This document shows positions 1-64,000 of a DNA stretch of 64,000 nt, piece by piece (positions within the stretch are counted from its first letter, which is position 1; each line of letters starts with the position of its first letter). Under the pieces are notes generated by a model that ran no database searches, was not told the origin of the DNA, and worked only from the letters and a program-made list of their open reading frames with translations. Origin of the DNA: Rossellomorea marisflavi (GTDB lineage Bacteria; Bacillota; Bacilli; Bacillales; Bacillaceae_B); the NCBI RefSeq assembly GCF_009806575.1, contig NZ_CP047095.1:414001-478000 (forward strand). The letters run 5' to 3'. Position numbers and translations under genes: made by a program.

Positions 1-1
1 G

Positions 2-154
2 GCAGGGGGAAAGCGGTGGTTCCGCAAGGCTTCTGCGATTGAGCCATGGAGAGGTTATATGGGGGTGAATGAACATCAGTCCTATTCCCTTTGGGCCGGT
101 TCCCGGGAGGAAAAAGCATTCGGTCATAAGACAAGATCGGATCGAATAGGATAG
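2..154 (+). CDS. possible 3' end of a gene entering from the left edge
   Basis: One plus-strand frame is open from the window edge to a TAG at 152-154 and would give a 50-residue C-terminal tail rich in charged and aromatic residues. I recognise no family. No terminator hairpin follows it. It may be the end of a gene whose body lies outside the window, or chance; the other two plus frames close sooner. Low confidence. Confidence 0.3.
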   Translation, partial: AGGKRWFRKASAIEPWRGYMGVNEHQSYSLWAGSREEKAFGHKTRSDRIG

Positions 155-223
155 TTCAGAGTGCAGGTGACGCATCAAGTTATGGAGCTCCGGGTCAGAG
201 CGCGATAAATTCATGCGTCAGCA

Positions 224-379
224 TCACTTGTTGTTTCGTTTGGCCTTTTCGAGGATCTGCTTGGCGAGACGGTAATACGTATCGGCTTCGATCTTGGATT
301 CTGCCCGTTTTAAGTGCATCATATAGTTTTGGAATCGAAGTTTGTCGACAGACGAGACTTTCATCACGATTTTCCTCAT
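224..379 (-). CDS. small charged protein, 51 aa, paralogue of the 881-1039 gene
   Basis: A 51-residue ORF with ATG at 379 preceded by GGAG at 387-390 (AGGAGCAGGAAA then ATG). It is lysine-rich and predicted helical, with a QNYMMHLK segment followed by TYYRLAKQIL. The same pattern (QQYLERLK, then YYYKKVAQIL) occurs in the small gene at 881-1039 on the other strand: 11 of 27 aligned residues are identical and most others are conservative. I know no characterised family and infer no function. The two small genes flank the DUF4257 gene. No signal peptide or membrane segment is visible. Confidence 0.6.
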   Translation of the reverse strand: MRKIVMKVSSVDKLRFQNYMMHLKRAESKIEADTYYRLAKQILEKAKRNNK

Positions 380-480
380 TTTCCTGCTCCTTTGATGGAC
401 AAAATTGCGTCCAATTGCTTATTCTGAATTTTCTGTAAATAAAATATAATAATAGTAAATGATTCCAGAGGGTGGATAGA

Positions 481-909
481 ATGTCCATAATCGAAGTGAT
501 TCTGTTACCAATGTTGATGGGTGGTATTGGGGGCTTGGGACATATCCTGGTATTCAAGAATGGTCATTTCACTTTCCCACGGAAATTCATCGATGACCAG
601 GGTGAGAAACACTATGTGTTTGGTTCGGTCAAGGACATCATCATCGGGGTATTGGCCGGATTCATATCCGTGCTGCCAGTTGTTGATACAGTCCCGGTCT
701 GGTATATCATCTATATCAGTTTATTATCGGGAATCGGGGGAAGTTCCGTCATCACGCGAAAAATCGAACAAAATCTTGCAGAGACGAAGGCGTCTTATAT
801 TCAAGAGCTATCTCATTATCAGCTCGAACTGACCTCTAAGGGAGGATCTTCAAATCATAATGAGGTGAAACCTGTTGACGATGTGGAAGAACAAAAGAAT
901 CAAGGTTGA
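481..909 (+). CDS. DUF4257-type small membrane protein
   Basis: A 142-aa protein with two hydrophobic segments near the N-terminus (about residues 5-24 and 50-90), glycine-rich (GGIGGLGHI), followed by a hydrophilic, partly acidic tail. The pattern fits the DUF4257 family of Bacillus, whose function is unknown. I chose ATG at 481 because GAGGGTGG lies at a good distance (468-475); an in-frame GTG at 472 would overlap that site. Its last 29 nt overlap the start of the next small gene in another frame, suggesting coupled translation. Probably located in the cytoplasmic membrane. Confidence 0.65.
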   Translation: MSIIEVILLPMLMGGIGGLGHILVFKNGHFTFPRKFIDDQGEKHYVFGSVKDIIIGVLAGFISVLPVVDTVPVWYIIYISLLSGIGGSSVITRKIEQNLAETKASYIQELSHYQLELTSKGGSSNHNEVKPVDDVEEQKNQG

Positions 910-1039
910 ACTGCCACCTGAGCAGTATGCCAAAGCCCAGCAGTATCTAGAACGGCTGAAGGAGGCAGATAACCTGGTCGAGCTGAACTACTACTACAAA
1001 AAAGTTGCACAAATATTAGGTAAGTCACAAAATGTGTGA
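881..1039 (+). CDS. small helical protein, 52 aa, overlaps DUF4257 gene
   Basis: A 52-residue ORF with ATG at 881 inside the end of the DUF4257 gene; TTG at 875 in the same frame is the alternative and is better spaced from GAGGTG at 862-867. It is predicted helical, with the motif LPPEQYAKAQQYLERLK followed by YYYKKVAQIL, and resembles the minus-strand protein at 224-379. Overlap and order suggest co-translation with the membrane protein. A terminator-like hairpin follows at 1050. Function unknown. Confidence 0.65.
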   Translation: MWKNKRIKVELPPEQYAKAQQYLERLKEADNLVELNYYYKKVAQILGKSQNV

Positions 1040-1049
1040 GAATCAACCA

Positions 1050-1072
1050 CTGACGATGAGTCAGCTTTTTTT
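1050..1072 (+). terminator. weak terminator after the 52-aa gene
   Basis: A 5-bp stem CTGAC/GTCAG with a 5-nt loop followed by C and seven T. Short stem, so only moderately convincing. Confidence 0.45.
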
Positions 1073-1143
1073 CTGTAAAGGAAAGATGTACCGGGGATAC
1101 TTCTCTTCTTGACCCATTCACCCTCTGGAGTACCGAAATTCCG

Positions 1144-1171
1144 GATAGCCTCGCGCTATTCTTTTTTTTTT
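1144..1171 (+). terminator. second weak terminator-like hairpin
   Basis: GATAGC pairs with GCTATT around a 5-nt loop and is followed by C and a run of ten T. With the hairpin at 1050 it may give tandem termination. The remaining space to 1407 holds no gene that I can see. Confidence 0.4.
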
Positions 1172-1407
1172 CTCCCGGGGTGGACGAACAGATATCGACA
1201 AAAATAAATGTAGTGGATGGTCATTGTTATGTCAAGGTGTTTTTACCGTTATTTGGTATAGTGAGAGGTGGAAAGGGTGAGAATGATTTTCCATGACCCC
1301 TAGAAAACGGGCACTCTACACGAATACTGTCTACATGTGAACAAAAGTGAACCGGACGATAATAAATCTACCCTTATCTCACGTTTTCTTATATTATATG
1401 CTTATAG

Positions 1408-1438
1408 GCATAATGAGACAATTCATTTCTCACTATGC
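1408..1438 (+). promoter_or_regulatory. inverted repeat upstream of thioredoxin-like gene
   Basis: Arms of 11 nt (GCATAATGAGA and TCTCACTATGC) pair with one mismatch around a 9-nt spacer and end seven bases before the ribosome site AAGGAGGA at 1445. A further TATGC at 1397-1401 can pair with the same GCATA, so two mutually exclusive hairpins are possible. It could be an operator or an RNA element; no known motif matches. Confidence 0.4.
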
Positions 1439-1459
1439 CGATTGAAGGAGGAACCTTTT

Positions 1460-2026
1460 ATGGACTTGATGCAGTGGTATCAAAAGGCGATGTCATCTGA
1501 CGCCTATTTAGAATATATGAAGGAAAACAAAGAACGGACGGCTTCGATCCTGGAAAAATTCTCGATTCCTGAAGAGGACCGTGAGTTGCTGGAGCGGATC
1601 GGGGAGCATTCCCTGAAGGTGATTGCCATCACAGAAGATTGGTGCGGAGATGCCATGGTCAATATCCCCATTCTGTTGAAGCTTGCCGAAGCGGCTGGTA
1701 TCGAGGTGAAGATGATTCTGAGGGATGAAAATCTTGAACTCATGGATCAGTATCTGACCAACGGGACGTCGCGTTCGATCCCGATCTTCATCTTTATCGA
1801 TGGAGAAGGAAAGGAACGCATGGTCTGGGGACCGAGGGCCCCTATGGTGAAGAAAGTGGTAGATGATGAGAACGCCAAGCTGCCACCTAAGGATCATGAG
1901 GATTTCCCACTGAAGAAAAAGGAAATGATTCAACGACTCGGGAATTTATATTCTACGGACAAGACAATTTGGCAGGAAGTCTATGACAGCCTGAAAACAA
2001 GCCTCGTTCAGAGCATCCTGATGTAA
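1460..2026 (+). CDS. thioredoxin-family protein (WCGD-type)
   Basis: A 188-aa soluble protein of the thioredoxin_9 type. A helical N-terminus of about 55 residues precedes a thioredoxin fold whose active-site loop reads EDWCGDAM near residue 62, so the usual CxxC has only its first cysteine. The cis-proline region is visible as SRSIPIFIFID. Start ATG at 1460 follows AAGGAGGA by seven bases; an upstream extension to 1337 lacks a ribosome site. Members are annotated as thioredoxin family proteins in Bacillus, but their partners are unknown. With one cysteine it could act in monothiol chemistry or merely bind. A clear terminator follows. Confidence 0.75.
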   Translation: MDLMQWYQKAMSSDAYLEYMKENKERTASILEKFSIPEEDRELLERIGEHSLKVIAITEDWCGDAMVNIPILLKLAEAAGIEVKMILRDENLELMDQYLTNGTSRSIPIFIFIDGEGKERMVWGPRAPMVKKVVDDENAKLPPKDHEDFPLKKKEMIQRLGNLYSTDKTIWQEVYDSLKTSLVQSILM

Positions 2027-2041
2027 CGGGAGATGACAAAA

Positions 2042-2070
2042 GGTATGGGAAAACCGTACCTTTTTGTTTT
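2042..2070 (+). terminator. rho-independent terminator
   Basis: GGTATGG pairs with CCGTACC (7 bp with one G-T) around GAAAA, followed by five T. Confidence 0.8.
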
Positions 2071-2184
2071 GGATGCGAATACATGGGGTAATGGTAATTA
2101 GTACCTCATATATTGGTAGTTTTTTCCGGTTCACGAACACTGACATTCACGGTAAGATGTTTATGAATGAGGAGTTGAAGCAAT

Positions 2185-2565
2185 GTGATCCACCAGAAGA
2201 CAAATTCAATCGTGATTGAATCACTGAATAAATTTCCCCATAAAATTCACATAAAATTAGGAGATATCCTAAAAGAAAGAGGATTGACGCAGGGGGACCT
2301 TCATCGCTTGACCGGGTTGCGTGTGGCAACGATCAATGAGTTGGTGAACTTTAAGAAAAAGTCACTCACCGTCGCCCATCTTGTATCCATCATGATCGCC
2401 CTCAGGATCACGGACCTGCGTGATCTCATCGAGATTGAATTCGATGACGAAGTCAAAGCCTACTTCCAACAAGAGAATGAACGAATGAAGAATGGATTCA
2501 CCCCCGACCTGAACAAGACCGTTGATCGAAATGTGAGACAGATGTCGGAAGGGACAAAGAATTAA
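2185..2565 (+). CDS. XRE/Cro-type helix-turn-helix regulator
   Basis: A 126-aa protein with a HTH domain at about residues 25-88: LGDILKERGLTQGDLHRLTG, then a recognition helix region ATINELVNFKKKSLTVAHL. The layout is the HTH_26 (YozG-like) family. The C-terminal 40 residues are acidic and hydrophilic. The start is a GTG at 2185, 11 nt behind GAGGAG; an in-frame GTG at 2212 has no good ribosome site. It probably binds DNA as a dimer; the target is unknown. It stands alone and ends in a strong terminator. Confidence 0.7.
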   Translation: MIHQKTNSIVIESLNKFPHKIHIKLGDILKERGLTQGDLHRLTGLRVATINELVNFKKKSLTVAHLVSIMIALRITDLRDLIEIEFDDEVKAYFQQENERMKNGFTPDLNKTVDRNVRQMSEGTKN

Positions 2566-2567
2566 AG

Positions 2568-2591
2568 AGCGGCCGTATGGCCGCTTTTTTG
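2568..2591 (+). terminator. rho-independent terminator
   Basis: AGCGGCC pairs perfectly with GGCCGCT around GTAT, followed by six T. Confidence 0.9.
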
Positions 2592-2707
2592 CTATCATGA
2601 ACCTACTGAAACAATTTCGTAACGGGAATCCCTGGGCAAAATCCTTTATCATGAAGAGAAGGGGTCTGCAGCCCTGAAGGAAATGATTATGCAGAAAGAG
2701 TGATAGC

Positions 2708-3505
2708 ATGCATGCAGTAGCGAACTATGTGGAATTTTTACATATGAAAATAGAAAAGCCGACGCTCAATTATCTCCAGCGCCTCATTGGCCAGCATCTT
2801 CTGAAGATCCCCTATGAGACATTCAGCAAATTCCATTACTTTAATTCAGGCGAGACGTATGTGCCGTCCCTTGATACCTTTGTGGACAATCTCCATTCAA
2901 GGGGGTGGGGCGGGACGTGTTTCACATTGAACATCAACTTTGGCAGGCTTCTGACGCGTCTCGGGTTTGAATGCCACTTTGTACGTGTCAAGCCCGGTCA
3001 TCTCGGTCTGATGGTCACCATCGACGGCAGGAAACTATATGTCGATGTAGGGTATGGATCCCCCATCATGAAGCCGATCGAGCTTGAGTCCAGACAAAAG
3101 CACATCCTCCATGGATTCGGTGAAGAGATCATCTTCTCGAAGAAGGACCATGTCGAGTTCGAAATCGACAGGCGCTCCAATGGGAAATCGTTCGTAAAAA
3201 AAGTGATCGAATGGGTGCCCCTTAATGAGGAAGAGCTTGTACCGGATATCGAAGCTTCCTATGCCGATACGGACGAAAATGTCACGATGAGGAGGATCAC
3301 TGCGGTCCGCTTCCAAGGCAATCAATGCTACTTCCTCAGGAACCGGTCCCTGAAGGTCATGACCTACCGGAATATCCGCGAATATCAAATGAAGGACTTT
3401 GAAAAATGGAAGGAAATCATCCAGGAAGTGTATCAATTCGATTCCTTGGCTCTCCGTGATTCAATCCGCTTCCTTGAAGACAGGAAGATCGATCTTTTTC
3501 CGTGA
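2708..3505 (+). CDS. arylamine N-acetyltransferase
   Basis: A 265-aa cytosolic enzyme of the NAT family, which moves an acetyl (or other acyl) group from CoA to aromatic amines and hydrazines through a cysteine thioester. The catalytic triad is visible: Cys71 in GGTCFTLN, His98 in PGHLGL and Asp113 in YVDVGYG. Length fits the family (about 250-290). Start ATG at 2708 has a weak GAAAGAG site upstream. It is monocistronic: a terminator precedes it and 167 nt separate it from dagK. The natural substrate cannot be read from the sequence. Confidence 0.88.
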   Translation: MHAVANYVEFLHMKIEKPTLNYLQRLIGQHLLKIPYETFSKFHYFNSGETYVPSLDTFVDNLHSRGWGGTCFTLNINFGRLLTRLGFECHFVRVKPGHLGLMVTIDGRKLYVDVGYGSPIMKPIELESRQKHILHGFGEEIIFSKKDHVEFEIDRRSNGKSFVKKVIEWVPLNEEELVPDIEASYADTDENVTMRRITAVRFQGNQCYFLRNRSLKVMTYRNIREYQMKDFEKWKEIIQEVYQFDSLALRDSIRFLEDRKIDLFP

Positions 3506-3672
3506 CAATCCTCCACACATTGACAATTCATTAGATTTTTCTTTTGAAAAGAGGTATGATATTGTGCGTCGGGTCAGATGCCCAAATGAATATTTCGGAC
3601 GTATATGTGTATGATGGTACTAGTGGAAACGAACAGACTTATGGAATTCAAATAAGATTAGGATGATGATGG

Positions 3673-4587
3673 ATGAAACGAGCAAGAATTATATATAATC
3701 CTACTTCCGGGAGGGAGCTCTTCAAGAAGCATCTTGCCGAAGTACTGATCAAGCTGGAACAGGCAGGTTACGAAACCTCTGTCCATGCAACGATCTGTGA
3801 AGGGGATGCAACAAAGGCTGCTCAGATCGCCGTGGAGCGGCGTTATGATATCGTGGTGGCTGCAGGCGGGGACGGCACGCTCAATGAAGTCGTGAACGGT
3901 CTTGCCGAACAGGACTACCGTCCCAAGCTTGGGATCGTCCCTATGGGAACGACGAATGACTTTGCCAGGGCCCTCCATATTCCGAGGGATATCAGTTCTG
4001 CCATCGATATCATCACGAAGGGCGAGTCGATACCGGTCGATATCGGACGTATGAATGATCGCTACTTCATCAATATCGCAGGTGGCGGAAGGATCACGGA
4101 ACTTACATATGAAGTGCCGAGCAAGCTGAAGACGATGATCGGACAGCTCGCCTATTACTTGAAAGGCATCGAAATGCTCCCTTCCATCAAGCCGACCGAT
4201 GTATCGATCGAGTATGACGGGAAACTGTTCGAAGGGGAAGCGATGCTGTTTTTGATCGGTCTGACAAACTCTGTCGGCGGCTTTGAGAAGCTTGCCCCGG
4301 ATGCGTCGATCAATGATGGATTATTCTCTTTGTTGATACTGAAAAAGACCAACCTGGCAGAATTCATCCGGATTGCGTCCATGGCCCTAAGAGGGGATCA
4401 TGTCAAGGATCCGCACGTCATTTATACGCAGGCCAACCGCATCAAGATCAAGGCGAAGGAAAAAGTGCAGCTGAACGTAGACGGCGAGCTCGGTGGTGTC
4501 CTTCCAGCCGAATTCGAGAATCTTTACCGCCATCTCCAGGTGTTTGTCCCGTTAGATAAGATCCGACCGGAAGACAAGGCACTGTGA
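3673..4587 (+). CDS. dagK: diacylglycerol kinase DagK (DgkB/YerQ)
   Basis: A 304-aa lipid kinase that phosphorylates diacylglycerol to phosphatidate, returning the lipid released by lipoteichoic acid synthesis to phospholipid synthesis. The DAGK catalytic domain starts with NPTSG (residues 9-13) and shows the ATP-site motif GGDGTLNE at 65-72 and GTTNDFA at about 100. Length and ends match B. subtilis DgkB (303 aa). Several ATGs precede it in another frame; ATG at 3673 starts MKRARIIYNP. In B. subtilis it sits next to rlmCD; here 1.4 kb of other genes separates them. Confidence 0.92.
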   Translation: MKRARIIYNPTSGRELFKKHLAEVLIKLEQAGYETSVHATICEGDATKAAQIAVERRYDIVVAAGGDGTLNEVVNGLAEQDYRPKLGIVPMGTTNDFARALHIPRDISSAIDIITKGESIPVDIGRMNDRYFINIAGGGRITELTYEVPSKLKTMIGQLAYYLKGIEMLPSIKPTDVSIEYDGKLFEGEAMLFLIGLTNSVGGFEKLAPDASINDGLFSLLILKKTNLAEFIRIASMALRGDHVKDPHVIYTQANRIKIKAKEKVQLNVDGELGGVLPAEFENLYRHLQVFVPLDKIRPEDKAL

Positions 4588-4600
4588 TGAAGAATTAAAA

Positions 4601-4651
4601 AACCGGATGACCATTGCGATTTCAATCGAAATGCATGGAATCCGGTTTTTT
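4601..4651 (+). terminator. rho-independent terminator after dagK
   Basis: AACCGGAT pairs with ATCCGGTT across a longer, partly paired interior, followed by T5. It may also serve the convergent gene at 4671. Confidence 0.75.
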
Positions 4652-4670
4652 GTCGTGATCCGTTATTCTT

Positions 4671-5018
4671 CTACATGAGGACGACCAGATAAAAGACGAC
4701 CGGGAAGCCGATCAGGAAAATCCATCCGATCTGCTGCTTATGACGAAAAGGGACCTTCCGGACGACCCATGAAAGGATGTGGGCGGCCATGACGTAGAAG
4801 AAAACCCAGATAAGCTGGCTGACTACGAAAACGAAAAGGTAGGCGAGTATGGTTTCCGATTTCAACAGGAGCGAAACGCCGAATCCGAATGTCAGGACGA
4901 GGAATGTCAGGCCTATCAGTATGTATGGGAGCCACCAGCTGCGGGTCTTCAGGGTGAGGAATACCCCTATCAGGACGTTCATGAGCAAGATCATATTTAC
5001 AAGAAATTCTTCATTCAT
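4671..5018 (-). CDS. small integral membrane protein, four TM segments
   Basis: A 115-aa, strongly hydrophobic protein with four predicted membrane helices (about residues 5-22, 27-50, 55-82 and 95-114) and a basic loop VRKVPFRHKQQ before the last. Start ATG at 5018 follows GTAGGTAG. I do not recognise the family. It faces dagK tail to tail and is apparently monocistronic. It could be a small transporter or an accessory membrane protein; no functional residues stand out. Confidence 0.6.
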   Translation of the reverse strand: MNEEFLVNMILLMNVLIGVFLTLKTRSWWLPYILIGLTFLVLTFGFGVSLLLKSETILAYLFVFVVSQLIWVFFYVMAAHILSWVVRKVPFRHKQQIGWIFLIGFPVVFYLVVLM

Positions 5019-5265
5019 AGTATCTACCTACTTTGTTCCGGCACGATGCTGGTTTCTACCTACCACCATTCCCCTTGAGCGGTGAAGGTAAACGAGTCAG
5101 GAATTGACAGACTTTCCACTGAAAAGCCCTAGGGGATGGGGTTCATCGCCCTCATATTCTCGTAAATCCGGCTTCCGGTCAATAGGAATTGTTTCCTGAC
5201 TAATACCTCGTGTGGTACAGTGTATGAAACAAGTACGACCAATGAGCCATGAAAGGGTGAGGGCC

Positions 5266-5571
5266 ATGTATATCGTTCATTCAACATTCAATGTTCCGCC
5301 GGAAAAAGCCGATGAAGTCATCTCCATCTACCAAAATCGTTCCGGACTGGTGGATCAGGCGGAAGGATTTCAGCGCTTCCTGCTTTTGCAAAATGAGAAG
5401 AAGTCTGGGGAAATAACAGTACATATGGAATGGGATACAAAGAAACATTTCCTGACTTGGGTTCAGGGGGAAGATTTCAAGAGGATTCATGAGCTTGAGA
5501 AGAAATACCCGGATCAGGGGCTTGCTGCCATCGTGCCATCCATCGATAAGTTCAAGGTGGTGGCATACTGA
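5266..5571 (+). CDS. antibiotic-biosynthesis-monooxygenase-fold protein, HmoA/IsdG-like
   Basis: A 101-aa single-domain ABM/dimeric alpha-beta barrel protein. It opens MYIVHSTFNVPPEKAD and carries GFQRFLLLQ, and its pattern resembles heme-degrading monooxygenases HmoA (YetG) and HmoB of B. subtilis, which open heme to release iron. A heme-binding His cannot be assigned with certainty. I chose ATG at 5266 because GGTGAGGG lies 3-11 nt upstream; ATG at 5242 is the alternative. Its stop overlaps the next start (TGATG), so the two proteins are translationally coupled and probably work together. Confidence 0.65.
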   Translation: MYIVHSTFNVPPEKADEVISIYQNRSGLVDQAEGFQRFLLLQNEKKSGEITVHMEWDTKKHFLTWVQGEDFKRIHELEKKYPDQGLAAIVPSIDKFKVVAY

Positions 5572-5927
5572 TGCAGGACCAACTCTTGATTGATGATGTC
5601 GTGGAAAAGCTATATAAGCGTTATCCGGAACTTCAGGATCGTTTCGGTGAAGAAGGGCGGAGAAAGTGCCGGGAGGACAATGTCCACCATTTCAACTATC
5701 TACAATCGGCTGCGGATGTGGGGGAAGAGAAGGTTTTCGTCGACTACGCCGTTTGGTTGAACAGCGTCCTGGTGAGCAGAGGCATGAAACCAGACCATCT
5801 GATCGATAATTTTGTCTGCATCCAGGAAGCGATCGAAGAAGGGGAGGGCGACGAGCGTTTCATCTCCTATCTGCAGGCGGCCATCCGGTCCATCCGTCCG
5901 GGGATGAAGGCTGAAACCCCTTCCTAA
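5571..5927 (+). CDS. helical protein coupled to the HmoA-like gene
   Basis: A 118-aa, all-helical, acidic protein. The central stretch (HHFNYLQSAADVG, then VFVDYAVWLNSVLVSRG) resembles the helical bundle that precedes the cobalamin domain in B12-binding regulators such as CarH, but the DxHxxG B12 motif is absent, so cobalamin binding is not supported. The gene starts one base inside the stop of the ABM gene. Paired histidines at about 39-40 could bind heme or metal (inference). Function unknown; the coupling suggests a partner or regulator of the monooxygenase. Confidence 0.6.
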   Translation: MQDQLLIDDVVEKLYKRYPELQDRFGEEGRRKCREDNVHHFNYLQSAADVGEEKVFVDYAVWLNSVLVSRGMKPDHLIDNFVCIQEAIEEGEGDERFISYLQAAIRSIRPGMKAETPS

Positions 5928-5989
5928 TTTCGTCCCGCGGACGTGTTTATGGTACAATCATGAGATGAAATCTGAAAAGGAAGATCGAC

Positions 5990-7387
5990 ATGAAAAGAAT
6001 AGTACCCATTACAAAAAATGAATATATAGAAGATGCACGATTCGAGGATTTGACCCATGATGGAAATGGCGTGACAAAAGTGGAGGGGTTCCCGATTTTC
6101 GTGCCGGACGCCCTTCCTGGGGAAACCGGTCGCGTCAAAGTTGTGAAGGTCGGAAAAGGCTTCGGATTCGGGCGCCTGGTGGAAAGGCACAGTGACAGTC
6201 CCTTCAGGCAGGAGCCTCCCTGTCCGATCTATTCGGAATGTGGCGGGTGCCAAATCCAGCATATGACGTATGACGGGCAGCTTCAGGCAAAAGAAAAGAA
6301 CGTCCGCGATGTCCTCGAGAGAATCGGGAAGCTTCGCGATCTCCCTGTCCATCCTGTCCTTGGTATGGAAGATCCGTGGCGTTACCGTAACAAGGCACAG
6401 GTACCCGTCGGGCTTCAAGATGGCAGGTTGGTGGCCGGATTCTATCAGAAGCGAAGCCATGAAATCATTGATATGGATCACTGCATCATCCAGTACGAGA
6501 AGAATGATGAAGTGATCCAGAAGGTGAAGGATCTATGCGCAGACCTCGGGATCCAGCCTTATAATGAACAGTCTCATAAGGGTGTCCTCCGTCATATCAT
6601 GACGAGGACCGCATTCACCACGGGTGAAGTCATGGTGGTCATTGTCACGCGGACCAAAGATCTTCCTCATAAAGAGACCTTGATCAAGGGGCTCACCGAA
6701 TCGTTCAGCGGTTTGAAATCCATCGTCCACAATGTTAACGGCAAACGGACGAATGTGATTATGGGGGACGACACCCGGGTGCTCTGGGGAGAAGAAGTCA
6801 TCCATGACAGCATCGGGGATGTGAAGTTCGCCATCTCGGCACGGTCATTCTATCAGGTGAATCCCGAGCAGACCAAGGTCCTTTATGATCAGGCTTTGGC
6901 ATTTGCCGACCTGCAGGGAGAAGAAACAGTCATCGATGCCTACTGCGGAATCGGTACCATTTCATTATTCCTTGCGCAGAAGGCGAAGAAAGTGTATGGA
7001 GTGGAAATTGTCCCTCAGGCCATCGAGGATGCGCGGAAGAATGCGGCGTTGAACGGGATGGATAATGTAGAATTCGAGGCAGGTCCCGCCGAAGTCGTCA
7101 TTCCTTCCTGGTATGAGAAGGGCATCAAAGCCGATGTCCTAGTCGTCGACCCTCCACGTAAAGGCTGCGATGAAGCACTCTTGAACACCATCCTTTCCAT
7201 GAAGCCGAAGAAGGTGGTCTACGTGTCCTGCAACCCCGCCACCCTGGCAAGGGATCTGAAGATCCTTGAAGCAGGTGGCTACCGGACGAAAGAGGTACAG
7301 CCTGTGGATATGTTCCCGCAAACGATGCATTGCGAAGCCGTCGCGCGTATTGAATGGGAAGGGGACCCCCATGTATCTGACGATTGA
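5990..7387 (+). CDS. rlmCD: 23S rRNA (uracil-5-)-methyltransferase RlmCD
   Basis: A 465-aa RNA methyltransferase that places the C5 methyl on uridines of 23S rRNA (U747 and U1939 in B. subtilis YefA). Domains in order: TRAM (residues 10-68), [4Fe-4S] cluster cysteines 78, 84, 87 and 165, and a Rossmann domain with the SAM motif DAYCGIGT at about 316-323. The catalytic cysteine is C414 in [11 protein letters not shown]. Length is as expected. ATG at 5990 follows AAAAGGAAGA. Its last 17 nt overlap the HTH gene, giving an operon with that gene and probably ywbE. Confidence 0.93.
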
Positions 7388-7601
7388 AGAAACAGCAGAG
7401 TATCTTTCCCTCCCTGTCGCCTATATCGAAAGCCTCATCCTTGAACGGAAGGTCCGGGCTGTACACGATGGAGAGCGGTATTTGATCTATAAAGAGCAAT
7501 TCACCCATCATCTTGAACAGATGGAGAAGATGAAGCGTCAGCTTGCCGAGTATTGGAATGAGCCGATACCGGAAGACCCTGATGTGAAAGACGAGGACTG
7601 A
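7371..7601 (+). CDS. excisionase-type helix-turn-helix protein
   Basis: A 76-aa protein with a MerR-like winged HTH of the excisionase (HTH_17) family: [15 protein letters not shown] then [21 protein letters not shown], followed by a helical, acidic tail. ATG at 7371 lies inside the end of rlmCD behind AAGGGGACCCCC, so translation is coupled. Proteins of this kind bind DNA or act as small adaptors. No phage or integrase gene lies nearby, so an excision role is not supported. Confidence 0.7.
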
Positions 7602-7627
7602 CAGGTCCTAAGATAGGAGCAGTGAAC

Positions 7628-7825
7628 ATGAACGGACAACAGCGTGTGAATATCAAACCGGGTATCGAAGTGGATATCGTCCTGAAGAAAGATCAGCGCT
7701 CCGGTGCGTTGACCAGGGGGATCGTCAAAGATATCCTGACCAATTCGCCTCAGCATCCGCACGGCATCAAGGTCCGCCTGCAAGACGGACAAGTGGGTCG
7801 CGTGAAACAGATCATAACGGAATAA
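7628..7825 (+). CDS. ywbE: YwbE family protein
   Basis: A 65-aa basic protein of the YwbE (DUF2196) family: RVNIKPGIEVDIVLKKDQRSG, then the conserved HPHGIKVRLQDGQVGRVK. It is a small beta-rich protein of unknown role. ATG at 7628 is chosen because AGGAG at 7615-7619 is 8 nt away; GTG at 7622 is too close. It is the last gene of the rlmCD operon and is followed by a strong terminator. Confidence 0.88.
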   Translation: MNGQQRVNIKPGIEVDIVLKKDQRSGALTRGIVKDILTNSPQHPHGIKVRLQDGQVGRVKQIITE

Positions 7826-7826
7826 A

Positions 7827-7858
7827 CAAAAGCGTCCTTCGTTTTGAAGGGCGCTTTT
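7827..7858 (+). terminator. rho-independent terminator, possibly bidirectional
   Basis: AAAAGCGTCCTTC pairs with GAAGGGCGCTTTT around GTTTT. The flanking A and T runs could stop transcription from both directions, serving ywbE and pxpC. Confidence 0.85.
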
Positions 7859-7865
7859 GCTGTCT

Positions 7866-8846
7866 TCACACGTATTTCAGGGAGATTCCCTGTCTGAGTT
7901 CTCTCAGCTGCCTTTCACGCCGTAGATACAGCCTCTGGGCTTCCTCATGGGTGATGGGGGCAAATCTCAATTCATCGCCAGGCTTCGCCTGGGCGACCCG
8001 CGGCAAATCGATGGAAGCGACCTCGGCGATCCTTGGGTATCCCCCTGTGGTCTGCCTATCGGCAAGGAGCACGATGGGCTGGCCGTCAGGAGGTACTTGG
8101 ATGGTCCCGGTTGTGACGGCTTCAGAAATCATATCCCGGTGAGTTTCGGTCTGAAGGGCGGGTCCCGATAAGCGGCAGCCCATCCGGTCCGACCGGGGAG
8201 ACACAGTGTAGGATTGATTGAAAAGTGCCTCCCGACTTTCCTTCTGGAAGTGGCCATGCTCATTTCCCGGCATGATGCGGATCGCCCGCGAACGGGCGTG
8301 ACCGATGAGCTCATATGGGATCGACCAGTCCGTTTGGGGGTTCATGGAGAGCTCATTGCTCATTTCCTTGGCAAGGCATGAGGGGGTGCCGACAGTAAGC
8401 CTGTCACCCTTTTGTAACGCCCTGCCCCTATACCCCCCGATCCCTGTCCGGAGGTAGGTGCTATGGCTACCCATCACTTCAGGTACTTCGATCCCGCCGG
8501 CAACGGCCAGATAAGCACGGCATCCTTCTTTCGGGGTGCCGAACCGGAGGATGTCCCCCTCATCCACTCTAAGGGGCTTCCAGAGCGGCTGTGGAACCCC
8601 GTTGATGGTCGGGGAGAAATCGGCTCCGCAAATGGAGAGGAGGGTCTGCCCGTGGAAACGCAGGTGAGGTCCTGTAAGGGTGATTTCGATCAAGGCTGCA
8701 CCGCTCTCGTTACCCGCTAATAAATTCGCCACTTTATGGGCAAGGTGATCGATGCTGCCGCTTACGGAGACTCCGTACTGCTGGAACCCCGTCCTTCCCA
8801 AATCCTGTATGGTCGTCAGTAATCCGGGTTTTAAGACTTCAATCAT
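7866..8846 (-). CDS. pxpC: 5-oxoprolinase subunit C (KipA/PxpC)
   Basis: A 326-aa protein of the biotin-dependent carboxyltransferase-like (AHS2, KipA) family. With PxpA and PxpB it hydrolyses 5-oxoproline to glutamate using ATP; in B. subtilis the KipA/KipI pair was also tied to control of KinA. It opens IEVLKPGLLTTIQDLGR, typical of the family, and carries SDRMGCRLSGP and GTIQVPPDGQPI. Its start overlaps the stop of pxpB by 4 nt. The third subunit gene, pxpA, is not in the window. Confidence 0.9.
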   Translation of the reverse strand: MIEVLKPGLLTTIQDLGRTGFQQYGVSVSGSIDHLAHKVANLLAGNESGAALIEITLTGPHLRFHGQTLLSICGADFSPTINGVPQPLWKPLRVDEGDILRFGTPKEGCRAYLAVAGGIEVPEVMGSHSTYLRTGIGGYRGRALQKGDRLTVGTPSCLAKEMSNELSMNPQTDWSIPYELIGHARSRAIRIMPGNEHGHFQKESREALFNQSYTVSPRSDRMGCRLSGPALQTETHRDMISEAVTTGTIQVPPDGQPIVLLADRQTTGGYPRIAEVASIDLPRVAQAKPGDELRFAPITHEEAQRLYLRRERQLRELRQGISLKYV

Positions 8847-9544
8847 CGGCTGGCCTCCATTTCTTTATATTCTTGAGGGGTAATGGGTTTGAATCGGAGG
8901 CGGTCGCCTGCCTGTAATATGCCGGGAGGACAAGCCTGAGTGTCGAACAGAGCGACAGGTGTCCGGCCGATCAGCTGCCAGCCACCCGGGCTTTCCAGGG
9001 GATAGATGCCTGTCTGGCTTCCGGCGATGCCGACGGAGCCACGTGGAACCCGGAGACGCGGCTCCTTTCTTCGCGGAGTAGCGATTTCTTCAGGCATGCC
9101 GCCGAGATACGGAAATCCGGGGGAAAAACCAATCATATGAACCAGGTAAGGAGAACCGGAGTGCAACTCTATCACCTTTTCGGGAGTCAGGTCATTCCAT
9201 TCTGCCACAGACTCCAAGTCCGGTCCGAAGTCGCCCCCATAGCAGACCGGTATCTCGATTGTCCTTGGCTCTTCCTCGGCTCCGGGAGGGATGGAAGAAA
9301 GGATCGTATGTATTCTATTCATTACCGTTTCGTAAGGGAGGCGGTCCGGGTGTTCGAGCTTCATAGGATCGTAGTGAAGTGTGACCGTGGTGAAAGCTGG
9401 TACGATATCGGTGATCCAGGCTGGATCGGCTTCTTCGATGGCAGAACAGATGCTCCTGACTTTCACATGGGTAGCGTGATCGATGGAGGAACCTGCCTCG
9501 ATGACGAGGGCATGATCTCCTAAGGGACGTAAGGAATAATCCAC
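8843..9544 (-). CDS. pxpB: 5-oxoprolinase subunit B (KipI/PxpB)
   Basis: A 233-aa cyclophilin-like (AHS1) subunit of 5-oxoprolinase. Diagnostic motifs are GDHALVIEAG near the N-terminus, GFSPGFPYLGG, and RVPRGSVGIAGSQTGIYP followed by SPGGWQLIGRT. The start is a GTG at 9544 behind GGAGG at the right distance; an ATG two bases upstream is out of frame. A near-consensus promoter lies at 9591-9618. It is the first gene of a two-gene operon with pxpC. Confidence 0.92.
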   Translation of the reverse strand: MDYSLRPLGDHALVIEAGSSIDHATHVKVRSICSAIEEADPAWITDIVPAFTTVTLHYDPMKLEHPDRLPYETVMNRIHTILSSIPPGAEEEPRTIEIPVCYGGDFGPDLESVAEWNDLTPEKVIELHSGSPYLVHMIGFSPGFPYLGGMPEEIATPRRKEPRLRVPRGSVGIAGSQTGIYPLESPGGWQLIGRTPVALFDTQACPPGILQAGDRLRFKPITPQEYKEMEASR

Positions 9545-9590
9545 ATGTCATCCTCCATTCTGTTTGAATTTTTCCACTTGTCTGACTCTC

Positions 9591-9618
9591 ATTATAGTGG
9601 AATACCCAGTCATTTCAA
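9591..9618 (-). promoter_or_regulatory. SigA promoter of pxpBC
   Basis: On the minus strand TTGAAA and TATAAT are separated by 16 nt, about 50 nt upstream of the pxpB start. Confidence 0.7.
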
Positions 9619-9730
9619 CGGTGAAGGTCCAAGGGTTCCTTGAAATAGTGGAAAAATCCGGACTTTCCTTATAAAAGCGCCATCTTCCTACAACTTTGTG
9701 TTATTATTTAGTAATTCGAAATAGTCGTAT

Positions 9731-9813
9731 CGCAGGGGAGGGAGGATGTATCCCAGTCGGGTAAGGGAAGCCGGAGGTGGTTACGGCTCCGGCAAAAACC
9801 TGCCTCCCCAGCG
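9731..9813 (+). promoter_or_regulatory. strongly structured 5' leader of the MFS gene
   Basis: CGC-A-GGGGAGG (9731-9741) pairs with CCTCCCC-A-GCG (9803-9813): ten pairs around one A/A mismatch. Inside, GCCGGAG (9770-9776) pairs perfectly with CTCCGGC (9787-9793). The stretch TAAGGGAAGCCGG resembles part of a cobalamin riboswitch, but the rest of that consensus is missing. No T run follows, so a terminator is unlikely. I regard it as an unidentified RNA regulatory element; the ribosome site lies 16 nt after it. Confidence 0.5.
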
Positions 9814-9842
9814 GAACGAAGTCAGAAGAGAGGAGGGTTTCT

Positions 9843-11033
9843 ATGATTCATGCAAAAGATCCCTTGTGGACACGGTCTTTTGTGATGTTGATGGTAGGGA
9901 ACCTGTTTGTATTCATGTCATTCCAGATGCTCATCCCGACGCTTCCGCCCTATATCAAATCGATTGGGGCATCGGGTTTTGAAATCGGACTGGTCACAAC
10001 ATTATTTTCCCTCGGTGCGGTCCTCAGCCGTCCGTTCATCGGTTTCATGCTTGAGTATAAAGAAAGGAAGCCCCTCGTCTTGGGGGGAGCGGCCATGCTC
10101 CTCGCCATCACGATCATCTATCCTCTATCCAGCGTCGTCCTGATCTTCCTGTTGTTCAGGTTCGTTCACGGTCTGGTGTGGGGATGGTCCACGACGGTCA
10201 ACGGCACTGCGGCCGTTGATGTGGTCCCGAAATCAAGGCTTGGTGAGGGGATGGGCTATTACGGGTTGTCGATCACGATCGGCATGATCATCGCTCCGAG
10301 TCTCGGAATCTACCTTTACCAGGTCACGACCTTCACGAATCTGATCATCACCTCTGGTATATTGGGACTCATTGCGGTGCTACTGCTGGCGGTTGTGCGC
10401 TATCAGACCCCGAAGGTCGTCAAGGAGACGAAAAAAGAGAACCTGACCTTTTCCTATCGGGACTCCCTTATTGAAAAGTCAAGTTGGTTCCCGGCTTTCA
10501 TCACGATCGTCATCACCTTCGGCTACGGCACGATCGTGACATTCATCGTGATATTCGGAGACGAACGGGGCATCGACCATATCTTCCTCTTCTACCTCTT
10601 CAATGCGATCTTGGCGTCGCTCTCAAGGCCGATTGCGGGGAAATGGTTCGATCAGAAGGGGCCGAAGGGGCTCGTCCTGTTCTGCATTGCCGTGACGTTC
10701 ATCGGAATGTGGGTGCTCTCGTATGCCCATTCGGATGTCATGATCTCCATTGCAGGAGTTTTATTCGGAATAGGTTTCGGTTCCCTGATTCCGACGCTTC
10801 AATCCTGGACCTTGTCGTTGACACCGGAGCACAGACGCGGAGTCGCAAATGGAATGTTCTTCTCATCCATCGATCTCGGAATCGGGCTGAGCGGGCTCGT
10901 ATTCGGTGTACTGGCACAGTATATCGAGATCGGGATCTTGTTCCAGATCTCAAGTGTTTTCCTGCTGGCTGCCTTTTTTATCGCGATTTTCCACGGGAGG
11001 AAGAAGAAATTGGTGCATCAGGCTGCCTCGTAG
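9843..11033 (+). CDS. MFS transporter (drug-exporter type)
   Basis: A 396-aa, 12-helix major facilitator protein. After a cytoplasmic N-terminus the first helix (SFVMLMVGNLFVFMSF) and a loop with LGAVLSRPFIG fit 12-TMS proton-driven exporters; substrate unknown. The start is ATG 9843 because GAGGAGGG (9829-9836) precedes it; the frame is open further upstream but runs through the structured leader and has no ribosome site. Apparently monocistronic, and probably controlled by that leader. Confidence 0.85.
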   Translation: MIHAKDPLWTRSFVMLMVGNLFVFMSFQMLIPTLPPYIKSIGASGFEIGLVTTLFSLGAVLSRPFIGFMLEYKERKPLVLGGAAMLLAITIIYPLSSVVLIFLLFRFVHGLVWGWSTTVNGTAAVDVVPKSRLGEGMGYYGLSITIGMIIAPSLGIYLYQVTTFTNLIITSGILGLIAVLLLAVVRYQTPKVVKETKKENLTFSYRDSLIEKSSWFPAFITIVITFGYGTIVTFIVIFGDERGIDHIFLFYLFNAILASLSRPIAGKWFDQKGPKGLVLFCIAVTFIGMWVLSYAHSDVMISIAGVLFGIGFGSLIPTLQSWTLSLTPEHRRGVANGMFFSSIDLGIGLSGLVFGVLAQYIEIGILFQISSVFLLAAFFIAIFHGRKKKLVHQAAS

Positions 11034-11271
11034 TTTACGAGTCGCGCGACAGTGGTATGATGATAGGACTATCCCTTTTCAATGCGGTTATGCCGCCATT
11101 GGAAGTGGATAGTCCTTTGTTCTGTAATGAATGAAGGTCTATGCGACCATGGTATAAAGGACCATTCGCAAAATGAAAAGGAAATGACATTTTATCACGG
11201 TGAAATTCTGTTAGAATGATAGAAATAGATCAGTCTGCGGATCGTTGGTTCCGCATTTAACGGAGGATATT

Positions 11272-14010
11272 ATGACAGAAGAAAAACTGCTAATGGAAAA
11301 AACATTCCATGAAACATTCACAGGGGACACCGGAAGGAATCTCCATCCCATCGAGGTCCTGGGTGCTGCATTCGTCGAAGAACAGAAGAATGAGCCTTAT
11401 GACCTGACTGATATCCGCTTTGCGCAAGGGGAAGTCTACTTCCACTGCAAGGATTATGAAGCGGCCATCTTCAAGTGGGAGAGCATACAGAACGAGCGTG
11501 AGCCATGGGCGAAGAAGAATATCGCAGATGCTTATTACGAGCTCGGGATGCTATCTTCCGCCGAAGATGTATATACGGCCATCCAAACCGACGGAGTCGT
11601 ACTGACGATGGAGGTATCCCTGCAATTATTCTCCCTTTACATTGAACGTGAGAAGATTCAGGAAGCATACCGTGTCATCGAGAAGGCGCTCGGCATCGAC
11701 CCGGACTATCCAAATGTTTCATCGATCGCCCGTGCGTTCTACGAGGGCCAGCAGGATTGGAATAATGCCATCGAGCTTGCAGTGAGGGAAGCGCTCCGCA
11801 CGAAGGACGGCAAATGGTTTTCCGTTCTTGAGGAGTACGCGGTCAAAGGGTATATCACATCGTTTGCCCCTGCGTACTTCCACGACCTCCTCATTGCTTC
11901 CTACGAGAGCGATTCAAGACAATTCCGCGGACTTGTCTCGGCGTTCTGGAACAGCTATAAGGTGGAACCTGCCCTGCATATCGAGTGGATGCAGACGATC
12001 AACACCATTTTTGAATACGTCCAGGTCGAGACCCATGAATCGTGGGATGATATCCTTTCCCTTTATAAGGAATCCTTCAACGGCTTCATGGAAAGTGGTC
12101 ATCTTATCCATGATCTGCAGCCCTTCATGCCTGGTCTTGTGACAAACTGGCTCAAAGTGAGCCGTGCCGGATCTTCCCTGCTTGCGGCTTCTGCCGTGCT
12201 TGCATGGAACGATGTGTTCTCGTATTCCCTTGAGCCCGGGGTTGCGGAAGAAGCCGAGGCGCTGCTCATCGAGTCGGCAGAAGATGCCCGCTTTGAGGAT
12301 GTCCTCCTCTTCCTTAACCGGATCATGGCCTGGTCTGAATCGAACCGCGTACCTGTAGGCTACAAGACAAAATGGATGTCCGAGCAGCTGATGGATTACA
12401 GCAGGAACCATATTGTCGTCGCAGGAAGCGTTTCAAGTGGAAAGTCTTCCTTCGTGCAGTCTGTCCTTGGTGAGAGTATCGGGGAATCAGAAGGCTCCAC
12501 TGTGGTCTACACCTATCACGACCAGCCTGTCGAAGTAAGTGAAATCCATGGGGAAGGCGTCCGCCGGGTGGAGAGCATCGCTGATTTCGAAGAAGTGATG
12601 CACAGGGAAGCGTTCGTTGAGTACAAGATCCCTTCAGACTTCCTGAAGAAAAACAGTGCCGTACTTATCGATGTCCAGGTCGGTCAAAGGCATCAGGATG
12701 ATCTTGCTTCGTTCTATCCGGTGGCAGACGGTCTGCTGTACGTGCTGAACGCCGAGGCTCCGTTCAATGCCGAGGACCGTCAAGTGCTCCGCAGGCTGCA
12801 GGAAATCGATCAGCCCGTCAAGATCAACTTCCTGCTGAACAAAATGGATAAGGTGGAGGTACATCCCGATGATGTGATCGAGTCCGTGGAACGAAAGGCG
12901 AAGGAGTGGTTCCCTGAAGCGGAAGTGCTGCCGTATTCGTCCCTTGAGGCCGTTTCCATCCAGCGTACAGGTGTAGAAGCATTCATGACCCGCCATTATG
13001 ATATGAGTCCCGCGTATATCAAAGCAGAGAGAGGGACGAAGCTCTTCTACCTCGTGCGTAAAACCTTGAAGGATCTGTATTCGATCCGCAAGAATAAAGA
13101 AATCGCCTTGAAAGAAAGCATTGCAAAAAATGAAGACATCCTGTCACGACTGAATGGATTCCACAATCATCTCGGTGATATGCAGGGAGAGAAAATCGCT
13201 CTGATCAAAGATTCCTTCCACGAGCGCAAAGAAGCGGTCAAAAAGGAAATCAGGACGGAAATCCCGAATATCCTGCATAAGTGCTCTGAACTGATTAACG
13301 AGGAAAGTGACTATAAAAATATCCATACCGAGCTCAATGAAGCGATGAATACGCGGATACAGGAATATCTCCAGAACGATCTCATGCCGAGATACCTCGA
13401 TTCCCTTCAGGAATGGATGGCAGCTTCGAAGCATGAACTGCAGGAAAGCCAGGAGTATCTCTACGAGATGAGTTCGACTTTTAATGGACTGTTCGGGGAA
13501 GAACGCGTCGTCCTTCAATGTGATGATCAGGTGCTCGATGACTGGAGACGGGATGTAAGCCGCATGGGAACGAGGGCTCAGATCGATAAGGAGAATATCC
13601 TTCTCCGCTTCAAGCCTGCCCAGTTCCTATTGAAGAGCGCCGGGAAGCTCTTGGGCGTACTGCCTCAGAACAAGACGCTCCTCTACAATCAGTACAAACG
13701 GTACTTGGAGAATGAGGACTACGGGGATATCACAGAATCCGTTGTGACGAAATTCTTCCTTCAGTTCGATCTTTTCGAAAAATCATTGGAACAGGATATC
13801 CGCTCCTTCTATGCAGAACCTTTCCATCAGCTGTCTTTGACCATCAAAGGCACGGAAGGGGAAATCAAGGAGGACAAGGAACTTCTGAGCGAGATGAAGG
13901 CGGATCCCGAAAGATATTTCGACCCGATCACCTTATTCGAAGTGAAACTCCTGCAATATGAATATATGATGAAGGCAAGCTACCAGCCTTCCCAAAAGTA
14001 TACCCGATGA
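11272..14010 (+). CDS. TPR-containing dynamin-type large GTPase
   Basis: A 912-aa soluble protein. Residues 1 to about 370 are helical repeat (TPR-like) sequence; a dynamin-family G domain follows with the P-loop GSVSSGKSS at 385-393, a switch motif DVQVG at 467-471 and the base-specific NKMD at 523-526. The C-terminal 300 residues are long helices and coiled coil. Bacterial dynamins remodel or protect membranes, and the TPR part may bind a partner. It is not the double dynamin DynA of B. subtilis. ATG 11272 follows CGGAGG; a small hairpin (TGCGGA/TCCGCA) lies just upstream of that site. Monocistronic with a strong terminator. Confidence 0.8.
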   Translation: MTEEKLLMEKTFHETFTGDTGRNLHPIEVLGAAFVEEQKNEPYDLTDIRFAQGEVYFHCKDYEAAIFKWESIQNEREPWAKKNIADAYYELGMLSSAEDVYTAIQTDGVVLTMEVSLQLFSLYIEREKIQEAYRVIEKALGIDPDYPNVSSIARAFYEGQQDWNNAIELAVREALRTKDGKWFSVLEEYAVKGYITSFAPAYFHDLLIASYESDSRQFRGLVSAFWNSYKVEPALHIEWMQTINTIFEYVQVETHESWDDILSLYKESFNGFMESGHLIHDLQPFMPGLVTNWLKVSRAGSSLLAASAVLAWNDVFSYSLEPGVAEEAEALLIESAEDARFEDVLLFLNRIMAWSESNRVPVGYKTKWMSEQLMDYSRNHIVVAGSVSSGKSSFVQSVLGESIGESEGSTVVYTYHDQPVEVSEIHGEGVRRVESIADFEEVMHREAFVEYKIPSDFLKKNSAVLIDVQVGQRHQDDLASFYPVADGLLYVLNAEAPFNAEDRQVLRRLQEIDQPVKINFLLNKMDKVEVHPDDVIESVERKAKEWFPEAEVLPYSSLEAVSIQRTGVEAFMTRHYDMSPAYIKAERGTKLFYLVRKTLKDLYSIRKNKEIALKESIAKNEDILSRLNGFHNHLGDMQGEKIALIKDSFHERKEAVKKEIRTEIPNILHKCSELINEESDYKNIHTELNEAMNTRIQEYLQNDLMPRYLDSLQEWMAASKHELQESQEYLYEMSSTFNGLFGEERVVLQCDDQVLDDWRRDVSRMGTRAQIDKENILLRFKPAQFLLKSAGKLLGVLPQNKTLLYNQYKRYLENEDYGDITESVVTKFFLQFDLFEKSLEQDIRSFYAEPFHQLSLTIKGTEGEIKEDKELLSEMKADPERYFDPITLFEVKLLQYEYMMKASYQPSQKYTR

Positions 14011-14042
14011 AAAAGCTGTGACGAAAGTGTTTTAGTCATAGT

Positions 14043-14091
14043 AAAACCCGAATTCACTTGCTTGCAATAAGGCAAATGAATTCGGGTTTTT
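14043..14091 (+). terminator. strong rho-independent terminator
   Basis: AAAACCCGAATTCA pairs perfectly with TGAATTCGGGTTTT, with further inner pairing TTGC/GGCAA, followed by T. Confidence 0.92.
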
Positions 14092-14116
14092 AAGTTATTT
14101 TACTATTTCATTGTTT

Positions 14117-14188
14117 CCAGCGGTTGATTGGAGTGCAAGACGAAGACTCCTGCGGGAAGTGTAGCTGATGTGAGACCCCGCAGGCATG
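14117..14188 (+). repeat. left half of palindromic repeat R1, split by the IS
   Basis: GATTGGAGTGCAAGAC, then ACTCCTGCGGG and GAGACCCCGCAGG, is the Bacillaceae-type repeat also seen at 39, 54 and 55 kb. It stops at GGCATG (14183-14188), exactly at the IS border. Its outer arm GTGCAAGAC (14133-14141) pairs with GTCTTGCAC at 15668-15676, beyond the IS. Confidence 0.85.
14185..14188. other. target-site duplication CATG, left copy
   Basis: CATG directly before the left IS end, matching CATG at 15629-15632 directly after the right end. Rejoining the flanks at one copy restores GCAGGCATGCCGAGGAGG, which fits the repeat consensus. Confidence 0.85.
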
Positions 14189-14240
14189 TGTGCTGCCCCC
14201 TTATTACTAGACACCCCAATCCTAAAAGGAGGGGTTATAA

Positions 14241-14756
14241 ATGAACAAGCACACCCGTACGTTTAAACTTCAACTGGCCAAACGTTACTTGGAGGATGAA
14301 ACGGTTAGTTTTCGAGATTTAGCTTCACAAGAAGGCGTGGATGCTGCTGCGCTGGGCTATTGGGTCAAGTTGGTTCGCCATCATGGTGATCAAGCCTTTT
14401 CTTTTCCCTATACAACGTATTCTCCTGCCTTTAAACTAAAGGTACTTCACTATATTACGGACAAGAATTACTCCATTCGAGAGGCATCTGCCTATTTCCA
14501 CCTTCCCGATCCCTGTATTGTGCGCAGGTGGTTGAGAAAGTGGGAGAAAAGGGGACGAGATGCCTTCGATTCAAAGGAAATGAGGGCCTTGACGATGACT
14601 CCTAAACCACCCAATCAACATAAGAAATTAGAAGACATGACTCCCGAAGAGCTACGAGCACACGCCGCCTATTTAGAGATGGAGAATGCTTATTTAAAAA
14701 AGCTGAGAGCCTTAGTTCAGGAGGAATCATCACCAAACAGATCAAAGCGAAAGTAG
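14241..14756 (+). CDS. IS3-family transposase OrfA
   Basis: A 171-aa DNA-binding part of the transposase. It has two helix-turn-helix units (about residues 5-50, RDLASQEGVDAAALGYWVK, and 60-105, SIREASAYFHLPDPCIVRRW) and a C-terminal leucine-zipper-like helix beginning near MTPEELRAH. ATG 14241 follows AAAGGAGGGG. It ends in the OrfB overlap region; frameshifting at 14696-14702 would make the full OrfAB transposase, whereas OrfA alone usually acts as an inhibitor in this family. Confidence 0.92.
   Translation: MNKHTRTFKLQLAKRYLEDETVSFRDLASQEGVDAAALGYWVKLVRHHGDQAFSFPYTTYSPAFKLKVLHYITDKNYSIREASAYFHLPDPCIVRRWLRKWEKRGRDAFDSKEMRALTMTPKPPNQHKKLEDMTPEELRAHAAYLEMENAYLKKLRALVQEESSPNRSKRK
14696..14702 (+). 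other. programmed -1 frameshift site (A AAA AAG)
   Basis: The heptamer AAAAAAG is in register with OrfA codons (A AAA AAG). After a -1 slip the new frame is open from here straight into OrfB without a stop, as in other IS150-group elements. Confidence 0.88.
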
Positions 14757-14782
14757 TATTTGAACTAAGGAATGCGTTCCCG

Positions 14783-15613
14783 GTGATTCAGCTCATCAAA
14801 GTAGCGAACCTCCCTAGAAGCACCTATTACTTCATCAAAAAACAGTGGGACCAACCCGATCCTGATCGGAAGTGGAAAAGAAGAATTACCTTGATCTTCC
14901 GCCGTCATTCAGGCCGTTATGGTTACCGTCGGATTACGGATGTACTCCAGGCAAAAGGGTATGACATCAATAAAAAGAAAGTCCTTCGCATTATGAAAGC
15001 CCTAGGGCTCCAGTGCCTGGTAAGAAAGAAGAAATACCGGTCTTATGAAGGGGAAGTTGGAAAAGCGGCGCCCAACACCCTCGACCGAAAATTCATGGCA
15101 TCGAAACCGAACCAAAAATGGGTAACCGATGTGACGGAATTCAAGATTGCCGGACAGAAACTGTACTTGTCCGCGATGTTAGACCTGTTTAATCGAGAAA
15201 TCATTACGTACACGCTTCACACGAAACCTAGCTTTGATTTAGTAGAAACGATGTTACTTCAAGGAGTCGAACGTCTACGTGAAGGCGATGACCTTCTTCT
15301 TCACTCTGATCAGGGCTGGCACTATCGCATGCCTAAGTACCGAAGGATACTCAAGGACCATCACATCACTCAGAGTATGTCTCGGAAGGGAAACTGTTAT
15401 GACAACGCCGTGATGGAGAATTTCTTCGGCATCATGAAATCAGAGTTTCTCTACAGAGAAACTTTTCGGAACCTCAAGGAGTTCAACCGAAAATTAGAAG
15501 AATACATGGATTACTACAACCACTTGCGAATTAAGTCTACGCTCGGTAAAAAGAGCCCGGTAGAATACCGACTGTACACACAACGAATGAATCAAAAAGT
15601 GGGTGTCCAATAA
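14783..15613 (+). CDS. IS3-family transposase OrfB (rve integrase domain)
   Basis: A 276-aa catalytic part. A HTH_21 segment (RRHSGRYGYRRITDVL) precedes a DDE integrase core. Visible catalytic residues are the Asp of WVTDVTEF, the Asp of HSDQGW and the Glu of NAVMENFFG, with the family tail YNHLRIKSTLGKKSPVEY. GTG at 14783 is the first possible internal start, but the protein is normally made as an OrfAB fusion by -1 frameshifting; the frame is open back to 14702. It ends 15 nt before the right IS end. Confidence 0.92.
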   Translation: MIQLIKVANLPRSTYYFIKKQWDQPDPDRKWKRRITLIFRRHSGRYGYRRITDVLQAKGYDINKKKVLRIMKALGLQCLVRKKKYRSYEGEVGKAAPNTLDRKFMASKPNQKWVTDVTEFKIAGQKLYLSAMLDLFNREIITYTLHTKPSFDLVETMLLQGVERLREGDDLLLHSDQGWHYRMPKYRRILKDHHITQSMSRKGNCYDNAVMENFFGIMKSEFLYRETFRNLKEFNRKLEEYMDYYNHLRIKSTLGKKSPVEYRLYTQRMNQKVGVQ

Positions 15614-15628
15614 TTTGGGTCCAGTGCA

Positions 15629-15692
15629 CATGCCGAGGAGGCTCACGGGCTACCCGCGGAAAGCGAAGTCTTGCACGGAAATCATTAGCGGT
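15629..15692 (+). repeat. right half of palindromic repeat R1
   Basis: Begins with CATGCCGAGGAGGCTCACGGG and continues through CCGCGGAAAGC to GTCTTGCACGGAAATCATTAG. It completes the repeat begun at 14117, with the IS and one CATG copy inserted between. Confidence 0.85.
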
Positions 15693-15760
15693 ATTAAGAA
15701 CCTACACTGCTATTGTTCGTCATTGTATGATCCCTTTTTTGTTTTGTCCTACCCTCTTTT

Positions 15761-16603
15761 TTATATGGCAAAGATAGACGTCATGATCCGTTTCAGTGAA
15801 TTCTCCGTGCGCACTTCCGAGAAGTCCAGTCCTAGATGAATCGCTGTCTGGGCCACTTCGGGGCGGATCCCGGTCAAGATCGATTTCACGCCGAGAAGGT
15901 TAAGGGCATCCACGAGATGGAACAGCTGCTGCGCGACCATCGTGTCGATGAGAAGGACACCGGAAAGGTCGATGATCAGGGTGGAGAGCTGTGAGTCGGA
16001 GCTCTGCTGAAGCGTTCCTTCCAGTATGCTCCTTGCCCTTGCTGTGTCGATCTCACCGATGAGGGGGAGGAGACCGATCTCATCCGTAAGGGAGATGACG
16101 GGCGAGCTCAATTCATTAATCAGATCGGACTGGGCTTGAAGTCTATCCATGATGTATGTCAAATAATGGGAAGTGAAGCGTTCGAGTACGTAGTCGAGGG
16201 AGCTGTTCAACTGTTCTTCCCAAAGGAAGATTTCCTCTACACCGATTTCAAGATCGGATTCGTTGACGAATTTTTTGACGAAGTTCCAATAGACCCTCCT
16301 GAAGACAGCGGAATTCCGTACCACTTCATCAAGGGTGGTGGTGGAGCGGCTTCGATCGGCAGCTGTTTTCTTCGTCCACTCATCAATCGCTTCTTTCATC
16401 TCTTCTTCGGGACGGATGAGGCATTTTGCCAGGAGCCTGGCATAGGTGGCGTTCTGCTCCTTCACCCTCTCCTGCACATCCCGCGGTGCATCAGAGGAGT
16501 AATGGGATCCGTACTTTACACGTTGACGGTTGGCCCATTCCTCTGTGAAATGATAGGCATTTTCGTTCAGATACTCATATAGTGCTAGTGAATGTGTCGT
16601 CAT
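15761..16603 (-). CDS. RsbR-type stressosome protein (STAS domain)
   Basis: A 280-aa protein like the RsbRA/B/C/D paralogues that with RsbS and RsbT form the stressosome, the 1.8-MDa sensor that switches on SigB. The N-terminal 155 residues are a helical, globin-like sensor domain; the STAS domain follows (about 165-278). Conserved threonines that RsbT phosphorylates in RsbRA (T171 and T205) correspond to T187 in GEIDTARA and T221 in LIDTMVAQQ. ATG 16603 follows AAGGAG. It is not next to rsbS/rsbT here, as is usual for the extra paralogues. Confidence 0.88.
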   Translation of the reverse strand: MTTHSLALYEYLNENAYHFTEEWANRQRVKYGSHYSSDAPRDVQERVKEQNATYARLLAKCLIRPEEEMKEAIDEWTKKTAADRSRSTTTLDEVVRNSAVFRRVYWNFVKKFVNESDLEIGVEEIFLWEEQLNSSLDYVLERFTSHYLTYIMDRLQAQSDLINELSSPVISLTDEIGLLPLIGEIDTARARSILEGTLQQSSDSQLSTLIIDLSGVLLIDTMVAQQLFHLVDALNLLGVKSILTGIRPEVAQTAIHLGLDFSEVRTENSLKRIMTSIFAI

Positions 16604-16633
16604 AGGGCTCTCCTTCGCAAATCTACTGTACTC

Positions 16634-16662
16634 ATTGTCTATCGAATGCCAGTCTTTGTCAA
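16634..16662 (-). promoter_or_regulatory. SigA-type promoter of the rsbR-like gene
   Basis: Minus-strand TTGACA and GACAAT are separated by 17 nt, about 30 nt upstream of the start codon. Confidence 0.6.
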
Positions 16663-16741
16663 TGAATGGCGCAGAAGGAAAAGAAATGGATATGAATTTA
16701 TGTTACCATTGGAAGATACTGTTTTAGCAAAGGAGTATAGC

Positions 16742-17527
16742 ATGGAAACGAATCAACCAATTCTCTCACTGCATCAACTGAAGAAAACCTACAATGGAAA
16801 GGAAGTATTAAAAGGAGTAGACCTTGACGTGTTCCCGGGGCAGATCATCGGGTACATCGGTCGAAACGGGGCCGGTAAGAGCACGACGGTGAAAATCATC
16901 CTCGGCCTTGAAGAAAGTGATTCCGGCTCGGTGAGGCTGTTCGGTGAAGAAATCACCTCTACCTCTGTTGAATACAAAAAAAGGATAGGGTATGTGCCTG
17001 AGCTTGCCGACCTTTATGATAATCTCACGGGCCAGGAGTATCTGACCTTCAGTGGGGAGCTTTATGGGATGGACCCGGTTGAGGCTGATGCGAAAGCGGA
17101 AAAGCTGATGAGCCTCTTTGGTTTGTCCGACGTGTATCATTCCAGGATCGCATCCTACTCAAAGGGGATGAAACAGAAAACCCTCATCATCGCGAGTCTT
17201 CTTCATGATCCTGATATCCTGTTCCTTGATGAACCGATCAATGGTCTCGACGCCAATTCTGTGATGATCTTCAAAGAACTCCTGGCACTGCTTGCTGCGG
17301 AAGGCAAGACGATTTTTTACTCCTCCCACATCATGGATGTAGTCGAAAAGATCAGCAGTCGCATCATCCTCCTTCATCAGGGGGCGGTCGCTGCGGATGG
17401 GAGTTTTGAAGAGTTGAAGAATCAGAATTTAGAAGGTTCCCTCGAAGAGATCTTCAATCAGCTGACAGGCTTCACAGAGCATAAGGAGACGGCGTCTGAG
17501 ATTGTTTCTGTCGTAAGGGGAGTGTAA
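16742..17527 (+). CDS. ABC transporter ATP-binding protein
   Basis: A 261-aa nucleotide-binding subunit. Walker A is GRNGAGKST at 40-48, the signature is SYSKGMKQK (a variant of LSGGQ) and Walker B is ILFLDEPINGLD, typical of ABC-2 type exporters. ATG 16742 follows AAAGGAG (16729-16735); the frame is open further upstream without a ribosome site. The membrane partner starts 3 nt after its stop. Substrate unknown; such pairs often export peptides or antibiotics. Confidence 0.88.
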   Translation: METNQPILSLHQLKKTYNGKEVLKGVDLDVFPGQIIGYIGRNGAGKSTTVKIILGLEESDSGSVRLFGEEITSTSVEYKKRIGYVPELADLYDNLTGQEYLTFSGELYGMDPVEADAKAEKLMSLFGLSDVYHSRIASYSKGMKQKTLIIASLLHDPDILFLDEPINGLDANSVMIFKELLALLAAEGKTIFYSSHIMDVVEKISSRIILLHQGAVAADGSFEELKNQNLEGSLEEIFNQLTGFTEHKETASEIVSVVRGV

Positions 17528-17529
17528 TC

Positions 17530-19161
17530 ATGAGGACATTTCCAACGTTGAAGGTCCTTGATGCATTCAAGGGGCTGTTCGCGATTTTCGGCTTTGATTA
17601 TCCTGTGATCCGCAAGATCCTCCACATGAAGTGGACCATGGACGGTAGGAGGGTCCCTACCATCTTCCAGCAAGGGAAGGTGAAAAATGAAAAGGACGGG
17701 AACCGGTTCATCAAATCGCTTTGGGTGTATGCCTTATATGGATTGCTCCTGCTTCCGATCCTGTTCTTCGGGGATATGTATCTGTTTCAAATGACGCTGA
17801 TTTTCTCCGTCATCTTCTTCATGACCAGCACCTCGATGATTTCGGATTTTTCCGTGGTGATCCTGGATGTGCGTGATTCCACGATCCTTTTCACCAAACC
17901 GGTCCAGCGGAAGGATATCTCGATGGCGAAGGCGCTCCATGTATTCTTTTACCTGTTCTTCCTGACCGGAGCATTGACGATCATCCCACTTGTGGTTTCG
18001 TTCTTCTTAAATGGGTTTGTCTTTTTCCTTTTATTCCTGGTGGGAATCGTGCTTCTCGATCTTCTCATCCTGGCCATGACGGCCCTGATGTACTATTATG
18101 TTTTGAAGTTTTTTGATGGTGAGAAGCTGAAGGATATGATCAACTATGTCCAGATCGGTCTCTCCGTCGGGATTGCCATAGCCTATCAGCTGGCAGCGAG
18201 GGCGTTTGACCTCGTGGATGTGAATATGTCCTTTTCACCGGAGTGGTGGACGGTGTTGATCCCGCCCCTTTGGTTCGGTGCGCCGTTTGAATATGTCCTC
18301 AATGGGAATCACTCCAGCGTGGTACTCATCATGTCGATTCTTTTTGTGCTGGTACCTCTCGCTGCACTGTTCATCTACATCAAGGCACTTCCACAGTTCG
18401 AGCGCAATCTTCATAAGCTCTCGGCACAAGCCGGCGGAAGGAAGCGGAGGGTGAAAAGCAATCGATTCCTTAAGGTGCTTTGCCGGAATCAGGAGGAACG
18501 TGCGTTTTACCGATTTGCCCAAAAAATGATGAGGACGGAGAGGGACTTCAAGCTCAAAGTCTATCCTTCATTGGGCTTTGCCTTGATCCTTCCGTTTCTT
18601 TTCATTTTTACGAGGCCTGGCCTTTCCATCTGGGATCTTCATGGAAGTAAATCTTATCTGGCCGTCTATGTCAGTCTCATCGTTGCCCCGTCGGTCGTCA
18701 TGATGCTGAATTATTCCGGAAGGCATAAAGGGTCCTGGATCTACAGGGTGGCTCCCGTGACCCGGGTGGAATCGGTCTATAAAGGGACTTTGAAAGCCTT
18801 CCTTGTGAAGCTGTTCCTTCCGGTGTACATGGTCCTTGCCCTTGCATGTATTTTCCTTTATGGACCGGTGATCATCCCGGATCTCATTGTCATCTTCATG
18901 ATCATGTGTATCATTACGGTCATCTGCAGTGTGTGGATGAATCAGGTTCTTCCATTTTCAGAGAGTTTCGAGGGGATGGCCCAGAGCGAAACCCTCAAAA
19001 TCATCCCCTTCTTCTTCCTAGCTGGAGCATTGGCAGGTCTGCACTACTTGGTACTCAAGATTCCTTTTGGCATCTACGGGTATGGGTTGTTAGTGGCTGC
19101 GGTGAACCTTGGCTGCTGGAAATGGTTGATCAAGGGCCGGAATGAGCCGGAACGCCTTTAG
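17530..19161 (+). CDS. ABC transporter permease, multi-TM
   Basis: A 543-aa membrane protein with about 10-12 predicted helices in two clusters (residues 60-300 and 345-540) separated by a basic cytoplasmic loop, AGGRKRRVKSNR, near 297-308. It forms an exporter with the ATPase immediately upstream, with which it shares AAGGGGAG just before the start. No known substrate motif. The stop lies within the stem of the terminator. Confidence 0.82.
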   Translation: MRTFPTLKVLDAFKGLFAIFGFDYPVIRKILHMKWTMDGRRVPTIFQQGKVKNEKDGNRFIKSLWVYALYGLLLLPILFFGDMYLFQMTLIFSVIFFMTSTSMISDFSVVILDVRDSTILFTKPVQRKDISMAKALHVFFYLFFLTGALTIIPLVVSFFLNGFVFFLLFLVGIVLLDLLILAMTALMYYYVLKFFDGEKLKDMINYVQIGLSVGIAIAYQLAARAFDLVDVNMSFSPEWWTVLIPPLWFGAPFEYVLNGNHSSVVLIMSILFVLVPLAALFIYIKALPQFERNLHKLSAQAGGRKRRVKSNRFLKVLCRNQEERAFYRFAQKMMRTERDFKLKVYPSLGFALILPFLFIFTRPGLSIWDLHGSKSYLAVYVSLIVAPSVVMMLNYSGRHKGSWIYRVAPVTRVESVYKGTLKAFLVKLFLPVYMVLALACIFLYGPVIIPDLIVIFMIMCIITVICSVWMNQVLPFSESFEGMAQSETLKIIPFFFLAGALAGLHYLVLKIPFGIYGYGLLVAAVNLGCWKWLIKGRNEPERL

Positions 19162-19180
19162 GCGCATCCGGCTTTTTTTG
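19145..19180 (+). terminator. rho-independent terminator overlapping the permease stop
   Basis: AGCCGGA pairs with TCCGGCT, with inner pairing GCCT/AGGC, then seven T. The 5' arm lies in the last codons of the permease gene. Confidence 0.85.
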
Positions 19181-19296
19181 GCCTGCCTGGAAATCCACTC
19201 GGATAACACCATTTGCAGATATAGGCATATACATAGGGGAGAATGGGTAACGTCGTAAAGTGGAATGATGATAGAGGACGAAAGGGAGGGCTTAAT

Positions 19297-20112
19297 GTGT
19301 TCCTTGATTGGTTAGGTGGACTTAATCCTGCTCTTCAGGCTCTTTTTGGCGGAATGGTGACCTGGGGGCTTACGGCATTGGGGGCCTCTGCGGTCTTCTT
19401 CTTCAGAAAGATCGAGAAACATACATTGAATATGATGTTAGGCTTTGCTGCGGGGGTCATGATTGCGGCTTCCTTCTGGTCCCTTCTCGCTCCTTCCATA
19501 GAGTTCAGCGAGCAGAACGGGCAGATTCCGTGGCTTGCACCGGCAGTCGGCTTCCTTCTTGGAGGACTTTTCATCCGGCTCCTGGATTTTGTCGTTCCCC
19601 ATCTGCATCTCGGGAACGCATCGGAAAAGGCGGAGGGACCACCGACGAAGTTCAAGAAATCCACGCTCTTATTCCTTGCCATCACGCTTCATAATATTCC
19701 AGAGGGTCTTGCAATCGGGGTGGCATTCGGGGCTGCGGCACTCGGTCTTGGCGATGCGACCCTGATCGGGGCCATAGGTCTTGCCATCGGAATCGGGATT
19801 CAGAATATGCCGGAAGGGGCCGCGTTATCCATCCCTCTGAGAGGGGAGGGGATGTCTCGGAGGCGCGCCTTCAACTACGGTCAGATGTCTGCTATCGTAG
19901 AGCCCATCGCGGCAGTCATCGGAGCAGCGGCCGTACTGATGATCCAGCCGCTCCTCCCATATGCCCTGGCATTCGCGGCAGGCGCCATGATATTTGTCGT
20001 TGTCGAGGAATTGATACCGGAATCCCAATCTTCAGGAAGTACGGATCTTGCCACCCTGGGTCTGATGGCGGGGTTTGTCGTGATGATGATCTTGGACGTA
20101 TCGTTGGGTTAA
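19297..20112 (+). CDS. ZIP-family metal transporter (GufA type)
   Basis: A 271-aa membrane protein of the ZIP family, which imports zinc or other divalent metals. Eight helices are expected; the metal-site helices carry HNIPEGLAIGV (TM4) and IGIQNMPEGAAL (TM5), the GufA variant. I chose GTG 19297 because AAAGGGAGGG (19281-19290) is ideally placed and the length then matches the family; an ATG at 19243 in frame has no clear ribosome site and adds a hydrophilic stretch. Monocistronic. Confidence 0.88.
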   Translation: MFLDWLGGLNPALQALFGGMVTWGLTALGASAVFFFRKIEKHTLNMMLGFAAGVMIAASFWSLLAPSIEFSEQNGQIPWLAPAVGFLLGGLFIRLLDFVVPHLHLGNASEKAEGPPTKFKKSTLLFLAITLHNIPEGLAIGVAFGAAALGLGDATLIGAIGLAIGIGIQNMPEGAALSIPLRGEGMSRRRAFNYGQMSAIVEPIAAVIGAAAVLMIQPLLPYALAFAAGAMIFVVVEELIPESQSSGSTDLATLGLMAGFVVMMILDVSLG

Positions 20113-20117
20113 GAGAG

Positions 20118-20145
20118 AGCATCCTGAACTTTCAGGGTGCTTTTT
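20118..20145 (+). terminator. rho-independent terminator
   Basis: AGCATCCTGAA pairs with TTCAGGGTGCT (11 bp with one G-T), followed by five T. Confidence 0.9.
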
Positions 20146-20229
20146 ACGTGCTTGTCAGGGGCGTTTTACCCCGAAGGATGTCGTAATATCTGGAAAAAGA
20201 GTCGAAAGACCTATTATCGGTGAATCTTT

Positions 20230-20258
20230 TTGTCATATCATTCAGATTCTTTTATACT
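20230..20258 (+). promoter_or_regulatory. SigA-type promoter
   Basis: TTGTCA and TATACT separated by 17 nt, about 50 nt upstream of the 100-aa hypothetical gene. Confidence 0.65.
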
Positions 20259-20309
20259 ATAATAAAAAGGGATTCATTTAGTATGAAAGAACTGGTTGGA
20301 GGGGATGGA

Positions 20310-20612
20310 ATGAAGCTGATCGCCGAGTCGAAGAAGACACTGAGCATCCTTTTGGTTGCAATCCTTTTCGTGACAGCAAACCAGATTCCTGGAGTACAGC
20401 ACGTCACGGCCCGCATCGCGACCAACGTGTATATCAACTTTAAATATGAGCATTTGAAATTATCGTATGATTCTGTGGAATTTTCCCCGCAGCTCGGTGA
20501 CTACTCCGTTGCGTATAAAGATGGGGAAGGGAAACGCTATGGCTTCATGGTCACACCGAAAGCCATGCCGATCTTCATCCGCCACGATCCGTTGGAGCCT
20601 GCGCCGGAATGA
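20310..20612 (+). CDS. small secreted or membrane-anchored hypothetical protein
   Basis: A 100-aa protein with an N-terminal hydrophobic segment (LSILLVAILFVTANQ, about residues 11-25), either an uncleaved anchor or a signal peptide, and a mixed extracellular part with YSVAYKDGEGKRYGF. It loosely resembles DUF3139-type small Bacillus proteins, but I am not certain. ATG 20310 is preceded by GGAGGGGATGGA; ATG 20283 is an alternative. It has its own promoter, and the TPP-riboswitch promoter follows directly. Function unknown. Confidence 0.6.
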   Translation: MKLIAESKKTLSILLVAILFVTANQIPGVQHVTARIATNVYINFKYEHLKLSYDSVEFSPQLGDYSVAYKDGEGKRYGFMVTPKAMPIFIRHDPLEPAPE

Positions 20613-20615
20613 TTT

Positions 20616-20644
20616 TGCCCTTTTCCCGCTCTTCCGTTATAATG
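20616..20644 (+). promoter_or_regulatory. SigA promoter of the TPP riboswitch / thiT unit
   Basis: TTGCCC and TATAAT separated by 17 nt, ending 26 nt before the conserved riboswitch start. Confidence 0.7.
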
Positions 20645-20669
20645 GACAGGTAATCAATTTCATAAACGT

Positions 20670-20759
20670 AACCACAAGGGGAGCTGTTTTGCTGAGAGTG
20701 AACGGTCGATCCGTTCTGACCCTTTGAACCTGTTAGTTAGCACTAGCGTAGGGATGTGG
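20670..20759 (+). ncRNA. TPP riboswitch (THI element)
   Basis: Conserved blocks are all present: ACAAGGGGAGCT, GCTGAGAGTGAACG, GACCCTTTGAACCTG, then a variable arm and GCGTAGGGATGTGG. It binds thiamine pyrophosphate and represses the downstream gene, here thiT. A hairpin AAGGCA/TGCCTT follows at 20760-20777 without a T run, so control may be at translation; the thiT ribosome site lies about 50 nt further on. Confidence 0.95.
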
Positions 20760-20832
20760 AAGGCAGTTTTTTGCCTTGTAGTACATGCATTCTCCCTAAT
20801 GGTTTCGTTCATAGAAAAGGGGGATTTTTTTT

Positions 20833-21425
20833 ATGAAGAATATGAAGCTCATCGTCTTGATCGAAGTGGCGATCATGGCTGCCCTTGCCGTCGTGGTCGA
20901 TCTGATTCCATCCATCAAGCTTACACCGTCGATTTCATTTAATGTGGCCATGGTGCCGATCTTCCTGCTGGCATTCAGAAGGGGCTTCAAGGCGGCCACG
21001 CTGGCCGGTTTCATCTGGGGATTGTTACAGGTCGCCCTCGGGGAAGCCTGGGTCGTTCATCCGGTACAGGTCTTCCTTGAGTATTTCGTGGCTTTCGCCT
21101 TTATCGGTGGGGCCGGACTATTCAGCAGCCGGATCCAGAGCGCTGTGCGCGATGGGGGAAGAAAGGTCTGCTGAGTTGGATGCTTCTCGCGATTTTGGTC
21201 GGAAGCGTGGCCCGTTATTTCTGGCATTTCATCGCGGGTGTGTTCTTCTTCGGGTATTTGGCGCCGGATAACCTGTCGCCGGTTCTGTTTTCATTTGCTG
21301 CCAACGGAGCTTCGATGCTCGGTTCGGCGATCCTTTGCGCCATTGTTTTATGCGCGTTGGTGGCTACAGCACCCCGACTTGTCAAAGTGGAGGATGGACG
21401 TTCCATGAATCGTAAAGCTGCGTGA
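20833..21425 (+). pseudogene. thiT: thiamine ECF transporter ThiT, frameshifted
   Basis: Membrane substrate-binding (S) component of the thiamine ECF transporter, controlled by the TPP riboswitch just upstream. Two frames together give a normal ThiT of about 197 aa: an N-terminal part ending SSRIQSAVRDGG, and a second part with GSVARYFWHFIAGVFFFG, the thiamine-binding region. The switch is at a run of five G (21154-21158); one more G restores the frame. As read, translation stops at 21174 after 113 aa and the thiamine site is lost. Probably a base-calling error, otherwise a real null allele. Confidence 0.85.
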
Positions 21426-21432
21426 GTGTGAA

Positions 21433-21455
21433 GATCGGCTGAGGCCGGTCTTTTT
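21433..21455 (+). terminator. rho-independent terminator after thiT
   Basis: GATCGGC pairs with GCCGGTC (one T-G) around TGAG, followed by five T. Confidence 0.85.
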
Positions 21456-21534
21456 CTATTGTGCTGGCGGGGGTTTCACTTGGGGAGAGCAGGGGTAAAT
21501 GAACAGGAATAGGACTATGGAAGGAGGGGTGATC

Positions 21535-22188
21535 ATGACGGAATATATGCTGGAGGCTGCCCAGGATTGGGGAGTGTGGGGGATCCTCCTCTCCCTGTTC
21601 ATCGAAGGGAGTGCCTTCCCATTTGTAGGTACGTTATTCATCGTGACCGTCGGGTTCTTGTTGGAGCTATCGTGGCTTGAGCTCTTTTTCGTCTCCGTTG
21701 CAGGAAGCGCCCTCTATGTCTTAGGGAGCTATATCCCTTACTTCCTTAGTTATAAGCTCGGTGAAAGGGTGGAGGCACGCCTCAGCCCTGAACGCAGGCA
21801 AAAGCTTCGGGCTGCACAGGATCAGTTCACGAAGTATGGCATTTGGAGCGTGGCGATTGCGAGTCCTCTGCATCTGGGGAATGTCGTCCCTTTTGTTGCC
21901 GGGATGTCCAAGATGGATGTGAAACTCTATTCCTTCCTCACCATGCTCGGGATCACACCCTCCACCTTCATTCTCCTGAGCTTCGGGAAATTCTATGGAG
22001 GAGATCCTGAAACCGTCATGCGTACAATCGATCATTATCAAAACCTTGTAATCGGCGCTGTTGTCGCTGCCACAAGCGTCTATATCCTCTATAAATGGAA
22101 GTGGAAACCCCTCAGGAAAAAAAGATCCGTCACAGACGGCGGACCCTCTTCGATAAAGAACGATGATGAGTCCTCATTGCGAACATAA
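21535..22188 (+). CDS. DedA/VTT-domain membrane protein
   Basis: A 217-aa protein of the DedA (SNARE-associated, VTT) family, linked to undecaprenyl-phosphate or phospholipid flipping. It shows an early segment with FIEGSAFPFVGTLFIV, the cytoplasmic loop YKLGERVEAR, and the second reentrant region ASPLHLGNVVPFVAG, where the usual R is replaced by H-L. About five hydrophobic segments and a basic C-terminus. ATG 21535 follows GGAAGGAGGGG; the longer frame from 21499 is less well supported. Monocistronic. Confidence 0.8.
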   Translation: MTEYMLEAAQDWGVWGILLSLFIEGSAFPFVGTLFIVTVGFLLELSWLELFFVSVAGSALYVLGSYIPYFLSYKLGERVEARLSPERRQKLRAAQDQFTKYGIWSVAIASPLHLGNVVPFVAGMSKMDVKLYSFLTMLGITPSTFILLSFGKFYGGDPETVMRTIDHYQNLVIGAVVAATSVYILYKWKWKPLRKKRSVTDGGPSSIKNDDESSLRT

Positions 22189-22241
22189 TTCCTTTCCTTT
22201 AAACTAAACCTATTCTTAAATCAATCGTGTGGAGAGATTCT

Positions 22242-23003
22242 ATGGAAGCAAAAATGATGCGAAGATACGATATCATGGAGGTATGTCTCCTTGCAGGTAA
22301 AATCATGCTGCAAAGCGGCGCGGAAACGTACAGGGTGGAAGATACCATGATGCGGATCGCAGCCTCCTACGGGATCAAGGAATCCCACAGTTATGTGACG
22401 CCCACGGGTATCATCTTTTCAATTGAAACAGAAGAGCCGACCAAGACCAAATTGATCAGGATCAACGAGCGCTCCACTGACCTTGAGAAAGTGACGCTCG
22501 TCAACAGCCTCTCCAGGCAGATCAGCAAAGGGCATCTGTCTGTGGAAGAGGCCTTTCATGCGCTTGAGAAGCTGGATGAATCGGATCTTTCTTACCCGTT
22601 CAAACTTCAGCTCTTGGCAGCCACCATCGCAAGCGGTTGTTTCCTTATCATGTTCCTTGGATCCTGGAATGACTTTATTCCGGCTGCCATCACGGGCGGT
22701 GTCGGATATATCTGCCTGATCTATTTCCAACGGGTCGTGCCGATCAAGTTCTTCTCCGAGTTCTTGTCCAGTTTGATCATCGGCATGCTGGCCTTCGGAT
22801 TCGTCCAATCAGGCATCGGGCACCAGCTTGATAAAATCGTCATCGGCTCCGTCATGCCACTGGTACCAGGGCTCTTGATCACCAACGCTGTCAGGGATCT
22901 GATGGCAGGTCATCTTGTATCTGGCTTGAGCAAGGGTGCAGAAGCATTTCTGACGGCGTTTGCCATCGGAGGCGGGGTTGCAGTTGTTTTCACATTGTTG
23001 TAA
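22242..23003 (+). CDS. ThrE-type exporter, N-terminal subunit (DUF1212)
   Basis: A 253-aa protein of the ThrE (threonine/serine exporter) family, large half. The soluble part (residues 1-115) carries the conserved LLAGKIMLQSGAETYRVEDTM, followed by five predicted helices. ATG 22242 follows GGAGAG. The partner small membrane subunit starts 17 nt after the stop, and the two halves together form one ThrE-like exporter. Substrate specificity cannot be read from the sequence. Confidence 0.85.
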   Translation: MEAKMMRRYDIMEVCLLAGKIMLQSGAETYRVEDTMMRIAASYGIKESHSYVTPTGIIFSIETEEPTKTKLIRINERSTDLEKVTLVNSLSRQISKGHLSVEEAFHALEKLDESDLSYPFKLQLLAATIASGCFLIMFLGSWNDFIPAAITGGVGYICLIYFQRVVPIKFFSEFLSSLIIGMLAFGFVQSGIGHQLDKIVIGSVMPLVPGLLITNAVRDLMAGHLVSGLSKGAEAFLTAFAIGGGVAVVFTLL

Positions 23004-23020
23004 CGGAAGGGGAATAAAGA

Positions 23021-23479
23021 GTGATGTTTGTTGTTGAACATATGGTGACGAGCTTCATTTCGGCTGCCGCTTTCGGGATCATCTTCAATGCCCCGAAACA
23101 ATCGCTGTTCAAATGCGGTATCGTCGGGATGCTCGGATGGATGATCTATATCGTCCTGTTCACCGTAGAAATCGATACCGTCATTGCGACGCTTGCGGCT
23201 TCATTCGTCGTGGCGGTGGTATCGCAGATATTTGCCAAGATGTACAAAACCCCGGTGATCATATTCAGTGTTGCCGGGATCATCCCCCTTGTTCCGGGCG
23301 GGATTGCCTATGATGCCATGAGGAACTTTGTCCAGAATGACTACAATATGGCCATGAATCTGGCGGCTAAGGCGTTCATGATCTCCGGGTCAATTGCGAT
23401 CGGCCTCGTCTTCTCCGAGGTCATCAATCAGGTGATCCGGAACGCAAAGCTCAGTTCCTCTGCGCGCAGGATGAGATGA
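23021..23479 (+). CDS. ThrE-type exporter, C-terminal subunit (DUF3815)
   Basis: A 152-aa membrane protein with four or five helices, including the family motif IIPLVPGGIAYDAMRNF. It pairs with the DUF1212 protein immediately upstream. It starts with GTG at 23021 or ATG at 23024; GAAGGGGA (23006-23013) favours the GTG slightly. A bidirectional terminator follows. Confidence 0.85.
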   Translation: MMFVVEHMVTSFISAAAFGIIFNAPKQSLFKCGIVGMLGWMIYIVLFTVEIDTVIATLAASFVVAVVSQIFAKMYKTPVIIFSVAGIIPLVPGGIAYDAMRNFVQNDYNMAMNLAAKAFMISGSIAIGLVFSEVINQVIRNAKLSSSARRMR

Positions 23480-23490
23480 AACAATATAGA

Positions 23491-23526
23491 AAAGAAGAGG
23501 GTGCCGGTGGCGGCATCCTCTTTTCA
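23491..23526. terminator. bidirectional terminator
   Basis: AAAGAAGAGGGTGCC pairs with GGCATCCTCTTTT, with A and T tracts on either side. It serves the thrE-type pair and the convergent DUF2500 gene. Confidence 0.8.
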
Positions 23527-23528
23527 AC

Positions 23529-23891
23529 TTATTGCCCATCCCTTTCGAAGCCGAGATAGCGTGTGCCCTGGAAGGTGAGGAGTCCCTCATCGCCTTCTGC
23601 AAGCATGCCGTATTCTGGGCCCTTGACGTGCATCTCCATCCGATCGCCGTTTTCTACTTGAAATGTCATGTAATAGCTGGTGTGTGCCCGCGTATCTCCG
23701 CCGCCGCCGTGAACCTCTGTCCGCTTCGACACGACTTCGGCCCTGGATGACAGGCGCGGAGACTGATTGTTACTATTCCATTCGCTCACACCTTTAAAAG
23801 ATTGAAACAAAAAGATGCCTATTACAACGGTGATGCCCAGCCCCACTATGACAGGCATAATGTTGAACATGATGTCCCCTGTTTCACCCAT
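23529..23891 (-). CDS. DUF2500-type membrane-anchored protein
   Basis: A 120-aa protein with an N-terminal hydrophobic helix (MPVIVGLGITVVIGIFLFQSF, about residues 10-30) and an extracytoplasmic beta-rich domain containing TSYYMTFQVENGDRMEMHV, the DUF2500 pattern. ATG 23891 follows AAAGGGGGAG; the frame continues upstream to 23957 without a ribosome site. Function unknown. Confidence 0.75.
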   Translation of the reverse strand: MGETGDIMFNIMPVIVGLGITVVIGIFLFQSFKGVSEWNSNNQSPRLSSRAEVVSKRTEVHGGGGDTRAHTSYYMTFQVENGDRMEMHVKGPEYGMLAEGDEGLLTFQGTRYLGFERDGQ

Positions 23892-24119
23892 ATTTTCTCC
23901 CCCTTTATCGGTTGATCCGTAACATAGTATACGGAAACAGGGCTGAAAAAGTTTCATTCGTAGTCATTGGATCTTTGGGGGCGCAGGTGGTGAGAAAAGG
24001 ACTTCGGGCAAATCTTTCGGCTTCCGTACAATCAAGAAACGCGCTATGATGAAAGGAACGATATATCGGTATTGCCGGCGGTTCCTCCACATATGATCGC
24101 CGGAATGAAGGGAGTACAT

Positions 24120-25846
24120 ATGAAGGTCATACATTTTCTGAAACCTTATCGCATGGCCATGGCTGTAGCGTGGCTGTTCATGCTCACAGAACTTGCAGTA
24201 GAGCTTTTCAACCCGTTATTCATGGCGAAGATCATTGATGACGGCGTCATGACCGGGGATCTGGATCTCGTGCTGAAATGGGGCGCCATCATGGTGGCCA
24301 TGTCCCTGTTCGCCTTCCTCTCCGGCATCGCCAACTCTTTTTTCGCAGCCCATACCTCTCAGGGCTTCGGATATGATTTGCGAGGGGCCCTGTACGAAAA
24401 GGTCCAGTCATTCTCCAAATCGAGCTTTCAAAACCTTCCCGCGTCTTCCCTCATCACGAGGATGACCAATGATGTCAGGCAGATTCAAAATACCATTTTC
24501 ATGAGTCTCCGGATCATGCTCAGGGCGCCGCTCCTGGTCATCGGTTCCACCATCATGGCCCTTCTGGTCAATGCCCGGCTTACCATGATCCTGATTCTGG
24601 TCATCCCTGTGCTTTGGCTGTTCCTTGTATGGGTCCTCAAAAAGGGGTGGGGCTTGTTCGGGAAGGTCCAGATCCGTCTTGACCGGGTGAATGAAGTGAT
24701 GAAAGAGAACCTCTCGGGCATGAGACTGATCAAGGCGTATACGAGGGGACAATATGAAGAATCCCGCTTTGGTGAAGCCAATGATTCACTGAAGGATCGA
24801 ACGATGAAAGCCCTCCGCTTCATGGAAATCATCATGCCTTTACTCATGCTCGTCATGAATATGGTCCTCCTGTATATCCTTTGGCATGGAAGTGAGCGGG
24901 TGGCAACCGGAGGGGTACAGGTAGGGGAAGTAGTTGCCATTGTCACCTATGTAACCCGAATTTCGTCGGTGTTCTCCATCTTCTCCTTTATCATCACGAG
25001 CTTTTCGCGGGCGAAGGCATCGTCAGGCCGAGTGGGAGAAGTGTTGAACACCACTGTGGATATTACGGATCTTGAAGGGACGGCAGGTCAGGTGGTAAAG
25101 GGGAAGGTCGAATTCAAGGATGTTTCCTTTCGATACCCGGGCACGGAAGAATATGCCCTTGAGGATATCACATTCACCCTTCAGCCTGGTGAGACGATGG
25201 CAGTACTCGGGGCGACTGGTGCGGGCAAGACGTCCATGTTCCAGCTGATCCCCAGGCTGTATGACCCTCAATCTGGCGAGATTGAAATCGATGGCCAGCC
25301 CCACGGCAGGATTCCACTCGATTCACTCCGGACGTCCATCGGCTACGTCCCGCAGGAAGCTGTCTTATTCTCGGGATCCATTGCCGAAAATCTCCTCTGG
25401 GGAAAGAGGGGGCATCTCAAGAAGAGATGGAACAGGCGGCAAAGGATGCGCAGATCCACGACACCATCCGAGAGCTTCCCCGAGGATATGAAACGGTTCT
25501 CGGTCAAAAGGGAGTGAATCTTTCCGGTGGTCAAAAGCAGCGTCTTTCCATTGCGCGTGCATTGATCAGGAAACCGACGATCCTCATGCTCGACGATAGT
25601 ACGAGTGCCCTGGATATGAAGACCGAGGCGAAGCTCATCGAGGCGTTAAAAGGGTATGAATGTACAACGTTGATCATTACCCAAAAAGTAGGGACCGCCA
25701 TGGGGGCTGATATCATCCTTCTCCTTGAAGACGGAAAGCTGATCGCCCAGGGGAATCATCAATCACTTTTGACCGACTCCCCGTTATACCAGGACATTTA
25801 CAGATCGCAATTCGGAGAGGAGGAACGGCATGTCGAGACACGCTAG
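24120..25846 (+). pseudogene. heterodimeric ABC exporter subunit 1, frameshifted
   Basis: ABC exporter half (six-helix membrane domain plus ATPase), about 575 aa if the frame is restored. Walker A is GATGAGKTS, the signature is LSGGQKQ and Walker B is ILMLDDSTSA: Asp replaces the catalytic Glu, as in the degenerate subunit of heterodimeric exporters (BmrC/YheI, YfiB type). The frame breaks at five G (25408-25412); a sixth G would give K-R-G-A-S-Q-E-E-M-E and join both parts. As read, the protein lacks signature and Walker B. ATG 24120 follows AAGGGAG. The partner gene overlaps its end by 17 nt. Confidence 0.88.
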
Positions 25847-27605
25847 AAAGACACTCGGTAAAAATGATAAAGCGAAGGACATGAAAGGTACACTCCACAG
25901 GATATGGGATTACCTTTCACGCCAGCGGGTCCTTCTCTATATGGTCATTGTCATGGTGGTCATCAGTTCTGCCGCGTCCCTCCTAGGTCCGTTCCTCGTA
26001 GGGAAGGCAATTGATGACTATGTCGTCACGCGTGAAATCACCGGTCTCGGACGTTTGCTCATTGCGTTGATCCTGATTTATATTCTTCATTCCATCTCTG
26101 TATGGTTCCAAAATTATTGGATGATCGGAATTGCTCAGGAAACGGTACACCGGATGAGGAAAGATTTGTTCCATCAACTGCATCAGCTTTCGATCCCATT
26201 CTTCGATAAGCGGAAGCACGGGGAGCTGATGAGCCGTGTGACGAATGATATCGACAACGTGAGTGCTACGCTGAATAGTTCGTTCATTCAGATCATTTCA
26301 AGTTTCCTGACCCTCCTCGGTACCATTTCGGTCATGCTCTGGTTGAGTCCGCTGTTGACGTTGATCACCCTGACGGTCGTACCCCTCATGGTGTTCGGGA
26401 TGAAGTGGATTACGAAGAGGACGGGTCCCCTTTTCAAGGAATACCAAGGAAACATCGGTGAACTGAACGGGTATATCGAGGAGACGATTTCCGGTCACAG
26501 CATCATCAAAACCTTTTCCCGGGAAGAGACCGCCATACAGGAATTCAAGGAAAAGAATGAAAAGCTGAGGAAGGCTGGCTTTTGGGCAGACACGTATTCG
26601 GGGTTCATCCCTAAGCTCATGAATGTATTGAACAACTTGAGTTTTGCTGTCATTGCCGGGATCGGAGGGCTCTTTGCCATAAGGGGTTACATCACGATCG
26701 GGGTCATTGTGATTTTTGCAGAGTATGCAAGGCAATTCACCAGGCCGCTGAATGAACTGGCCAATCAGTATAATACGCTCCTCTCGGCCATAGCCGGTGC
26801 TGAAAGGGTGTTCCAGATTATTGATGAGGAACCTGAGGCAGTCGATGAGGGAGACGCGATGGAACTGTCCAGAGTGACGGGGGAAGTGGTCTTCGATCAT
26901 GTGTCCTTTGGATACAGCGAAGACGAAATGATCCTCGATGATGTTTCATTTGTGATTTCTCCCGGTGAAACCGTAGCGCTTGTCGGCCCGACTGGAGCGG
27001 GCAAGACGACCATCACAAATCTGATCTCCAGGTTTTACGAACGCAATGCAGGTGACATCCTCATAGATGGAGTGGATCTGTCTTCGGTTAAGCGGAAGAG
27101 CCTCCGTTCCCATATGGGGTTCGTCCTGCAGGATAGTTTCCTGTTCCAGGGCTCGATCATGGAAAACATCCGCTATGGCCGCCTTGATGCGACAGACGAA
27201 GAAGTGAAAGAAGCGGCAAAACTCGCTAATGCCCATTCCTTTATCCGGAAGCTTCCAGGAGGTTATCATACGGTGTTGACCGAGGGGAGCATCAGTCAGG
27301 GGCAGAAGCAGCTGCTGTCCATTGCGAGGGCAATCCTTTCCGAGCCTTCCATCCTTGTTTTGGATGAAGCTACGAGCAGCATCGACACGATCACAGAAAT
27401 GAAAATCCAGGAAGCACTTAAACGATTGATGGAAGGGCGTACCAGTGTGGTGGTGGCACACAGGCTGAACACGATCCGTCAGGCAGATCAGATCCTTGTT
27501 CTGGACGGCGGGAAGATCATTGAACGCGGTTCACACGAACACCTGATCAAGATGGGTGGATTCTATGCGGGCCTCTATCAGAGTCAGCTGAAGGAAAGCA
27601 TATAA
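25830..27605 (+). CDS. heterodimeric ABC exporter subunit 2 (YfiC/YheH type)
   Basis: A 591-aa complete ABC exporter half: six membrane helices (residues 30-330) and an ATPase domain with Walker A VGPTGAGKTT, signature SISQGQKQ (divergent) and Walker B ILVLDEATSS with the normal catalytic Glu. The divergent signature here and the D-for-E Walker B in subunit 1 would meet in one degenerate ATP site, leaving one competent site, as in BmrCD-type multidrug exporters. ATG 25830 follows GGAGAGGAGG. Substrates unknown. Confidence 0.9.
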   Translation: MSRHARKTLGKNDKAKDMKGTLHRIWDYLSRQRVLLYMVIVMVVISSAASLLGPFLVGKAIDDYVVTREITGLGRLLIALILIYILHSISVWFQNYWMIGIAQETVHRMRKDLFHQLHQLSIPFFDKRKHGELMSRVTNDIDNVSATLNSSFIQIISSFLTLLGTISVMLWLSPLLTLITLTVVPLMVFGMKWITKRTGPLFKEYQGNIGELNGYIEETISGHSIIKTFSREETAIQEFKEKNEKLRKAGFWADTYSGFIPKLMNVLNNLSFAVIAGIGGLFAIRGYITIGVIVIFAEYARQFTRPLNELANQYNTLLSAIAGAERVFQIIDEEPEAVDEGDAMELSRVTGEVVFDHVSFGYSEDEMILDDVSFVISPGETVALVGPTGAGKTTITNLISRFYERNAGDILIDGVDLSSVKRKSLRSHMGFVLQDSFLFQGSIMENIRYGRLDATDEEVKEAAKLANAHSFIRKLPGGYHTVLTEGSISQGQKQLLSIARAILSEPSILVLDEATSSIDTITEMKIQEALKRLMEGRTSVVVAHRLNTIRQADQILVLDGGKIIERGSHEHLIKMGGFYAGLYQSQLKESI

Positions 27606-27643
27606 AAAAGAACCCGAAGCGGGATCCCGCTTCGGGTTCTTTT
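27604..27643. terminator. strong bidirectional terminator
   Basis: AAAGAACCCGAAGCGGGATC is followed by its near-perfect reverse complement, with A and T runs on both sides. It ends both the ABC exporter operon (+) and the putative RNA on the minus strand. Confidence 0.92.
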
Positions 27644-27946
27644 ACATCGGAGGAGGCGGTCATCCCGACCGGCCTTCTCCCACGCTCTCTATTATGGAGA
27701 GGAGCGTGCATGTAACTTGCAACATCACAAGTGAATATGGTTGATTTCTTTACGTTTAAGATAATTTAAACAGCCGCGGGCAATTCTTCTTAGTCGCTTG
27801 ATCTACCTAAACGACGTAAGCCCTACCTCTCTTACATCCTAACGGCTCCGAAGCCGATCCAGTGTGAATAAGTTGTTTATGTCAAACAACTGGAGAATTA
27901 CAGATTATCTTCTCTATCGTTTGAAAGTATGTTACAAGTCTACAAT
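27604..27946 (-). ncRNA. putative structured noncoding RNA, about 340 nt
   Basis: The minus strand has a near-consensus promoter (TTGACA-N17-TATTAT, 27952-27980), no ORF worth calling, and a strong terminator at 27604-27643. Predicted hairpins in order from the 5' end: GTTGTTT/AAACAAC (27873-27891), CGGCT/AGCCG (27843-27856), GTTTAA/TTAAAC (27754-27771), ACGCTC with a matching arm ending GAGCGT (27682-27707), and GGTC/GACC in a longer stem (27658-27675). It does not match RNase P, tmRNA, SRP RNA or 6S RNA as I know them. It lies between an exporter and a SigB gene. Unknown function. Confidence 0.6.
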
Positions 27947-27951
27947 CACTA

Positions 27952-27980
27952 ATAATAACATGCGCTCCATACTCTGTCAA
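27952..27980 (-). promoter_or_regulatory. near-consensus SigA promoter of the putative RNA
   Basis: Minus-strand TTGACA and TATTAT separated by exactly 17 nt, the best-matching promoter in the window. It lies just downstream of the YdaG-like gene and drives only the ORF-less segment that follows. Confidence 0.8.
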
Positions 27981-27991
27981 TAGCCTGCTGT

Positions 27992-28414
27992 TTAAAGATC
28001 CAAAGTCTGTGGAGAATCTTCTTCGTTATTCATGAGTCTGATCCCCACGGGTTCAATCTTAAGGACGACAAGATTCGGATCTTCCGGTCCATCAAACCAG
28101 TTCTTCATGTGATCATTCCATATCTTTTTCTTGTATCCTTCCGATTGTTCAACTGAAGCTTTTCCTTCGATTTCCACGAATGTATCACCGTATCCTTCAC
28201 CGTCGTAGCCGAGCAGGATATGAACGTTGGGGTTTTCTTCGATTTCATCGGTCTTATCGGTCTTCTTGCTTGTTGGTGTGTACAGGACCAGATCCTCGTG
28301 ATAGTAGGTCATATAGCGGGAATAAGGTTTGTTATCCTTAACGGTAGCGAGTGTCCCCACCTTGCTTTCATCCAACACCTTCAATACTTGCTCTTTCACT
28401 TTTTTCTGTGACAC
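27992..28414 (-). CDS. ydaG: general stress protein 26 family (YdaG-like FMN-binding split barrel)
   Basis: A 140-aa protein of the pyridoxamine-phosphate-oxidase-like split-barrel fold, close in pattern and length to B. subtilis YdaG (140 aa). Motifs: KVGTLATVKDNKPYSRYMT near the N-terminus and the end region VLKIEPVGIRLMNNEED. Such proteins bind FMN or a related cofactor; the reaction is unknown. I chose GTG 28414 because AAAGGAG sits upstream and the length then equals YdaG; ATG 28441 lacks a ribosome site. A SigB promoter lies at 28456-28481. Confidence 0.85.
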   Translation of the reverse strand: MSQKKVKEQVLKVLDESKVGTLATVKDNKPYSRYMTYYHEDLVLYTPTSKKTDKTDEIEENPNVHILLGYDGEGYGDTFVEIEGKASVEQSEGYKKKIWNDHMKNWFDGPEDPNLVVLKIEPVGIRLMNNEEDSPQTLDL

Positions 28415-28455
28415 GATCCCATCTCCTTTTCGATTCAACATCTTATGTCCTTACT

Positions 28456-28481
28456 ATTCCTTTTTTACAGGAGGATTAAAC
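28456..28481 (-). promoter_or_regulatory. SigB-type promoter
   Basis: Minus-strand GTTTAA and AGGAAT separated by 14 nt fit the SigB consensus (GTTTAA-N12-14-GGGWAT) with one mismatch. It lies upstream of the YdaG-like gene, a known kind of SigB target. Confidence 0.7.
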
Positions 28482-28539
28482 ATGCGTGATCGGCTGGAGG
28501 ATGGGGAATAGTGTAAAAAAGCATATAGGAGGAATCGAG

Positions 28540-29193
28540 ATGACAGTCGTACCGGAAGAAATATCGACCATCTGCAGGAAAAGAATGGAGCCTTTTGACT
28601 GTGAGGGATTCGTGAATGGACGTGGACCGTTGGATCCGATCCTGATGATTGTCGGGGAAGCGCCGGGTGAAACGGAAATACATAATGGGATCCCATTCAG
28701 CGGCAGGGCCGGGAAGGTACTGGATGAATGGTTTCGTTACGTTGGGGTTGGCAGGGAAGATATATATTTCACCTCTGCGGTGCGGAGCAGACCATTTAAG
28801 CGTGTGGATAAGAAGAGGAAGGACGGAAGGGTGGAGAGGAAATGGGTCAATCGGGCCCCGAACATGAAAGAACAGTTCGCCCATGCGGCCATCTTGGATT
28901 ATGAGCTGGCCCATGTAAGGCCAAAACAAGTTGTCACCCTTGGGAATATCGGTCTCCAGAGGTTGGTTGGAAGGAAATATAGCATCTCTTCTGTCCATGG
29001 AACCTCCATCCGGACAAAATTGAAGTGCCTGAAGGATTATGAACGCAGGGAGTGGGGAGAAACGGAGGGAGAGTACTCTCTCTTTCCTACGTTCCATCCC
29101 GCCTCGATTTTTTATAATCGTTCCCTGGAAAAAGACATCTACCGGGACCTGGACAAGCTCAGGCAGATCCTCTCGGATAAAGGGGTCTTTTAG
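28540..29193 (+). CDS. uracil-DNA glycosylase family protein
   Basis: A 217-aa protein of the UDG superfamily. Motif 1 is VGEAPGETE, with the GEAPG typical of family 4 and 5 enzymes, SGRAGKVLD follows, and the C-terminal motif is TFHPAS. Family 4 enzymes hold a [4Fe-4S] cluster on four cysteines; here I count only three (ICRKR, DCEGF and KCLKD), so the cluster is doubtful. ATG 28540 follows AGGAGG. It should remove uracil from DNA or act on a related lesion. It converges on the SASP gene with a 4-nt overlap. Confidence 0.78.
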   Translation: MTVVPEEISTICRKRMEPFDCEGFVNGRGPLDPILMIVGEAPGETEIHNGIPFSGRAGKVLDEWFRYVGVGREDIYFTSAVRSRPFKRVDKKRKDGRVERKWVNRAPNMKEQFAHAAILDYELAHVRPKQVVTLGNIGLQRLVGRKYSISSVHGTSIRTKLKCLKDYERREWGETEGEYSLFPTFHPASIFYNRSLEKDIYRDLDKLRQILSDKGVF

Positions 29194-29438
29194 TTGCGGT
29201 CCATCTCTTCCTTGGCTATCTTGATGAGTTCCTGGACCATCTTGCCGCCAAGTTGTCCCCCGACTCTCCCGTTTTCAGCAGCCGACAGGTGACCGTTGTA
29301 GCCTTTTTGGAGGGGAACCCCTACTTCTCTTGCAGCTTCGAACTTTGCATCTGACGGACGATCGGCACCGGAAATCCTCGCCTTCATTTCATTGAGGGCG
29401 TCCCGGGAACCTGGGACTAAAAGTTTGCGTTTCGACAT
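29190..29438 (-). CDS. alpha/beta-type small acid-soluble spore protein
   Basis: An 82-aa SASP, which coats spore DNA and protects it from UV and heat. Conserved features: the GPR protease region KFEAAREVGVPL and the DNA-binding part NGHLSAAENGRVGGQLGGKMV. ATG 29438 follows AAGGGGGTGA. Its presence shows that the organism sporulates. Expression would be in the forespore under SigG, though I see no clear SigG promoter. Confidence 0.9.
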   Translation of the reverse strand: MSKRKLLVPGSRDALNEMKARISGADRPSDAKFEAAREVGVPLQKGYNGHLSAAENGRVGGQLGGKMVQELIKIAKEEMDRN

Positions 29439-29545
29439 GTTTTCACCCCCTTCATCCTATTTTCCCCAAAAAAATTAATGGCATGTGAGGTATTGTTACA
29501 CAAGGGTTTTCAGCAGTTCAGTATAAGGGTGGAAATAAAAAAAGA

Positions 29546-29575
29546 TTGTCTATATTGTGTCAGATAAAATATAAT
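29546..29575 (+). promoter_or_regulatory. SigA-type promoter of the Na/alanine symporter
   Basis: TTGTCT and TATAAT separated by 18 nt, ending 44 nt before the ATG. Confidence 0.65.
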
Positions 29576-29619
29576 TCATAATAGTTAGATAAATCAAAAA
29601 GATAACAGGGGGACAAAGA

Positions 29620-31079
29620 ATGGCGGAATTTGTAGGAAGCATTGTCGACGTATTATGGTCACCGGTCATGATTTACTTTTGTTTAGGTGTGGGACTATTA
29701 TTTTCGATCTTAACAAAATTCGTACAGGTCCGATTCTTGAAGGACATGGTCAAACTGATGTTTGAAGGAGGCAGCTCCAAGGAGGGGGTATCGTCCTTCC
29801 AGGCCCTTGCCCTGTCGCTCTCGGGACGTGTAGGTACCGGGAATATTGCCGGTACGGCGACGGCCATCGGATTCGGTGGACCGGGTGCTGTGTTCTGGAT
29901 GTGGGCCATCGCGTTCATCGGGTCGGCCAGTGCCTTTATCGAATCCACCCTTGCGCAGATCTATAAAGAAAAGCGCGACGGTGAATACAGGGGAGGACCG
30001 GCTTACTATATCGAAAAGGGGATCGGCTGGAAATGGTACGCTGTCCTGTTCTCCATTGCCACGCTGATCGCCATGAGTATCCTGATGCCGGGGATTCAAT
30101 CCAACTCCATCGCCTTAGGGCTTGAGAACGCATTCGGACTGAGTACGACCGTAACGGGTATCGGTCTTGTCGTGCTCCTTGGCGTAATCATTCTCGGAGG
30201 GGTGAAAAGGATCGCGGGGGTGGCTTCCTATGTGGTGCCGTTCATGGCCATTGGATATATCCTCCTTTCCCTTGTGATTGTCGGGGTGAATTTTCAAGCG
30301 ATTCCAGATGTCTTCTCTTTGATCTTCAGCAGTGCCTTCGGTGCGAACTCCATTTTTGGAGGGATCCTTGGTTCAGCCATTTCATGGGGGTAAAACGCGG
30401 TATCTACTCCAATGAAGCCGGTCAGGGTACTGGACCCCATGCTGCGGCTGCGGCTGAAGTGTCCCACCCTGCCAAACAGGGCCTCGTGCAAGCAGCATCG
30501 GTTTATATCGATACGCTTCTCGTTTGTACAGCGACAGCCTTCATGATCCTGTTTACGGGATCTTATAATACGGTTGCGCCTGATGAGTCCACGATCGTCT
30601 CCAACCTTGAAGGGGTGGAAGCGGGACCAGCTTACACGCAAGCTGCCATTGAAACGGTCATTCCTGGATTCGGTGCCGGATTCGTAGCGATTGCATTGTT
30701 CTTCTTCGCTTTCACGACTATCATGGCATACTATTACATGGCTGAGACCAATATCGCCTACTTGATGAAAGGAAGAAGCGCCAAAGTAGGGATGATGGTC
30801 CTCAAAGTCGTCATTCTTGCTGCAACCTTCTATGGAGCCGTAAAAGAAGCAGCCCTTGCATGGGCGTTGGGGGATATCGGACTCGGGATCATGGTGTGGC
30901 TGAATCTGATTGCCATCCTGATCCTTGCCAAGCCTGCGTTGAATGCCCTCAAGGATTATGAACAGCAGAAGAAGCAGGGACTCGATCCAGTGTATAACTC
31001 CAAGAAGATGGGCGTTAAAAATGCCGAGTTCTGGGAAGGTGACTACAAGTACGATAAGAATAAAGAGAACGCATCTTGA
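29620..31079 (+). pseudogene. sodium:alanine (AgcS) symporter, frameshifted
   Basis: An alanine-or-glycine:cation symporter of about 487 aa when joined. Part 1 (to 30393) carries the sodium-site region LSGRVGTGNIAGTATAIG; part 2 starts inside the conserved SWGVKRGIYSNEAGQGTGP. The break is at five G (30386-30390): as read TGG GGG TAA, with one more G TGG GGG GTA. ATG 29620 follows AGGGGGAC, and a promoter lies at 29546. It would import alanine or glycine with Na+. Either one missing base call or a true null allele. Confidence 0.88.
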
Positions 31080-31086
31080 TGCAGAA

Positions 31087-31120
31087 GCATAAAACCCGTG
31101 ACGGGTTTTATGCTTTTTTT
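31087..31120 (+). terminator. strong rho-independent terminator
   Basis: GCATAAAACCCGT pairs perfectly with ACGGGTTTTATGC, followed by seven T. Confidence 0.92.
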
Positions 31121-31228
31121 ATAGGATATAAAGTATCCTTACTGGAATACTAGGCAATATCTTTTGAGGAAAAGGCTCTTTTTGATTATGATGAGTAGAG
31201 AGCATATTTTTCAGGAGGTGTGGGGCAA

Positions 31229-32388
31229 TTGGATTTATATGAATCGTACATTCAGAACGACAGACAGCGGGAACTGCTTGCCCTGGCAGGCGAACTTGCC
31301 GATGCATTCGCGGAGAGGGCGGAAGAGCATGATCGGGAAGGTTCCTTCCCTTTTGAGAACTTCAACGACTTGAAGAAGAAAGGCTACGGGAAACTCACGG
31401 TGCCGAAAGAATATGGGGGAGAAGGAATCAGCCTGTATGAAATGGTGATGCTTCAAGAACGCCTGGCGACGGGAGACGCTGCCACTGCACTATCGATCGG
31501 GTGGCATCTTGGTGGCCTAATGGAGCTGAGCGAGAGCAGGCTGTGGGATGAAGCGCAGTTCCAGGCGCTATGCGAAGCGGTCGTCACAGAGCATGCCCTC
31601 GTCAACAGGGCGGCCTCCGAACCTGCTACGGGAAGTCCGACGAGGGGGGGCTTCCAGAGACAAAGGCGACCGAAACGGATAATGGGTTTGAACTAACAGG
31701 AAGGAAAAGCTTCACCTCCATGGCGAAGGTATTGGATTATTCATTGGTGCTGGCAAGGATCGGTGATACCGGGAAAAAGGGATTCTTCCTGGTTGATCAT
31801 GCACTGGATGGCGTGAGTATCGAAGACACCTGGGATGTCATAGCCATGAAGGGGACCGGGAGCGAGGATCTGGTTCTCGATCACGTCAGCCTCCCCCCAT
31901 CGGCAATGGTGGAAGGAGATGAGAGGGGAGGAGACATCCCCAAGGCGTGGCTTCTTCATATCCCAGCCTGCTATCTCGGTGTGGCTGTGGCTGCGAGGAA
32001 CTATGCCATTGAGTTCGCACGGAATTATTCACCGAATAGCCTGCCGGGACCGATCAAAGAGGTACCGGAAGTGCAGAGGAAAATCGGCGAGATGGAGCTT
32101 GAACTGTTCCAGGCAAGACAGATCCTCTATTCCGTTGCGGATAAATGGGTGAAGGAACCGGATAAACGGAAAGGGATGGGTCCGGAGCTTTCAGCTGTCA
32201 AACATATCGTAACCAATGGGGCCGCGCGCATCGTGGATATCGCCATGCGCATCGTAGGGGCCAGGAGCCTGTATCGTTCGAACCCGATGCAGCGGTATTA
32301 CAGGGATGTCAGAGCGGGGCTGCACAATCCGCCAATGGATGACATGGTCATCTCCCTGCTGTCAAAGCGTGCTCTTGATGGAAAGTAG
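31229..32388 (+). pseudogene. acyl-CoA dehydrogenase, frameshifted
   Basis: An FAD-dependent acyl-CoA dehydrogenase of about 386 aa when joined. The N-terminal helical domain includes TVPKEYGGEGISLYEMV. The middle domain spans the break in the FAD/substrate motif ASEPATGSPTRGG; the remainder contains GFELTGRKSFTSMA and the C-terminal helical domain. The frame breaks in a run of seven G (31644-31650); eight would restore it. I chose TTG 31229 because AGGAGGTG (31213-31220) is correctly spaced; GTG 31220 overlaps that site. Substrate unknown. Confidence 0.85.
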
Positions 32389-32390
32389 CG

Positions 32391-32424
32391 AAAAAAGCCA
32401 AGGATCCTGATCCTTGGCTTTTTT
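32391..32424. terminator. bidirectional terminator
   Basis: AAAAAAGCCAAGGAT pairs perfectly with ATCCTTGGCTTTTTT around CCTG. It serves the acyl-CoA dehydrogenase and the convergent FUSC-type gene. Confidence 0.92.
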
Positions 32425-33484
32425 ACGTCTGCAGTTTTTTCTCCAGTACGGAGGAATGGTGGATTTCCAGGGTCTGAATCCCCTTTAGCTCTTCAAGCAG
32501 GTCATGGATCGATAACAATTCATACAAGAGGACGGATTCACATGAAAAATGTTTCACTTGTTTCCCTCTGAGAAATTCGTGATCATCCCAGAATTCTTCC
32601 AATAGATCCTTCATCAGGATGAAATGCTGCTCGGGAATCTCGAAAGCTGGATGGTGCAGGATCCCCTTCAGGGACTGGATGGCCGAGATGATCCGCTCTT
32701 TTTCATCGGGACTGTACGAATAGCGATTCATCGGGAGGTAGATCAAATTCCCGATATGATAAAGGATCTGCCTCAACAGATTGAGCTTCTTGTACTCGTA
32801 GTGGAAGAATCGAAGTTCTTTACGACTTGAACGGTGCAGCTTCCACTCTTCCTTTTGATATTTGCAAAGGGTATCCGTGGCTTCGACTTCCTGGAGGATA
32901 TCGGCGAAAATGAGGCGCGTGTCCCGGTGAAGGGAATGCTGCTGGAGCAGCTCCGAACCCCTTCGCTCTAGGAGATTGCCGGTTTTGAAATATAAATTAT
33001 GGATGCTTGCCGTGATCTTATCGGAATATTTAGGAGGCAGGACCCAAATGTTGACTACGGTCGAAACGATCAGTCCGATCGTCGTGGTTCCGAGCCTGAT
33101 GAAAAAGGTGGCCACATAATGGTCGTGGATCGTCGGAATCATGGCGATCCCTGTCAAGGTGGCGACCAGGATACCGGGGGCAAGCTTCAGCTTATGACAG
33201 GTGATGATCGTGAGCAGCGCGACGAATGCGTAGGTGATGGGGCGATCGCCGAAAAAAGAAGAGAGGGCGACCGCATAAAGGGCCCCGATCGCCGACGCGG
33301 GAAATCGGATGAACGCCTTCTTGATTGAATTGGTGGCCGTCGGCTCAATGGTCACGATGGCCGTGATAACCGCAAATGTTGCGGGCCAGTTGAATAGTTC
33401 ACAAATGAGTGCAGTCAAAAAAACGGCAATGCCTGTCTTTGCAACGCGGCCGCCGACTAATCGAAAATGTTTGAGAAATTGCAT
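32423..33484 (-). CDS. aromatic acid exporter (FUSC/ArAE) family membrane protein
   Basis: A 353-aa protein with about six N-terminal membrane helices (residues 15-165), containing FNWPATFAVITAIVTIEPTA and PPKYSDKI after the last helix, then a helical cytoplasmic domain of about 180 residues. This is the YgaE/YqjA-like aromatic acid exporter (DUF939) layout. ATG 33484 begins MQFLKHFRLVGGRVAKTG; AAAGAGGG lies upstream. Likely an efflux protein, substrate unknown. Confidence 0.82.
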   Translation of the reverse strand: MQFLKHFRLVGGRVAKTGIAVFLTALICELFNWPATFAVITAIVTIEPTATNSIKKAFIRFPASAIGALYAVALSSFFGDRPITYAFVALLTIITCHKLKLAPGILVATLTGIAMIPTIHDHYVATFFIRLGTTTIGLIVSTVVNIWVLPPKYSDKITASIHNLYFKTGNLLERRGSELLQQHSLHRDTRLIFADILQEVEATDTLCKYQKEEWKLHRSSRKELRFFHYEYKKLNLLRQILYHIGNLIYLPMNRYSYSPDEKERIISAIQSLKGILHHPAFEIPEQHFILMKDLLEEFWDDHEFLRGKQVKHFSCESVLLYELLSIHDLLEELKGIQTLEIHHSSVLEKKLQT

Positions 33485-33585
33485 ATAGGACCCTCTTTAT
33501 GATGAAAGATTACGTACCTATCATTATAACGCTTTTCGCAGAATCTGTGTTTACTTTGAGTCCCGAAATAAAATTTTAGTAATGA

Positions 33586-33612
33586 AAAGGCCTGTCCGTT
33601 TTGGACAGGCCG
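33586..33612 (-). terminator. rho-independent terminator of the 110-aa gene
   Basis: GGCCTGTCC pairs perfectly with GGACAGGCC around a 5-nt loop; on the minus strand it is followed by TTTT. Confidence 0.88.
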
Positions 33613-33624
33613 TATATGAGAAAC

Positions 33625-33957
33625 TCATCTGAGAGGCAAAGGCCTTAAAACAATCTTGATCGAATGAGGCATCTGGTCGTTGTCTTGTGCCGCTTTGAGA
33701 TAGCGGAACATATTCTTTCCACCTACGGAATTAGCAGAGTGGATCGTGATGCGTTCTGCAAACAATTGATGCTCAACCATGGCATGAACCAGCATCAAAC
33801 CATTTCGGGTCTTGCTCTCAAGATCGTGATCGAGGGAGAGATGACCGATGGAATGATCATACAGGAGCTGCAGGCACTCATCGATGTCTTTTGCAAGAAT
33901 GTAACCTTGGGGACAGTGGCGATAATCGTCGAGAAACACATTTACTGTCATATACAT
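33625..33957 (-). CDS. cyclic-phosphate-processing receiver-like domain protein
   Basis: A 110-aa single-domain protein. NVFLDDYRHCPQGY and HLSLDHDLESKTRNG give two acidic sites like a receiver domain lacking the usual phosphorylation context; this matches the family annotated as cyclic-phosphate processing receiver domain. IHSANSVGGKNM is a likely active-site histidine region. Start ATG 33957 (or 33951), weak ribosome site. Role unknown; the name reflects prediction rather than biochemistry. Confidence 0.65.
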   Translation of the reverse strand: MYMTVNVFLDDYRHCPQGYILAKDIDECLQLLYDHSIGHLSLDHDLESKTRNGLMLVHAMVEHQLFAERITIHSANSVGGKNMFRYLKAAQDNDQMPHSIKIVLRPLPLR

Positions 33958-33983
33958 TCTACTTTCGTCATTTGACTTATGAT

Positions 33984-34065
33984 AAGCCTAACAGACATAT
34001 ACCTATACTTATATAGGTAATTAGGAGTGTATTACAAATATATTTGTGGTTGGAAAGTTAGGCTT
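33984..34065 (+). promoter_or_regulatory. nested inverted repeats, three-way-junction-like
   Basis: AAGCCTAAC (33984-33992) pairs with GTTAGGCTT (34057-34065). Inside are ACCTATA/TATAGGT (34001-34018) and ACAAATA/TATTTGT (34034-34047). All arms are perfect. It lies between the divergent receiver-domain and kinase genes and could be an RNA leader of the kinase or a set of operator sites. I know no matching riboswitch. Confidence 0.45.
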
Positions 34066-34192
34066 TTAAGACTTCGAACTTAAAATTCTGTCATTTTTAC
34101 CAAAATAGTTTGAAATGCAGAGAATAATAGAAGGAATATTCTCATTTCTTGTCGTATGAAGTAAAGACCATACTGCGTTGGGAGAGTTTCAA

Positions 34193-35482
34193 GTGATAAT
34201 TGAAAAATTACTTTTTCATACGTTCATCATCCTTGCTCCGGTGCTGATCCAAACCTCCCTGCTCGAACATCATAAATGGAGTAAATCGCCCATCTTTACA
34301 GGTGTACTGAATGGTTTCGCCACTCTTGCTTGCCTTACATTCACGTATGAGTTCGCCGGCTTATACTGGGATTTCCGCTACGTCCCCCTTATCATTGCCA
34401 TGGTTTACGGTGGAAGAAAAGCTGGTCTCATCGTTCTTGGTTTCATGCTCATGGGGCGGACGATCATGGGCGGGGATATCCTTTTGCATGGCCTTGCCAG
34501 TGCGCTGCTGGCCTCAGTGGTGCCCTATTACTTTTCTAAAGGGTTTTGGAAGCTGTCTCCTGTCAAACGGGTGCTTGCCGCTCAGTTAATCGGTCTCTGG
34601 CCGATTGCTGTCATTTTTCTCATGCTCTTTGTCTTCCATCTTCCATCGCAATTTTTGAGTGAACTCCACTCCATTACATTCATCCTCCAGTTCGGCTTTG
34701 TTCAGATCATTGGAATCGGGATCGCCGCCCGCTTGAATGAATGGATGGTCGAGAAGAAAGTGATGAGGGAAGAAATCATCAAATCGGAGAAATTGAATAC
34801 GCTGGGCGAATTGGCTGCCAGCATCGCCCATGAAGTACGAAATCCCCTGACGGTCGTAAAGGGATTCCTTCAGCTCATGAAACGTCAGTCGAAGGGGGAA
34901 GAGGATGAATATCTGGCCATCATCTTAAGTGAGCTTGGCAGGGCTGAGGAAATCATCAATGACTATTTGAATTTTGCAAAGCCGCAATTCGAGAAGGTGG
35001 AGCAGGTTCATATAAAGGAGATCCTATCGGAGGTGTCAATCCTGTTGAACGCTTATGCCGTGAAGGAAAATGTGTTCTTGGAGAGTCATCTGGATGATGA
35101 CGGGATCCTCCTCACCGATCGAAATAAAATGAAGCAGGCACTCATCAACTTCGTAAAAAATGCGATTGAAGCGACTCCGCCGAAAGGGTATGTGTCGATC
35201 GGTCTCCGGGTGTCAGATGAACATGCCGTCATTACCGTGAAGGATACAGGAAAAGGAATGTCGAAAGAAGAGATTGCGAGGATCGGTACGATGTTCTATA
35301 CCACAAAGAACCAGGGAACAGGACTAGGGACGTCGGTATCCCTTAAAATCATCGAAACAATCGGTGGTCATGTAAGTTATTCGAGTGAAGTGAAGAAAGG
35401 GACGACCGTCGAGATCACCCTTCCCCTCCGGAATGAAAAATTGAAAAAGGAACATGTCCTATCCCATCACTTAGATGCTTAA
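34193..35482 (+). CDS. sensor histidine kinase, KinB-like (5TM)
   Basis: A 429-aa kinase with five or six N-terminal helices (5TM-5TMR_LYT type, residues 1-180), a HisKA domain with His213 in SIAHEVRNPL, and an HATPase_c domain with NFVKNAIEATP (N box), VKDTGKGM (G1), FYTTKNQGTGLG (F/G2) and a final GTTVEITLP. This is the arrangement of sporulation kinase KinB, which feeds the Spo0 phosphorelay. No response regulator gene is adjacent, consistent with an orphan phosphorelay kinase. I chose GTG 34193 since GGGAGAG lies 6 nt before it; TTG 34178 is less likely. Confidence 0.85.
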   Translation: MIIEKLLFHTFIILAPVLIQTSLLEHHKWSKSPIFTGVLNGFATLACLTFTYEFAGLYWDFRYVPLIIAMVYGGRKAGLIVLGFMLMGRTIMGGDILLHGLASALLASVVPYYFSKGFWKLSPVKRVLAAQLIGLWPIAVIFLMLFVFHLPSQFLSELHSITFILQFGFVQIIGIGIAARLNEWMVEKKVMREEIIKSEKLNTLGELAASIAHEVRNPLTVVKGFLQLMKRQSKGEEDEYLAIILSELGRAEEIINDYLNFAKPQFEKVEQVHIKEILSEVSILLNAYAVKENVFLESHLDDDGILLTDRNKMKQALINFVKNAIEATPPKGYVSIGLRVSDEHAVITVKDTGKGMSKEEIARIGTMFYTTKNQGTGLGTSVSLKIIETIGGHVSYSSEVKKGTTVEITLPLRNEKLKKEHVLSHHLDA

Positions 35483-35498
35483 GATCTAAGTGTTTTTT
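35468..35498. terminator. terminator overlapping the kinase stop
   Basis: CACTTAGAT pairs perfectly with ATCTAAGTG, followed by six T; its 5' arm lies in the last codons of the kinase gene. Confidence 0.88.
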
Positions 35499-35508
35499 CA
35501 TTCCGGTG

Positions 35509-36105
35509 TCACGTTAATTTACCGTACATACGTTCTATGATAGGATAAAAGAAATGAATGACGGAACCTAACGTACAGGCGACGATAAGGGTGCCGATCC
35601 CGATGGAGCCGCCAGCCGCGATGGCCAGGGTGATGGCGATGGCCTCGTTCAGGAGACGGGCGTGGTTTAGGTTCAACCCAAAGCGGTGATGAAGGGCCAT
35701 CATGAGTGTATCCATCGGACTCGAAGGCAGCCCGGCCTGAAGATAGATGGAAATCCCAAGTCCGATCAGCGTTGTACCGATGACGACAAAGAGGATCTGT
35801 GACGTCAGATCAGATGGCACCAAGACGGTCACGGTCACCCTCAGCCAGAAATCAACGAGCTGGCCGATGAGGAAGATTGACAAGGCGGCGAGCCATCTCG
35901 GTCGCTCTTTCAATAGAAACGCATTGACGCCGATCAGGATGCATCCGTTCAAAAAGATGCATGTCCCGATTGTAAGATGGAACAACCGTGATTCACCAAC
36001 CGCAAGGGCATCCCACGGACCTGCCCCCATATTGGCATGGATCACAAATGAAACGCCGAGTGATAAGCACAATAAACCGATACTATAAAAAAGGAATCGA
36101 ATCAT
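35509..36105 (-). CDS. yczE: YczE/YyaS/YitT-type membrane protein
   Basis: A 198-aa membrane protein with five helices of the YczE family: LSLGVSFVIHANMGAGPWDALAVG near the start and a second repeat, GISIYLQAGLPSSPMDTLMMAL. B. subtilis YczE is needed for lipopeptide (bacillomycin/surfactin) production in some strains; the mechanism is unknown. ATG 36105 follows CGGAGG; an extension to 36141 lacks a ribosome site. Confidence 0.82.
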   Translation of the reverse strand: MIRFLFYSIGLLCLSLGVSFVIHANMGAGPWDALAVGESRLFHLTIGTCIFLNGCILIGVNAFLLKERPRWLAALSIFLIGQLVDFWLRVTVTVLVPSDLTSQILFVVIGTTLIGLGISIYLQAGLPSSPMDTLMMALHHRFGLNLNHARLLNEAIAITLAIAAGGSIGIGTLIVACTLGSVIHFFYPIIERMYGKLT

Positions 36106-36186
36106 GTCTACCTCCGTTAACCGATGCTTGTCTCTATACATATGCCGGCAGGGGACATATTAGAAGAAGAAAGCGAGGTGGATGCC

Positions 36187-38439
36187 ATGGATGCCGATAT
36201 CACATTATCCGTCAGGGAGCTCGTCGAATTTGTCCTGAAGGAAGGGAGTATCGACTCACGATTTCAGCCAAGGTCTTCCATGCTCACAGGGACAAGGCTC
36301 CATCAAAAACTTCAGCGGCGCTATGAAGACCCCGATGAAAAAGAGGTCCACCTCAAAGGGGAGAAAGTCGTGGATGGGATCTTCTACCAGGTGGAGGGGA
36401 GATGCGATGGAATCATACACCGTGAGGGAAAGATCCTGGTGGAAGAAATCAAATCAACTGCGAGGAGCCTCGATGAATTGGAGGAAGGGAAGCGGGTCCA
36501 CTGGGCCCAGGCGGAGTGTTATGCCTGCCTCCTGACGGAAGAGCGGGACTGGGATGCCATACATGTGAGGCTTACCTATATCCATACGGGGACCGAGGAA
36601 ACAAAATCTTTCACACGGGAATATGATCGTGAGGAACTTCAGGGAATCATGATCGGCCTCTTGCAGCTCTATACACCGTTTGCGGAACTGAGATTGAGAA
36701 ACAAAGAGAACCTGGAGGCGAGCCTTCCCCGTCTTACTTTTCCCTTCGAGACGTTCAGGAAGGGTCAGCGTCAACTTGTGGGAGCCGTCTATAAAACCGT
36801 CGCAGAAGGAAAGACTCTTTTTGCCAACGCCCCCACGGGGACAGGGAAGACGATTTCAACGTTATTCCCCGTCGTGAAAGAAGGCGGCAGGTGGTTTTAC
36901 GCCACGGCCAAAACCATCTCGAGGACGGTCGCAGAAGACGCCGTCAAGCTGATGGAAGAAGGAGGCCTTTCCACCAAGGCATTGACCATCACGGCAAAAG
37001 ACAAGATCTGCTTTAAAGATCAAACCATCTGCCAGCCCGAACATTGCGAATTCGCCTGTGGACACTATGATCGTGTGAACGGCGCCATCCTGGATATCCT
37101 TCAGAAAGAGACCCTCATGACCAGACCGGTGATCGAGGAGTACGCAAAAGCTCATCGCGTATGTCCGTTTGAGTTCTCCATCGATCTATCGTATCTCGTT
37201 GAAGGGGTCATCGGTGATTATAATTATCTATTCGATCCAAGAACGTCGTTAAAGCGATTCAGCGACTCTTCGAAAAAGCAAACAACACTCCTCATCGACG
37301 AAGCACATAATCTCGTGCCCCGTGGGAGGGACATGCACTCTGCTTCCCTGACGTCCACTGGCTTCACATCGCTGGCGGCACATGTAAAGGGAAATGGGGA
37401 ACTGAGTGCTGCGATCCGTTCTCTCACGGGTGCCTTGGAGGGTGTAAGACCCGGAACATATGAAGAAGTCGATACCGGTGTCACTGATGGAGTTAGGGCA
37501 TTTGTCGATGCTGCCGAAAAGGAACTTCCCCACGTGGAAGGAGAAAGCCCGCTTCTGGAGGCGTACTTTGAATCGACCCAATTCCTGCGCATCCTTCAGC
37601 TCTATTCAAAGGAACACCGGACATTGGTCACTCGGCATGGGGGCGGAATGACCGTCAAGCTCGTCTGCCTGGATCCGGCAGCTTTTTTGCACCAGGTGAC
37701 GGCAGGGTATAAGTCGGCGGTCTTCTTTTCGGCGACCTTGCACCCATTTTCGTATTACTTCCACCAGCTTGGAGGAGAAGCGGAAGATTATCGATTTGTC
37801 ATCCCGACCCCCTTCGATCATAGCCAGTGGCAAGTGGAAATCCAGCCCCTTTCCATCCGGTTAAGGGACCGTGATCGCCATTTTCCCCATCTTATGGAGT
37901 CGATCGTCAACCTCTTTAAGCGGGTAAATGGAAATGGCCTGGTGTTCTTTCCTTCCTACGCCTTCATGAGGAAAGCCTTTGATGCCTTGGAAGGGTATGG
38001 GTTACCTGCGAAGTTGATCATGCAGGAGCCGATGATGTCAGAAAGAGAAAGAGAAGAGTTCCTGGCTGAGTTCAAAGCTGGACGCAAGGAGCCGGTATTG
38101 GGTCTTGCCGTCCTGGGAGGCATTTTTTCGGAAGGCATCGATCTGAAGGGTGAACGCCTGAAGCAGGTAGTGGTTGTAGGAGTCGGCCTCCCACAGCCAG
38201 ATGAAGAAAGGGAGTTGATGAAATCCTACTTCAACTCACTGGGAGTGAATGGATTTGCCTATGCCTACACATACCCCGGATTGAACAAAGTCTTCCAGTC
38301 AGGTGGACGGTTGATCCGGACTGAAGAAGACCGCGGGGTCCTCAGGCTCATTGATGATCGCTATCTGACACGGGAATATCAGGAGCTACTGCTCGAGGAA
38401 TGGCGACACTTCACCGTGGTGGGAGGTTCATGGACGTAA
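36187..38439 (+). CDS. Cas4/RecB-like nuclease fused to XPD/DinG-type helicase
   Basis: A 750-aa protein. Residues 30-115 carry the RecB/Cas4 nuclease motif set: H39 in GTRLHQKL, D74 in GRCDGI, E87-x-K89 in VEEIKST and Q108-xxx-Y112. A superfamily-2 iron-sulfur helicase follows: Walker A PTGTGKT (217-223), cluster cysteines among C276, C283, C288, C292 and C327, DEAH at 372-375, and near the C-terminus the motif VI region QSGGRLIRTEEDRG. It should unwind and cut DNA in repair. ATG 36187 follows GAGGTGG; ATG 36142 is possible. Monocistronic. Confidence 0.88.
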   Translation: MDADITLSVRELVEFVLKEGSIDSRFQPRSSMLTGTRLHQKLQRRYEDPDEKEVHLKGEKVVDGIFYQVEGRCDGIIHREGKILVEEIKSTARSLDELEEGKRVHWAQAECYACLLTEERDWDAIHVRLTYIHTGTEETKSFTREYDREELQGIMIGLLQLYTPFAELRLRNKENLEASLPRLTFPFETFRKGQRQLVGAVYKTVAEGKTLFANAPTGTGKTISTLFPVVKEGGRWFYATAKTISRTVAEDAVKLMEEGGLSTKALTITAKDKICFKDQTICQPEHCEFACGHYDRVNGAILDILQKETLMTRPVIEEYAKAHRVCPFEFSIDLSYLVEGVIGDYNYLFDPRTSLKRFSDSSKKQTTLLIDEAHNLVPRGRDMHSASLTSTGFTSLAAHVKGNGELSAAIRSLTGALEGVRPGTYEEVDTGVTDGVRAFVDAAEKELPHVEGESPLLEAYFESTQFLRILQLYSKEHRTLVTRHGGGMTVKLVCLDPAAFLHQVTAGYKSAVFFSATLHPFSYYFHQLGGEAEDYRFVIPTPFDHSQWQVEIQPLSIRLRDRDRHFPHLMESIVNLFKRVNGNGLVFFPSYAFMRKAFDALEGYGLPAKLIMQEPMMSEREREEFLAEFKAGRKEPVLGLAVLGGIFSEGIDLKGERLKQVVVVGVGLPQPDEERELMKSYFNSLGVNGFAYAYTYPGLNKVFQSGGRLIRTEEDRGVLRLIDDRYLTREYQELLLEEWRHFTVVGGSWT

Positions 38440-38446
38440 TGGGCAT

Positions 38447-38478
38447 AAAAAAAGACCGCTACGGGAGCGGTCTTTTTT
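38447..38478. terminator. bidirectional terminator
   Basis: AAAAAAGACCGCT pairs with AGCGGTCTTTTTT around ACGGG. It serves the helicase and the convergent ferritin-like gene. Confidence 0.92.
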
Positions 38479-38488
38479 GACATTACAA

Positions 38489-38926
38489 TCAGTTGAAAGA
38501 AGGGTCTTTAAGAAGACGATCGAATTCTTCCAAGTGGTGCGTTTCATCGGCAATCATATCATCCAGCTTGATTCCGAGTTCTACAAGGCCAAGCTCTTCA
38601 GCCTGCTCTTTGCGTTTCTTGTAGCGTTCGATCGTATCTGCTTCTGCTTTGCGTCCTTCAAGGAGCATTTCCTTCACATCGTCCGTTTGTTTCACCTTTG
38701 CAGGAGTTGTTGTCGGGCTGCCTCCAAGGGTCTTGATTTTTTCTGCAAGGTAAAGAGCATGTCCTTGCTCATCTGGGATTTCTTCTTCGAAGAAAGGTTT
38801 CAATACCTGTCTATATAAGCCGCTTACTACTGCTGCGTAGTTCGTGTAGAGGATAACTGCGGCATATTCATTTGCTAAATCTTCGTTCAGTCCATCAATT
38901 AGTTCGTCTAGTTTTGCTTGATCCAT
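38489..38926 (-). CDS. ferritin-like diiron protein (bacterioferritin/Dps-like)
   Basis: A 145-aa four-helix-bundle protein. Metal ligands fit the ferritin-like pattern: Glu in NEDLANEYAAV, Glu and ExxH in EEIPDEQGHALYLAEKI, Glu in EADTIERY, and ExxH in DMIADETHHLEEF. It probably binds iron and reduces oxidative stress; whether it stores iron cannot be said. It is driven by a SigB-type promoter (38967-38991), consistent with a stress role. AAAGGGTGG precedes ATG 38926. Confidence 0.82.
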   Translation of the reverse strand: MDQAKLDELIDGLNEDLANEYAAVILYTNYAAVVSGLYRQVLKPFFEEEIPDEQGHALYLAEKIKTLGGSPTTTPAKVKQTDDVKEMLLEGRKAEADTIERYKKRKEQAEELGLVELGIKLDDMIADETHHLEEFDRLLKDPSFN

Positions 38927-38966
38927 TTGTAATTACCACCCTTTGTGTATGTTGTATGGTTATAAT

Positions 38967-38991
38967 GTACCCGTTTCGCATGGAGATAAAC
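38967..38991 (-). promoter_or_regulatory. SigB-type promoter of the ferritin-like gene
   Basis: Minus-strand GTTTAT and GGGTAC separated by 13 nt, each 5 of 6 to the SigB consensus, about 40 nt upstream of the start. Confidence 0.6.
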
Positions 38992-39064
38992 CCCTTTTTT
39001 GCTGTGTGGGGATGGGGGCGGGGCTTGTCTGAGTTGCTTATCCGTTTCATCTCTTTTGGTAAGG

Positions 39065-39203
39065 GGTCGTTCCGTTCCGCTGCGGGTGGCCGCTTTCCGG
39101 CGGGGAGGGAGTTGAGCCGCTTCGGCTGCGCCTGCAGGGCCTCACCCTGCCCGCTATTCCCATAGGAGTCGTGAGGCCTTTGCTGCACTGCACTCTGAGT
39201 GGA
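39065..39203 (-). repeat. palindromic repeat R2 (reverse orientation)
   Basis: GTCGTTCCGTTCCGCTGCGG, then GGCCGCTTTCC and GGGCCTCACCCTGC, is the reverse-strand form of the family found at 14, 39, 54 and 55 kb, with a diverged centre (GAGCCGCTTCGGCT). The rest of 38992-39410 holds no gene that I can see. Confidence 0.75.
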
Positions 39204-39410
39204 GGAGAGGGGATGTGCGGTTTCGAAACATGCTATCGGCATCCTGTTTTTGCAATTCGTTTTGGGTGGTAACGAGATTGTTCTGTCCTTGCATTTGGTG
39301 GTGCGTTGGAAGAGGAGTTTGCTAATTTGAAACAGGGCATCCCATTCTTGTTTTTTAGAATGACTTTCTAACTTATTAACAAACGATCACCTCACCAAGT
39401 CCAATACCAC

Positions 39411-39538
39411 AAAGTGGATTGGAGCGTAAGGGATTTGACTCCTGCGGAAAAGGGGGATGATCGAGACCCCGCAGGCACGAGGAGGCTCGACATGCTCCCC
39501 GCGGAAAGCAAATCCCTGCAGCGCAAAGGAACGGACTA
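39411..39538 (+). repeat. palindromic repeat R3 (forward)
   Basis: GATTGGAGCGTAAGGGATTTG, then ACTCCTGCGG, GAGACCCCGCAGG, GAGGAGGCTCG and CCGCGGAAAGC. The outer arms AGGGATTTG (39429-39437) and CAAATCCCT (39509-39517) pair perfectly, though their sequence differs from the arms of R1 and R9. Confidence 0.85.
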
Positions 39539-39619
39539 CCTTTCCACCACAGCCTTCACTAAGAACTACGAGGCCATTAATTCTAATTGCACTTGGGTGA
39601 TTTAAATCCGAAGGCAACG

Positions 39620-39678
39620 GCAGACCCGACATGCTCCCCGCGGAAAGCAAATCCCTGCAACGCAAAGGAACGGACTAG
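39620..39678 (+). repeat. partial copy of R3, right half
   Basis: Positions 39628-39678 duplicate 39487-39538 with one mismatch. The left half is missing. A more decayed remnant (CCCCACAGAAATCAAATCTC) follows at about 39750-39797. No gene is visible between here and ykuS. Confidence 0.75.
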
Positions 39679-39915
39679 TTTTCCATTTCACCCTTCACTT
39701 AGGACGATATTGTCTTCAACTATCATCATAACCAAGATGATTATTATTATTTCCCCACAGAAATCAAATCTCTAGAAGCGGAAAGGAACGTCCCATTCCT
39801 TCTTGAGCATTCACAGTTACACTAACAAAGACAAATATAGAAGAACTGCCACCTCCATGAATATCTTTTACCCAGGTTGAAAATCCTAACGATAAGAAAC
39901 AGGAGGTGTTAAGCC

Positions 39916-40161
39916 ATGACAAAACGTGTAGGTGTTGAACAATCCCTTTCAAATGTAGTGCAAGCTTTGCGTGAAAAAGGGTATGACGTCGTTGAACTCA
40001 AGAACGAACAAGATGTGAACGGCTGTGATTGCTGTGTCACGACAGGCTTGGATACAAACGTAATGGGAATGCAAAATACAACATTCAAAGGATCTGTCAT
40101 TGAAGCGGACGGTCTGACGGCCGATCAAGTATGTGAACAGGTCGACAGCAGAATGATGTAA
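39916..40161 (+). CDS. ykuS: YkuS family protein (UPF0180)
   Basis: An 81-aa protein of the UPF0180 family: RVGVEQSLSNVVQALREKGYDV, the cysteine-containing GCDCCVTTGLDTNVMG, and a hydrophilic end. AACAGGAGGTG precedes ATG 39916. Conserved in Bacillales; function unknown. Monocistronic, 100 nt upstream of the HAD-kinase gene. Confidence 0.9.
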   Translation: MTKRVGVEQSLSNVVQALREKGYDVVELKNEQDVNGCDCCVTTGLDTNVMGMQNTTFKGSVIEADGLTADQVCEQVDSRMM

Positions 40162-40263
40162 GAGGAAGGGAGGCCACAGCCTTCCTTTTTTTATTGAATC
40201 AAAAGTCTGCCTTCCCCCGATATGGTAAAATGAATGATATTCCATATTGAGGGAGGGTTCAGC

Positions 40264-41364
40264 ATGTGGCAGGCTCTATTCATAGATCGTGACGGTACAC
40301 TGGGCGGCAGCAATGAAATTGAATACCCGGGAGTGTTTGAGGTGTATCCCCGGAGTACAATCGCTTTAAAGAGGATAAAAGAAAAAGGAATCCCCATCCT
40401 ATCCTTCACCAATCAGCCTGGGATCTCTGCAAGACCCGGGCTGATGGAAGAATTCGAACGGGAGTTGAACGGGTTCGGGTTTGATGGTGTGTACATCTGT
40501 CCCCATGAAGAAGGGGAGGGCTGCGGATGTCGGAAGCCTGAGATCGGCATGCTGAAGCAAGCAGCAGCGGATCGGGGGCTTGATCTCACCAAATGTGCCG
40601 TGATCGGGGACAGGTGGAAGGATATGCTCGCCGGCAAAAAGGCAGGGTGTAAGACGGTGCTTGTCAGGACGGGAGCGGGTGAGAGTGAATGGCAGAAAAA
40701 CAGAATGAACCTTGAAGGCACCGTGGACTACGTGGCTGACGACCTTCAGGAAGCGACCCGCTGGCTGTTGGATTCCCCTCAACGTGTGCTGGAAGAGATC
40801 TTGGACGGGGCAAACGCAGAAGCACGTTTCGTCCTCGGGATAGACGGGTTGAGCCGGTCGGGTAAGTCGACCATGGTGTCAGAGATAGAGGAATGGCTGA
40901 AGGGTAAGGGGGTCACCCATCAGATCGTTCATATCGATGACCACATTGTCGAGCGGGAAGCGCGGTATGACACCGGTCATGAGGAGTGGTTTGAATATTA
41001 TAGTCTGCAGTGGGACCGGAAACGGTTGAGGGAAGGGTTCTTTATGAAACTGAAAGAGGGCTGCGTGGATGTGAGGTTGCCTTTTTACGATGGGGAGCTG
41101 GATACCGTGACGGAAAGGCAGGTGCAGCTTTCGGATAAGGGGCTCATCATTGTAGAGGGGGTGTTCCTTCAGAGGGAGGAATGGAGGGAAGCCTTCGATG
41201 GCATCCTATTCCTTGATTGTCCGAGAGAGCGACGGTTGCTCCGTGAATCGGAGGAGACGCAGCTGAAGCTTGAAAAGTTCAGGAATCGGTATTGGAAGGC
41301 AGAAGAGTATTACCTCGATACGGTTCAGCCGATGAAACGTGCAGACTGGGTCATCCCTACATAA
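40264..41364 (+). CDS. HAD-IIIA phosphatase fused to uridine-kinase-like P-loop kinase
   Basis: A 366-aa two-domain protein. Residues 1-165 are a HisB/GmhB-type HAD phosphatase: nucleophile motif DRDGT (8-12), the SFTNQPG motif, a zinc-loop pattern C79-x-H81 with C87-x-C89 and the GDRWKDMLAG motif. Residues 185-366 are a P-loop kinase with GLSRSGKST (195-203), HIDDHIVER and a lid region with REERRLLRE-like basic residues (written PRERRLLRESEE). ATG 40264 follows GAGGGAGGG. The substrate is unknown; a sugar phosphate or nucleoside salvage role is an inference from the two folds. Confidence 0.82.
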   Translation: MWQALFIDRDGTLGGSNEIEYPGVFEVYPRSTIALKRIKEKGIPILSFTNQPGISARPGLMEEFERELNGFGFDGVYICPHEEGEGCGCRKPEIGMLKQAAADRGLDLTKCAVIGDRWKDMLAGKKAGCKTVLVRTGAGESEWQKNRMNLEGTVDYVADDLQEATRWLLDSPQRVLEEILDGANAEARFVLGIDGLSRSGKSTMVSEIEEWLKGKGVTHQIVHIDDHIVEREARYDTGHEEWFEYYSLQWDRKRLREGFFMKLKEGCVDVRLPFYDGELDTVTERQVQLSDKGLIIVEGVFLQREEWREAFDGILFLDCPRERRLLRESEETQLKLEKFRNRYWKAEEYYLDTVQPMKRADWVIPT

Positions 41365-41367
41365 TGA

Positions 41368-41402
41368 AAACGGCCGGGAGACCCCCCGGCCGTTTCTTTT
41401 TT
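41368..41402. terminator. bidirectional terminator
   Basis: AAACGGCCGGG pairs perfectly with CCCGGCCGTTT, followed by C and six T. It serves this gene and the convergent protease gene. Confidence 0.9.
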
Positions 41403-42363
41403 ATCCTATATGGGCAAGAGGCTGGGACCGGAGATGTTCCCTTAATAGATCCGGAGCTGTGAGATAGAGCAATCCGTTTCCTTCGAGGGATTTCGGGTAT
41501 CCGAGAGGGATGGTCCGTTTCACGAGCTGTGCATAGATTTCCGGTTCGCTCAGTTCCCGTTTGAATGCTGCTTCCTCAAACTCTTTAATCAAGGCCAGCG
41601 CTCCTGCTACATGAGGAGCCGACATGGACGTCCCGCTGAGCTTGGCGTATTTATCCCCTGGGATCGTCGAGAGGATCTGCTCTCCAGGGGCTACAAGGTC
41701 GATTTCATTATTGGAATTGGTGAAGTAGGATGATTTTCTCTGGAGGTCGATGGCTCCTACGGCGATGACTTCCTTATAGCTTGCCGGGTAGGAGAATTCA
41801 TCTGTATCGCTGTTCCCGTCGCCTTCATTCCCGGCTGCAGAAACCACCAGGATACCAGCTGCCACGGCTTTTTTGATTGCGTCATGAAGCGGTTTATAAT
41901 CAGTTGGGCCGCCAAGGGACATGGAGATGATATCGACTCCCTGTTCCGTTGCATACTCGATTCCCTTCACGATCCAATCGTATTGTCCTCTCCCGGAACT
42001 TCCGGCGAGTACTTTGATGATCATGAGGTCTGCAAGCGGGGCGACTCCGATCACTCCATCTCCATCCTCATTGGCGGCGATGGTTCCGGAGACATGGGTG
42101 CCATGTCCACTGTAGTCTGTCACATTATCGTCTGCCCCTGCATCGTCATCGGTGAAGTTCTTGACGCCCTTCACCCGTCCGGCAAGGTCAGGATGATGGA
42201 TGTCACAGCCTGTATCGAGTACGGCGATGGTCGTGCCCTTTCCTTTGCATCCTTCTTTCCATAGTATGGGGGACTGAATCATTTCAATGCCTTTCGGAAC
42301 CTCATTTACATCTCCAATCATTTCGTTCATGAAATACGGAATCAGCTTCATTTCGGTTGCCAT
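41401..42363 (-). CDS. ispA: intracellular subtilisin-type serine protease
   Basis: A 320-aa S8 peptidase without a signal peptide. The N-terminus has LIPYF (residues 7-11), the short inhibitory segment typical of intracellular subtilisins, which is removed on activation. Catalytic triad: D50 in AVLDTGCD, H87 in SGHGTHVSG and S246 in SGTSMSAPHVAG; the oxyanion Asn lies in SAAGNEGDG. It degrades cytosolic protein in stationary phase or sporulation. ATG 42363 follows GGAGGG; ATG 42369 overlaps that site. 268 nt upstream hold no gene. Confidence 0.93.
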   Translation of the reverse strand: MATEMKLIPYFMNEMIGDVNEVPKGIEMIQSPILWKEGCKGKGTTIAVLDTGCDIHHPDLAGRVKGVKNFTDDDAGADDNVTDYSGHGTHVSGTIAANEDGDGVIGVAPLADLMIIKVLAGSSGRGQYDWIVKGIEYATEQGVDIISMSLGGPTDYKPLHDAIKKAVAAGILVVSAAGNEGDGNSDTDEFSYPASYKEVIAVGAIDLQRKSSYFTNSNNEIDLVAPGEQILSTIPGDKYAKLSGTSMSAPHVAGALALIKEFEEAAFKRELSEPEIYAQLVKRTIPLGYPKSLEGNGLLYLTAPDLLREHLRSQPLAHIG

Positions 42364-42631
42364 GGTCATCCCTCCAAAATATTATTCTCGTGATGTCTAT
42401 TAGTCTGAAGTTTCTGAAAATATACCATTTTTCTGGACAATTGTACAGGGTATATGGTAATAGGTGGAATTTACCTACTTATGATTCAATGGGGAAAGGT
42501 CCTTTTTAAACAAACGTTTGATCAAGACGGTCCCTTCCTTGCGCCTCAAGGAATCTACGTTTAAACGATCGTATGTCATGCAAAAGGACTGGAAGGCATA
42601 GATTGATGAAGATGAGAAGGAGGGAAAAAAG

Positions 42632-43126
42632 ATGAATGGAATGGATACGGGGAACATTGCGTACGCAGTGATCAAGGGAGGTCCGCTTGCACCGGATCTC
42701 AATGGGAACGTCTTTTTTCACGAAGTGAAGGGAGGAGTGGAAGTCATGGTAGAGGTGAGGGGGCTTCCACCTTATAAAGAAGGGAAGAATGGAGAGAAAC
42801 CAATCGGTCCCCATGGTTTCCACCTTCATGAGAAGGGGATATGCGAAATTGGAGACCCTGCTGACCCTTTTACATCTGCGGGCGGTCATTGGAATCCAGG
42901 AGCCCAGCCGCATGGCAATCACGCAGGGGATTTTCCCGTCCTGTTTTCAAATGAGGGGTATGCCCGGATGTCTTTCTTCACCAATAAATTCAGTGTGAAG
43001 GATGTGGTGGGAAAGGGCGTGATCATCCACCAGAGTCCAGATGATTTCCGGTCACAGCCTTCAGGTGATGCGGGTAAACGCCTAGCCTGCGGAGTCATCG
43101 TTCCCTATACCAAATCGCCAATATAA
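42632..43126 (+). CDS. sodC: Cu,Zn superoxide dismutase family protein (no signal peptide)
   Basis: A 164-aa SodC-type protein. Metal ligands are present: GFHLHEKG (H64, H66), AGGHWNP (H86), HGNHAGDFP (H97, D100) and VIIHQSPDDF (H133). The disulfide partners C71 and C153 and the catalytic Arg (GKRLACG, R150) are kept. It should disproportionate superoxide. B. subtilis YojM is a secreted lipoprotein; this protein has no signal peptide or lipobox with ATG 42632 (AAGGAGGG upstream), so it may be cytosolic or the leader has been lost. Confidence 0.85.
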   Translation: MNGMDTGNIAYAVIKGGPLAPDLNGNVFFHEVKGGVEVMVEVRGLPPYKEGKNGEKPIGPHGFHLHEKGICEIGDPADPFTSAGGHWNPGAQPHGNHAGDFPVLFSNEGYARMSFFTNKFSVKDVVGKGVIIHQSPDDFRSQPSGDAGKRLACGVIVPYTKSPI

Positions 43127-43129
43127 TAG

Positions 43130-43166
43130 AAAAAATCGTACAGAACACGCGCTGTACGATTTTTTT
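43130..43166. terminator. bidirectional terminator
   Basis: AAAAATCGTACAG pairs with CTGTACGATTTTTTT. It serves sodC and the convergent NSS transporter gene. Confidence 0.9.
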
Positions 43167-43173
43167 CTTCTAT

Positions 43174-44517
43174 TTAATAAAAGCCGAGCATATTGAGCAT
43201 GATCACAATGATGAAAAGTGGTGCAACGAAGCGGATCAGGAAGAACCAAACTTCGAAAATACCTTTCTTCAAGCTGCTCCCGCTTTTCAGCTCTTCATAG
43301 AGAGCCGTCTTCTTCATCTTCAGAGGGACAAAGATGGATATCAGCAGGCACCCGAGCGGTAATAATACGTTGCTTACGGCAAAATCGGCAAGATCAAAGA
43401 TGATCTTATCGAATAGAGTAATGTCGCTGAGTACCCCATAAGAGAGAGCGGATGGGATTCCGAAAATGAAGATGGCAATCCCGATGATCCATGCCCACTT
43501 TGTCCTCTTTGTTGGATCATTCTTCGCGATGACCGATACGATGATTTCAAGCATGGAGAATGCTGAAGTCAAGGCTGCGAACAGGAAGAGGATCAGGAAC
43601 GCAATGAAGAACAGCATTCCGAATGGCAGCTGGTTGAAGATCGTCGGCAGCACGTTGAACAGGAGAACAGGTCCTGCGTTAGGCTCGAGTCCGAATGCGA
43701 AGACCGCCGGAAAGATGGCAAGGCCAGCAAGGAGCACGATGAAGATATTCATGATGACGATGGACACAGCCGAACGCGGCAGGCTCTGGTTTTTCGGAAG
43801 ATAGGAGCTATACGTCAGCATGACCGATACCCCGACGCTCAGGGTGAAGAACGATTGTCCCATGGCTTCCAGGATCGTGCGCGGGGTGACCTTGGAGAAA
43901 TCCGGCAGAAGAAGGAATCGGACACCTTCTCCCGCTCCGTCAAGGGTCACAGCACGAAGGACCAGCACAATGAAAAGGACGAACAGGGCAGGCATCATGA
44001 TCTTGCTGGCACGCTCGATTCCCTGCTGAACGCCTTTGGCTACGACGACGATGGTCATCAGGATGAAGATGAGCTGTACGATGACACTCACCCACGGATC
44101 AGCAATGGTGGATCCGAATACCTCACCGTACTGATCCGAGGTCAATCCGTTCAGTTGTCCGGTGATGGCCTTGAACAGATAGATGACGATCCATCCGCCT
44201 ACGACACTGTAGAAGGATAGCAGGATGAAGGATGCGACCATCCCGAGGACTCCGATCCAGTGCCACTGGGTTCCCGGGGCAATCTTTTTATACGAATCGA
44301 TCGCATTGCTTTGGGCGGTCCTTCCGATGGAGAATTCCGCCAGCAACAGGGGGAGGCCAAGGAATAAAGTGAAAAGGATGAAGATCAGGAAGAATGCGCC
44401 GCCTCCGTTCTGCCCTGCAATATACGGGAATTTCCAGATTGCGCCTAAACCGATGGCCGATCCTGCAGCAGCAAGGATGAAGCCGAGTTTGGATGACCAT
44501 TGTTCACGTTGACTCAT
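43174..44517 (-). CDS. neurotransmitter:sodium symporter (NSS/SNF) family transporter
   Basis: A 447-aa Na+-coupled amino-acid transporter of the LeuT fold with about eleven helices. TM1 has the unwound sodium/substrate motif [20 protein letters not shown], and TM6 has [15 protein letters not shown], the MhsT/LeuT region. ATG 44517 follows AAAGGAG; the longer frame runs into the leader. A T-box leader with a probable UUC (Phe) specifier precedes it, so an aromatic amino acid, perhaps phenylalanine, is the likely substrate (inference). Related to B. subtilis YocR/YhdH. Confidence 0.9.
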
Positions 44518-44560
44518 GGGTTGATCTCCTTTCTGTTTATGGTTGTCGCCCGAAGACAAT

Positions 44561-44800
44561 AAAAAAATCGCCCCTACATATCGTAGGGACGATTGGATAT
44601 CGCGGTACCACCCTAGTTATGGGACAAGCCCATCACTCTTCGGAAATAACGGCATACACCGTCTTTTGATCTCGTCAAAAGAAGCTCGGGAATCGAAATT
44701 CACTTACCGCATGTGTACCGATTTGCACCAACCATCGGCTCTCTTGAACAGGGAAGGGTTTGCTACTTGGTTCCTTCAAAGCTTTTCGTTATTTAGGTTA
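44561..44800 (-). ncRNA. T-box riboswitch, probable Phe (UUC) specifier
   Basis: Minus strand: the specifier loop shows AGTA on the 5' side and GAA-T-TTC-G on the 3' side (TTC at 44695-44697), between stems GGAA/TTCC. AGAGAGCCGATGGTTGGTG is the distal stem I; the T-box sequence AGGGTGGTACCGCG lies at 44601-44614, followed by a terminator stem (TCGTCCCTAC/GTAGGGGCGA) and seven T (44561-44594). Uncharged tRNA would favour antitermination and expression of the NSS transporter. The Phe reading rests on manual alignment to the glyQS pattern. Confidence 0.88.
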
Positions 44801-44807
44801 TACAATT

Positions 44808-44835
44808 TTTATCATGGATTGAAGTACATTGTCAA
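44808..44835 (-). promoter_or_regulatory. SigA promoter of the T-box transcript
   Basis: Minus-strand TTGACA and GATAAA separated by 16 nt, just upstream of the T-box leader. Confidence 0.55.
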
Positions 44836-44930
44836 TGTCTTTTCTGAAATTGACCGTGATGTGCTCAGATTGAGTTCAGGGACAATCTCAAGTAAGATAA
44901 GAGAAAAACGAATGGAAAGTGTGTTTATAC

Positions 44931-46040
44931 ATGAAATCGACGATCGTCATCGGTGCCGGGATCCTCGGGGCCTCGACCGCTTATCATCTCGCAAGGAAAG
45001 GGGCGGATGTCCTGGTCGTGGACAGGGGGGACACGGGGCAGGCAACCGCGGCTGCAGCAGGTATCGTCTGTCCCTGGTTGTCTCAGCGCCGCAACAAAAT
45101 ATGGTACAAGCTTGCTAAGGGAGGAGCGGCCTACTATCCGGAACTCATCAAGATGCTGGAGGAGGATGGCGAGCATGACACGGGGTATGCACGTGTAGGG
45201 GCTCTCAGTCTCCATACGGATGAGAAGAAACTGGATGGAATGATGGAGAGGGCCTTGAAAAGGCGGGAGGACGCTCCGGAAATCGGAGAACTGACAAAAT
45301 TGACGGCAGAAGAAACCCGGGCCCTTTTCCCGCTTCTATCCGATGAATACAGAGCCGTCCATGTATCAGGGGCGGCTCGGGTGGACGGACGTGCTATCTG
45401 CAAAGCACTCTTGGCAGCTGCGGAGAAACGCGGTGCGATCCTCAGGCAAGGGAATGCCCGGCTCCTGAAAGAGGGAAGGGGGATCATGCTCGATAACGAA
45501 AAGATTGAAGCAGATCGTGTGATTGTCACGGCCGGCGTGTGGGCGAAGGAATTGTTTGCTCCACTCGGAATCGACATGGATGTCACATCGCAGAAAGCCC
45601 AAATCATCCATCTCAATGAAACGGGAGCTGATACGGATGAGTGGCCCGTCGTCATGCCGCCCAATGATCAATACCTGCTTGCTTTTCCTGAAGGAAGGAT
45701 CGTCGCAGGGGCCACCCACGAAAATGATGCCGTCAACGGACGGGTCACCGCAGGAGGTATGCTTGAGATCCTTTCAAAAGCGATGGCCATCGCACCTGGT
45801 CTACATGAGAGTGAAGTGGTTGAAACACGAGTCGGCTATCGCCCATTTACCCCAGGGTTCCTGCCTGTGTTCGGATACATGCCAGGCCTCGACGGGATCC
45901 TCTTTGCCAACGGCCTCGGGGCGTCGGGTCTGACGGCTGGCCCGTTCCTTGGATCTCAGCTCGCGAAGCTGGCACTTGGAGAAGAGACCGATCTGGATCC
46001 TGCAGACTATGATATAAACGGAGCGGTCCGTAACCCGTAA
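44931..46040 (+). CDS. FAD-dependent amine/amino-acid oxidoreductase (DAO family)
   Basis: A 369-aa flavoprotein. The dinucleotide-binding motif is VIGAGILGASTAYHLA at the N-terminus; VITAGVWAKELFAP is the second FAD contact and RVGYRPFTPGFLPVFG plus NGLGASGLTAGP the C-terminal FAD site. It belongs to the DAO family with glycine oxidase and D-amino-acid dehydrogenases; the substrate is unknown. ATG 44931 has only a weak GGAAAG upstream; GTG 44919 in frame is an alternative. It diverges from the T-box-controlled transporter, so an amino-acid substrate is plausible. Confidence 0.82.
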   Translation: MKSTIVIGAGILGASTAYHLARKGADVLVVDRGDTGQATAAAAGIVCPWLSQRRNKIWYKLAKGGAAYYPELIKMLEEDGEHDTGYARVGALSLHTDEKKLDGMMERALKRREDAPEIGELTKLTAEETRALFPLLSDEYRAVHVSGAARVDGRAICKALLAAAEKRGAILRQGNARLLKEGRGIMLDNEKIEADRVIVTAGVWAKELFAPLGIDMDVTSQKAQIIHLNETGADTDEWPVVMPPNDQYLLAFPEGRIVAGATHENDAVNGRVTAGGMLEILSKAMAIAPGLHESEVVETRVGYRPFTPGFLPVFGYMPGLDGILFANGLGASGLTAGPFLGSQLAKLALGEETDLDPADYDINGAVRNP

Positions 46041-46121
46041 TTCCCACTATTTTTTACAAGTCATCCCCTTTATAATAGAGGGAGTGAACTGAGAATTTAT
46101 AGAAAAAGGTGTTAAATCGAT

Positions 46122-47678
46122 ATGAGTCTATTAACAGTCAAAAACCTGACCCACGGCTTCGGTGACCGTGCGATCTTCAATGATGTGTCCTTCCGTCTGT
46201 TGAAAGGGGAACACATTGGCCTGATCGGGGCGAACGGGGAAGGTAAATCGACATTCATGAATATCATTACAGGCAAGCTTGAACCAGACGAAGGAAAGGT
46301 GGAATGGGCGAAACGGATCCGGATCGGATACTTGGATCAGCATGCCCAATTGAAGCAGGGGATGACAATCCGCGACGTCCTGAAGACGGCCTTCCAATAT
46401 CTCTTCGATATGGAAACCGAGATGAATGAGCTTTTCGGCAAGATGGGGGACGCATCCCCTGAAGAGTTGGAGGACCTTCTTGAAGAGACAGGTACCCTGC
46501 AAGAAGCACTGACGAATAATGATTTTTACGTCATCGATGCCAAGGTGGAAGAAATCGGACGTGGACTGGGGCTTGATGATATCGGCCTTGATAAAGATGT
46601 CCACGACCTGAGCGGCGGACAGCGGACGAAGGTCCTTCTTGCCAAACTCCTTCTTGAAAAGCCCGATATCCTGCTTCTCGATGAGCCGACCAACTATCTG
46701 GATGAGCAGCACATCGAGTGGCTGAAGCGATATCTTCAAGAGTATGAGAATGCCTTTATCCTTATCTCCCATGATATCCCGTTCCTCAACAGCGTCATCA
46801 ACCTGATCTACCATATGGAAAATCAGGAGCTGAACCGCTACGCAGGAGACTATCATGAATTCAAGAAAGTCCACGAAATGAAGCGTCAGCAGCTCGAGTC
46901 TGCCTATAAGAAACAGCAGCAGGAGATCTCGAATCTCAAAGACTTCGTGGCCCGTAACAAAGCGAGGGTTTCGACCCGGAATATGGCCATGTCCCGTCAG
47001 AAAAAGCTCGATAAGATGGAAGTCATCGAGCTTGCATCCGAAAAGCCGAAGCCTGAATTCAACTTCAAGCTTGCGAGGACGGCCGGCCGTGTCATCTTCG
47101 AAACGAAGGATCTTGTCATCGGATATGATGAGCCATTATCAAGACCCCTTAACCTGAAAATGGAACGGGGTCAGAAGATCGCCCTCTCAGGAGCCAACGG
47201 AATCGGAAAAACGACCCTCCTCAGAAGCATACTGGGCGAGATCAAGCCGATCTCCGGCAGCGTAGAGCTTGGTGAGTATCTTCATATCGGATACTTCGAG
47301 CAGGAGATCAAAACCGAAAACCGCAATACCTGCATTGAAGAGGTGTGGAATGAATTCCCTTCCCTCAATCAGGCGGAAGTGCGTGCCGCCCTGGCCAAAT
47401 GCGGACTTACGACGAAGCATATCGAGAGCAAGGTGGAAGTGCTGAGCGGTGGGGAAAAAGCGAAGGTGCGCCTGTGCAAACTCATGAACAACGAATCCAA
47501 TGTCCTTGTGTTCGATGAACCAACGAATCACTTGGATGTGGAAGCGAAGGAAGAGTTGAAGCGCGCTTTGAAGGAATACAAGGGAAGCGTCCTCCTCATC
47601 AGTCATGAACCTGATTTCTATCAGGATGTGGCTACCGAAGTTTGGAACTGTGAATCATGGACAACGAAACTATTCTAA
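46122..47678 (+). CDS. yfmM: ABC-F family ATPase YfmM
   Basis: A 518-aa soluble protein with two ABC domains and no membrane part, the same length as B. subtilis YfmM. Domain 1: GANGEGKST and LSGGQRTK with LLLDEPTNYLD. Domain 2: GANGIGKTT and LSGGEKAK with LVFDEPTNHLD. The linker (P-site tRNA interaction motif) is rich in Lys and Gln (residues 245-305). ABC-F proteins act on the ribosome and relieve stalling or give antibiotic protection; no resistance claim follows from sequence alone. Confidence 0.92.
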   Translation: MSLLTVKNLTHGFGDRAIFNDVSFRLLKGEHIGLIGANGEGKSTFMNIITGKLEPDEGKVEWAKRIRIGYLDQHAQLKQGMTIRDVLKTAFQYLFDMETEMNELFGKMGDASPEELEDLLEETGTLQEALTNNDFYVIDAKVEEIGRGLGLDDIGLDKDVHDLSGGQRTKVLLAKLLLEKPDILLLDEPTNYLDEQHIEWLKRYLQEYENAFILISHDIPFLNSVINLIYHMENQELNRYAGDYHEFKKVHEMKRQQLESAYKKQQQEISNLKDFVARNKARVSTRNMAMSRQKKLDKMEVIELASEKPKPEFNFKLARTAGRVIFETKDLVIGYDEPLSRPLNLKMERGQKIALSGANGIGKTTLLRSILGEIKPISGSVELGEYLHIGYFEQEIKTENRNTCIEEVWNEFPSLNQAEVRAALAKCGLTTKHIESKVEVLSGGEKAKVRLCKLMNNESNVLVFDEPTNHLDVEAKEELKRALKEYKGSVLLISHEPDFYQDVATEVWNCESWTTKLF

Positions 47679-47699
47679 TAGGCTAGGCTTGAATATAAG

Positions 47700-47728
47700 G
47701 ACGCGGGCGCTGTGCCCGTGTCTTTTTT
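47700..47728 (+). terminator. rho-independent terminator
   Basis: GACGCGGGC pairs with GCCCGTGTC (9 bp with one G-T), followed by six T. Confidence 0.85.
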
Positions 47729-47792
47729 ATCACGAGAGACGATCAGGAAATTTATTCTATTGCTTTTCCTGGAACGTCTATGATATTTTATA

Positions 47793-47806
47793 TGTAACCG
47801 GTTACA
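47793..47806 (+). promoter_or_regulatory. RbsR/CcpA-type operator of the rbs operon
   Basis: TGTAACCGGTTACA is a perfect palindrome close to the cre consensus (TGWAARCGYTWNCW) and to LacI-family operators. It lies 19 nt before rbsR, downstream of a possible promoter (TTGCTT at 47760, GATATT at 47782), so binding of RbsR or CcpA there would block the operon. Confidence 0.8.
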
Positions 47807-47824
47807 CGAAAGAAGTGAAAGCAC

Positions 47825-48802
47825 ATGGTCACAATCAGAGATGTAGCAAAGAAAGCAGGGGTTTCCGTTGCCACGGTTTCCCGGGTGCTCAATGATAATG
47901 GATACGTCGGGGCCGATACACGAAAAAAAGTGATGAAGGCCATCGAAGAGCTGAACTACAGCCCGAATGAAGTGGCCCGCTCCTTATATAAGCGGGAATC
48001 GAGACTGATCGGTCTGCTTCTTCCCGATATCACGAATCCGTTCTTCCCGCAGCTGGCCCGTGGAGTAGAGGATGAACTGAGTGAATCCGGGTTCAGGCTC
48101 CTTCTGGGAAACAGTGATGAGCATGTGCAAAAAGAAATGGATTACATCCAGACGTTCATCCAGAACAATGTAGTTGGAATCATATCGGCGACCAACCACG
48201 TCGATTACCATATATACGATGAAGTGAAAGCACCGCTGGTCCTCCTGGATCGCACCACAGACCACCACCCGGCCGTCTATGCCGATGGACGGGAAGGAGG
48301 GAAGCTTGCGGCAAGGACCCTGATCGAAAAGGGTTCCCGCAAGATCACCATCCTGAAAGGTCCTGCCCATATCAAACCGGCGCGTGACCGGTTCCAAGGC
48401 GCCATTGAAGAACTGAGTCAGGAGGAAGTCGACTTCTCGGTTCTCTCCACCACCTCTTATTCCTTCGAAGAAGCCTTGGTGTGGGCAAAGGAATTGTTCG
48501 AGCAGTTCCCTGATACCGACGGAGTGATTGCAAGCAATGACATCGTGGGGATTGCCGCGATTCACGAGGCACTGAAGAGGGGGAAACGCATCCCTGAAGA
48601 CGTGCAGATCATCGGGTATGATGACATCCCACAGAGCAGGCTGTCCTATCCGACGCTGACGACGATCCGACAGCCTGCCTATGAAATGGGAAGGGAAGCG
48701 GCAAGGCTGCTCATTACCATGATACGAAAAGAACCCATCACTCAATCCACCATCCAGATGCCGGTGGAACTCATAGAAAGAAACACGACAAGAAAGGGAT
48801 GA
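47825..48802 (+). CDS. rbsR: ribose operon repressor RbsR (LacI family)
   Basis: A 325-aa LacI-family repressor. The HTH is at residues 3-25 (TIRDVAKKAGVSVATVSRVL) with a hinge helix SPNEVARSL, then a periplasmic-binding-protein-like sensor domain. The gene begins 19 nt after the palindrome at 47793 and heads rbsKDACB, so it is autoregulated and presumably released by ribose or a derivative. ATG 47825 with GAAAGAAGTGAAAG upstream. Its stop overlaps the next coding region. Confidence 0.93.
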   Translation: MVTIRDVAKKAGVSVATVSRVLNDNGYVGADTRKKVMKAIEELNYSPNEVARSLYKRESRLIGLLLPDITNPFFPQLARGVEDELSESGFRLLLGNSDEHVQKEMDYIQTFIQNNVVGIISATNHVDYHIYDEVKAPLVLLDRTTDHHPAVYADGREGGKLAARTLIEKGSRKITILKGPAHIKPARDRFQGAIEELSQEEVDFSVLSTTSYSFEEALVWAKELFEQFPDTDGVIASNDIVGIAAIHEALKRGKRIPEDVQIIGYDDIPQSRLSYPTLTTIRQPAYEMGREAARLLITMIRKEPITQSTIQMPVELIERNTTRKG

Positions 48803-48804
48803 CC

Positions 48805-49698
48805 ATGATGAAACCACCAAAAATCGCCGTGATCGGCAGCTCCTCCATGGACCTGGTTGTAACGGCCGACAGACGCCCGGGAGCAGGGGAAACCATCCTC
48901 GGAGAAGCATTCAGTACCGTACCAGGAGGAAAAGGCGCAAACCAGGCAGTAGCAGCTGCGAGACTCGGGGCCGACGTTCATATGATCGGCAGGGTCGGAG
49001 ATGACGCATATGGCCAGGAGATTGTGGCGAACCTGAAGGCAAACGGCGTCATGACAGACTATGTGGAACCGGTTACAGATGTGAGCAGCGGGACGGCTCA
49101 CATCGTATTGGCCGAAGGAGACAATAGCATCATCGTCGTCAAAGGAGCCAACGATCATGTAACCCCATCATACGTAAAAAAAGCTCTTCCCCTTTTAAAA
49201 GAGTGCGATTTGGTCATGATCCAGCAGGAAGTTCCGGAAGAAACGGTAATCGAGACGGCGGGGCTGTGCAGGGCGATCGGAGTGCCACTGCTGCTGAACC
49301 CGGCGCCGGCAAGGGAAATCCCCGCTACAGTGATTGAACAGGTGGCCTATCTGACACCGAATGAACATGAGGCAGGGCTTCTCTTCCCCGGTGCAAACCT
49401 ATCGGAAGTCCTCAGAAAATATCCGAACAAGCTCTTCATTACAGAAGGCTCTGCAGGTGTGCGCTATTCTGACGGTGCAGAAGAGAAACTCGTACCCTCC
49501 TTCAAGGTGGAAGCAGTGGACACGACGGGAGCAGGAGATACGTTCAATGCTGCCCTTGGAGTGGCAGTGGCCGAAGGGAAACCCCTTGAAGAGTGCCTTC
49601 GTTTTGCCAATCGGGCAGCATCCATTTCCGTGACAGGCTTCGGTGCCCAAGGTGGAATGCCGACCCGGGAAGAAGTCGAGAGGGGGCTGGAAGAATGA
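48805..49698 (+). CDS. rbsK: ribokinase RbsK
   Basis: A 297-aa PfkB-family kinase that makes ribose-5-phosphate from ribose and ATP. N-terminal signature PGGKGANQAVAAARLGA and C-terminal signature DTTGAGDTFNAA with the catalytic Asp. ATG 48805 is preceded by AAAGGG at a good distance; an ATG at 48799 overlaps the rbsR stop. Its stop overlaps the rbsD start (ATGA). Confidence 0.95.
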   Translation: MMKPPKIAVIGSSSMDLVVTADRRPGAGETILGEAFSTVPGGKGANQAVAAARLGADVHMIGRVGDDAYGQEIVANLKANGVMTDYVEPVTDVSSGTAHIVLAEGDNSIIVVKGANDHVTPSYVKKALPLLKECDLVMIQQEVPEETVIETAGLCRAIGVPLLLNPAPAREIPATVIEQVAYLTPNEHEAGLLFPGANLSEVLRKYPNKLFITEGSAGVRYSDGAEEKLVPSFKVEAVDTTGAGDTFNAALGVAVAEGKPLEECLRFANRAASISVTGFGAQGGMPTREEVERGLEE

Positions 49699-50081
49699 AA
49701 CGAAATGGAATCCTCAATAGTGAAATCGCCAAAGTACTGGCCGACCTGGGACATACCGATACAGTCGTCATTGCAGATGCAGGGCTCCCCATACCGCCTC
49801 ATGTGAAGAAGATCGATCTGGCATTAAAAGGAGGGGTTCCATCTTTCCTTGATGTGGTGGATATTCTCCTGAATGAGATGGTGGTGGAGCGAATGACAGC
49901 AGCCGGCGAACTGGAACAGAATCCCCATGTTCATCAGGGACTGCAACAGCGCTTTGAACAGATCGAATACATTTCTCATGAAGAGCTGAAGCATCAGCTC
50001 CAATCAGCAAGGACCGTCATACGGACAGGTGAAATCACCCCGTATGCCAACTGCATCCTGCATGCCGGTGTAACGTTTTAA
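49695..50081 (+). CDS. rbsD: D-ribose pyranase RbsD
   Basis: A 128-aa enzyme that interconverts the pyranose and furanose forms of ribose. It shows the family start [22 protein letters not shown] with the catalytic His of [14 protein letters not shown], and the C-terminal [14 protein letters not shown]. The ATG overlaps the rbsK stop (ATGA), a sign of coupled translation. Usual length for the family. Confidence 0.95.
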
Positions 50082-50095
50082 AAGGAGGGAATCTC

Positions 50096-51586
50096 ATGGA
50101 AATCCGCATGGATCACATTCATAAAGCCTTCGGTCAAAATAAGGTCCTTGAAGGTGTGGACATCCATATCCGTGGAGGAGAAATCCACGCATTGATGGGT
50201 GAGAACGGAGCAGGGAAGTCCACCCTCATGAACATTTTGACGGGTCTTCACAAAAAAGATCAGGGTACCATCACCATCGACGGTGTGGAAAGAACCTTTG
50301 ATAACCCAAAAGAGGCAGAAGAGTTCGGCATAGCCTTCATCCACCAGGAGTTGAACATCTGGCCTGAGATGACGGTGCTGGAAAACCTCTTCATCAACAA
50401 AGAGCCGATCACGTCATTCGGGCTCATTCAGACCAATAAAATGAAAGCGGTTGCCAAAAGGCAGTTCGACCGCCTGGCCATCTCCATCCCGCTTCATAAG
50501 GAAGCAGGGAAGTGCTCGGTCGGGGAGCAGCAGATGATTGAGATTGCCAAGGCCCTGATGACCGATGCGAAAGTGATCATCATGGATGAGCCGACTGCAG
50601 CCCTAACCGACAGGGAAATCGAGAAGCTATTTGATGTGATCCGCTCCTTGAAAAAGTCGGGCGTCTCGATTGTTTATATTTCTCATCGGATGGAAGAAAT
50701 CTTCACCATCTGCGACACCATCACCGTCATGCGTGATGGACGGACGGTAGACACGACACCGATTCCTGAAACGAACTTCAACGACGTGGTGAGGAAGATG
50801 GTCGGGAGGGAATTGACCGATCGCTTCCCAGAGAGAACCAGCAACCCCGGGGAAATCATCCTTGAAGTCAAAGGGCTGACGCGAAAAGGTGTGTTCGAAA
50901 ATGTGAGTTTCCAAGTAAGAGAGGGGGAAATCGTCGGGGTATCGGGACTGATGGGAGCAGGTCGCACTGAGATCATGCGCACCATATTCGGTCTTGATGG
51001 CAGATATGAAGGGGACATCCTGGTGGCCGGTAAGAACGTTACCGTCAAAAACCCGAATCAAGCGGTGGAACTCGGACTTGGTTTCATCACGGAGGATCGG
51101 AAAGAAGAAGGGCTCATCCTCGATTTCTCCATCAAAGACAACATCGTCCTCCCGAGTCTCTTCAGTTTTACCAAGAACGGTTTGATCAAGGACAAGCAGG
51201 AGGAAGAATTTGTCGAACTCCTAATCAAGCGCCTGACAATCAAAACAGAATCGGCCATGACCTCCGCGAAGAATCTCTCCGGTGGAAATCAGCAGAAGGT
51301 CGTCATTGCCAAGTGGATCGGGATCGGTCCGAAAGTCCTCATCCTCGACGAACCGACACGGGGAGTCGATGTGGGAGCGAAGCGGGAAATCTACCAGCTG
51401 ATGAATGAACTGACGGACCGCGGAGTCGCCATCATCATGGTCTCATCCGAACTTCCCGAAGTACTGGGAATGAGTGACCGGGTGATCGTTATCCATGAGG
51501 GCAAGGTTTCGGGTGAATTACCAGGCAAAGAAGCAACGCAGGAAAAAATTATGACGCTGGCAACAGGAGGTCAGATCAATGAATAA
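50096..51586 (+). CDS. rbsA: ribose ABC transporter ATP-binding protein RbsA
   Basis: A 496-aa double ATPase. Domain 1 has GENGAGKST and a shortened signature CSVGEQQ; domain 2 has the variant Walker [10 protein letters not shown] (no Lys) and LSGGNQQK with [11 protein letters not shown], as in all RbsA/XylG proteins. It energises ribose import with RbsC. AAAGGAGGG precedes ATG 50096. The end overlaps rbsC by 8 nt. Confidence 0.95.
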
Positions 51587-52535
51587 CGCACTCAATCGAA
51601 CCAATCACGTAGGAAGTTTCATGCAGAAACTCGGACCATTCTTGGGACTGCTCGTCCTGATCGTGACCGTTTCCATCATCAATCCCAGTTTCCTCGAACC
51701 ATTGAACTTATTGAATCTTTTACGTCAAGTAGCCATCAACGCCTTGATCGCATATGGCATGACCTTCGTCATCCTGACGGGAGGAATCGACCTCTCCGTC
51801 GGGTCCATACTCGCACTCTCAAGCGCCCTGATGGCAGGGATGATGGTGTCGGGTCTCGATCCGATCCTGGCCGTCCTCATCGGATGTATCCTTGGGGCCA
51901 TCATGGGAGCAGTCAACGGTCTCCTCATCACGAAAGGGAAAATGGCACCGTTCATCGCCACCCTGGCAACGATGACCATGTTCCGCGGATTGACCCTGGT
52001 GTACACCGACGGGAATCCGATCACGGGTCTTGGAGACAACTATGCCTTCCAACTATTCGGAAGAGGCTATTTCCTTGGGATCCCGGTACCGGCCATCACC
52101 ATGTTGCTTGCTTTCGCCATCCTCTGGGTGATCCTTCATAAAACGCCGTTCGGACGTAAAACATATGCCATCGGAGGCAATGAAAAAGCAGCGCTCATTT
52201 CAGGTATCAAAGTATCAAGAATGAAAATCATGATCTATTCACTCGCAGGCTTGCTTGCCGCACTTGCAGGCGCCATCCTCACGTCACGATTGAACTCCGC
52301 CCAGCCGACAGCAGGTACATCTTATGAGCTCGACGCCATTGCGGCCGTCGTACTTGGTGGAACATCCCTTTCCGGTGGACGCGGCTTGATTGTCGGAACA
52401 CTGATCGGTGCCCTGATCATCGGGACTCTGAACAACGGATTAAACTTACTCGGCGTATCGTCCTTCTTCCAAATGGTCGTGAAGGGGATCGTCATCATCA
52501 TCGCCGTATTAATCGATCGAAAGAAAGCAGCATAG
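51579..52535 (+). CDS. rbsC: ribose ABC transporter permease RbsC
   Basis: A 318-aa membrane permease with about ten helices. It contains the family motif [22 protein letters not shown]-like segment (residues 50-75), the cytoplasmic EAA-type loop [12 protein letters not shown] and the final [13 protein letters not shown]. It forms a dimer with RbsA. GGAGGTCAGATCA precedes ATG 51579. Confidence 0.95.
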
Positions 52536-52545
52536 GAGGTTCCAC

Positions 52546-53469
52546 ATGAAAAAACTGATTGTACTTATGATGAGTATCTCCCTCGTATTCCTGGCAGCTT
52601 GCTCCCTTCAGCCCCCTGAATGGGCGAAGCCCAGCGGGAAGAAGGATCCGAAAGATCTGAAGATCGGTCTCTCCGTCTCGACCCTGAATAACCCGTTCTT
52701 CGTCTCCATCAAAGAAGGGGTGCAGAAAGAAGCAAAGGCGCAGGGCATGAAAGTCATCGTCGTCGATGCCCAGAATGATGCGGCGAAGCAGATCAATGAC
52801 GTGGAAGATTTGATCCAACAAGGCGTCGATCTTCTTCTCATTAACCCGACAGATTCATCGGCTATCTCTACAGCTGTACAGTCGGCCAACAGCATCGGGA
52901 TTCCAGTCTTCACCCTTGATCGTTCGGCGGATAAAGGCGACGTGGCCACCCTCGTCAGTTCTGATAATGAAAAGGGCGGGGAAATGGCCGCCGACTATCT
53001 CATCAAAGAATTGGGTGAAGGGACGAAAGTGGCCGAGCTTGAAGGGGTACCTGGAGCATCTGCAACACGTGAACGGGGAGCAGGCTTCCACAACCTTGCT
53101 GACGACAAGCTTGACGTAGCGGCGAAGCAAACCGCCAACTTCGACCGGACGCAAGGACTCAATACGATGGAAAACATCCTTCAGGGTAATCCTGATATCA
53201 AGGCCGTCTTCGCCCATAACGATGAAATGGCCTTGGGTGCCCAACAGGCCATCCAGAGCTCAGGACGGGATGTACTGGTCGTTGGATTTGATGGGAACGA
53301 AGATGCCCTGAAGAGCATTGAAGAAGGGAATCTGTCCGCAACCGTCGCCCAACAACCGGAAGAAATCGGCAAGCTTGCCGTGCAGGCAGGGGCCGATGTG
53401 CTGAATGGGGAAAAGGTCGAGAAAATGATCCCTGTACCATTGAAATTAGTCACAAAAGAAAATGAGTGA
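52546..53469 (+). CDS. rbsB: ribose-binding lipoprotein RbsB
   Basis: A 307-aa periplasmic-binding-type protein anchored as a lipoprotein: the signal peptide ends in LAAC with the lipid-modified Cys19. The mature part has the sugar-binding PBP fold with IGLSVSTLNNPFFVSI and a hinge with FAHNDEMALGAQQAI. It delivers ribose to RbsC. AGGAGG precedes ATG 52546. It is the last gene of the operon, followed by a strong terminator. Confidence 0.95.
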   Translation: MKKLIVLMMSISLVFLAACSLQPPEWAKPSGKKDPKDLKIGLSVSTLNNPFFVSIKEGVQKEAKAQGMKVIVVDAQNDAAKQINDVEDLIQQGVDLLLINPTDSSAISTAVQSANSIGIPVFTLDRSADKGDVATLVSSDNEKGGEMAADYLIKELGEGTKVAELEGVPGASATRERGAGFHNLADDKLDVAAKQTANFDRTQGLNTMENILQGNPDIKAVFAHNDEMALGAQQAIQSSGRDVLVVGFDGNEDALKSIEEGNLSATVAQQPEEIGKLAVQAGADVLNGEKVEKMIPVPLKLVTKENE

Positions 53470-53477
53470 ATGAGCAG

Positions 53478-53517
53478 AAACTGCCCCGACGGTCGTCCCG
53501 TCGGGGCAGTTTTTTTG
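53478..53517 (+). terminator. strong rho-independent terminator of the rbs operon
   Basis: AAACTGCCCCGACG pairs with CGTCGGGGCAGTTT, followed by a run of T. Confidence 0.93.
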
Positions 53518-53523
53518 AGTGGG

Positions 53524-54096
53524 TCAATCTTTATCATGTAGATGGATAGGGTGGCTTGCAAGGAGGCGCTGCCTGAAATCCCCGCTGACGAGTCTGGAAT
53601 CATATGCGCACACAGAAAGGAGATTCTCTTGTTCGACGATGAAATCGGCTTGTTGTTCTGAATGAAGGAGCTTACTCACTTCGCTTTCATCCCTCCATTC
53701 AATATGTGCCCATGTCCTGTACCCCATATCGGGATCGAATTCCCCTTTGAACAGGGTGGGGAGAAGATCGGGGATCGAGTTGATCCGGAAGTCTCCATGT
53801 GCATAGTAAAATTCATAATTATTGAGAAACCTGACCTGGTCGAGTTCAGGTGCTGTAAGCAGTTGTGCCAATTTAAGAACGATCATAGGAGCCATCCGGT
53901 CGCTTTCGACGATGATGGTGCATTCGTCCTGACGGAGTCCGGCGATGACATAATCCACAACGTTGGAAACGTATTTTTCCTGATCGGTGAAGAAGTAGGC
54001 GACATGTCCTTTGGAAAGGCTGCGGAGGTTTGTGACCTCTTGTACTTCGATTTGCTTCAAATTTGCACCCCATTTGATTAGTGAGACGTATTCCAT
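53524..54096 (-). CDS. MEDS-domain sensory protein
   Basis: A 190-aa soluble protein of the MEDS (DcmR-type sensory) fold: HVAYFFTDQEKYVSNVVDYVIAGL then RQDECTIIVESDRM with a conserved Cys, and a C-terminal AHIEWRDESEVSKLLHSEQ. MEDS domains are predicted ligand-binding modules, often joined to kinases or STAS proteins; here the domain stands alone. The start is uncertain: ATG 54096 has no good ribosome site and a GTG at 54132 is in frame. Confidence 0.7.
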   Translation of the reverse strand: MEYVSLIKWGANLKQIEVQEVTNLRSLSKGHVAYFFTDQEKYVSNVVDYVIAGLRQDECTIIVESDRMAPMIVLKLAQLLTAPELDQVRFLNNYEFYYAHGDFRINSIPDLLPTLFKGEFDPDMGYRTWAHIEWRDESEVSKLLHSEQQADFIVEQENLLSVCAYDSRLVSGDFRQRLLASHPIHLHDKD

Positions 54097-54230
54097 TGAT
54101 AGTGTGGCGGACCGTTTACTTAAGTGTAACACAAAATATATTTGGAAAATAGATTTGTGGAAATAATAAAAAAATAAGTTTGGTTTATACTAATCCGGTT
54201 TACTGGATAGTTGGAAAAGGGGTGTAGTGG

Positions 54231-54366
54231 TAGTGGTTCGTTCCGTTCCGCTGCGGATGGCCGCTTTCCACGGGGCTTGCGGTGAGCCTCCTCATTCTTG
54301 CGGGGTCTCACCCTGCGCGCTATTCCCGTAGGAGTCGTCCACCCTCCGCTGCACTGCACTATGCGG
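54231..54366 (-). repeat. palindromic repeat R6 (reverse orientation)
   Basis: TTCGTTCCGTTCCGCTGCGG, then GGCCGCTTTCC, GAGCCTCCTC, GCGGGGTCTCACCC and GTAGGAGTCG. The minus strand carries the same blocks as R1, R3 and R9. Confidence 0.85.
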
Positions 54367-54458
54367 TGAAGAGTGGTGAGGTAAAAACGTGATCTGCCCC
54401 AGCATAAGGATGGTGCCAAATCCGTTCCCACTCTTTTATTTGGAGGGGGATAGCGGTG

Positions 54459-54594
54459 GTAGTGGTTCGTTCCGTTCCGCTGCGGATGGCCGCTTTCCGC
54501 GGGTCGAGCGATGAGCCTCCTCGTGCCTGCGGGGTCTCATCCGTCCGCCTTTTGCGCAGGAGTCGGCCACCCTCCGCTACACTACACTATGTGG
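54459..54594 (-). repeat. palindromic repeat R7 (reverse orientation)
   Basis: Close relative of R6, 228 bp away, with the centre GAGCCTCCTCGTGCCTGCGG. R6 and R7 share their outer 40 nt almost exactly. The stretch 54595-54789 holds no gene that I can see. Confidence 0.85.
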
Positions 54595-54789
54595 AGATAA
54601 TGGGGGTACGGTGGGCTTTTTAAATAGATGAAGTAGTAACTTCAGAAACCATGTTAGTTATGAAGTCTCCTTTCATGAGAACATTACAGTGAATGGTTAA
54701 GTGATAATTCCGAGTGGTATAAGGTCCACCATCTTAAAAAGAGGTGCAGTGAGCGAATCACCATTAGAAAACACGGAAGACAAGTAGAA

Positions 54790-54926
54790 AATCACAGAGT
54801 GGATTGAAGCGGAAGGCGCTTGACTCCAGCGGAAAAGGAGGAGTGGCGAGACCCCGCAGGAACGAGGAGGCTCGACGCCCTCCCCGCAGGAAAGCAAGCG
54901 TCTGCAGCGTAAAGGAACGATCCCCA
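54790..54926 (+). repeat. palindromic repeat R8 (forward)
   Basis: Starts ATCACAGAGTGGATTGAAGC and runs through ACTCCAGCGG, GAGACCCCGCAGG and GAGGAGGCTCG to TAAAGGAACG. It differs from R9 at about three positions over 135 nt. Confidence 0.9.
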
Positions 54927-55044
54927 TCGCATTCATCACTCCTAAAATTAAATCTCCACTCAGAAAGGAACCAGATAAGAGATGAGTCTCACTTATAAAT
55001 AAATGGCTATTACATCAAAAAAATTGTCACCCTACCTATTTAAA

Positions 55045-55181
55045 AATCACAGAGTGCATTGAAGCGGAAGGCGCTTGACTCCAGCGGAAAAGGAGGAGTG
55101 GCGAGACCCCGCAGGAACGAGGAGGCTCGACGCCCTCCCCGCAGGAAAGCAAGCGCCTGCAGCGTAAAGGAACGGATCCCC
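55045..55181 (+). repeat. palindromic repeat R9 (forward), near-identical to R8
   Basis: Arms GGCGCTTG (55070-55077) and CAAGCGCC (55150-55157) pair perfectly; in R8 the right arm reads CAAGCGTC. R8 and R9 are a recent local duplication 255 bp apart. Confidence 0.9.
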
Positions 55182-55219
55182 ATCACATTCCCCATTTCTC
55201 CAGAATTAAATCTCCATAC

Positions 55220-55266
55220 AAAAAGGCTGATCCACCACTGTAAACCAGTGTGGATCAGCCTTTTTA
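55220..55266 (-). terminator. terminator of the YitT-type gene
   Basis: AAAAAGGCTGATCCAC pairs with GTGGATCAGCCTTTTT (16 bp) around a partly paired loop; works on the minus strand. Confidence 0.9.
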
Positions 55267-55272
55267 TACGCA

Positions 55273-56115
55273 TCATGCAAAGGATCGGAAATTCCGTCCC
55301 CAAATTTCATGCATGGAGTGGACCGTGATAAATGCTTCTTTATCGGTTGCCTGGATGTAGGTCTTGAGTTTAGAAAAGTCCTTGCGCTCCAGGATCGTGG
55401 TGATGACTTCCTTATCATCTTCCGAAAATCCGCCTTTTGCTGAATGGACCGTGGCCCCTTTATGGAGTTCGTGAATGATGAATCCGCGGATGTCTTCACT
55501 CTTCTCGCTGATGATGACCACTTCTTTCCGCTCATTGAAGAACTGGATGCTTTTATCGACCAGCACTCCTTTCAGGATCAATCCGAAGAATGCGTACAAC
55601 CCCGTCTGCAGTCCGAACAAGAAAGCCGAGGCGAGGACGATGAGTACATCGGACAGAAGGACGGCGGTGCCGAGTTCAACATTGATGTACCTGTGAAGAA
55701 CCTGGGCTAATACCCCTGTTCCTCCTGCGGATGCTTCCTGATAGAAGATCATGGCGACTCCCACGGCACCGAGCAAGGTTCCGATCACAACCTGTACAAG
55801 GACATCGGGACTGATCGGCTGGTGGACGGGGAAGAATGATTCCATTCCCCACACGAAACCGTTAAGGATCAGGGTGGCAATCACAGATCTGATCCCGAAG
55901 GCCGGACCGATTAAAATCAGGCCGAGGAGGAAGAGAGAGGCGTCCAAGGCGAGCATCAAGGCTCCGACAGGGAGGTTGATGACTTCCGCAAGGACGATCG
56001 CCGCTCCGCTTGTGCCTCCTAGGGCAAGGTTATTTGGCGTTAGGAAAAAATGTATATTCAGGGCCATAAGGAAGGCACCTATGACGATAATAAGATATGT
56101 TTTGAATAATTTCAT
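55273..56115 (-). CDS. YitT family membrane protein (DUF161 + DUF2179)
   Basis: A 280-aa protein with five or six N-terminal helices (IHFFLTPNNLALGGTSGAAIV near residue 20; IFYQEASAGGTGVLAQVL near 130) and a cytoplasmic DUF2179 domain of about 80 residues (GATVHSAKGGFSEDDKEVI). Members are often annotated as transporters, without proof. ATG 56115; the AAAGGAGC ribosome site is closer to an in-frame TTG at 56127, so the start is uncertain. Confidence 0.82.
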   Translation of the reverse strand: MKLFKTYLIIVIGAFLMALNIHFFLTPNNLALGGTSGAAIVLAEVINLPVGALMLALDASLFLLGLILIGPAFGIRSVIATLILNGFVWGMESFFPVHQPISPDVLVQVVIGTLLGAVGVAMIFYQEASAGGTGVLAQVLHRYINVELGTAVLLSDVLIVLASAFLFGLQTGLYAFFGLILKGVLVDKSIQFFNERKEVVIISEKSEDIRGFIIHELHKGATVHSAKGGFSEDDKEVITTILERKDFSKLKTYIQATDKEAFITVHSMHEIWGRNFRSFA

Positions 56116-56265
56116 ATGGTGGAGCAAGCTCCTTTCCTAAAAAGGTTCCATCCCGATTATAAAGAGCTTACGGAGTGAAGTAAACGGAGAAAAGCGATGT
56201 AAGCATTTACTTATAAAAGTTTATATAGTGGGTTTTTTCAGACTATATTTTCCGTCGGATCTGTA

Positions 56266-56294
56266 TTGACATTTATTGATCACGACATTAATAT
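56266..56294 (+). promoter_or_regulatory. SigA promoter of the marR-MFS operon
   Basis: TTGACA and TAATAT separated by 17 nt. The -10 box overlaps the palindrome at 56290-56312. Confidence 0.7.
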
Positions 56295-56312
56295 TTAAAC
56301 AGGTTAAATATT
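56290..56312 (+). promoter_or_regulatory. probable MarR-type operator
   Basis: AATATTTAA and TTAAATATT form a perfect 9-bp inverted repeat around ACAGG. It overlaps the -10 box and lies 26 nt before the MarR-family gene, the expected place for an autoregulatory operator. Confidence 0.75.
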
Positions 56313-56338
56313 ATAGTGTGTAAGAAAGGGGGCAGGCC

Positions 56339-56827
56339 ATGAAGAAGAATGATGTCCCGCCTGGCTATATTGAAAGGCTCTTTAAAGCATTTTATATAAC
56401 CAACAGGCAAATACAGCAGGATATGGCGCAGGCATTCAAAGAACTTCATCTCACGGGACCACAATTCTACATCTTGTATCTCCTATGCCAAGAAGGTGGT
56501 GCGAAGCCGACCGAGTTGGCTGATAAACTTGAGGTGAATCCGAGTGCGATTACGGTGATGGTCGACCGGCTGATCAAGGCGGGTCTAGTCCGGAGGGAGA
56601 GGGATGAGGACGATCGCAGGATCGTCAAATTGGATAGTACGGAGGAAGGAAGGGCAATCTTTGAGAAAGCGAAGGTTGTTCGGAAAGAGATTTTTACCCG
56701 GTATTTATCCTATTTAGAAGAAGCGGATATCGAGCAGCTGGTGATGACATATGAAAGACTCGCTGCCATTATAGAACATACAAAAGGAGAGAATGAACGT
56801 GTCAGAACAACAAACAGGAATCAATAG
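56339..56827 (+). CDS. MarR-family transcriptional regulator
   Basis: A 162-aa winged-helix regulator. HTH and wing: KPTELADKLEVNPSAITVMVDRLIKAGLVRRERDEDDRR, shown here only as its ends KPTELADKLEV and RRERDEDDRR (about residues 58-97), flanked by dimerisation helices. AGAAAGGGGG precedes ATG 56339. It probably represses its own operon, including the MFS exporter, through the palindrome at 56290, and is released by a ligand of that exporter. Confidence 0.9.
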   Translation: MKKNDVPPGYIERLFKAFYITNRQIQQDMAQAFKELHLTGPQFYILYLLCQEGGAKPTELADKLEVNPSAITVMVDRLIKAGLVRRERDEDDRRIVKLDSTEEGRAIFEKAKVVRKEIFTRYLSYLEEADIEQLVMTYERLAAIIEHTKGENERVRTTNRNQ

Positions 56828-58397
56828 GCGCCTGGTCTTGACCGGTCTGATCATCGGGATGTTCTTCAGTGCCCTTGAGCAGACCGTGGTGGGAACAGCG
56901 ATGCCGACCATCATTGCGGAACTGAATGGATTTTCCATCTTCGCCTGGGTGACGACCGCCTACTTGATCACATCCACGGTCGTCACACCCATTGTCGGGA
57001 AGCTGTCGGATCTATATGGAAGAAGGCTGCTTTATTTGATTGGTGTCATTATCTTTATCATAGGATCAGGCTTGTGTGCCACAGCCGGTACGATGGAACA
57101 GCTCGTGTTCTACCGCGGCCTTCAGGGGATCGGGGGAGGCATGATCATGCCGCTGTCCCAGACGATTATCGGTGATATCTTCTCTGCTGAACAGCGTGCG
57201 AAGTGGCAGGGGGTATTTGGTGCGTTATTCGGCCTCAGCTCTGTCATCGGCCCCTTCATTGGCGGTGTCATCGTTGACAGCATCAGCTGGCACTGGATCT
57301 TCCTGATCAATGTACCGTTTGGGTTCCTTTCGGCCATCCTTCTTTATATCGGGCTGAAAAATGAAAACCTTGGGCGCAAAATAGAGAAGGTCAGTATTGA
57401 CTACCTTGGCATCATCACATTGGTACCGGGACTCGTGATGCTTCTGCTTGTACTGAACTTCGGCGGTGACAAATTCGCCTGGACGTCCGGAACGAGCCTC
57501 CTCCTATTCGGTGGAGCTATTCTTTTCTTAGTTATATTCGGCTTAGTCGAGAAGAAGGCGAAGGAGCCGATCCTGGATCTGAGTTTATTCAAGAATCGCG
57601 TCTTCGCCACAACGAACGCCCTCGGGTTCCTTCTCGGACTCGGCATGTTCGGCGCCATCATGTTTGTACCGATGTTCATGCAGGGGATTTTGGGCGTGAC
57701 GCCTACCCAGGCAGGATCCACGATGACGCCGATGATGATCGCATTGATCGTCGCGAGCATCATCGGGGGAAGGCTTCTGTTGAAGCTGAAGTTCCGTACG
57801 GTCCTGACGACCGGCATGCTCATCACGGTTCTCGGCTTCCTGCTCATGAGCACCATGGGACCTGAATCGAAGGAATTCACTGCTTATCTCTATATGGTGG
57901 TGATGGGCTTCGGGATGGGCCTTGTGATGCCGACCTTGATGATTGCCATCCAAAATGAATTTCCGAAGTCCCGTCTGGGTGCTGTCACATCGGCTTCGAC
58001 CTTCTTCCGTTCGATCGGAGGAACGATCGGTATCACCGTATTAAACGCGGTTATGAATCAGTCCCTTCAAGGGAATATGAAGGATGTCGCATCCAGCGAA
58101 TCAAATCCGGCAGTTGCACAAGTCCTCAAGGCATTGAGCGATAAGACAGACAGCTTGTTCGGAGTCCTTGTGACCCCTGATGTTCTCCAACTGCCACAGG
58201 AAATCGGGAAAGCCGTCATTGCTGCTGTCGAAATGGCATGGTCGGATGCGTTCACGACCGTTTTCCTGACAGGTCTCATCTTCATCAGTGTCGGTGTATT
58301 CGTCGCGTTGTCAGTAGGTAATGGCAGGATCAAACGGGACCATGAAATTGAAAATGAGCAAAAAGAAGCATCCATGGACCCAGCCTACACGGAATAA
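56799..58397 (+). CDS. DHA2-family MFS multidrug exporter (14 TM, EmrB/QacA)
   Basis: A 532-aa drug:proton antiporter with 14 helices. Motif A is seen in GKLSDLYGRR, motif C-like residues in GALFGLSSVIGPFIGG and the DHA2 feature QTVVGTAMPTI in TM1. GTG 56799 has AAAGGAG (56783-56789) 9 nt away; ATG 56793 is too close. The start lies inside the end of the marR gene (29-nt overlap), so the two are co-translated. The substrate spectrum cannot be read from the sequence. Confidence 0.9.
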   Translation: MSEQQTGINRRLVLTGLIIGMFFSALEQTVVGTAMPTIIAELNGFSIFAWVTTAYLITSTVVTPIVGKLSDLYGRRLLYLIGVIIFIIGSGLCATAGTMEQLVFYRGLQGIGGGMIMPLSQTIIGDIFSAEQRAKWQGVFGALFGLSSVIGPFIGGVIVDSISWHWIFLINVPFGFLSAILLYIGLKNENLGRKIEKVSIDYLGIITLVPGLVMLLLVLNFGGDKFAWTSGTSLLLFGGAILFLVIFGLVEKKAKEPILDLSLFKNRVFATTNALGFLLGLGMFGAIMFVPMFMQGILGVTPTQAGSTMTPMMIALIVASIIGGRLLLKLKFRTVLTTGMLITVLGFLLMSTMGPESKEFTAYLYMVVMGFGMGLVMPTLMIAIQNEFPKSRLGAVTSASTFFRSIGGTIGITVLNAVMNQSLQGNMKDVASSESNPAVAQVLKALSDKTDSLFGVLVTPDVLQLPQEIGKAVIAAVEMAWSDAFTTVFLTGLIFISVGVFVALSVGNGRIKRDHEIENEQKEASMDPAYTE

Positions 58398-58406
58398 GCC
58401 AGTTCT

Positions 58407-58440
58407 CACCTGATTCCATCACGGAGTCAGGTGTTTTTTT
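58407..58440 (+). terminator. rho-independent terminator
   Basis: CACCTGATTCC pairs with GGAGTCAGGTG (11 bp, one T-G) around ATCAC, followed by seven T. Confidence 0.9.
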
Positions 58441-58513
58441 CTTCCTATAAGATTTAATTTTCAGAAAATATATTGACATGGGAGGGGAAAAGGCGGTATG
58501 TTTTGAATAGCTA

Positions 58514-58556
58514 TATATAACACGTTTTTAATGAATCGGTATTTTAACGTTATATA
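58514..58556 (+). promoter_or_regulatory. inverted repeat upstream of the paa operon
   Basis: TATATAACACGTT (58514-58526) and AACGTTATATA (58546-58556) are inverted with a small bulge, 28 nt before paaK and after a possible promoter (TTGACA at about 58473). It may be the operator for a phenylacetyl-CoA-responsive repressor; no regulator gene is in the window. Confidence 0.45.
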
Positions 58557-58583
58557 AAAAATAGTAGGAAGGTGGAGGTGCGG

Positions 58584-59911
58584 GTGATCCTGCATGAAGT
58601 GGAAACGTTGGACCGTGAAGCAATGGAAACCCTGCAGTGGAGCAGGCTGAAGCAAACGCTGGCCGCGGTCTATGATCATGTACCCCTTTACCGGAAAAAG
58701 TTTGATGAGCATCAGGTCCATCCTGCCGATCTGCATTCTTTGTCAGATATAAAAATGTTACCGCTTACAAATAAAGCCGACCTGCGATCGCAGTACCCCT
58801 TCGGTATGTTTGCCGTACCGAAGGAGAGCATGGTCAGGATCCATGCTTCGTCTGGAACGAGCGGGAAGCCGACTGTTGTCGGGTACACCAGGGGGACATC
58901 GAAATGTGGAGTGACATCGTCGCACGGGCCATTGCGACAGGCGGCGGGAAACCTGGCAGCACCCTTCATAATGCCTATGGGTACGGTTTGTTCACGGGAG
59001 GACTTGGGCTCCATTATGGAAGTGAACGCTTGGGGATGACGACGGTGCCGGTATCTGGCGGCAACGCGGCAAGACAGATCACCCTTCTCGAAGATTTTCG
59101 TCCATCCGTCATCTGCGGGACGCCTTCCTACATTCTGACGATAGCCGAAACGATGGAGTCTCAAGGGAAGGATCCCGCAGGACTTTCCTTGGAGTATGGG
59201 ATATTCGGTGCTGAGCCATGGTCAGAGACGATGCGGATGACACTTGAGAAGAAGCTTGGAATCAAGGCGTGCGATATCTACGGACTGAGTGAGGTCGTCG
59301 GACCGGGTGTCGCCATGGAATGCCATGAAGCGCAGGATGGTCTTCATATCGCAGACGATCATTTCCTTGTGGAGGTCGTTGATCCCGTTACACTCGAGAC
59401 ACTGGATGAAGGGCAATTCGGTGAGCTCGTGTTCACGAGTTTGACGAAGGAAGCATCTCCGATTATCCGGTACCGGACCGGTGACATTGCCTCCATCACG
59501 AAGGGGAAATGCCGATGCGGCCGCACAACGACGAGGATGTCAAGAGTGAAGGGAAGGGTGGATGACATGATGATCATCCGTGGCGTCAATGTGTTCCCTT
59601 CGGAAATCGAGCACAATCTCCTGCAGATCGAGGAGCTTTCCCCTCATTATCAGGTGTATCTGCGAAAGGAAGGAGCCTTGGATGCGGTAGAGCTCAGGGT
59701 CGAGATCAGCGGTTCATTTTCTGAAAAGATTTCACATGAACTTTCACATGAGAAGACAATCCTGCTTGCTTCAAAGGTGAAGGAGATGATGAAGGATCGT
59801 TGCTACGTCTCCATGGACGTCACGCTTGTAGGCAAGAACGAAATTCCGCGATCGGAAGGGAAAGCCGTCAGGGTAATCGATTTGAGGAATGAAGGGTTGA
59901 TAAGTCACTAA
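58584..59911 (+). pseudogene. paaK: phenylacetate-CoA ligase PaaK, frameshifted
   Basis: An adenylate-forming ligase that makes phenylacetyl-CoA, the first step of the pathway; about 440 aa when joined. The phosphate-binding motif [14 protein letters not shown] lies before the break; after it come the [15 protein letters not shown] region, YGLSEVVGPG, the YRTGDIASI hinge motif and a C-terminal lid with RVKGRVDDMMIIRGVNVFPSEIE-type sequence. The break is in five G (58891-58895); a sixth restores R-G-D-I-E-M-W. The start is probably GTG 58584 after GGAGGTG. A broken paaK in front of an intact operon argues for a base-call error. Confidence 0.9.
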
Positions 59912-59947
59912 AGGAGCAGCGGTCGCTGCCAGAAGGAGGCTGAAAAC

Positions 59948-60886
59948 ATGATCAGTCAGGAAAGGACAGACGAGGAACTCATGACAGGATTTTTGGAAAA
60001 GATCGAGGCAGACAGGAAGATCGAAGCGGATGATTGGATGCCTGATGACTATCGGAACGCACTGATCAAGCTGATTTCCATGCACGGGATCAGTGAAATC
60101 ATGGGGGCCCTGCCGGAAAAGGAATGGGTCCCGAAAGCGCCGACCCTGCGCAGGAAGCTCGGAATCATGGCGAAGGTACAGGACGAGATGGGACACGGTC
60201 AACTCCTTCTGCGTGTAGCCGAGGATTTAATGAAACCGTATGGGAAAACAAGGGAGGACATTATGCGCGACCTCTTTTCAGGTGACCTGAAGTTCCATAA
60301 TGTCTTCCACATGGAAGCACCGACATGGGGGGATGCGGGGCTGATCGGATGGCTGGTGGATGGGGCTGCGATCATCACCCAGACCAATATGTTGAATGCC
60401 TCCTATGGGCCGTACGCTCGAGCGCTCAAGCGGATTTGTGCAGAGGAAGTCTTCCATGCACAGCACGGCGAAGCTATCATCATGGCCCTTGCAGAGGGTA
60501 CGCCGAATCAGCGTGCGATGGTACAGGATGCCGTCGACCGCTGGTGGGATTCACTGCTCATGTTCTTCGGTCCTGGAGATGTCAAAACGACGGGGTCGTC
60601 CAAGCAGGACATCACGATTAAGTACAAGATCAGGACGAAGACAAATGAACAGCTCAGGCAGGATTTCTTCACTAAATATGTCCCGAGGATCCTGTCGCTC
60701 GGTCTTACGTTACCGGACCCGTCGATGGCGTTCGATGAAGCGACGGGGGAATGGACATACAGGCAGCCTGACTGGCAGGAGTTCAAACAGATCATCAAAA
60801 ACAACGGTCCAAAGTCAAGGGAGCGCCTGCGCCTCAGGGAGTTGTCCTATGAAAACAATGCCTGGGTCCGGGAAGCACTGAGTTAA
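59948..60886 (+). CDS. paaA: phenylacetyl-CoA epoxidase catalytic subunit PaaA
   Basis: A 312-aa diiron oxygenase subunit that epoxidises the ring of phenylacetyl-CoA. Two ExxH ligand pairs are visible, E80-x-x-H83 in DEMGHGQ and E167-x-x-H170 in EEVFHAQ, in a ferritin-like helical bundle. AGAAGGAGG precedes ATG 59948. It works with PaaB and PaaC and needs an electron donor (PaaE in E. coli). Confidence 0.95.
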   Translation: MISQERTDEELMTGFLEKIEADRKIEADDWMPDDYRNALIKLISMHGISEIMGALPEKEWVPKAPTLRRKLGIMAKVQDEMGHGQLLLRVAEDLMKPYGKTREDIMRDLFSGDLKFHNVFHMEAPTWGDAGLIGWLVDGAAIITQTNMLNASYGPYARALKRICAEEVFHAQHGEAIIMALAEGTPNQRAMVQDAVDRWWDSLLMFFGPGDVKTTGSSKQDITIKYKIRTKTNEQLRQDFFTKYVPRILSLGLTLPDPSMAFDEATGEWTYRQPDWQEFKQIIKNNGPKSRERLRLRELSYENNAWVREALS

Positions 60887-60902
60887 AGGGGAGAGTGAGA
60901 AG

Positions 60903-61256
60903 ATGTCAGGGGATAAGCAGTTTTACCAGGAATTCGAAGTCTTCAGCAAGCGGACGGACGGAGCGGTCATGCAGCATCAATTCAGCCTTCTCGCTCCGAA
61001 TCACGAGCTTGCCATGATCATGGCCCAGGAGAATTTCATGAGGCGTGAACCGGTCTCGGACATCTGGGTAGTCAAACGCTCCGATGTGCGCATGATGACC
61101 CCGGATGAAAGGGGAACGCTGCAGCGGCTCGATAATAAGGATTACCGCAATGCGAAAGGCTACGGTTATCTGAAGAAAAAGTGGCGTCAATACGAGCAGG
61201 AGATGCTCGATGAAAAAGAAATCATGTCCTGGGGAGAGTTGGTGAAGAAGAAATGA
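60903..61256 (+). CDS. paaB: phenylacetyl-CoA epoxidase subunit PaaB
   Basis: A 117-aa small subunit of the epoxidase complex: YQEFEVFSKRTDGAVMQHQFSLLAPNHELA, shown here in part as FEVFSKRTDGA, and FMRREPVSDIWVVKRSD. It bridges PaaAC units. GGGGAGAGTGAGA precedes ATG 60903. The end overlaps paaC by 4 nt. Confidence 0.94.
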   Translation: MSGDKQFYQEFEVFSKRTDGAVMQHQFSLLAPNHELAMIMAQENFMRREPVSDIWVVKRSDVRMMTPDERGTLQRLDNKDYRNAKGYGYLKKKWRQYEQEMLDEKEIMSWGELVKKK

Positions 61257-62071
61257 ATCAGTACGAGTTGAACACGATCCCGGATGAAGGATATAAGCAG
61301 GCGCTCTCCTCTCTCCTCTACCTGCTGGCAGATGATGATTTCATCCTTGCCTACAGAGGGTCCGAATGGCTGGGCCTGGCACCACACATCGAAGAGGATG
61401 TGGCTTTCTCCTCGATCAATCAGGATACGATGGGGCACGCCTCCATGATCTACGAGCTGTTGGAAGGCCTCGGTGAAGGAACCGAAGACGAGCTCGCCCA
61501 TGGCCGTCCCCCGGAAGAACGAAGGAATGCCATCATCTTGGAGGAAGTCAATGGACCGGGTGATTACCTGATCGAGCCACGGTATGACTGGGCGTTTGCT
61601 GTCGTGAGACATTATTTCTATACGGTGGCGAAGAAGGTTCGCATGGATTCCCTCAAGCAGTCAAGTTATGGTCCGCTTGCAGAGGCTGCTGTCAAGATCA
61701 ACACGGAGCTGTACTATCATCTTCTTCACTGGCAGACGTGGTTCACGCAGCTTATGAATGCAGGCGGGGAGGCGAGGAAACGGATGGAAGACGCCGTCTC
61801 GCGGATATGTGACGACTTTCTGGGGGTCCTGACCCTCGGACCGGACGGGGAAAACATGGCCCGATATGGACTCATTGAAGAGGAAGCCATTCTCGCCTCC
61901 CGATGGACAGAAGCGCTGAAGAAACCATTCGATTCGACAGGAGTCCAGCATCCACCGGTCATCCGGAGCTTAAGGGGAGATGGGCGTAAGGGAGAACATA
62001 CCGGTGATCTGACTGATGCCCTTCATACACTCAGTGAAGTGTATAGACTGGAGGCATCCGCAACCTGGTAA
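61253..62071 (+). CDS. paaC: phenylacetyl-CoA epoxidase structural subunit PaaC
   Basis: A 272-aa ferritin-like structural partner of PaaA. It contains LADDDFILAYRGSEWLGLAP and INQDTMGHASMIYELL near the N-terminus, and KINTELYYHLLHWQTWFTQL in the middle; the diiron ligands are incomplete, as is normal for PaaC. The start overlaps the paaB stop, indicating coupled translation. Confidence 0.94.
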   Translation: MNQYELNTIPDEGYKQALSSLLYLLADDDFILAYRGSEWLGLAPHIEEDVAFSSINQDTMGHASMIYELLEGLGEGTEDELAHGRPPEERRNAIILEEVNGPGDYLIEPRYDWAFAVVRHYFYTVAKKVRMDSLKQSSYGPLAEAAVKINTELYYHLLHWQTWFTQLMNAGGEARKRMEDAVSRICDDFLGVLTLGPDGENMARYGLIEEEAILASRWTEALKKPFDSTGVQHPPVIRSLRGDGRKGEHTGDLTDALHTLSEVYRLEASATW

Positions 62072-62083
62072 AGGAGGGAAGGC

Positions 62084-62563
62084 ATGGAACAGACGGTCAT
62101 GAAAATGCTTGAAACGGTTAAGGACCCGGAAATCGACTCCATCTCGATTGTCGATCTCGGAATGGTCCATTCAATCGAGATGAGGCGGGAGGGCTGTACC
62201 ATCAAGCTCCTACCCACCTTTGCCGGATGTCCGGCTCTGGATATCATCAAAGGAAATGTCAAAAAGGCGTGCATGTTGCAACCGGGAATAAAAGAAGTCG
62301 AAGTACGCTTCGTCTATACACCACCTTGGACATCGGACCGCCTCACACAAAATGGAAGGGAGAAGCTGAAAGAATTCGGCATCGCCCCGCCTCCCGAGAC
62401 ATTTACGAGCCTGGAAGAGTGGGAGATCCATTGTCCATATTGCGATTCCCATTACACGTCAATGGAGAATCTATTCGGACCGACAGCGTGCAGAAGCATC
62501 CTGTACTGCAAGGAGTGCCGGAACCCATTTGAAGCGATGAAGCCGATTTCCACAACCATGTAA
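62084..62563 (+). CDS. paaD: PaaD (PaaJ), Fe-S/SUF-type assembly factor
   Basis: A 159-aa protein: an N-terminal DUF59/MIP18 domain (VKDPEIDSISIVDLGMVHSI, then a conserved Cys in FAGCPALD) and a C-terminal zinc ribbon with CPYC and CKEC (about residues 113 and 144). In E. coli PaaD is needed for an active epoxidase, probably for Fe-S insertion in the reductase. AAAGGAGG precedes ATG 62084. Confidence 0.92.
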   Translation: MEQTVMKMLETVKDPEIDSISIVDLGMVHSIEMRREGCTIKLLPTFAGCPALDIIKGNVKKACMLQPGIKEVEVRFVYTPPWTSDRLTQNGREKLKEFGIAPPPETFTSLEEWEIHCPYCDSHYTSMENLFGPTACRSILYCKECRNPFEAMKPISTTM

Positions 62564-62584
62564 AAAAGAAAAGGAGAGATGGAT

Positions 62585-62899
62585 ATGGTTAAGTTGATTG
62601 CACTGTATAAGCACCCGGAGGATAAGGAAGCGTTTGATGAGCATTATTTCAATACCCACGGACCGATCACGGCAAAGATCCCCGGTCTGAAGAAGATGGT
62701 GGTGACGAAGATCACAGGATCTCCGATGGGCGGGGAGGGCGACTATTATCTGATGTGCGAGATGTACTACGACAGCCATGAATCAATGAAAGCAGGTATG
62801 AAATCGCCTGAAGGAAAGGCATCGGGCAAGGATCTCATGGGATTTGCCGGAGACCTCGTCACCCTTATGATCGGGGAAGAGACCGATGGGTCAGCGTGA
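62585..62899 (+). CDS. EthD-family protein in the paa operon
   Basis: A 104-aa dimeric alpha-beta barrel protein of the EthD family: VKLIALYKHPEDKEAFDEHYFNTHGP is its start (seen as LYKHPEDKEAFDEHY), with the conserved H of FNTHGP. Role unknown; related proteins accompany P450 and ring-cleaving systems. I chose ATG 62585 because AAGGAG (62571-62576) is 8 nt away. It overlaps the next gene by 14 nt, so it belongs to the paa operon. Confidence 0.85.
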   Translation: MVKLIALYKHPEDKEAFDEHYFNTHGPITAKIPGLKKMVVTKITGSPMGGEGDYYLMCEMYYDSHESMKAGMKSPEGKASGKDLMGFAGDLVTLMIGEETDGSA

Positions 62900-63665
62900 T
62901 GAATTCATCACGGTGAAGGTGGAGGATGCAATCGGGATCGTTGAATTGAATCGTCCCGATGTGCTGAACGCCCTGAATCGCCAGATGGTCTCTGAAGTGG
63001 TCGGAGCGTTCGAGCGGCTCGATCGTGACGGAAGCGTGAAGGTCATTCTTCTGATGGGAAGGGGACGCGCTTTTGCGGCGGGTGCCGATATCAAGGAAAT
63101 GGCAGATGCCGGTCCAGTCGATTTTGAGCTTCTGGATCCCTTCGCACCTTGGGACCGGATGACCCTCATCAAAAAGCCTATTATAGGAGCCGTGCATGGA
63201 TTTGCCCTCGGCGGGGGATTTGAGCTTGCCCTCAGCTGTGATCTGTTGTTTGCGGCGGAGGATGTCCGTTTCGGGTTTCCCGAGGTGAATCTCGGCGTCA
63301 TGCCCGGTGCCGGGGGAACCCAGCGGCTCACGAAGCTGCTTGGGAAGACTAGGGCAATGGAATGGCTCCTGTCAGGTGATACGTTCTCAGCCGAAGAGGC
63401 CTTACAGTGGGGCATCGTCAACCGGACGATCCCGCAGTCTTTATTAATAGAAGAAACAAAGCGTTTTGCCCGAAAGCTGGCCGACAAGCCTCCGCTTTCG
63501 CTGCGTCTGATAAAAGAATCGGTACACATGGCGGTGGATGCCACGGTATCGGAAGGGATGAAGCAAGAACGGAAGAACTTCTATCTGTTGTTTGCCTCTG
63601 AAGATCAAAAAGAAGGAATGAAGGCGTTTGTGGAGAAACGGACAGCCGAATTCAAGGGGAGGTAA
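62886..63665 (+). CDS. paaF: enoyl-CoA hydratase, PaaF-like
   Basis: A 259-aa crotonase-fold enzyme. Oxyanion and catalytic motifs: GRAFAAGADIKEM (first Glu-side loop), HGFALGGGFELALSCDLLFA and GFPEVNLGVMPGAGGTQRL, which contains both catalytic Glu positions typical of hydratases. It should hydrate the dehydro-acyl-CoA after ring opening. ATG 62886 lies in the end of the EthD gene with GGGGAAGAG upstream. Confidence 0.88.
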   Translation: MGQRDEFITVKVEDAIGIVELNRPDVLNALNRQMVSEVVGAFERLDRDGSVKVILLMGRGRAFAAGADIKEMADAGPVDFELLDPFAPWDRMTLIKKPIIGAVHGFALGGGFELALSCDLLFAAEDVRFGFPEVNLGVMPGAGGTQRLTKLLGKTRAMEWLLSGDTFSAEEALQWGIVNRTIPQSLLIEETKRFARKLADKPPLSLRLIKESVHMAVDATVSEGMKQERKNFYLLFASEDQKEGMKAFVEKRTAEFKGR

Positions 63666-63668
63666 GCC

Positions 63669-64000
63669 ATGTTTGAAACCATCCGTTATGAAGTGAAGGA
63701 CTCAGCAGCCTGGATCACCCTGAATCGGCCGGACCGCCTCAATGCCTTCATCCTCCAGCTTAATCGGGAAATCCAAAAGGCGGTCAAGACGGCAGAACGG
63801 GATGAAGGGGTGAGGGTGATCGTCATCACCGGGGAAGGCAGGGCCTTTTGCTCCGGCCAGGATCTCAGTGAGGTGGATGAGAACATGGATCACGGTGAAG
63901 TGTTACGTCGCCAATATGGGCCGATGGTGAAGGCGATGGAGGATTGTCCGAAACCGATCATTGCCGCCGTCAACGGGGTCGCCGCCGGTGCCGGCTTCAG
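63669..64000 (+). CDS. paaG: enoyl-CoA hydratase/isomerase, PaaG-like, cut by window end
   Basis: The first 110 residues of a second crotonase-fold enzyme. ITLNRPDRLNAFI and GRAFCSGQDLSEVDE (the CSGQDL pattern is typical of PaaG) are visible, then PKPIIAAVNGVAAGAGF before the edge. In the pathway PaaG isomerises the ring epoxide to the oxepin. ATG 63669 follows GGGGAGG, 3 nt after paaF. Confidence 0.85.
   Translation, partial: MFETIRYEVKDSAAWITLNRPDRLNAFILQLNREIQKAVKTAERDEGVRVIVITGEGRAFCSGQDLSEVDENMDHGEVLRRQYGPMVKAMEDCPKPIIAAVNGVAAGAGF

Follow-up and report, generated by a model that had tools for sequence, protein, structure and literature searches.

A stable predicted leader fold upstream of a Rossellomorea marisflavi MFS exporter gene, found in three sister species

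The leader of an MFS exporter gene of Rossellomorea marisflavi raises the question of whether a very stable RNA fold that lies just upstream of a transporter gene is a riboswitch of a new kind or something less specific. The gene is located in a stretch of 64,000 nucleotides (contig NZ_CP047095.1, positions 414,001 to 478,000) that we refer to as the window. A first-pass annotation of the window had described in this leader an outer stem that encloses a perfect 7-bp hairpin and a particular stretch, and had suggested that together they might form a riboswitch of an unknown class. All three elements are where the annotation placed them: CGC-A-GGGGAGG (9731–9741) faces CCTCCCC-A-GCG (9803–9813), the hairpin arms GCCGGAG and CTCCGGC occupy 9770–9776 and 9787–9793, and positions 9762–9774 read TAAGGGAAGCCGG. 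Both the stem and the hairpin are present in the minimum free energy (MFE) structure of 9731–9842, whose energy of −49.5 kcal/mol was equalled by none of 200 shuffled sequences (mean −36.4, sd 3.35; z −3.9). The outer helix extends outward through pairing of TCGT (9725–9728) with ACGA (9816–9819), and the region 9725–9819 folded alone reaches −52.4 kcal/mol (z −5.7), with 0 of 500 shuffles as good. As far as energy modelling goes, the strong fold before the exporter gene is real, and the annotation's description of a structured leader without a family assignment, upstream of an MFS gene, is borne out by the folding, by the negative Rfam result described below and by the match of the gene product to MFS_1 (Table 1).

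Table 1 Features of the exporter locus, in window coordinates.
Feature	Position	Strand	Basis
Extended −10 promoter TG-T-TATTAT; start expected at about 9713–9716	9699–9707	+	TGnTAnTAT fused to operator in homologues
Near-palindromic operator TATTTAGTAATTCGAAATA, overlapping the promoter	9705–9723	+	conserved in homologues; genus-wide pattern scan
Structured leader: outer stem 9725–9741/9803–9819 around a junction with two hairpins	9725–9819	+	MFE, shuffles; G034 and G027 the only homologues found
TCGTATCGCA, 5′ strand of the outer stem; other Rossellomorea-group loci carry this 10-mer before the promoter	9725–9734	+	
7-bp hairpin GCCGGAG/CTCCGGC, unconserved	9770–9793	+	0/9 invariant helix pairs; 10/24 columns invariant
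Shine-Dalgarno GAGGAGG, followed by the exporter ATG at 9843	9830–9836	+	sequence
MFS exporter gene, 396 aa	9843–11033	+	MFS_1, 211.9 bits

Is the fold part of the exporter mRNA? An extended −10 promoter and the operator that overlaps it together occupy 9699–9723 in the window, and of the 82 homologous upstream regions compared, 78 match the combined pattern (TGnTAnTAT plus operator) at 15 or more of 17 positions. These regions comprise the window, the locus of genome G027 and 80 further loci (among them L041, which is genome G034) that are the best 80 of 337 encoding a relative of the exporter, their orthology being unproven; the four that fall below 15/17, and are therefore outside the 78, are L082, L094, L113 and L115. 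Because promoter and operator are conserved upstream of the gene in so many of these regions, the fold is probably transcribed. Judged from promoter spacing, transcription should start at the position given in Table 1, and the fold very probably lies in the exporter's 5′ UTR. Its first base, 9725, is about 10 nt past the expected start, which places a stable fold close to the start in the window. The annotation had raised a start downstream of 9760 as a possibility that would count against its reading; such a start is not indicated, and the conserved promoter predicts one upstream. A sigma-70 consensus scan, which needs a −35 match, did not report the promoter at 9699–9707; its sole plus-strand candidate (9571–9598) is likewise upstream of the fold.

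Among the genomes searched, the element is confined to three sister species, which we refer to as the marisflavi group. In DNA searches 10 of 61 relatives matched, 7 through the operator only, as did 22 of 36 genomes of the genus at E values up to 1, of which 3 were below 0.001; the leader itself was found only in the window genome (G000), G034 and G027. A covariance model built from these three leaders recovered its 3 source leaders and nothing else in the 36 genus genomes (E up to 0.1), the same trio of genomes among 299 of the order (E up to 0.01), and, among the 80 homologous loci (the best of 337), none outside the trio (E up to 1); the genus and order scans scored part of their first-look candidates, the order scan with stricter filters, and weak relatives may be missed. 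A score of 21 bits on the minus strand of the window is the mirror of the stem. We also considered a dispersed repeat or mobile element and rejected it: the model has one match in G000 (117 of 148 first-look candidates scored), and the only DNA match there besides the leader spans 16 bases (E 0.5). The group also stands apart in spacing, the distance from operator to start codon being 119–134 nt, roughly double the 45–64 nt of most other Rossellomorea-group loci seen (the exceptions are L056, L058, L071, L088, L089 and L099). Among the papers listed by literature searches, no title or opening of an abstract describes this leader or operator, which is no proof of absence from print.

Like the leaders of the cobalamin and other riboswitch families of Rfam 15, the leader is structured, precedes a transporter gene and has an outer stem that encloses a junction; unlike them, it matches no family. 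Specifically, the covariance-model scan that the annotation had proposed found no Rfam family, cobalamin included, that fits the leader, either at its gathering score or, within 9500–10000, at E values up to 10. The lone listing at that threshold was sR1 (E 2, 9500–9525), and the two sister loci with their flanks gave one weak match, to the greA leader; both matches lie outside the leader, and membership of an Rfam family was rejected. With respect to an expression platform, a terminator scan found none in the window, the three marisflavi-group leaders lack a terminator-like hairpin, and neither a terminator nor a sequestered ribosome site is conserved together with an aptamer in the three species. 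We modelled the effect of removing the 5′ arm of the outer stem, using a window transcript that starts at 9713 and transcripts of the other two that start about 4 nt further upstream. In the window the mean unpaired probability of the Shine-Dalgarno sequence is predicted to fall from 0.41 to 0.19 as the freed 3′ strand pairs there; in G034 it falls modestly, from 0.44 to 0.32, in the MFE structure by pairing elsewhere; and in G027 the ribosome site becomes freer (0.51 to 0.73). A Shine-Dalgarno switch is therefore clearly predicted only in the window.

A ligand-sensing riboswitch of an undescribed and very rare class, whose outer stem would hold an anti-Shine-Dalgarno strand and so switch translation, would account for the pairing of the freed strand in the window, for the invariance of GGGTAAGGG and GGCAAA across the three leaders and for the location before an exporter gene. 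The sister species do not share the predicted switch, however, and the element turned up at no other gene and in no other genus within the 36 genus genomes, the 299 order genomes and the 80 loci. What the annotation tentatively read as a riboswitch was thus found in three species and before this gene only, with no Rfam match, no conservation of the hairpin, no covariation above shuffles, a divergence equal to or above that of fourfold sites and no common Shine-Dalgarno switch; a new riboswitch class is unlikely, although with three sequences a very recent or rare one keeps some small probability, and we regard the form of it set out here as very improbable. Least probable of all the readings is a regulatory RNA that arose recently in the marisflavi group and in which the exporter substrate would open or close an outer stem holding the anti-Shine-Dalgarno strand, atop control at the operator.

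How well the structure is kept within the group was assessed in the alignment of the three leaders. Pairs of the window MFE structure are kept in 78.0% of cells, a value reached by 54 of 500 shuffles, and those of the RNAalifold structure in 88.4% (114 of 500 shuffles as high). The outer helix has 18 pairs by the former, of which 9 are invariant and 1 shows a double change (79.2% of cells paired), and 16 by the latter, with 10 invariant and 2 double changes (89.4%). Covariation, which the annotation had suggested examining in homologous leaders, is at the level of shuffles with either structure in these three sequences, and the covariation term of RNAalifold is unfavourable (+2.45). As for loss of the stems from homologous leaders, which the annotation had named as evidence against its reading, they largely are lost: among the 80 loci no match was found outside the clade, and within the clade most of the outer stem persists while the 7-bp hairpin does not (Table 1).

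These comparisons also bear on the possibility that the structure is incidental, the leader being a recently acquired G+C-rich segment that drifts nearly neutrally and only spaces the operator from the ribosome site. The leaders differ by 21.5–28.3% between the three species (identity 71.7–78.5%, gaps uncounted), as against 17.2–21.7% at fourfold sites of the exporter gene and 8.5–24.5% at those of the neighbouring pxpB, and the 110 bases upstream differ by 10–17.4% (identity 82.6–90%, above that of the leader). The leader is the most divergent class in each species pair and, taken whole, therefore shows no constraint beyond that of fourfold sites. The sister folds are weaker: that of G034 barely beats its shuffles (z −1.2, 57 of 500 as good) and lacks the outer stem in its MFE structure when start-site and coding flanks are included, and that of G027 reaches z −3.3 (3 of 500). 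The loss of the 7-bp hairpin and the shuffle-level covariation fit an incidental structure too. Set against it are the exceptional stability of the window's own fold, the greater conservation of the outer stem (24 of 32 columns invariant versus 33 of 63 in the rest; p 0.046) and a weak tendency of invariant columns to cluster (p 0.064 by runs and 0.022 by window variance, becoming 0.16 and 0.11, respectively, without the first ten columns). We rank an incidental fold second, as a possible account to which we give tentative credence.

The reading that we favour, and towards which we lean on balance, is that the leader serves an efflux gene as a structured 5′ UTR specific to this clade, most likely passive and ligand-free. 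On this reading it is a young element that at most tunes how stable the mRNA of a repressor-controlled exporter is or how well it is translated. Transcription would start at the conserved extended −10 promoter, under the control of a putative DNA-binding repressor at TATTTAG-N5-CGAAATA, and a short way downstream the marisflavi-group leader is predicted to adopt a stable, branched fold, whose 5′-proximal stem may protect the mRNA from 5′-end decay or mildly tune translation without a ligand. For a structured 5′ UTR of this kind speak the strong fold, the promoter and operator conserved upstream of it, the mostly kept outer helix with its somewhat more conserved columns, and a short hairpin at a comparable place in other Rossellomorea-group leaders (described below); against it speak the weaker sister folds, covariation no higher than in shuffles, the unfavourable RNAalifold term and the shuffle counts for that short hairpin, and the leader may be near neutral, without any effect. 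5′-terminal stabilising stem-loops are found in Firmicute mRNAs, as in the Bacillus aprE and ermC leaders. Like them the leader has a stable predicted structure near the expected start site and upstream of the ribosome site, whereas its structure is larger and branched. The case is mainly a caution: however stable, the fold of a single leader may resemble a riboswitch, yet comparison with homologous leaders points to a young element that changes fast and belongs to one clade.

Conservation of the outer stem's 5′ strand could also reflect a role as DNA. TCGTATCGCA is invariant in the three leaders while its 3′ partner strand varies, and it starts 26 bases after the −10 TG in all three marisflavi-group loci. 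The same 10-mer is found 23 bases before the −10 TG in 14 of 79 other loci (10 with 10/10 letters, 4 with 9/10), at a match level of at least 9/10 that shuffled 300-base regions reach in 0.7% of cases; these loci are L042–L046, L048–L051, L054, L055, L064, L072 and L096. The 10-mer might then be a second protein-binding site beside the operator, with the RNA stem partly a by-product. The observation is post hoc, though, the chance of some 10-mer shared between leader and upstream region being about 2% by hand arithmetic, the loci are related and hence not independent, and the binding protein is putative. We consider a second DNA site doubtful; it is compatible with both a structured 5′ UTR and an incidental fold, and the likelihoods that we attach to the three overlap.

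The operator reaches well beyond this leader. With up to one mismatch allowed, the pattern TATTTAGNNATNCGAAATA has 1–7 sites in every one of the 36 genus genomes, compared with 0–2 sites per genome for the reversed pattern used as a control. Ten stretches around further sites were chosen and read. The operator lies 29–41 bases before a NamA-like gene in L154, L159 and L161 (both genes tested, those of L154 and L159, pass the NamA cut-off) and 32–45 bases before an MFS-like gene in L153, L156 and L162, with a distance of 300 bases in L158; the tested L153 and L156 genes resemble MFS efflux families, below the cut-offs. In L160 the operator precedes a gene for a protein with no NCBIfam match at E values up to 1e-10, and L155 and L157 have no evident gene start close to the site. 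TATTTAG-N5-CGAAATA thus precedes MFS-like genes and the NADPH dehydrogenase gene namA in Rossellomorea (the window site, L153, L154, L156, L158, L159, L161, L162 and L166). In the window genome a looser pattern has 16 matches on both strands versus 6 for the control, and the second site without mismatches precedes an MFS-like gene that by eye resembles that of L156 and has a very short leader. A fold of this kind would not fit into so short a leader, so the common element is the operator and not the fold. We infer that the operator is the target of a repressor governing a xenobiotic-response set of genes. With an operator common to namA and other MFS genes, this wider frame is the more useful one.

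Downstream of the operator, the leaders of other homologous loci take different forms. Between operator and gene, 36 of the 78 homologous leaders have a terminator-like hairpin (−5 kcal/mol or lower), compared with a mean of 2.0 (sd 1.1, 20 rounds) in mononucleotide-shuffled leaders, and 33 of the 36 hairpins as printed contain ATCTTC, usually in the 5′ arm and together with a T run. Such hairpins occur upstream of the MFS gene outside the marisflavi group, in loci from L068 to L114 (for example L084, L090, L078 and L097). In L049 and L064, which are among the 36, the T run is poor and the hairpin is probably no terminator; the scan misses others, since L063 and L067 show a hairpin by eye, and L094, L113 and L115 carry one though left out of the 78. 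Many of the loci with terminator-like hairpins are close relatives and do not represent independent events. These homologous leaders of related bacilli resemble transcription attenuator leaders in the placement of the hairpin, which suggests attenuation in response to some signal, unlike the three marisflavi-group leaders; to what signal the terminator-like hairpins respond is a question that they raise. The operator followed by ATCTTC within 31 bases was found in 13 of 299 order genomes (6 of 116 genera), with 0 matches to the reversed control among the matches listed; some of the 13 genomes may be unrelated because the pattern does not require a second arm.

In other Rossellomorea-group leaders a short promoter-proximal hairpin of 6 pairs is seen, with 89.6% of cells paired and 2 double changes; the count covers 8 sequences in one register, selected from 13 that were aligned. 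The 13 were themselves chosen among loci with TCGTATCGCA upstream, leaving out L096 (same leader as L055) as well as L047, L052, L053 and L057; the hairpin is absent from L047, L052 and L053. Shuffles did as well in 57, 86, 28, 486 and 31 of 500 cases by five measures, and because of these counts the support for the hairpin is modest. A leader that varies by group between a short hairpin, a terminator-like hairpin and a branched fold, under a near-fixed promoter, offers a tractable case of leader turnover.

The exporter itself reaches the cut-off of none of the best 25 of 27 NCBIfam families, and the exporter of L041 (Rossellomorea marisflavi JCM 11544) is 99% identical to it. A longer frame from GTG 9777 was set aside, as homologues start near the position of the ATG. 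An upstream open reading frame or leader peptide was set aside on inspection by eye: G000 and G034 both have open frames running through the leader, but with different start codons and frames, and G027 lacks the ATG. The divergent upstream genes are, by NCBIfam, pxpB, which exceeds its cut-off, and one resembling pxpC that is above the TIGR00724 cut-off and below that of PxpC. Overlap of the leader with the divergent pxpB promoter was discounted, the promoter-like site of that gene (9618–9591, minus strand) being clear of the leader. Elsewhere in the window, Rfam matches above the gathering score are a TPP riboswitch (20667–20771, plus strand), a BsrC sRNA (27802–27887, plus strand) and a T-box leader (44582–44788, minus strand).
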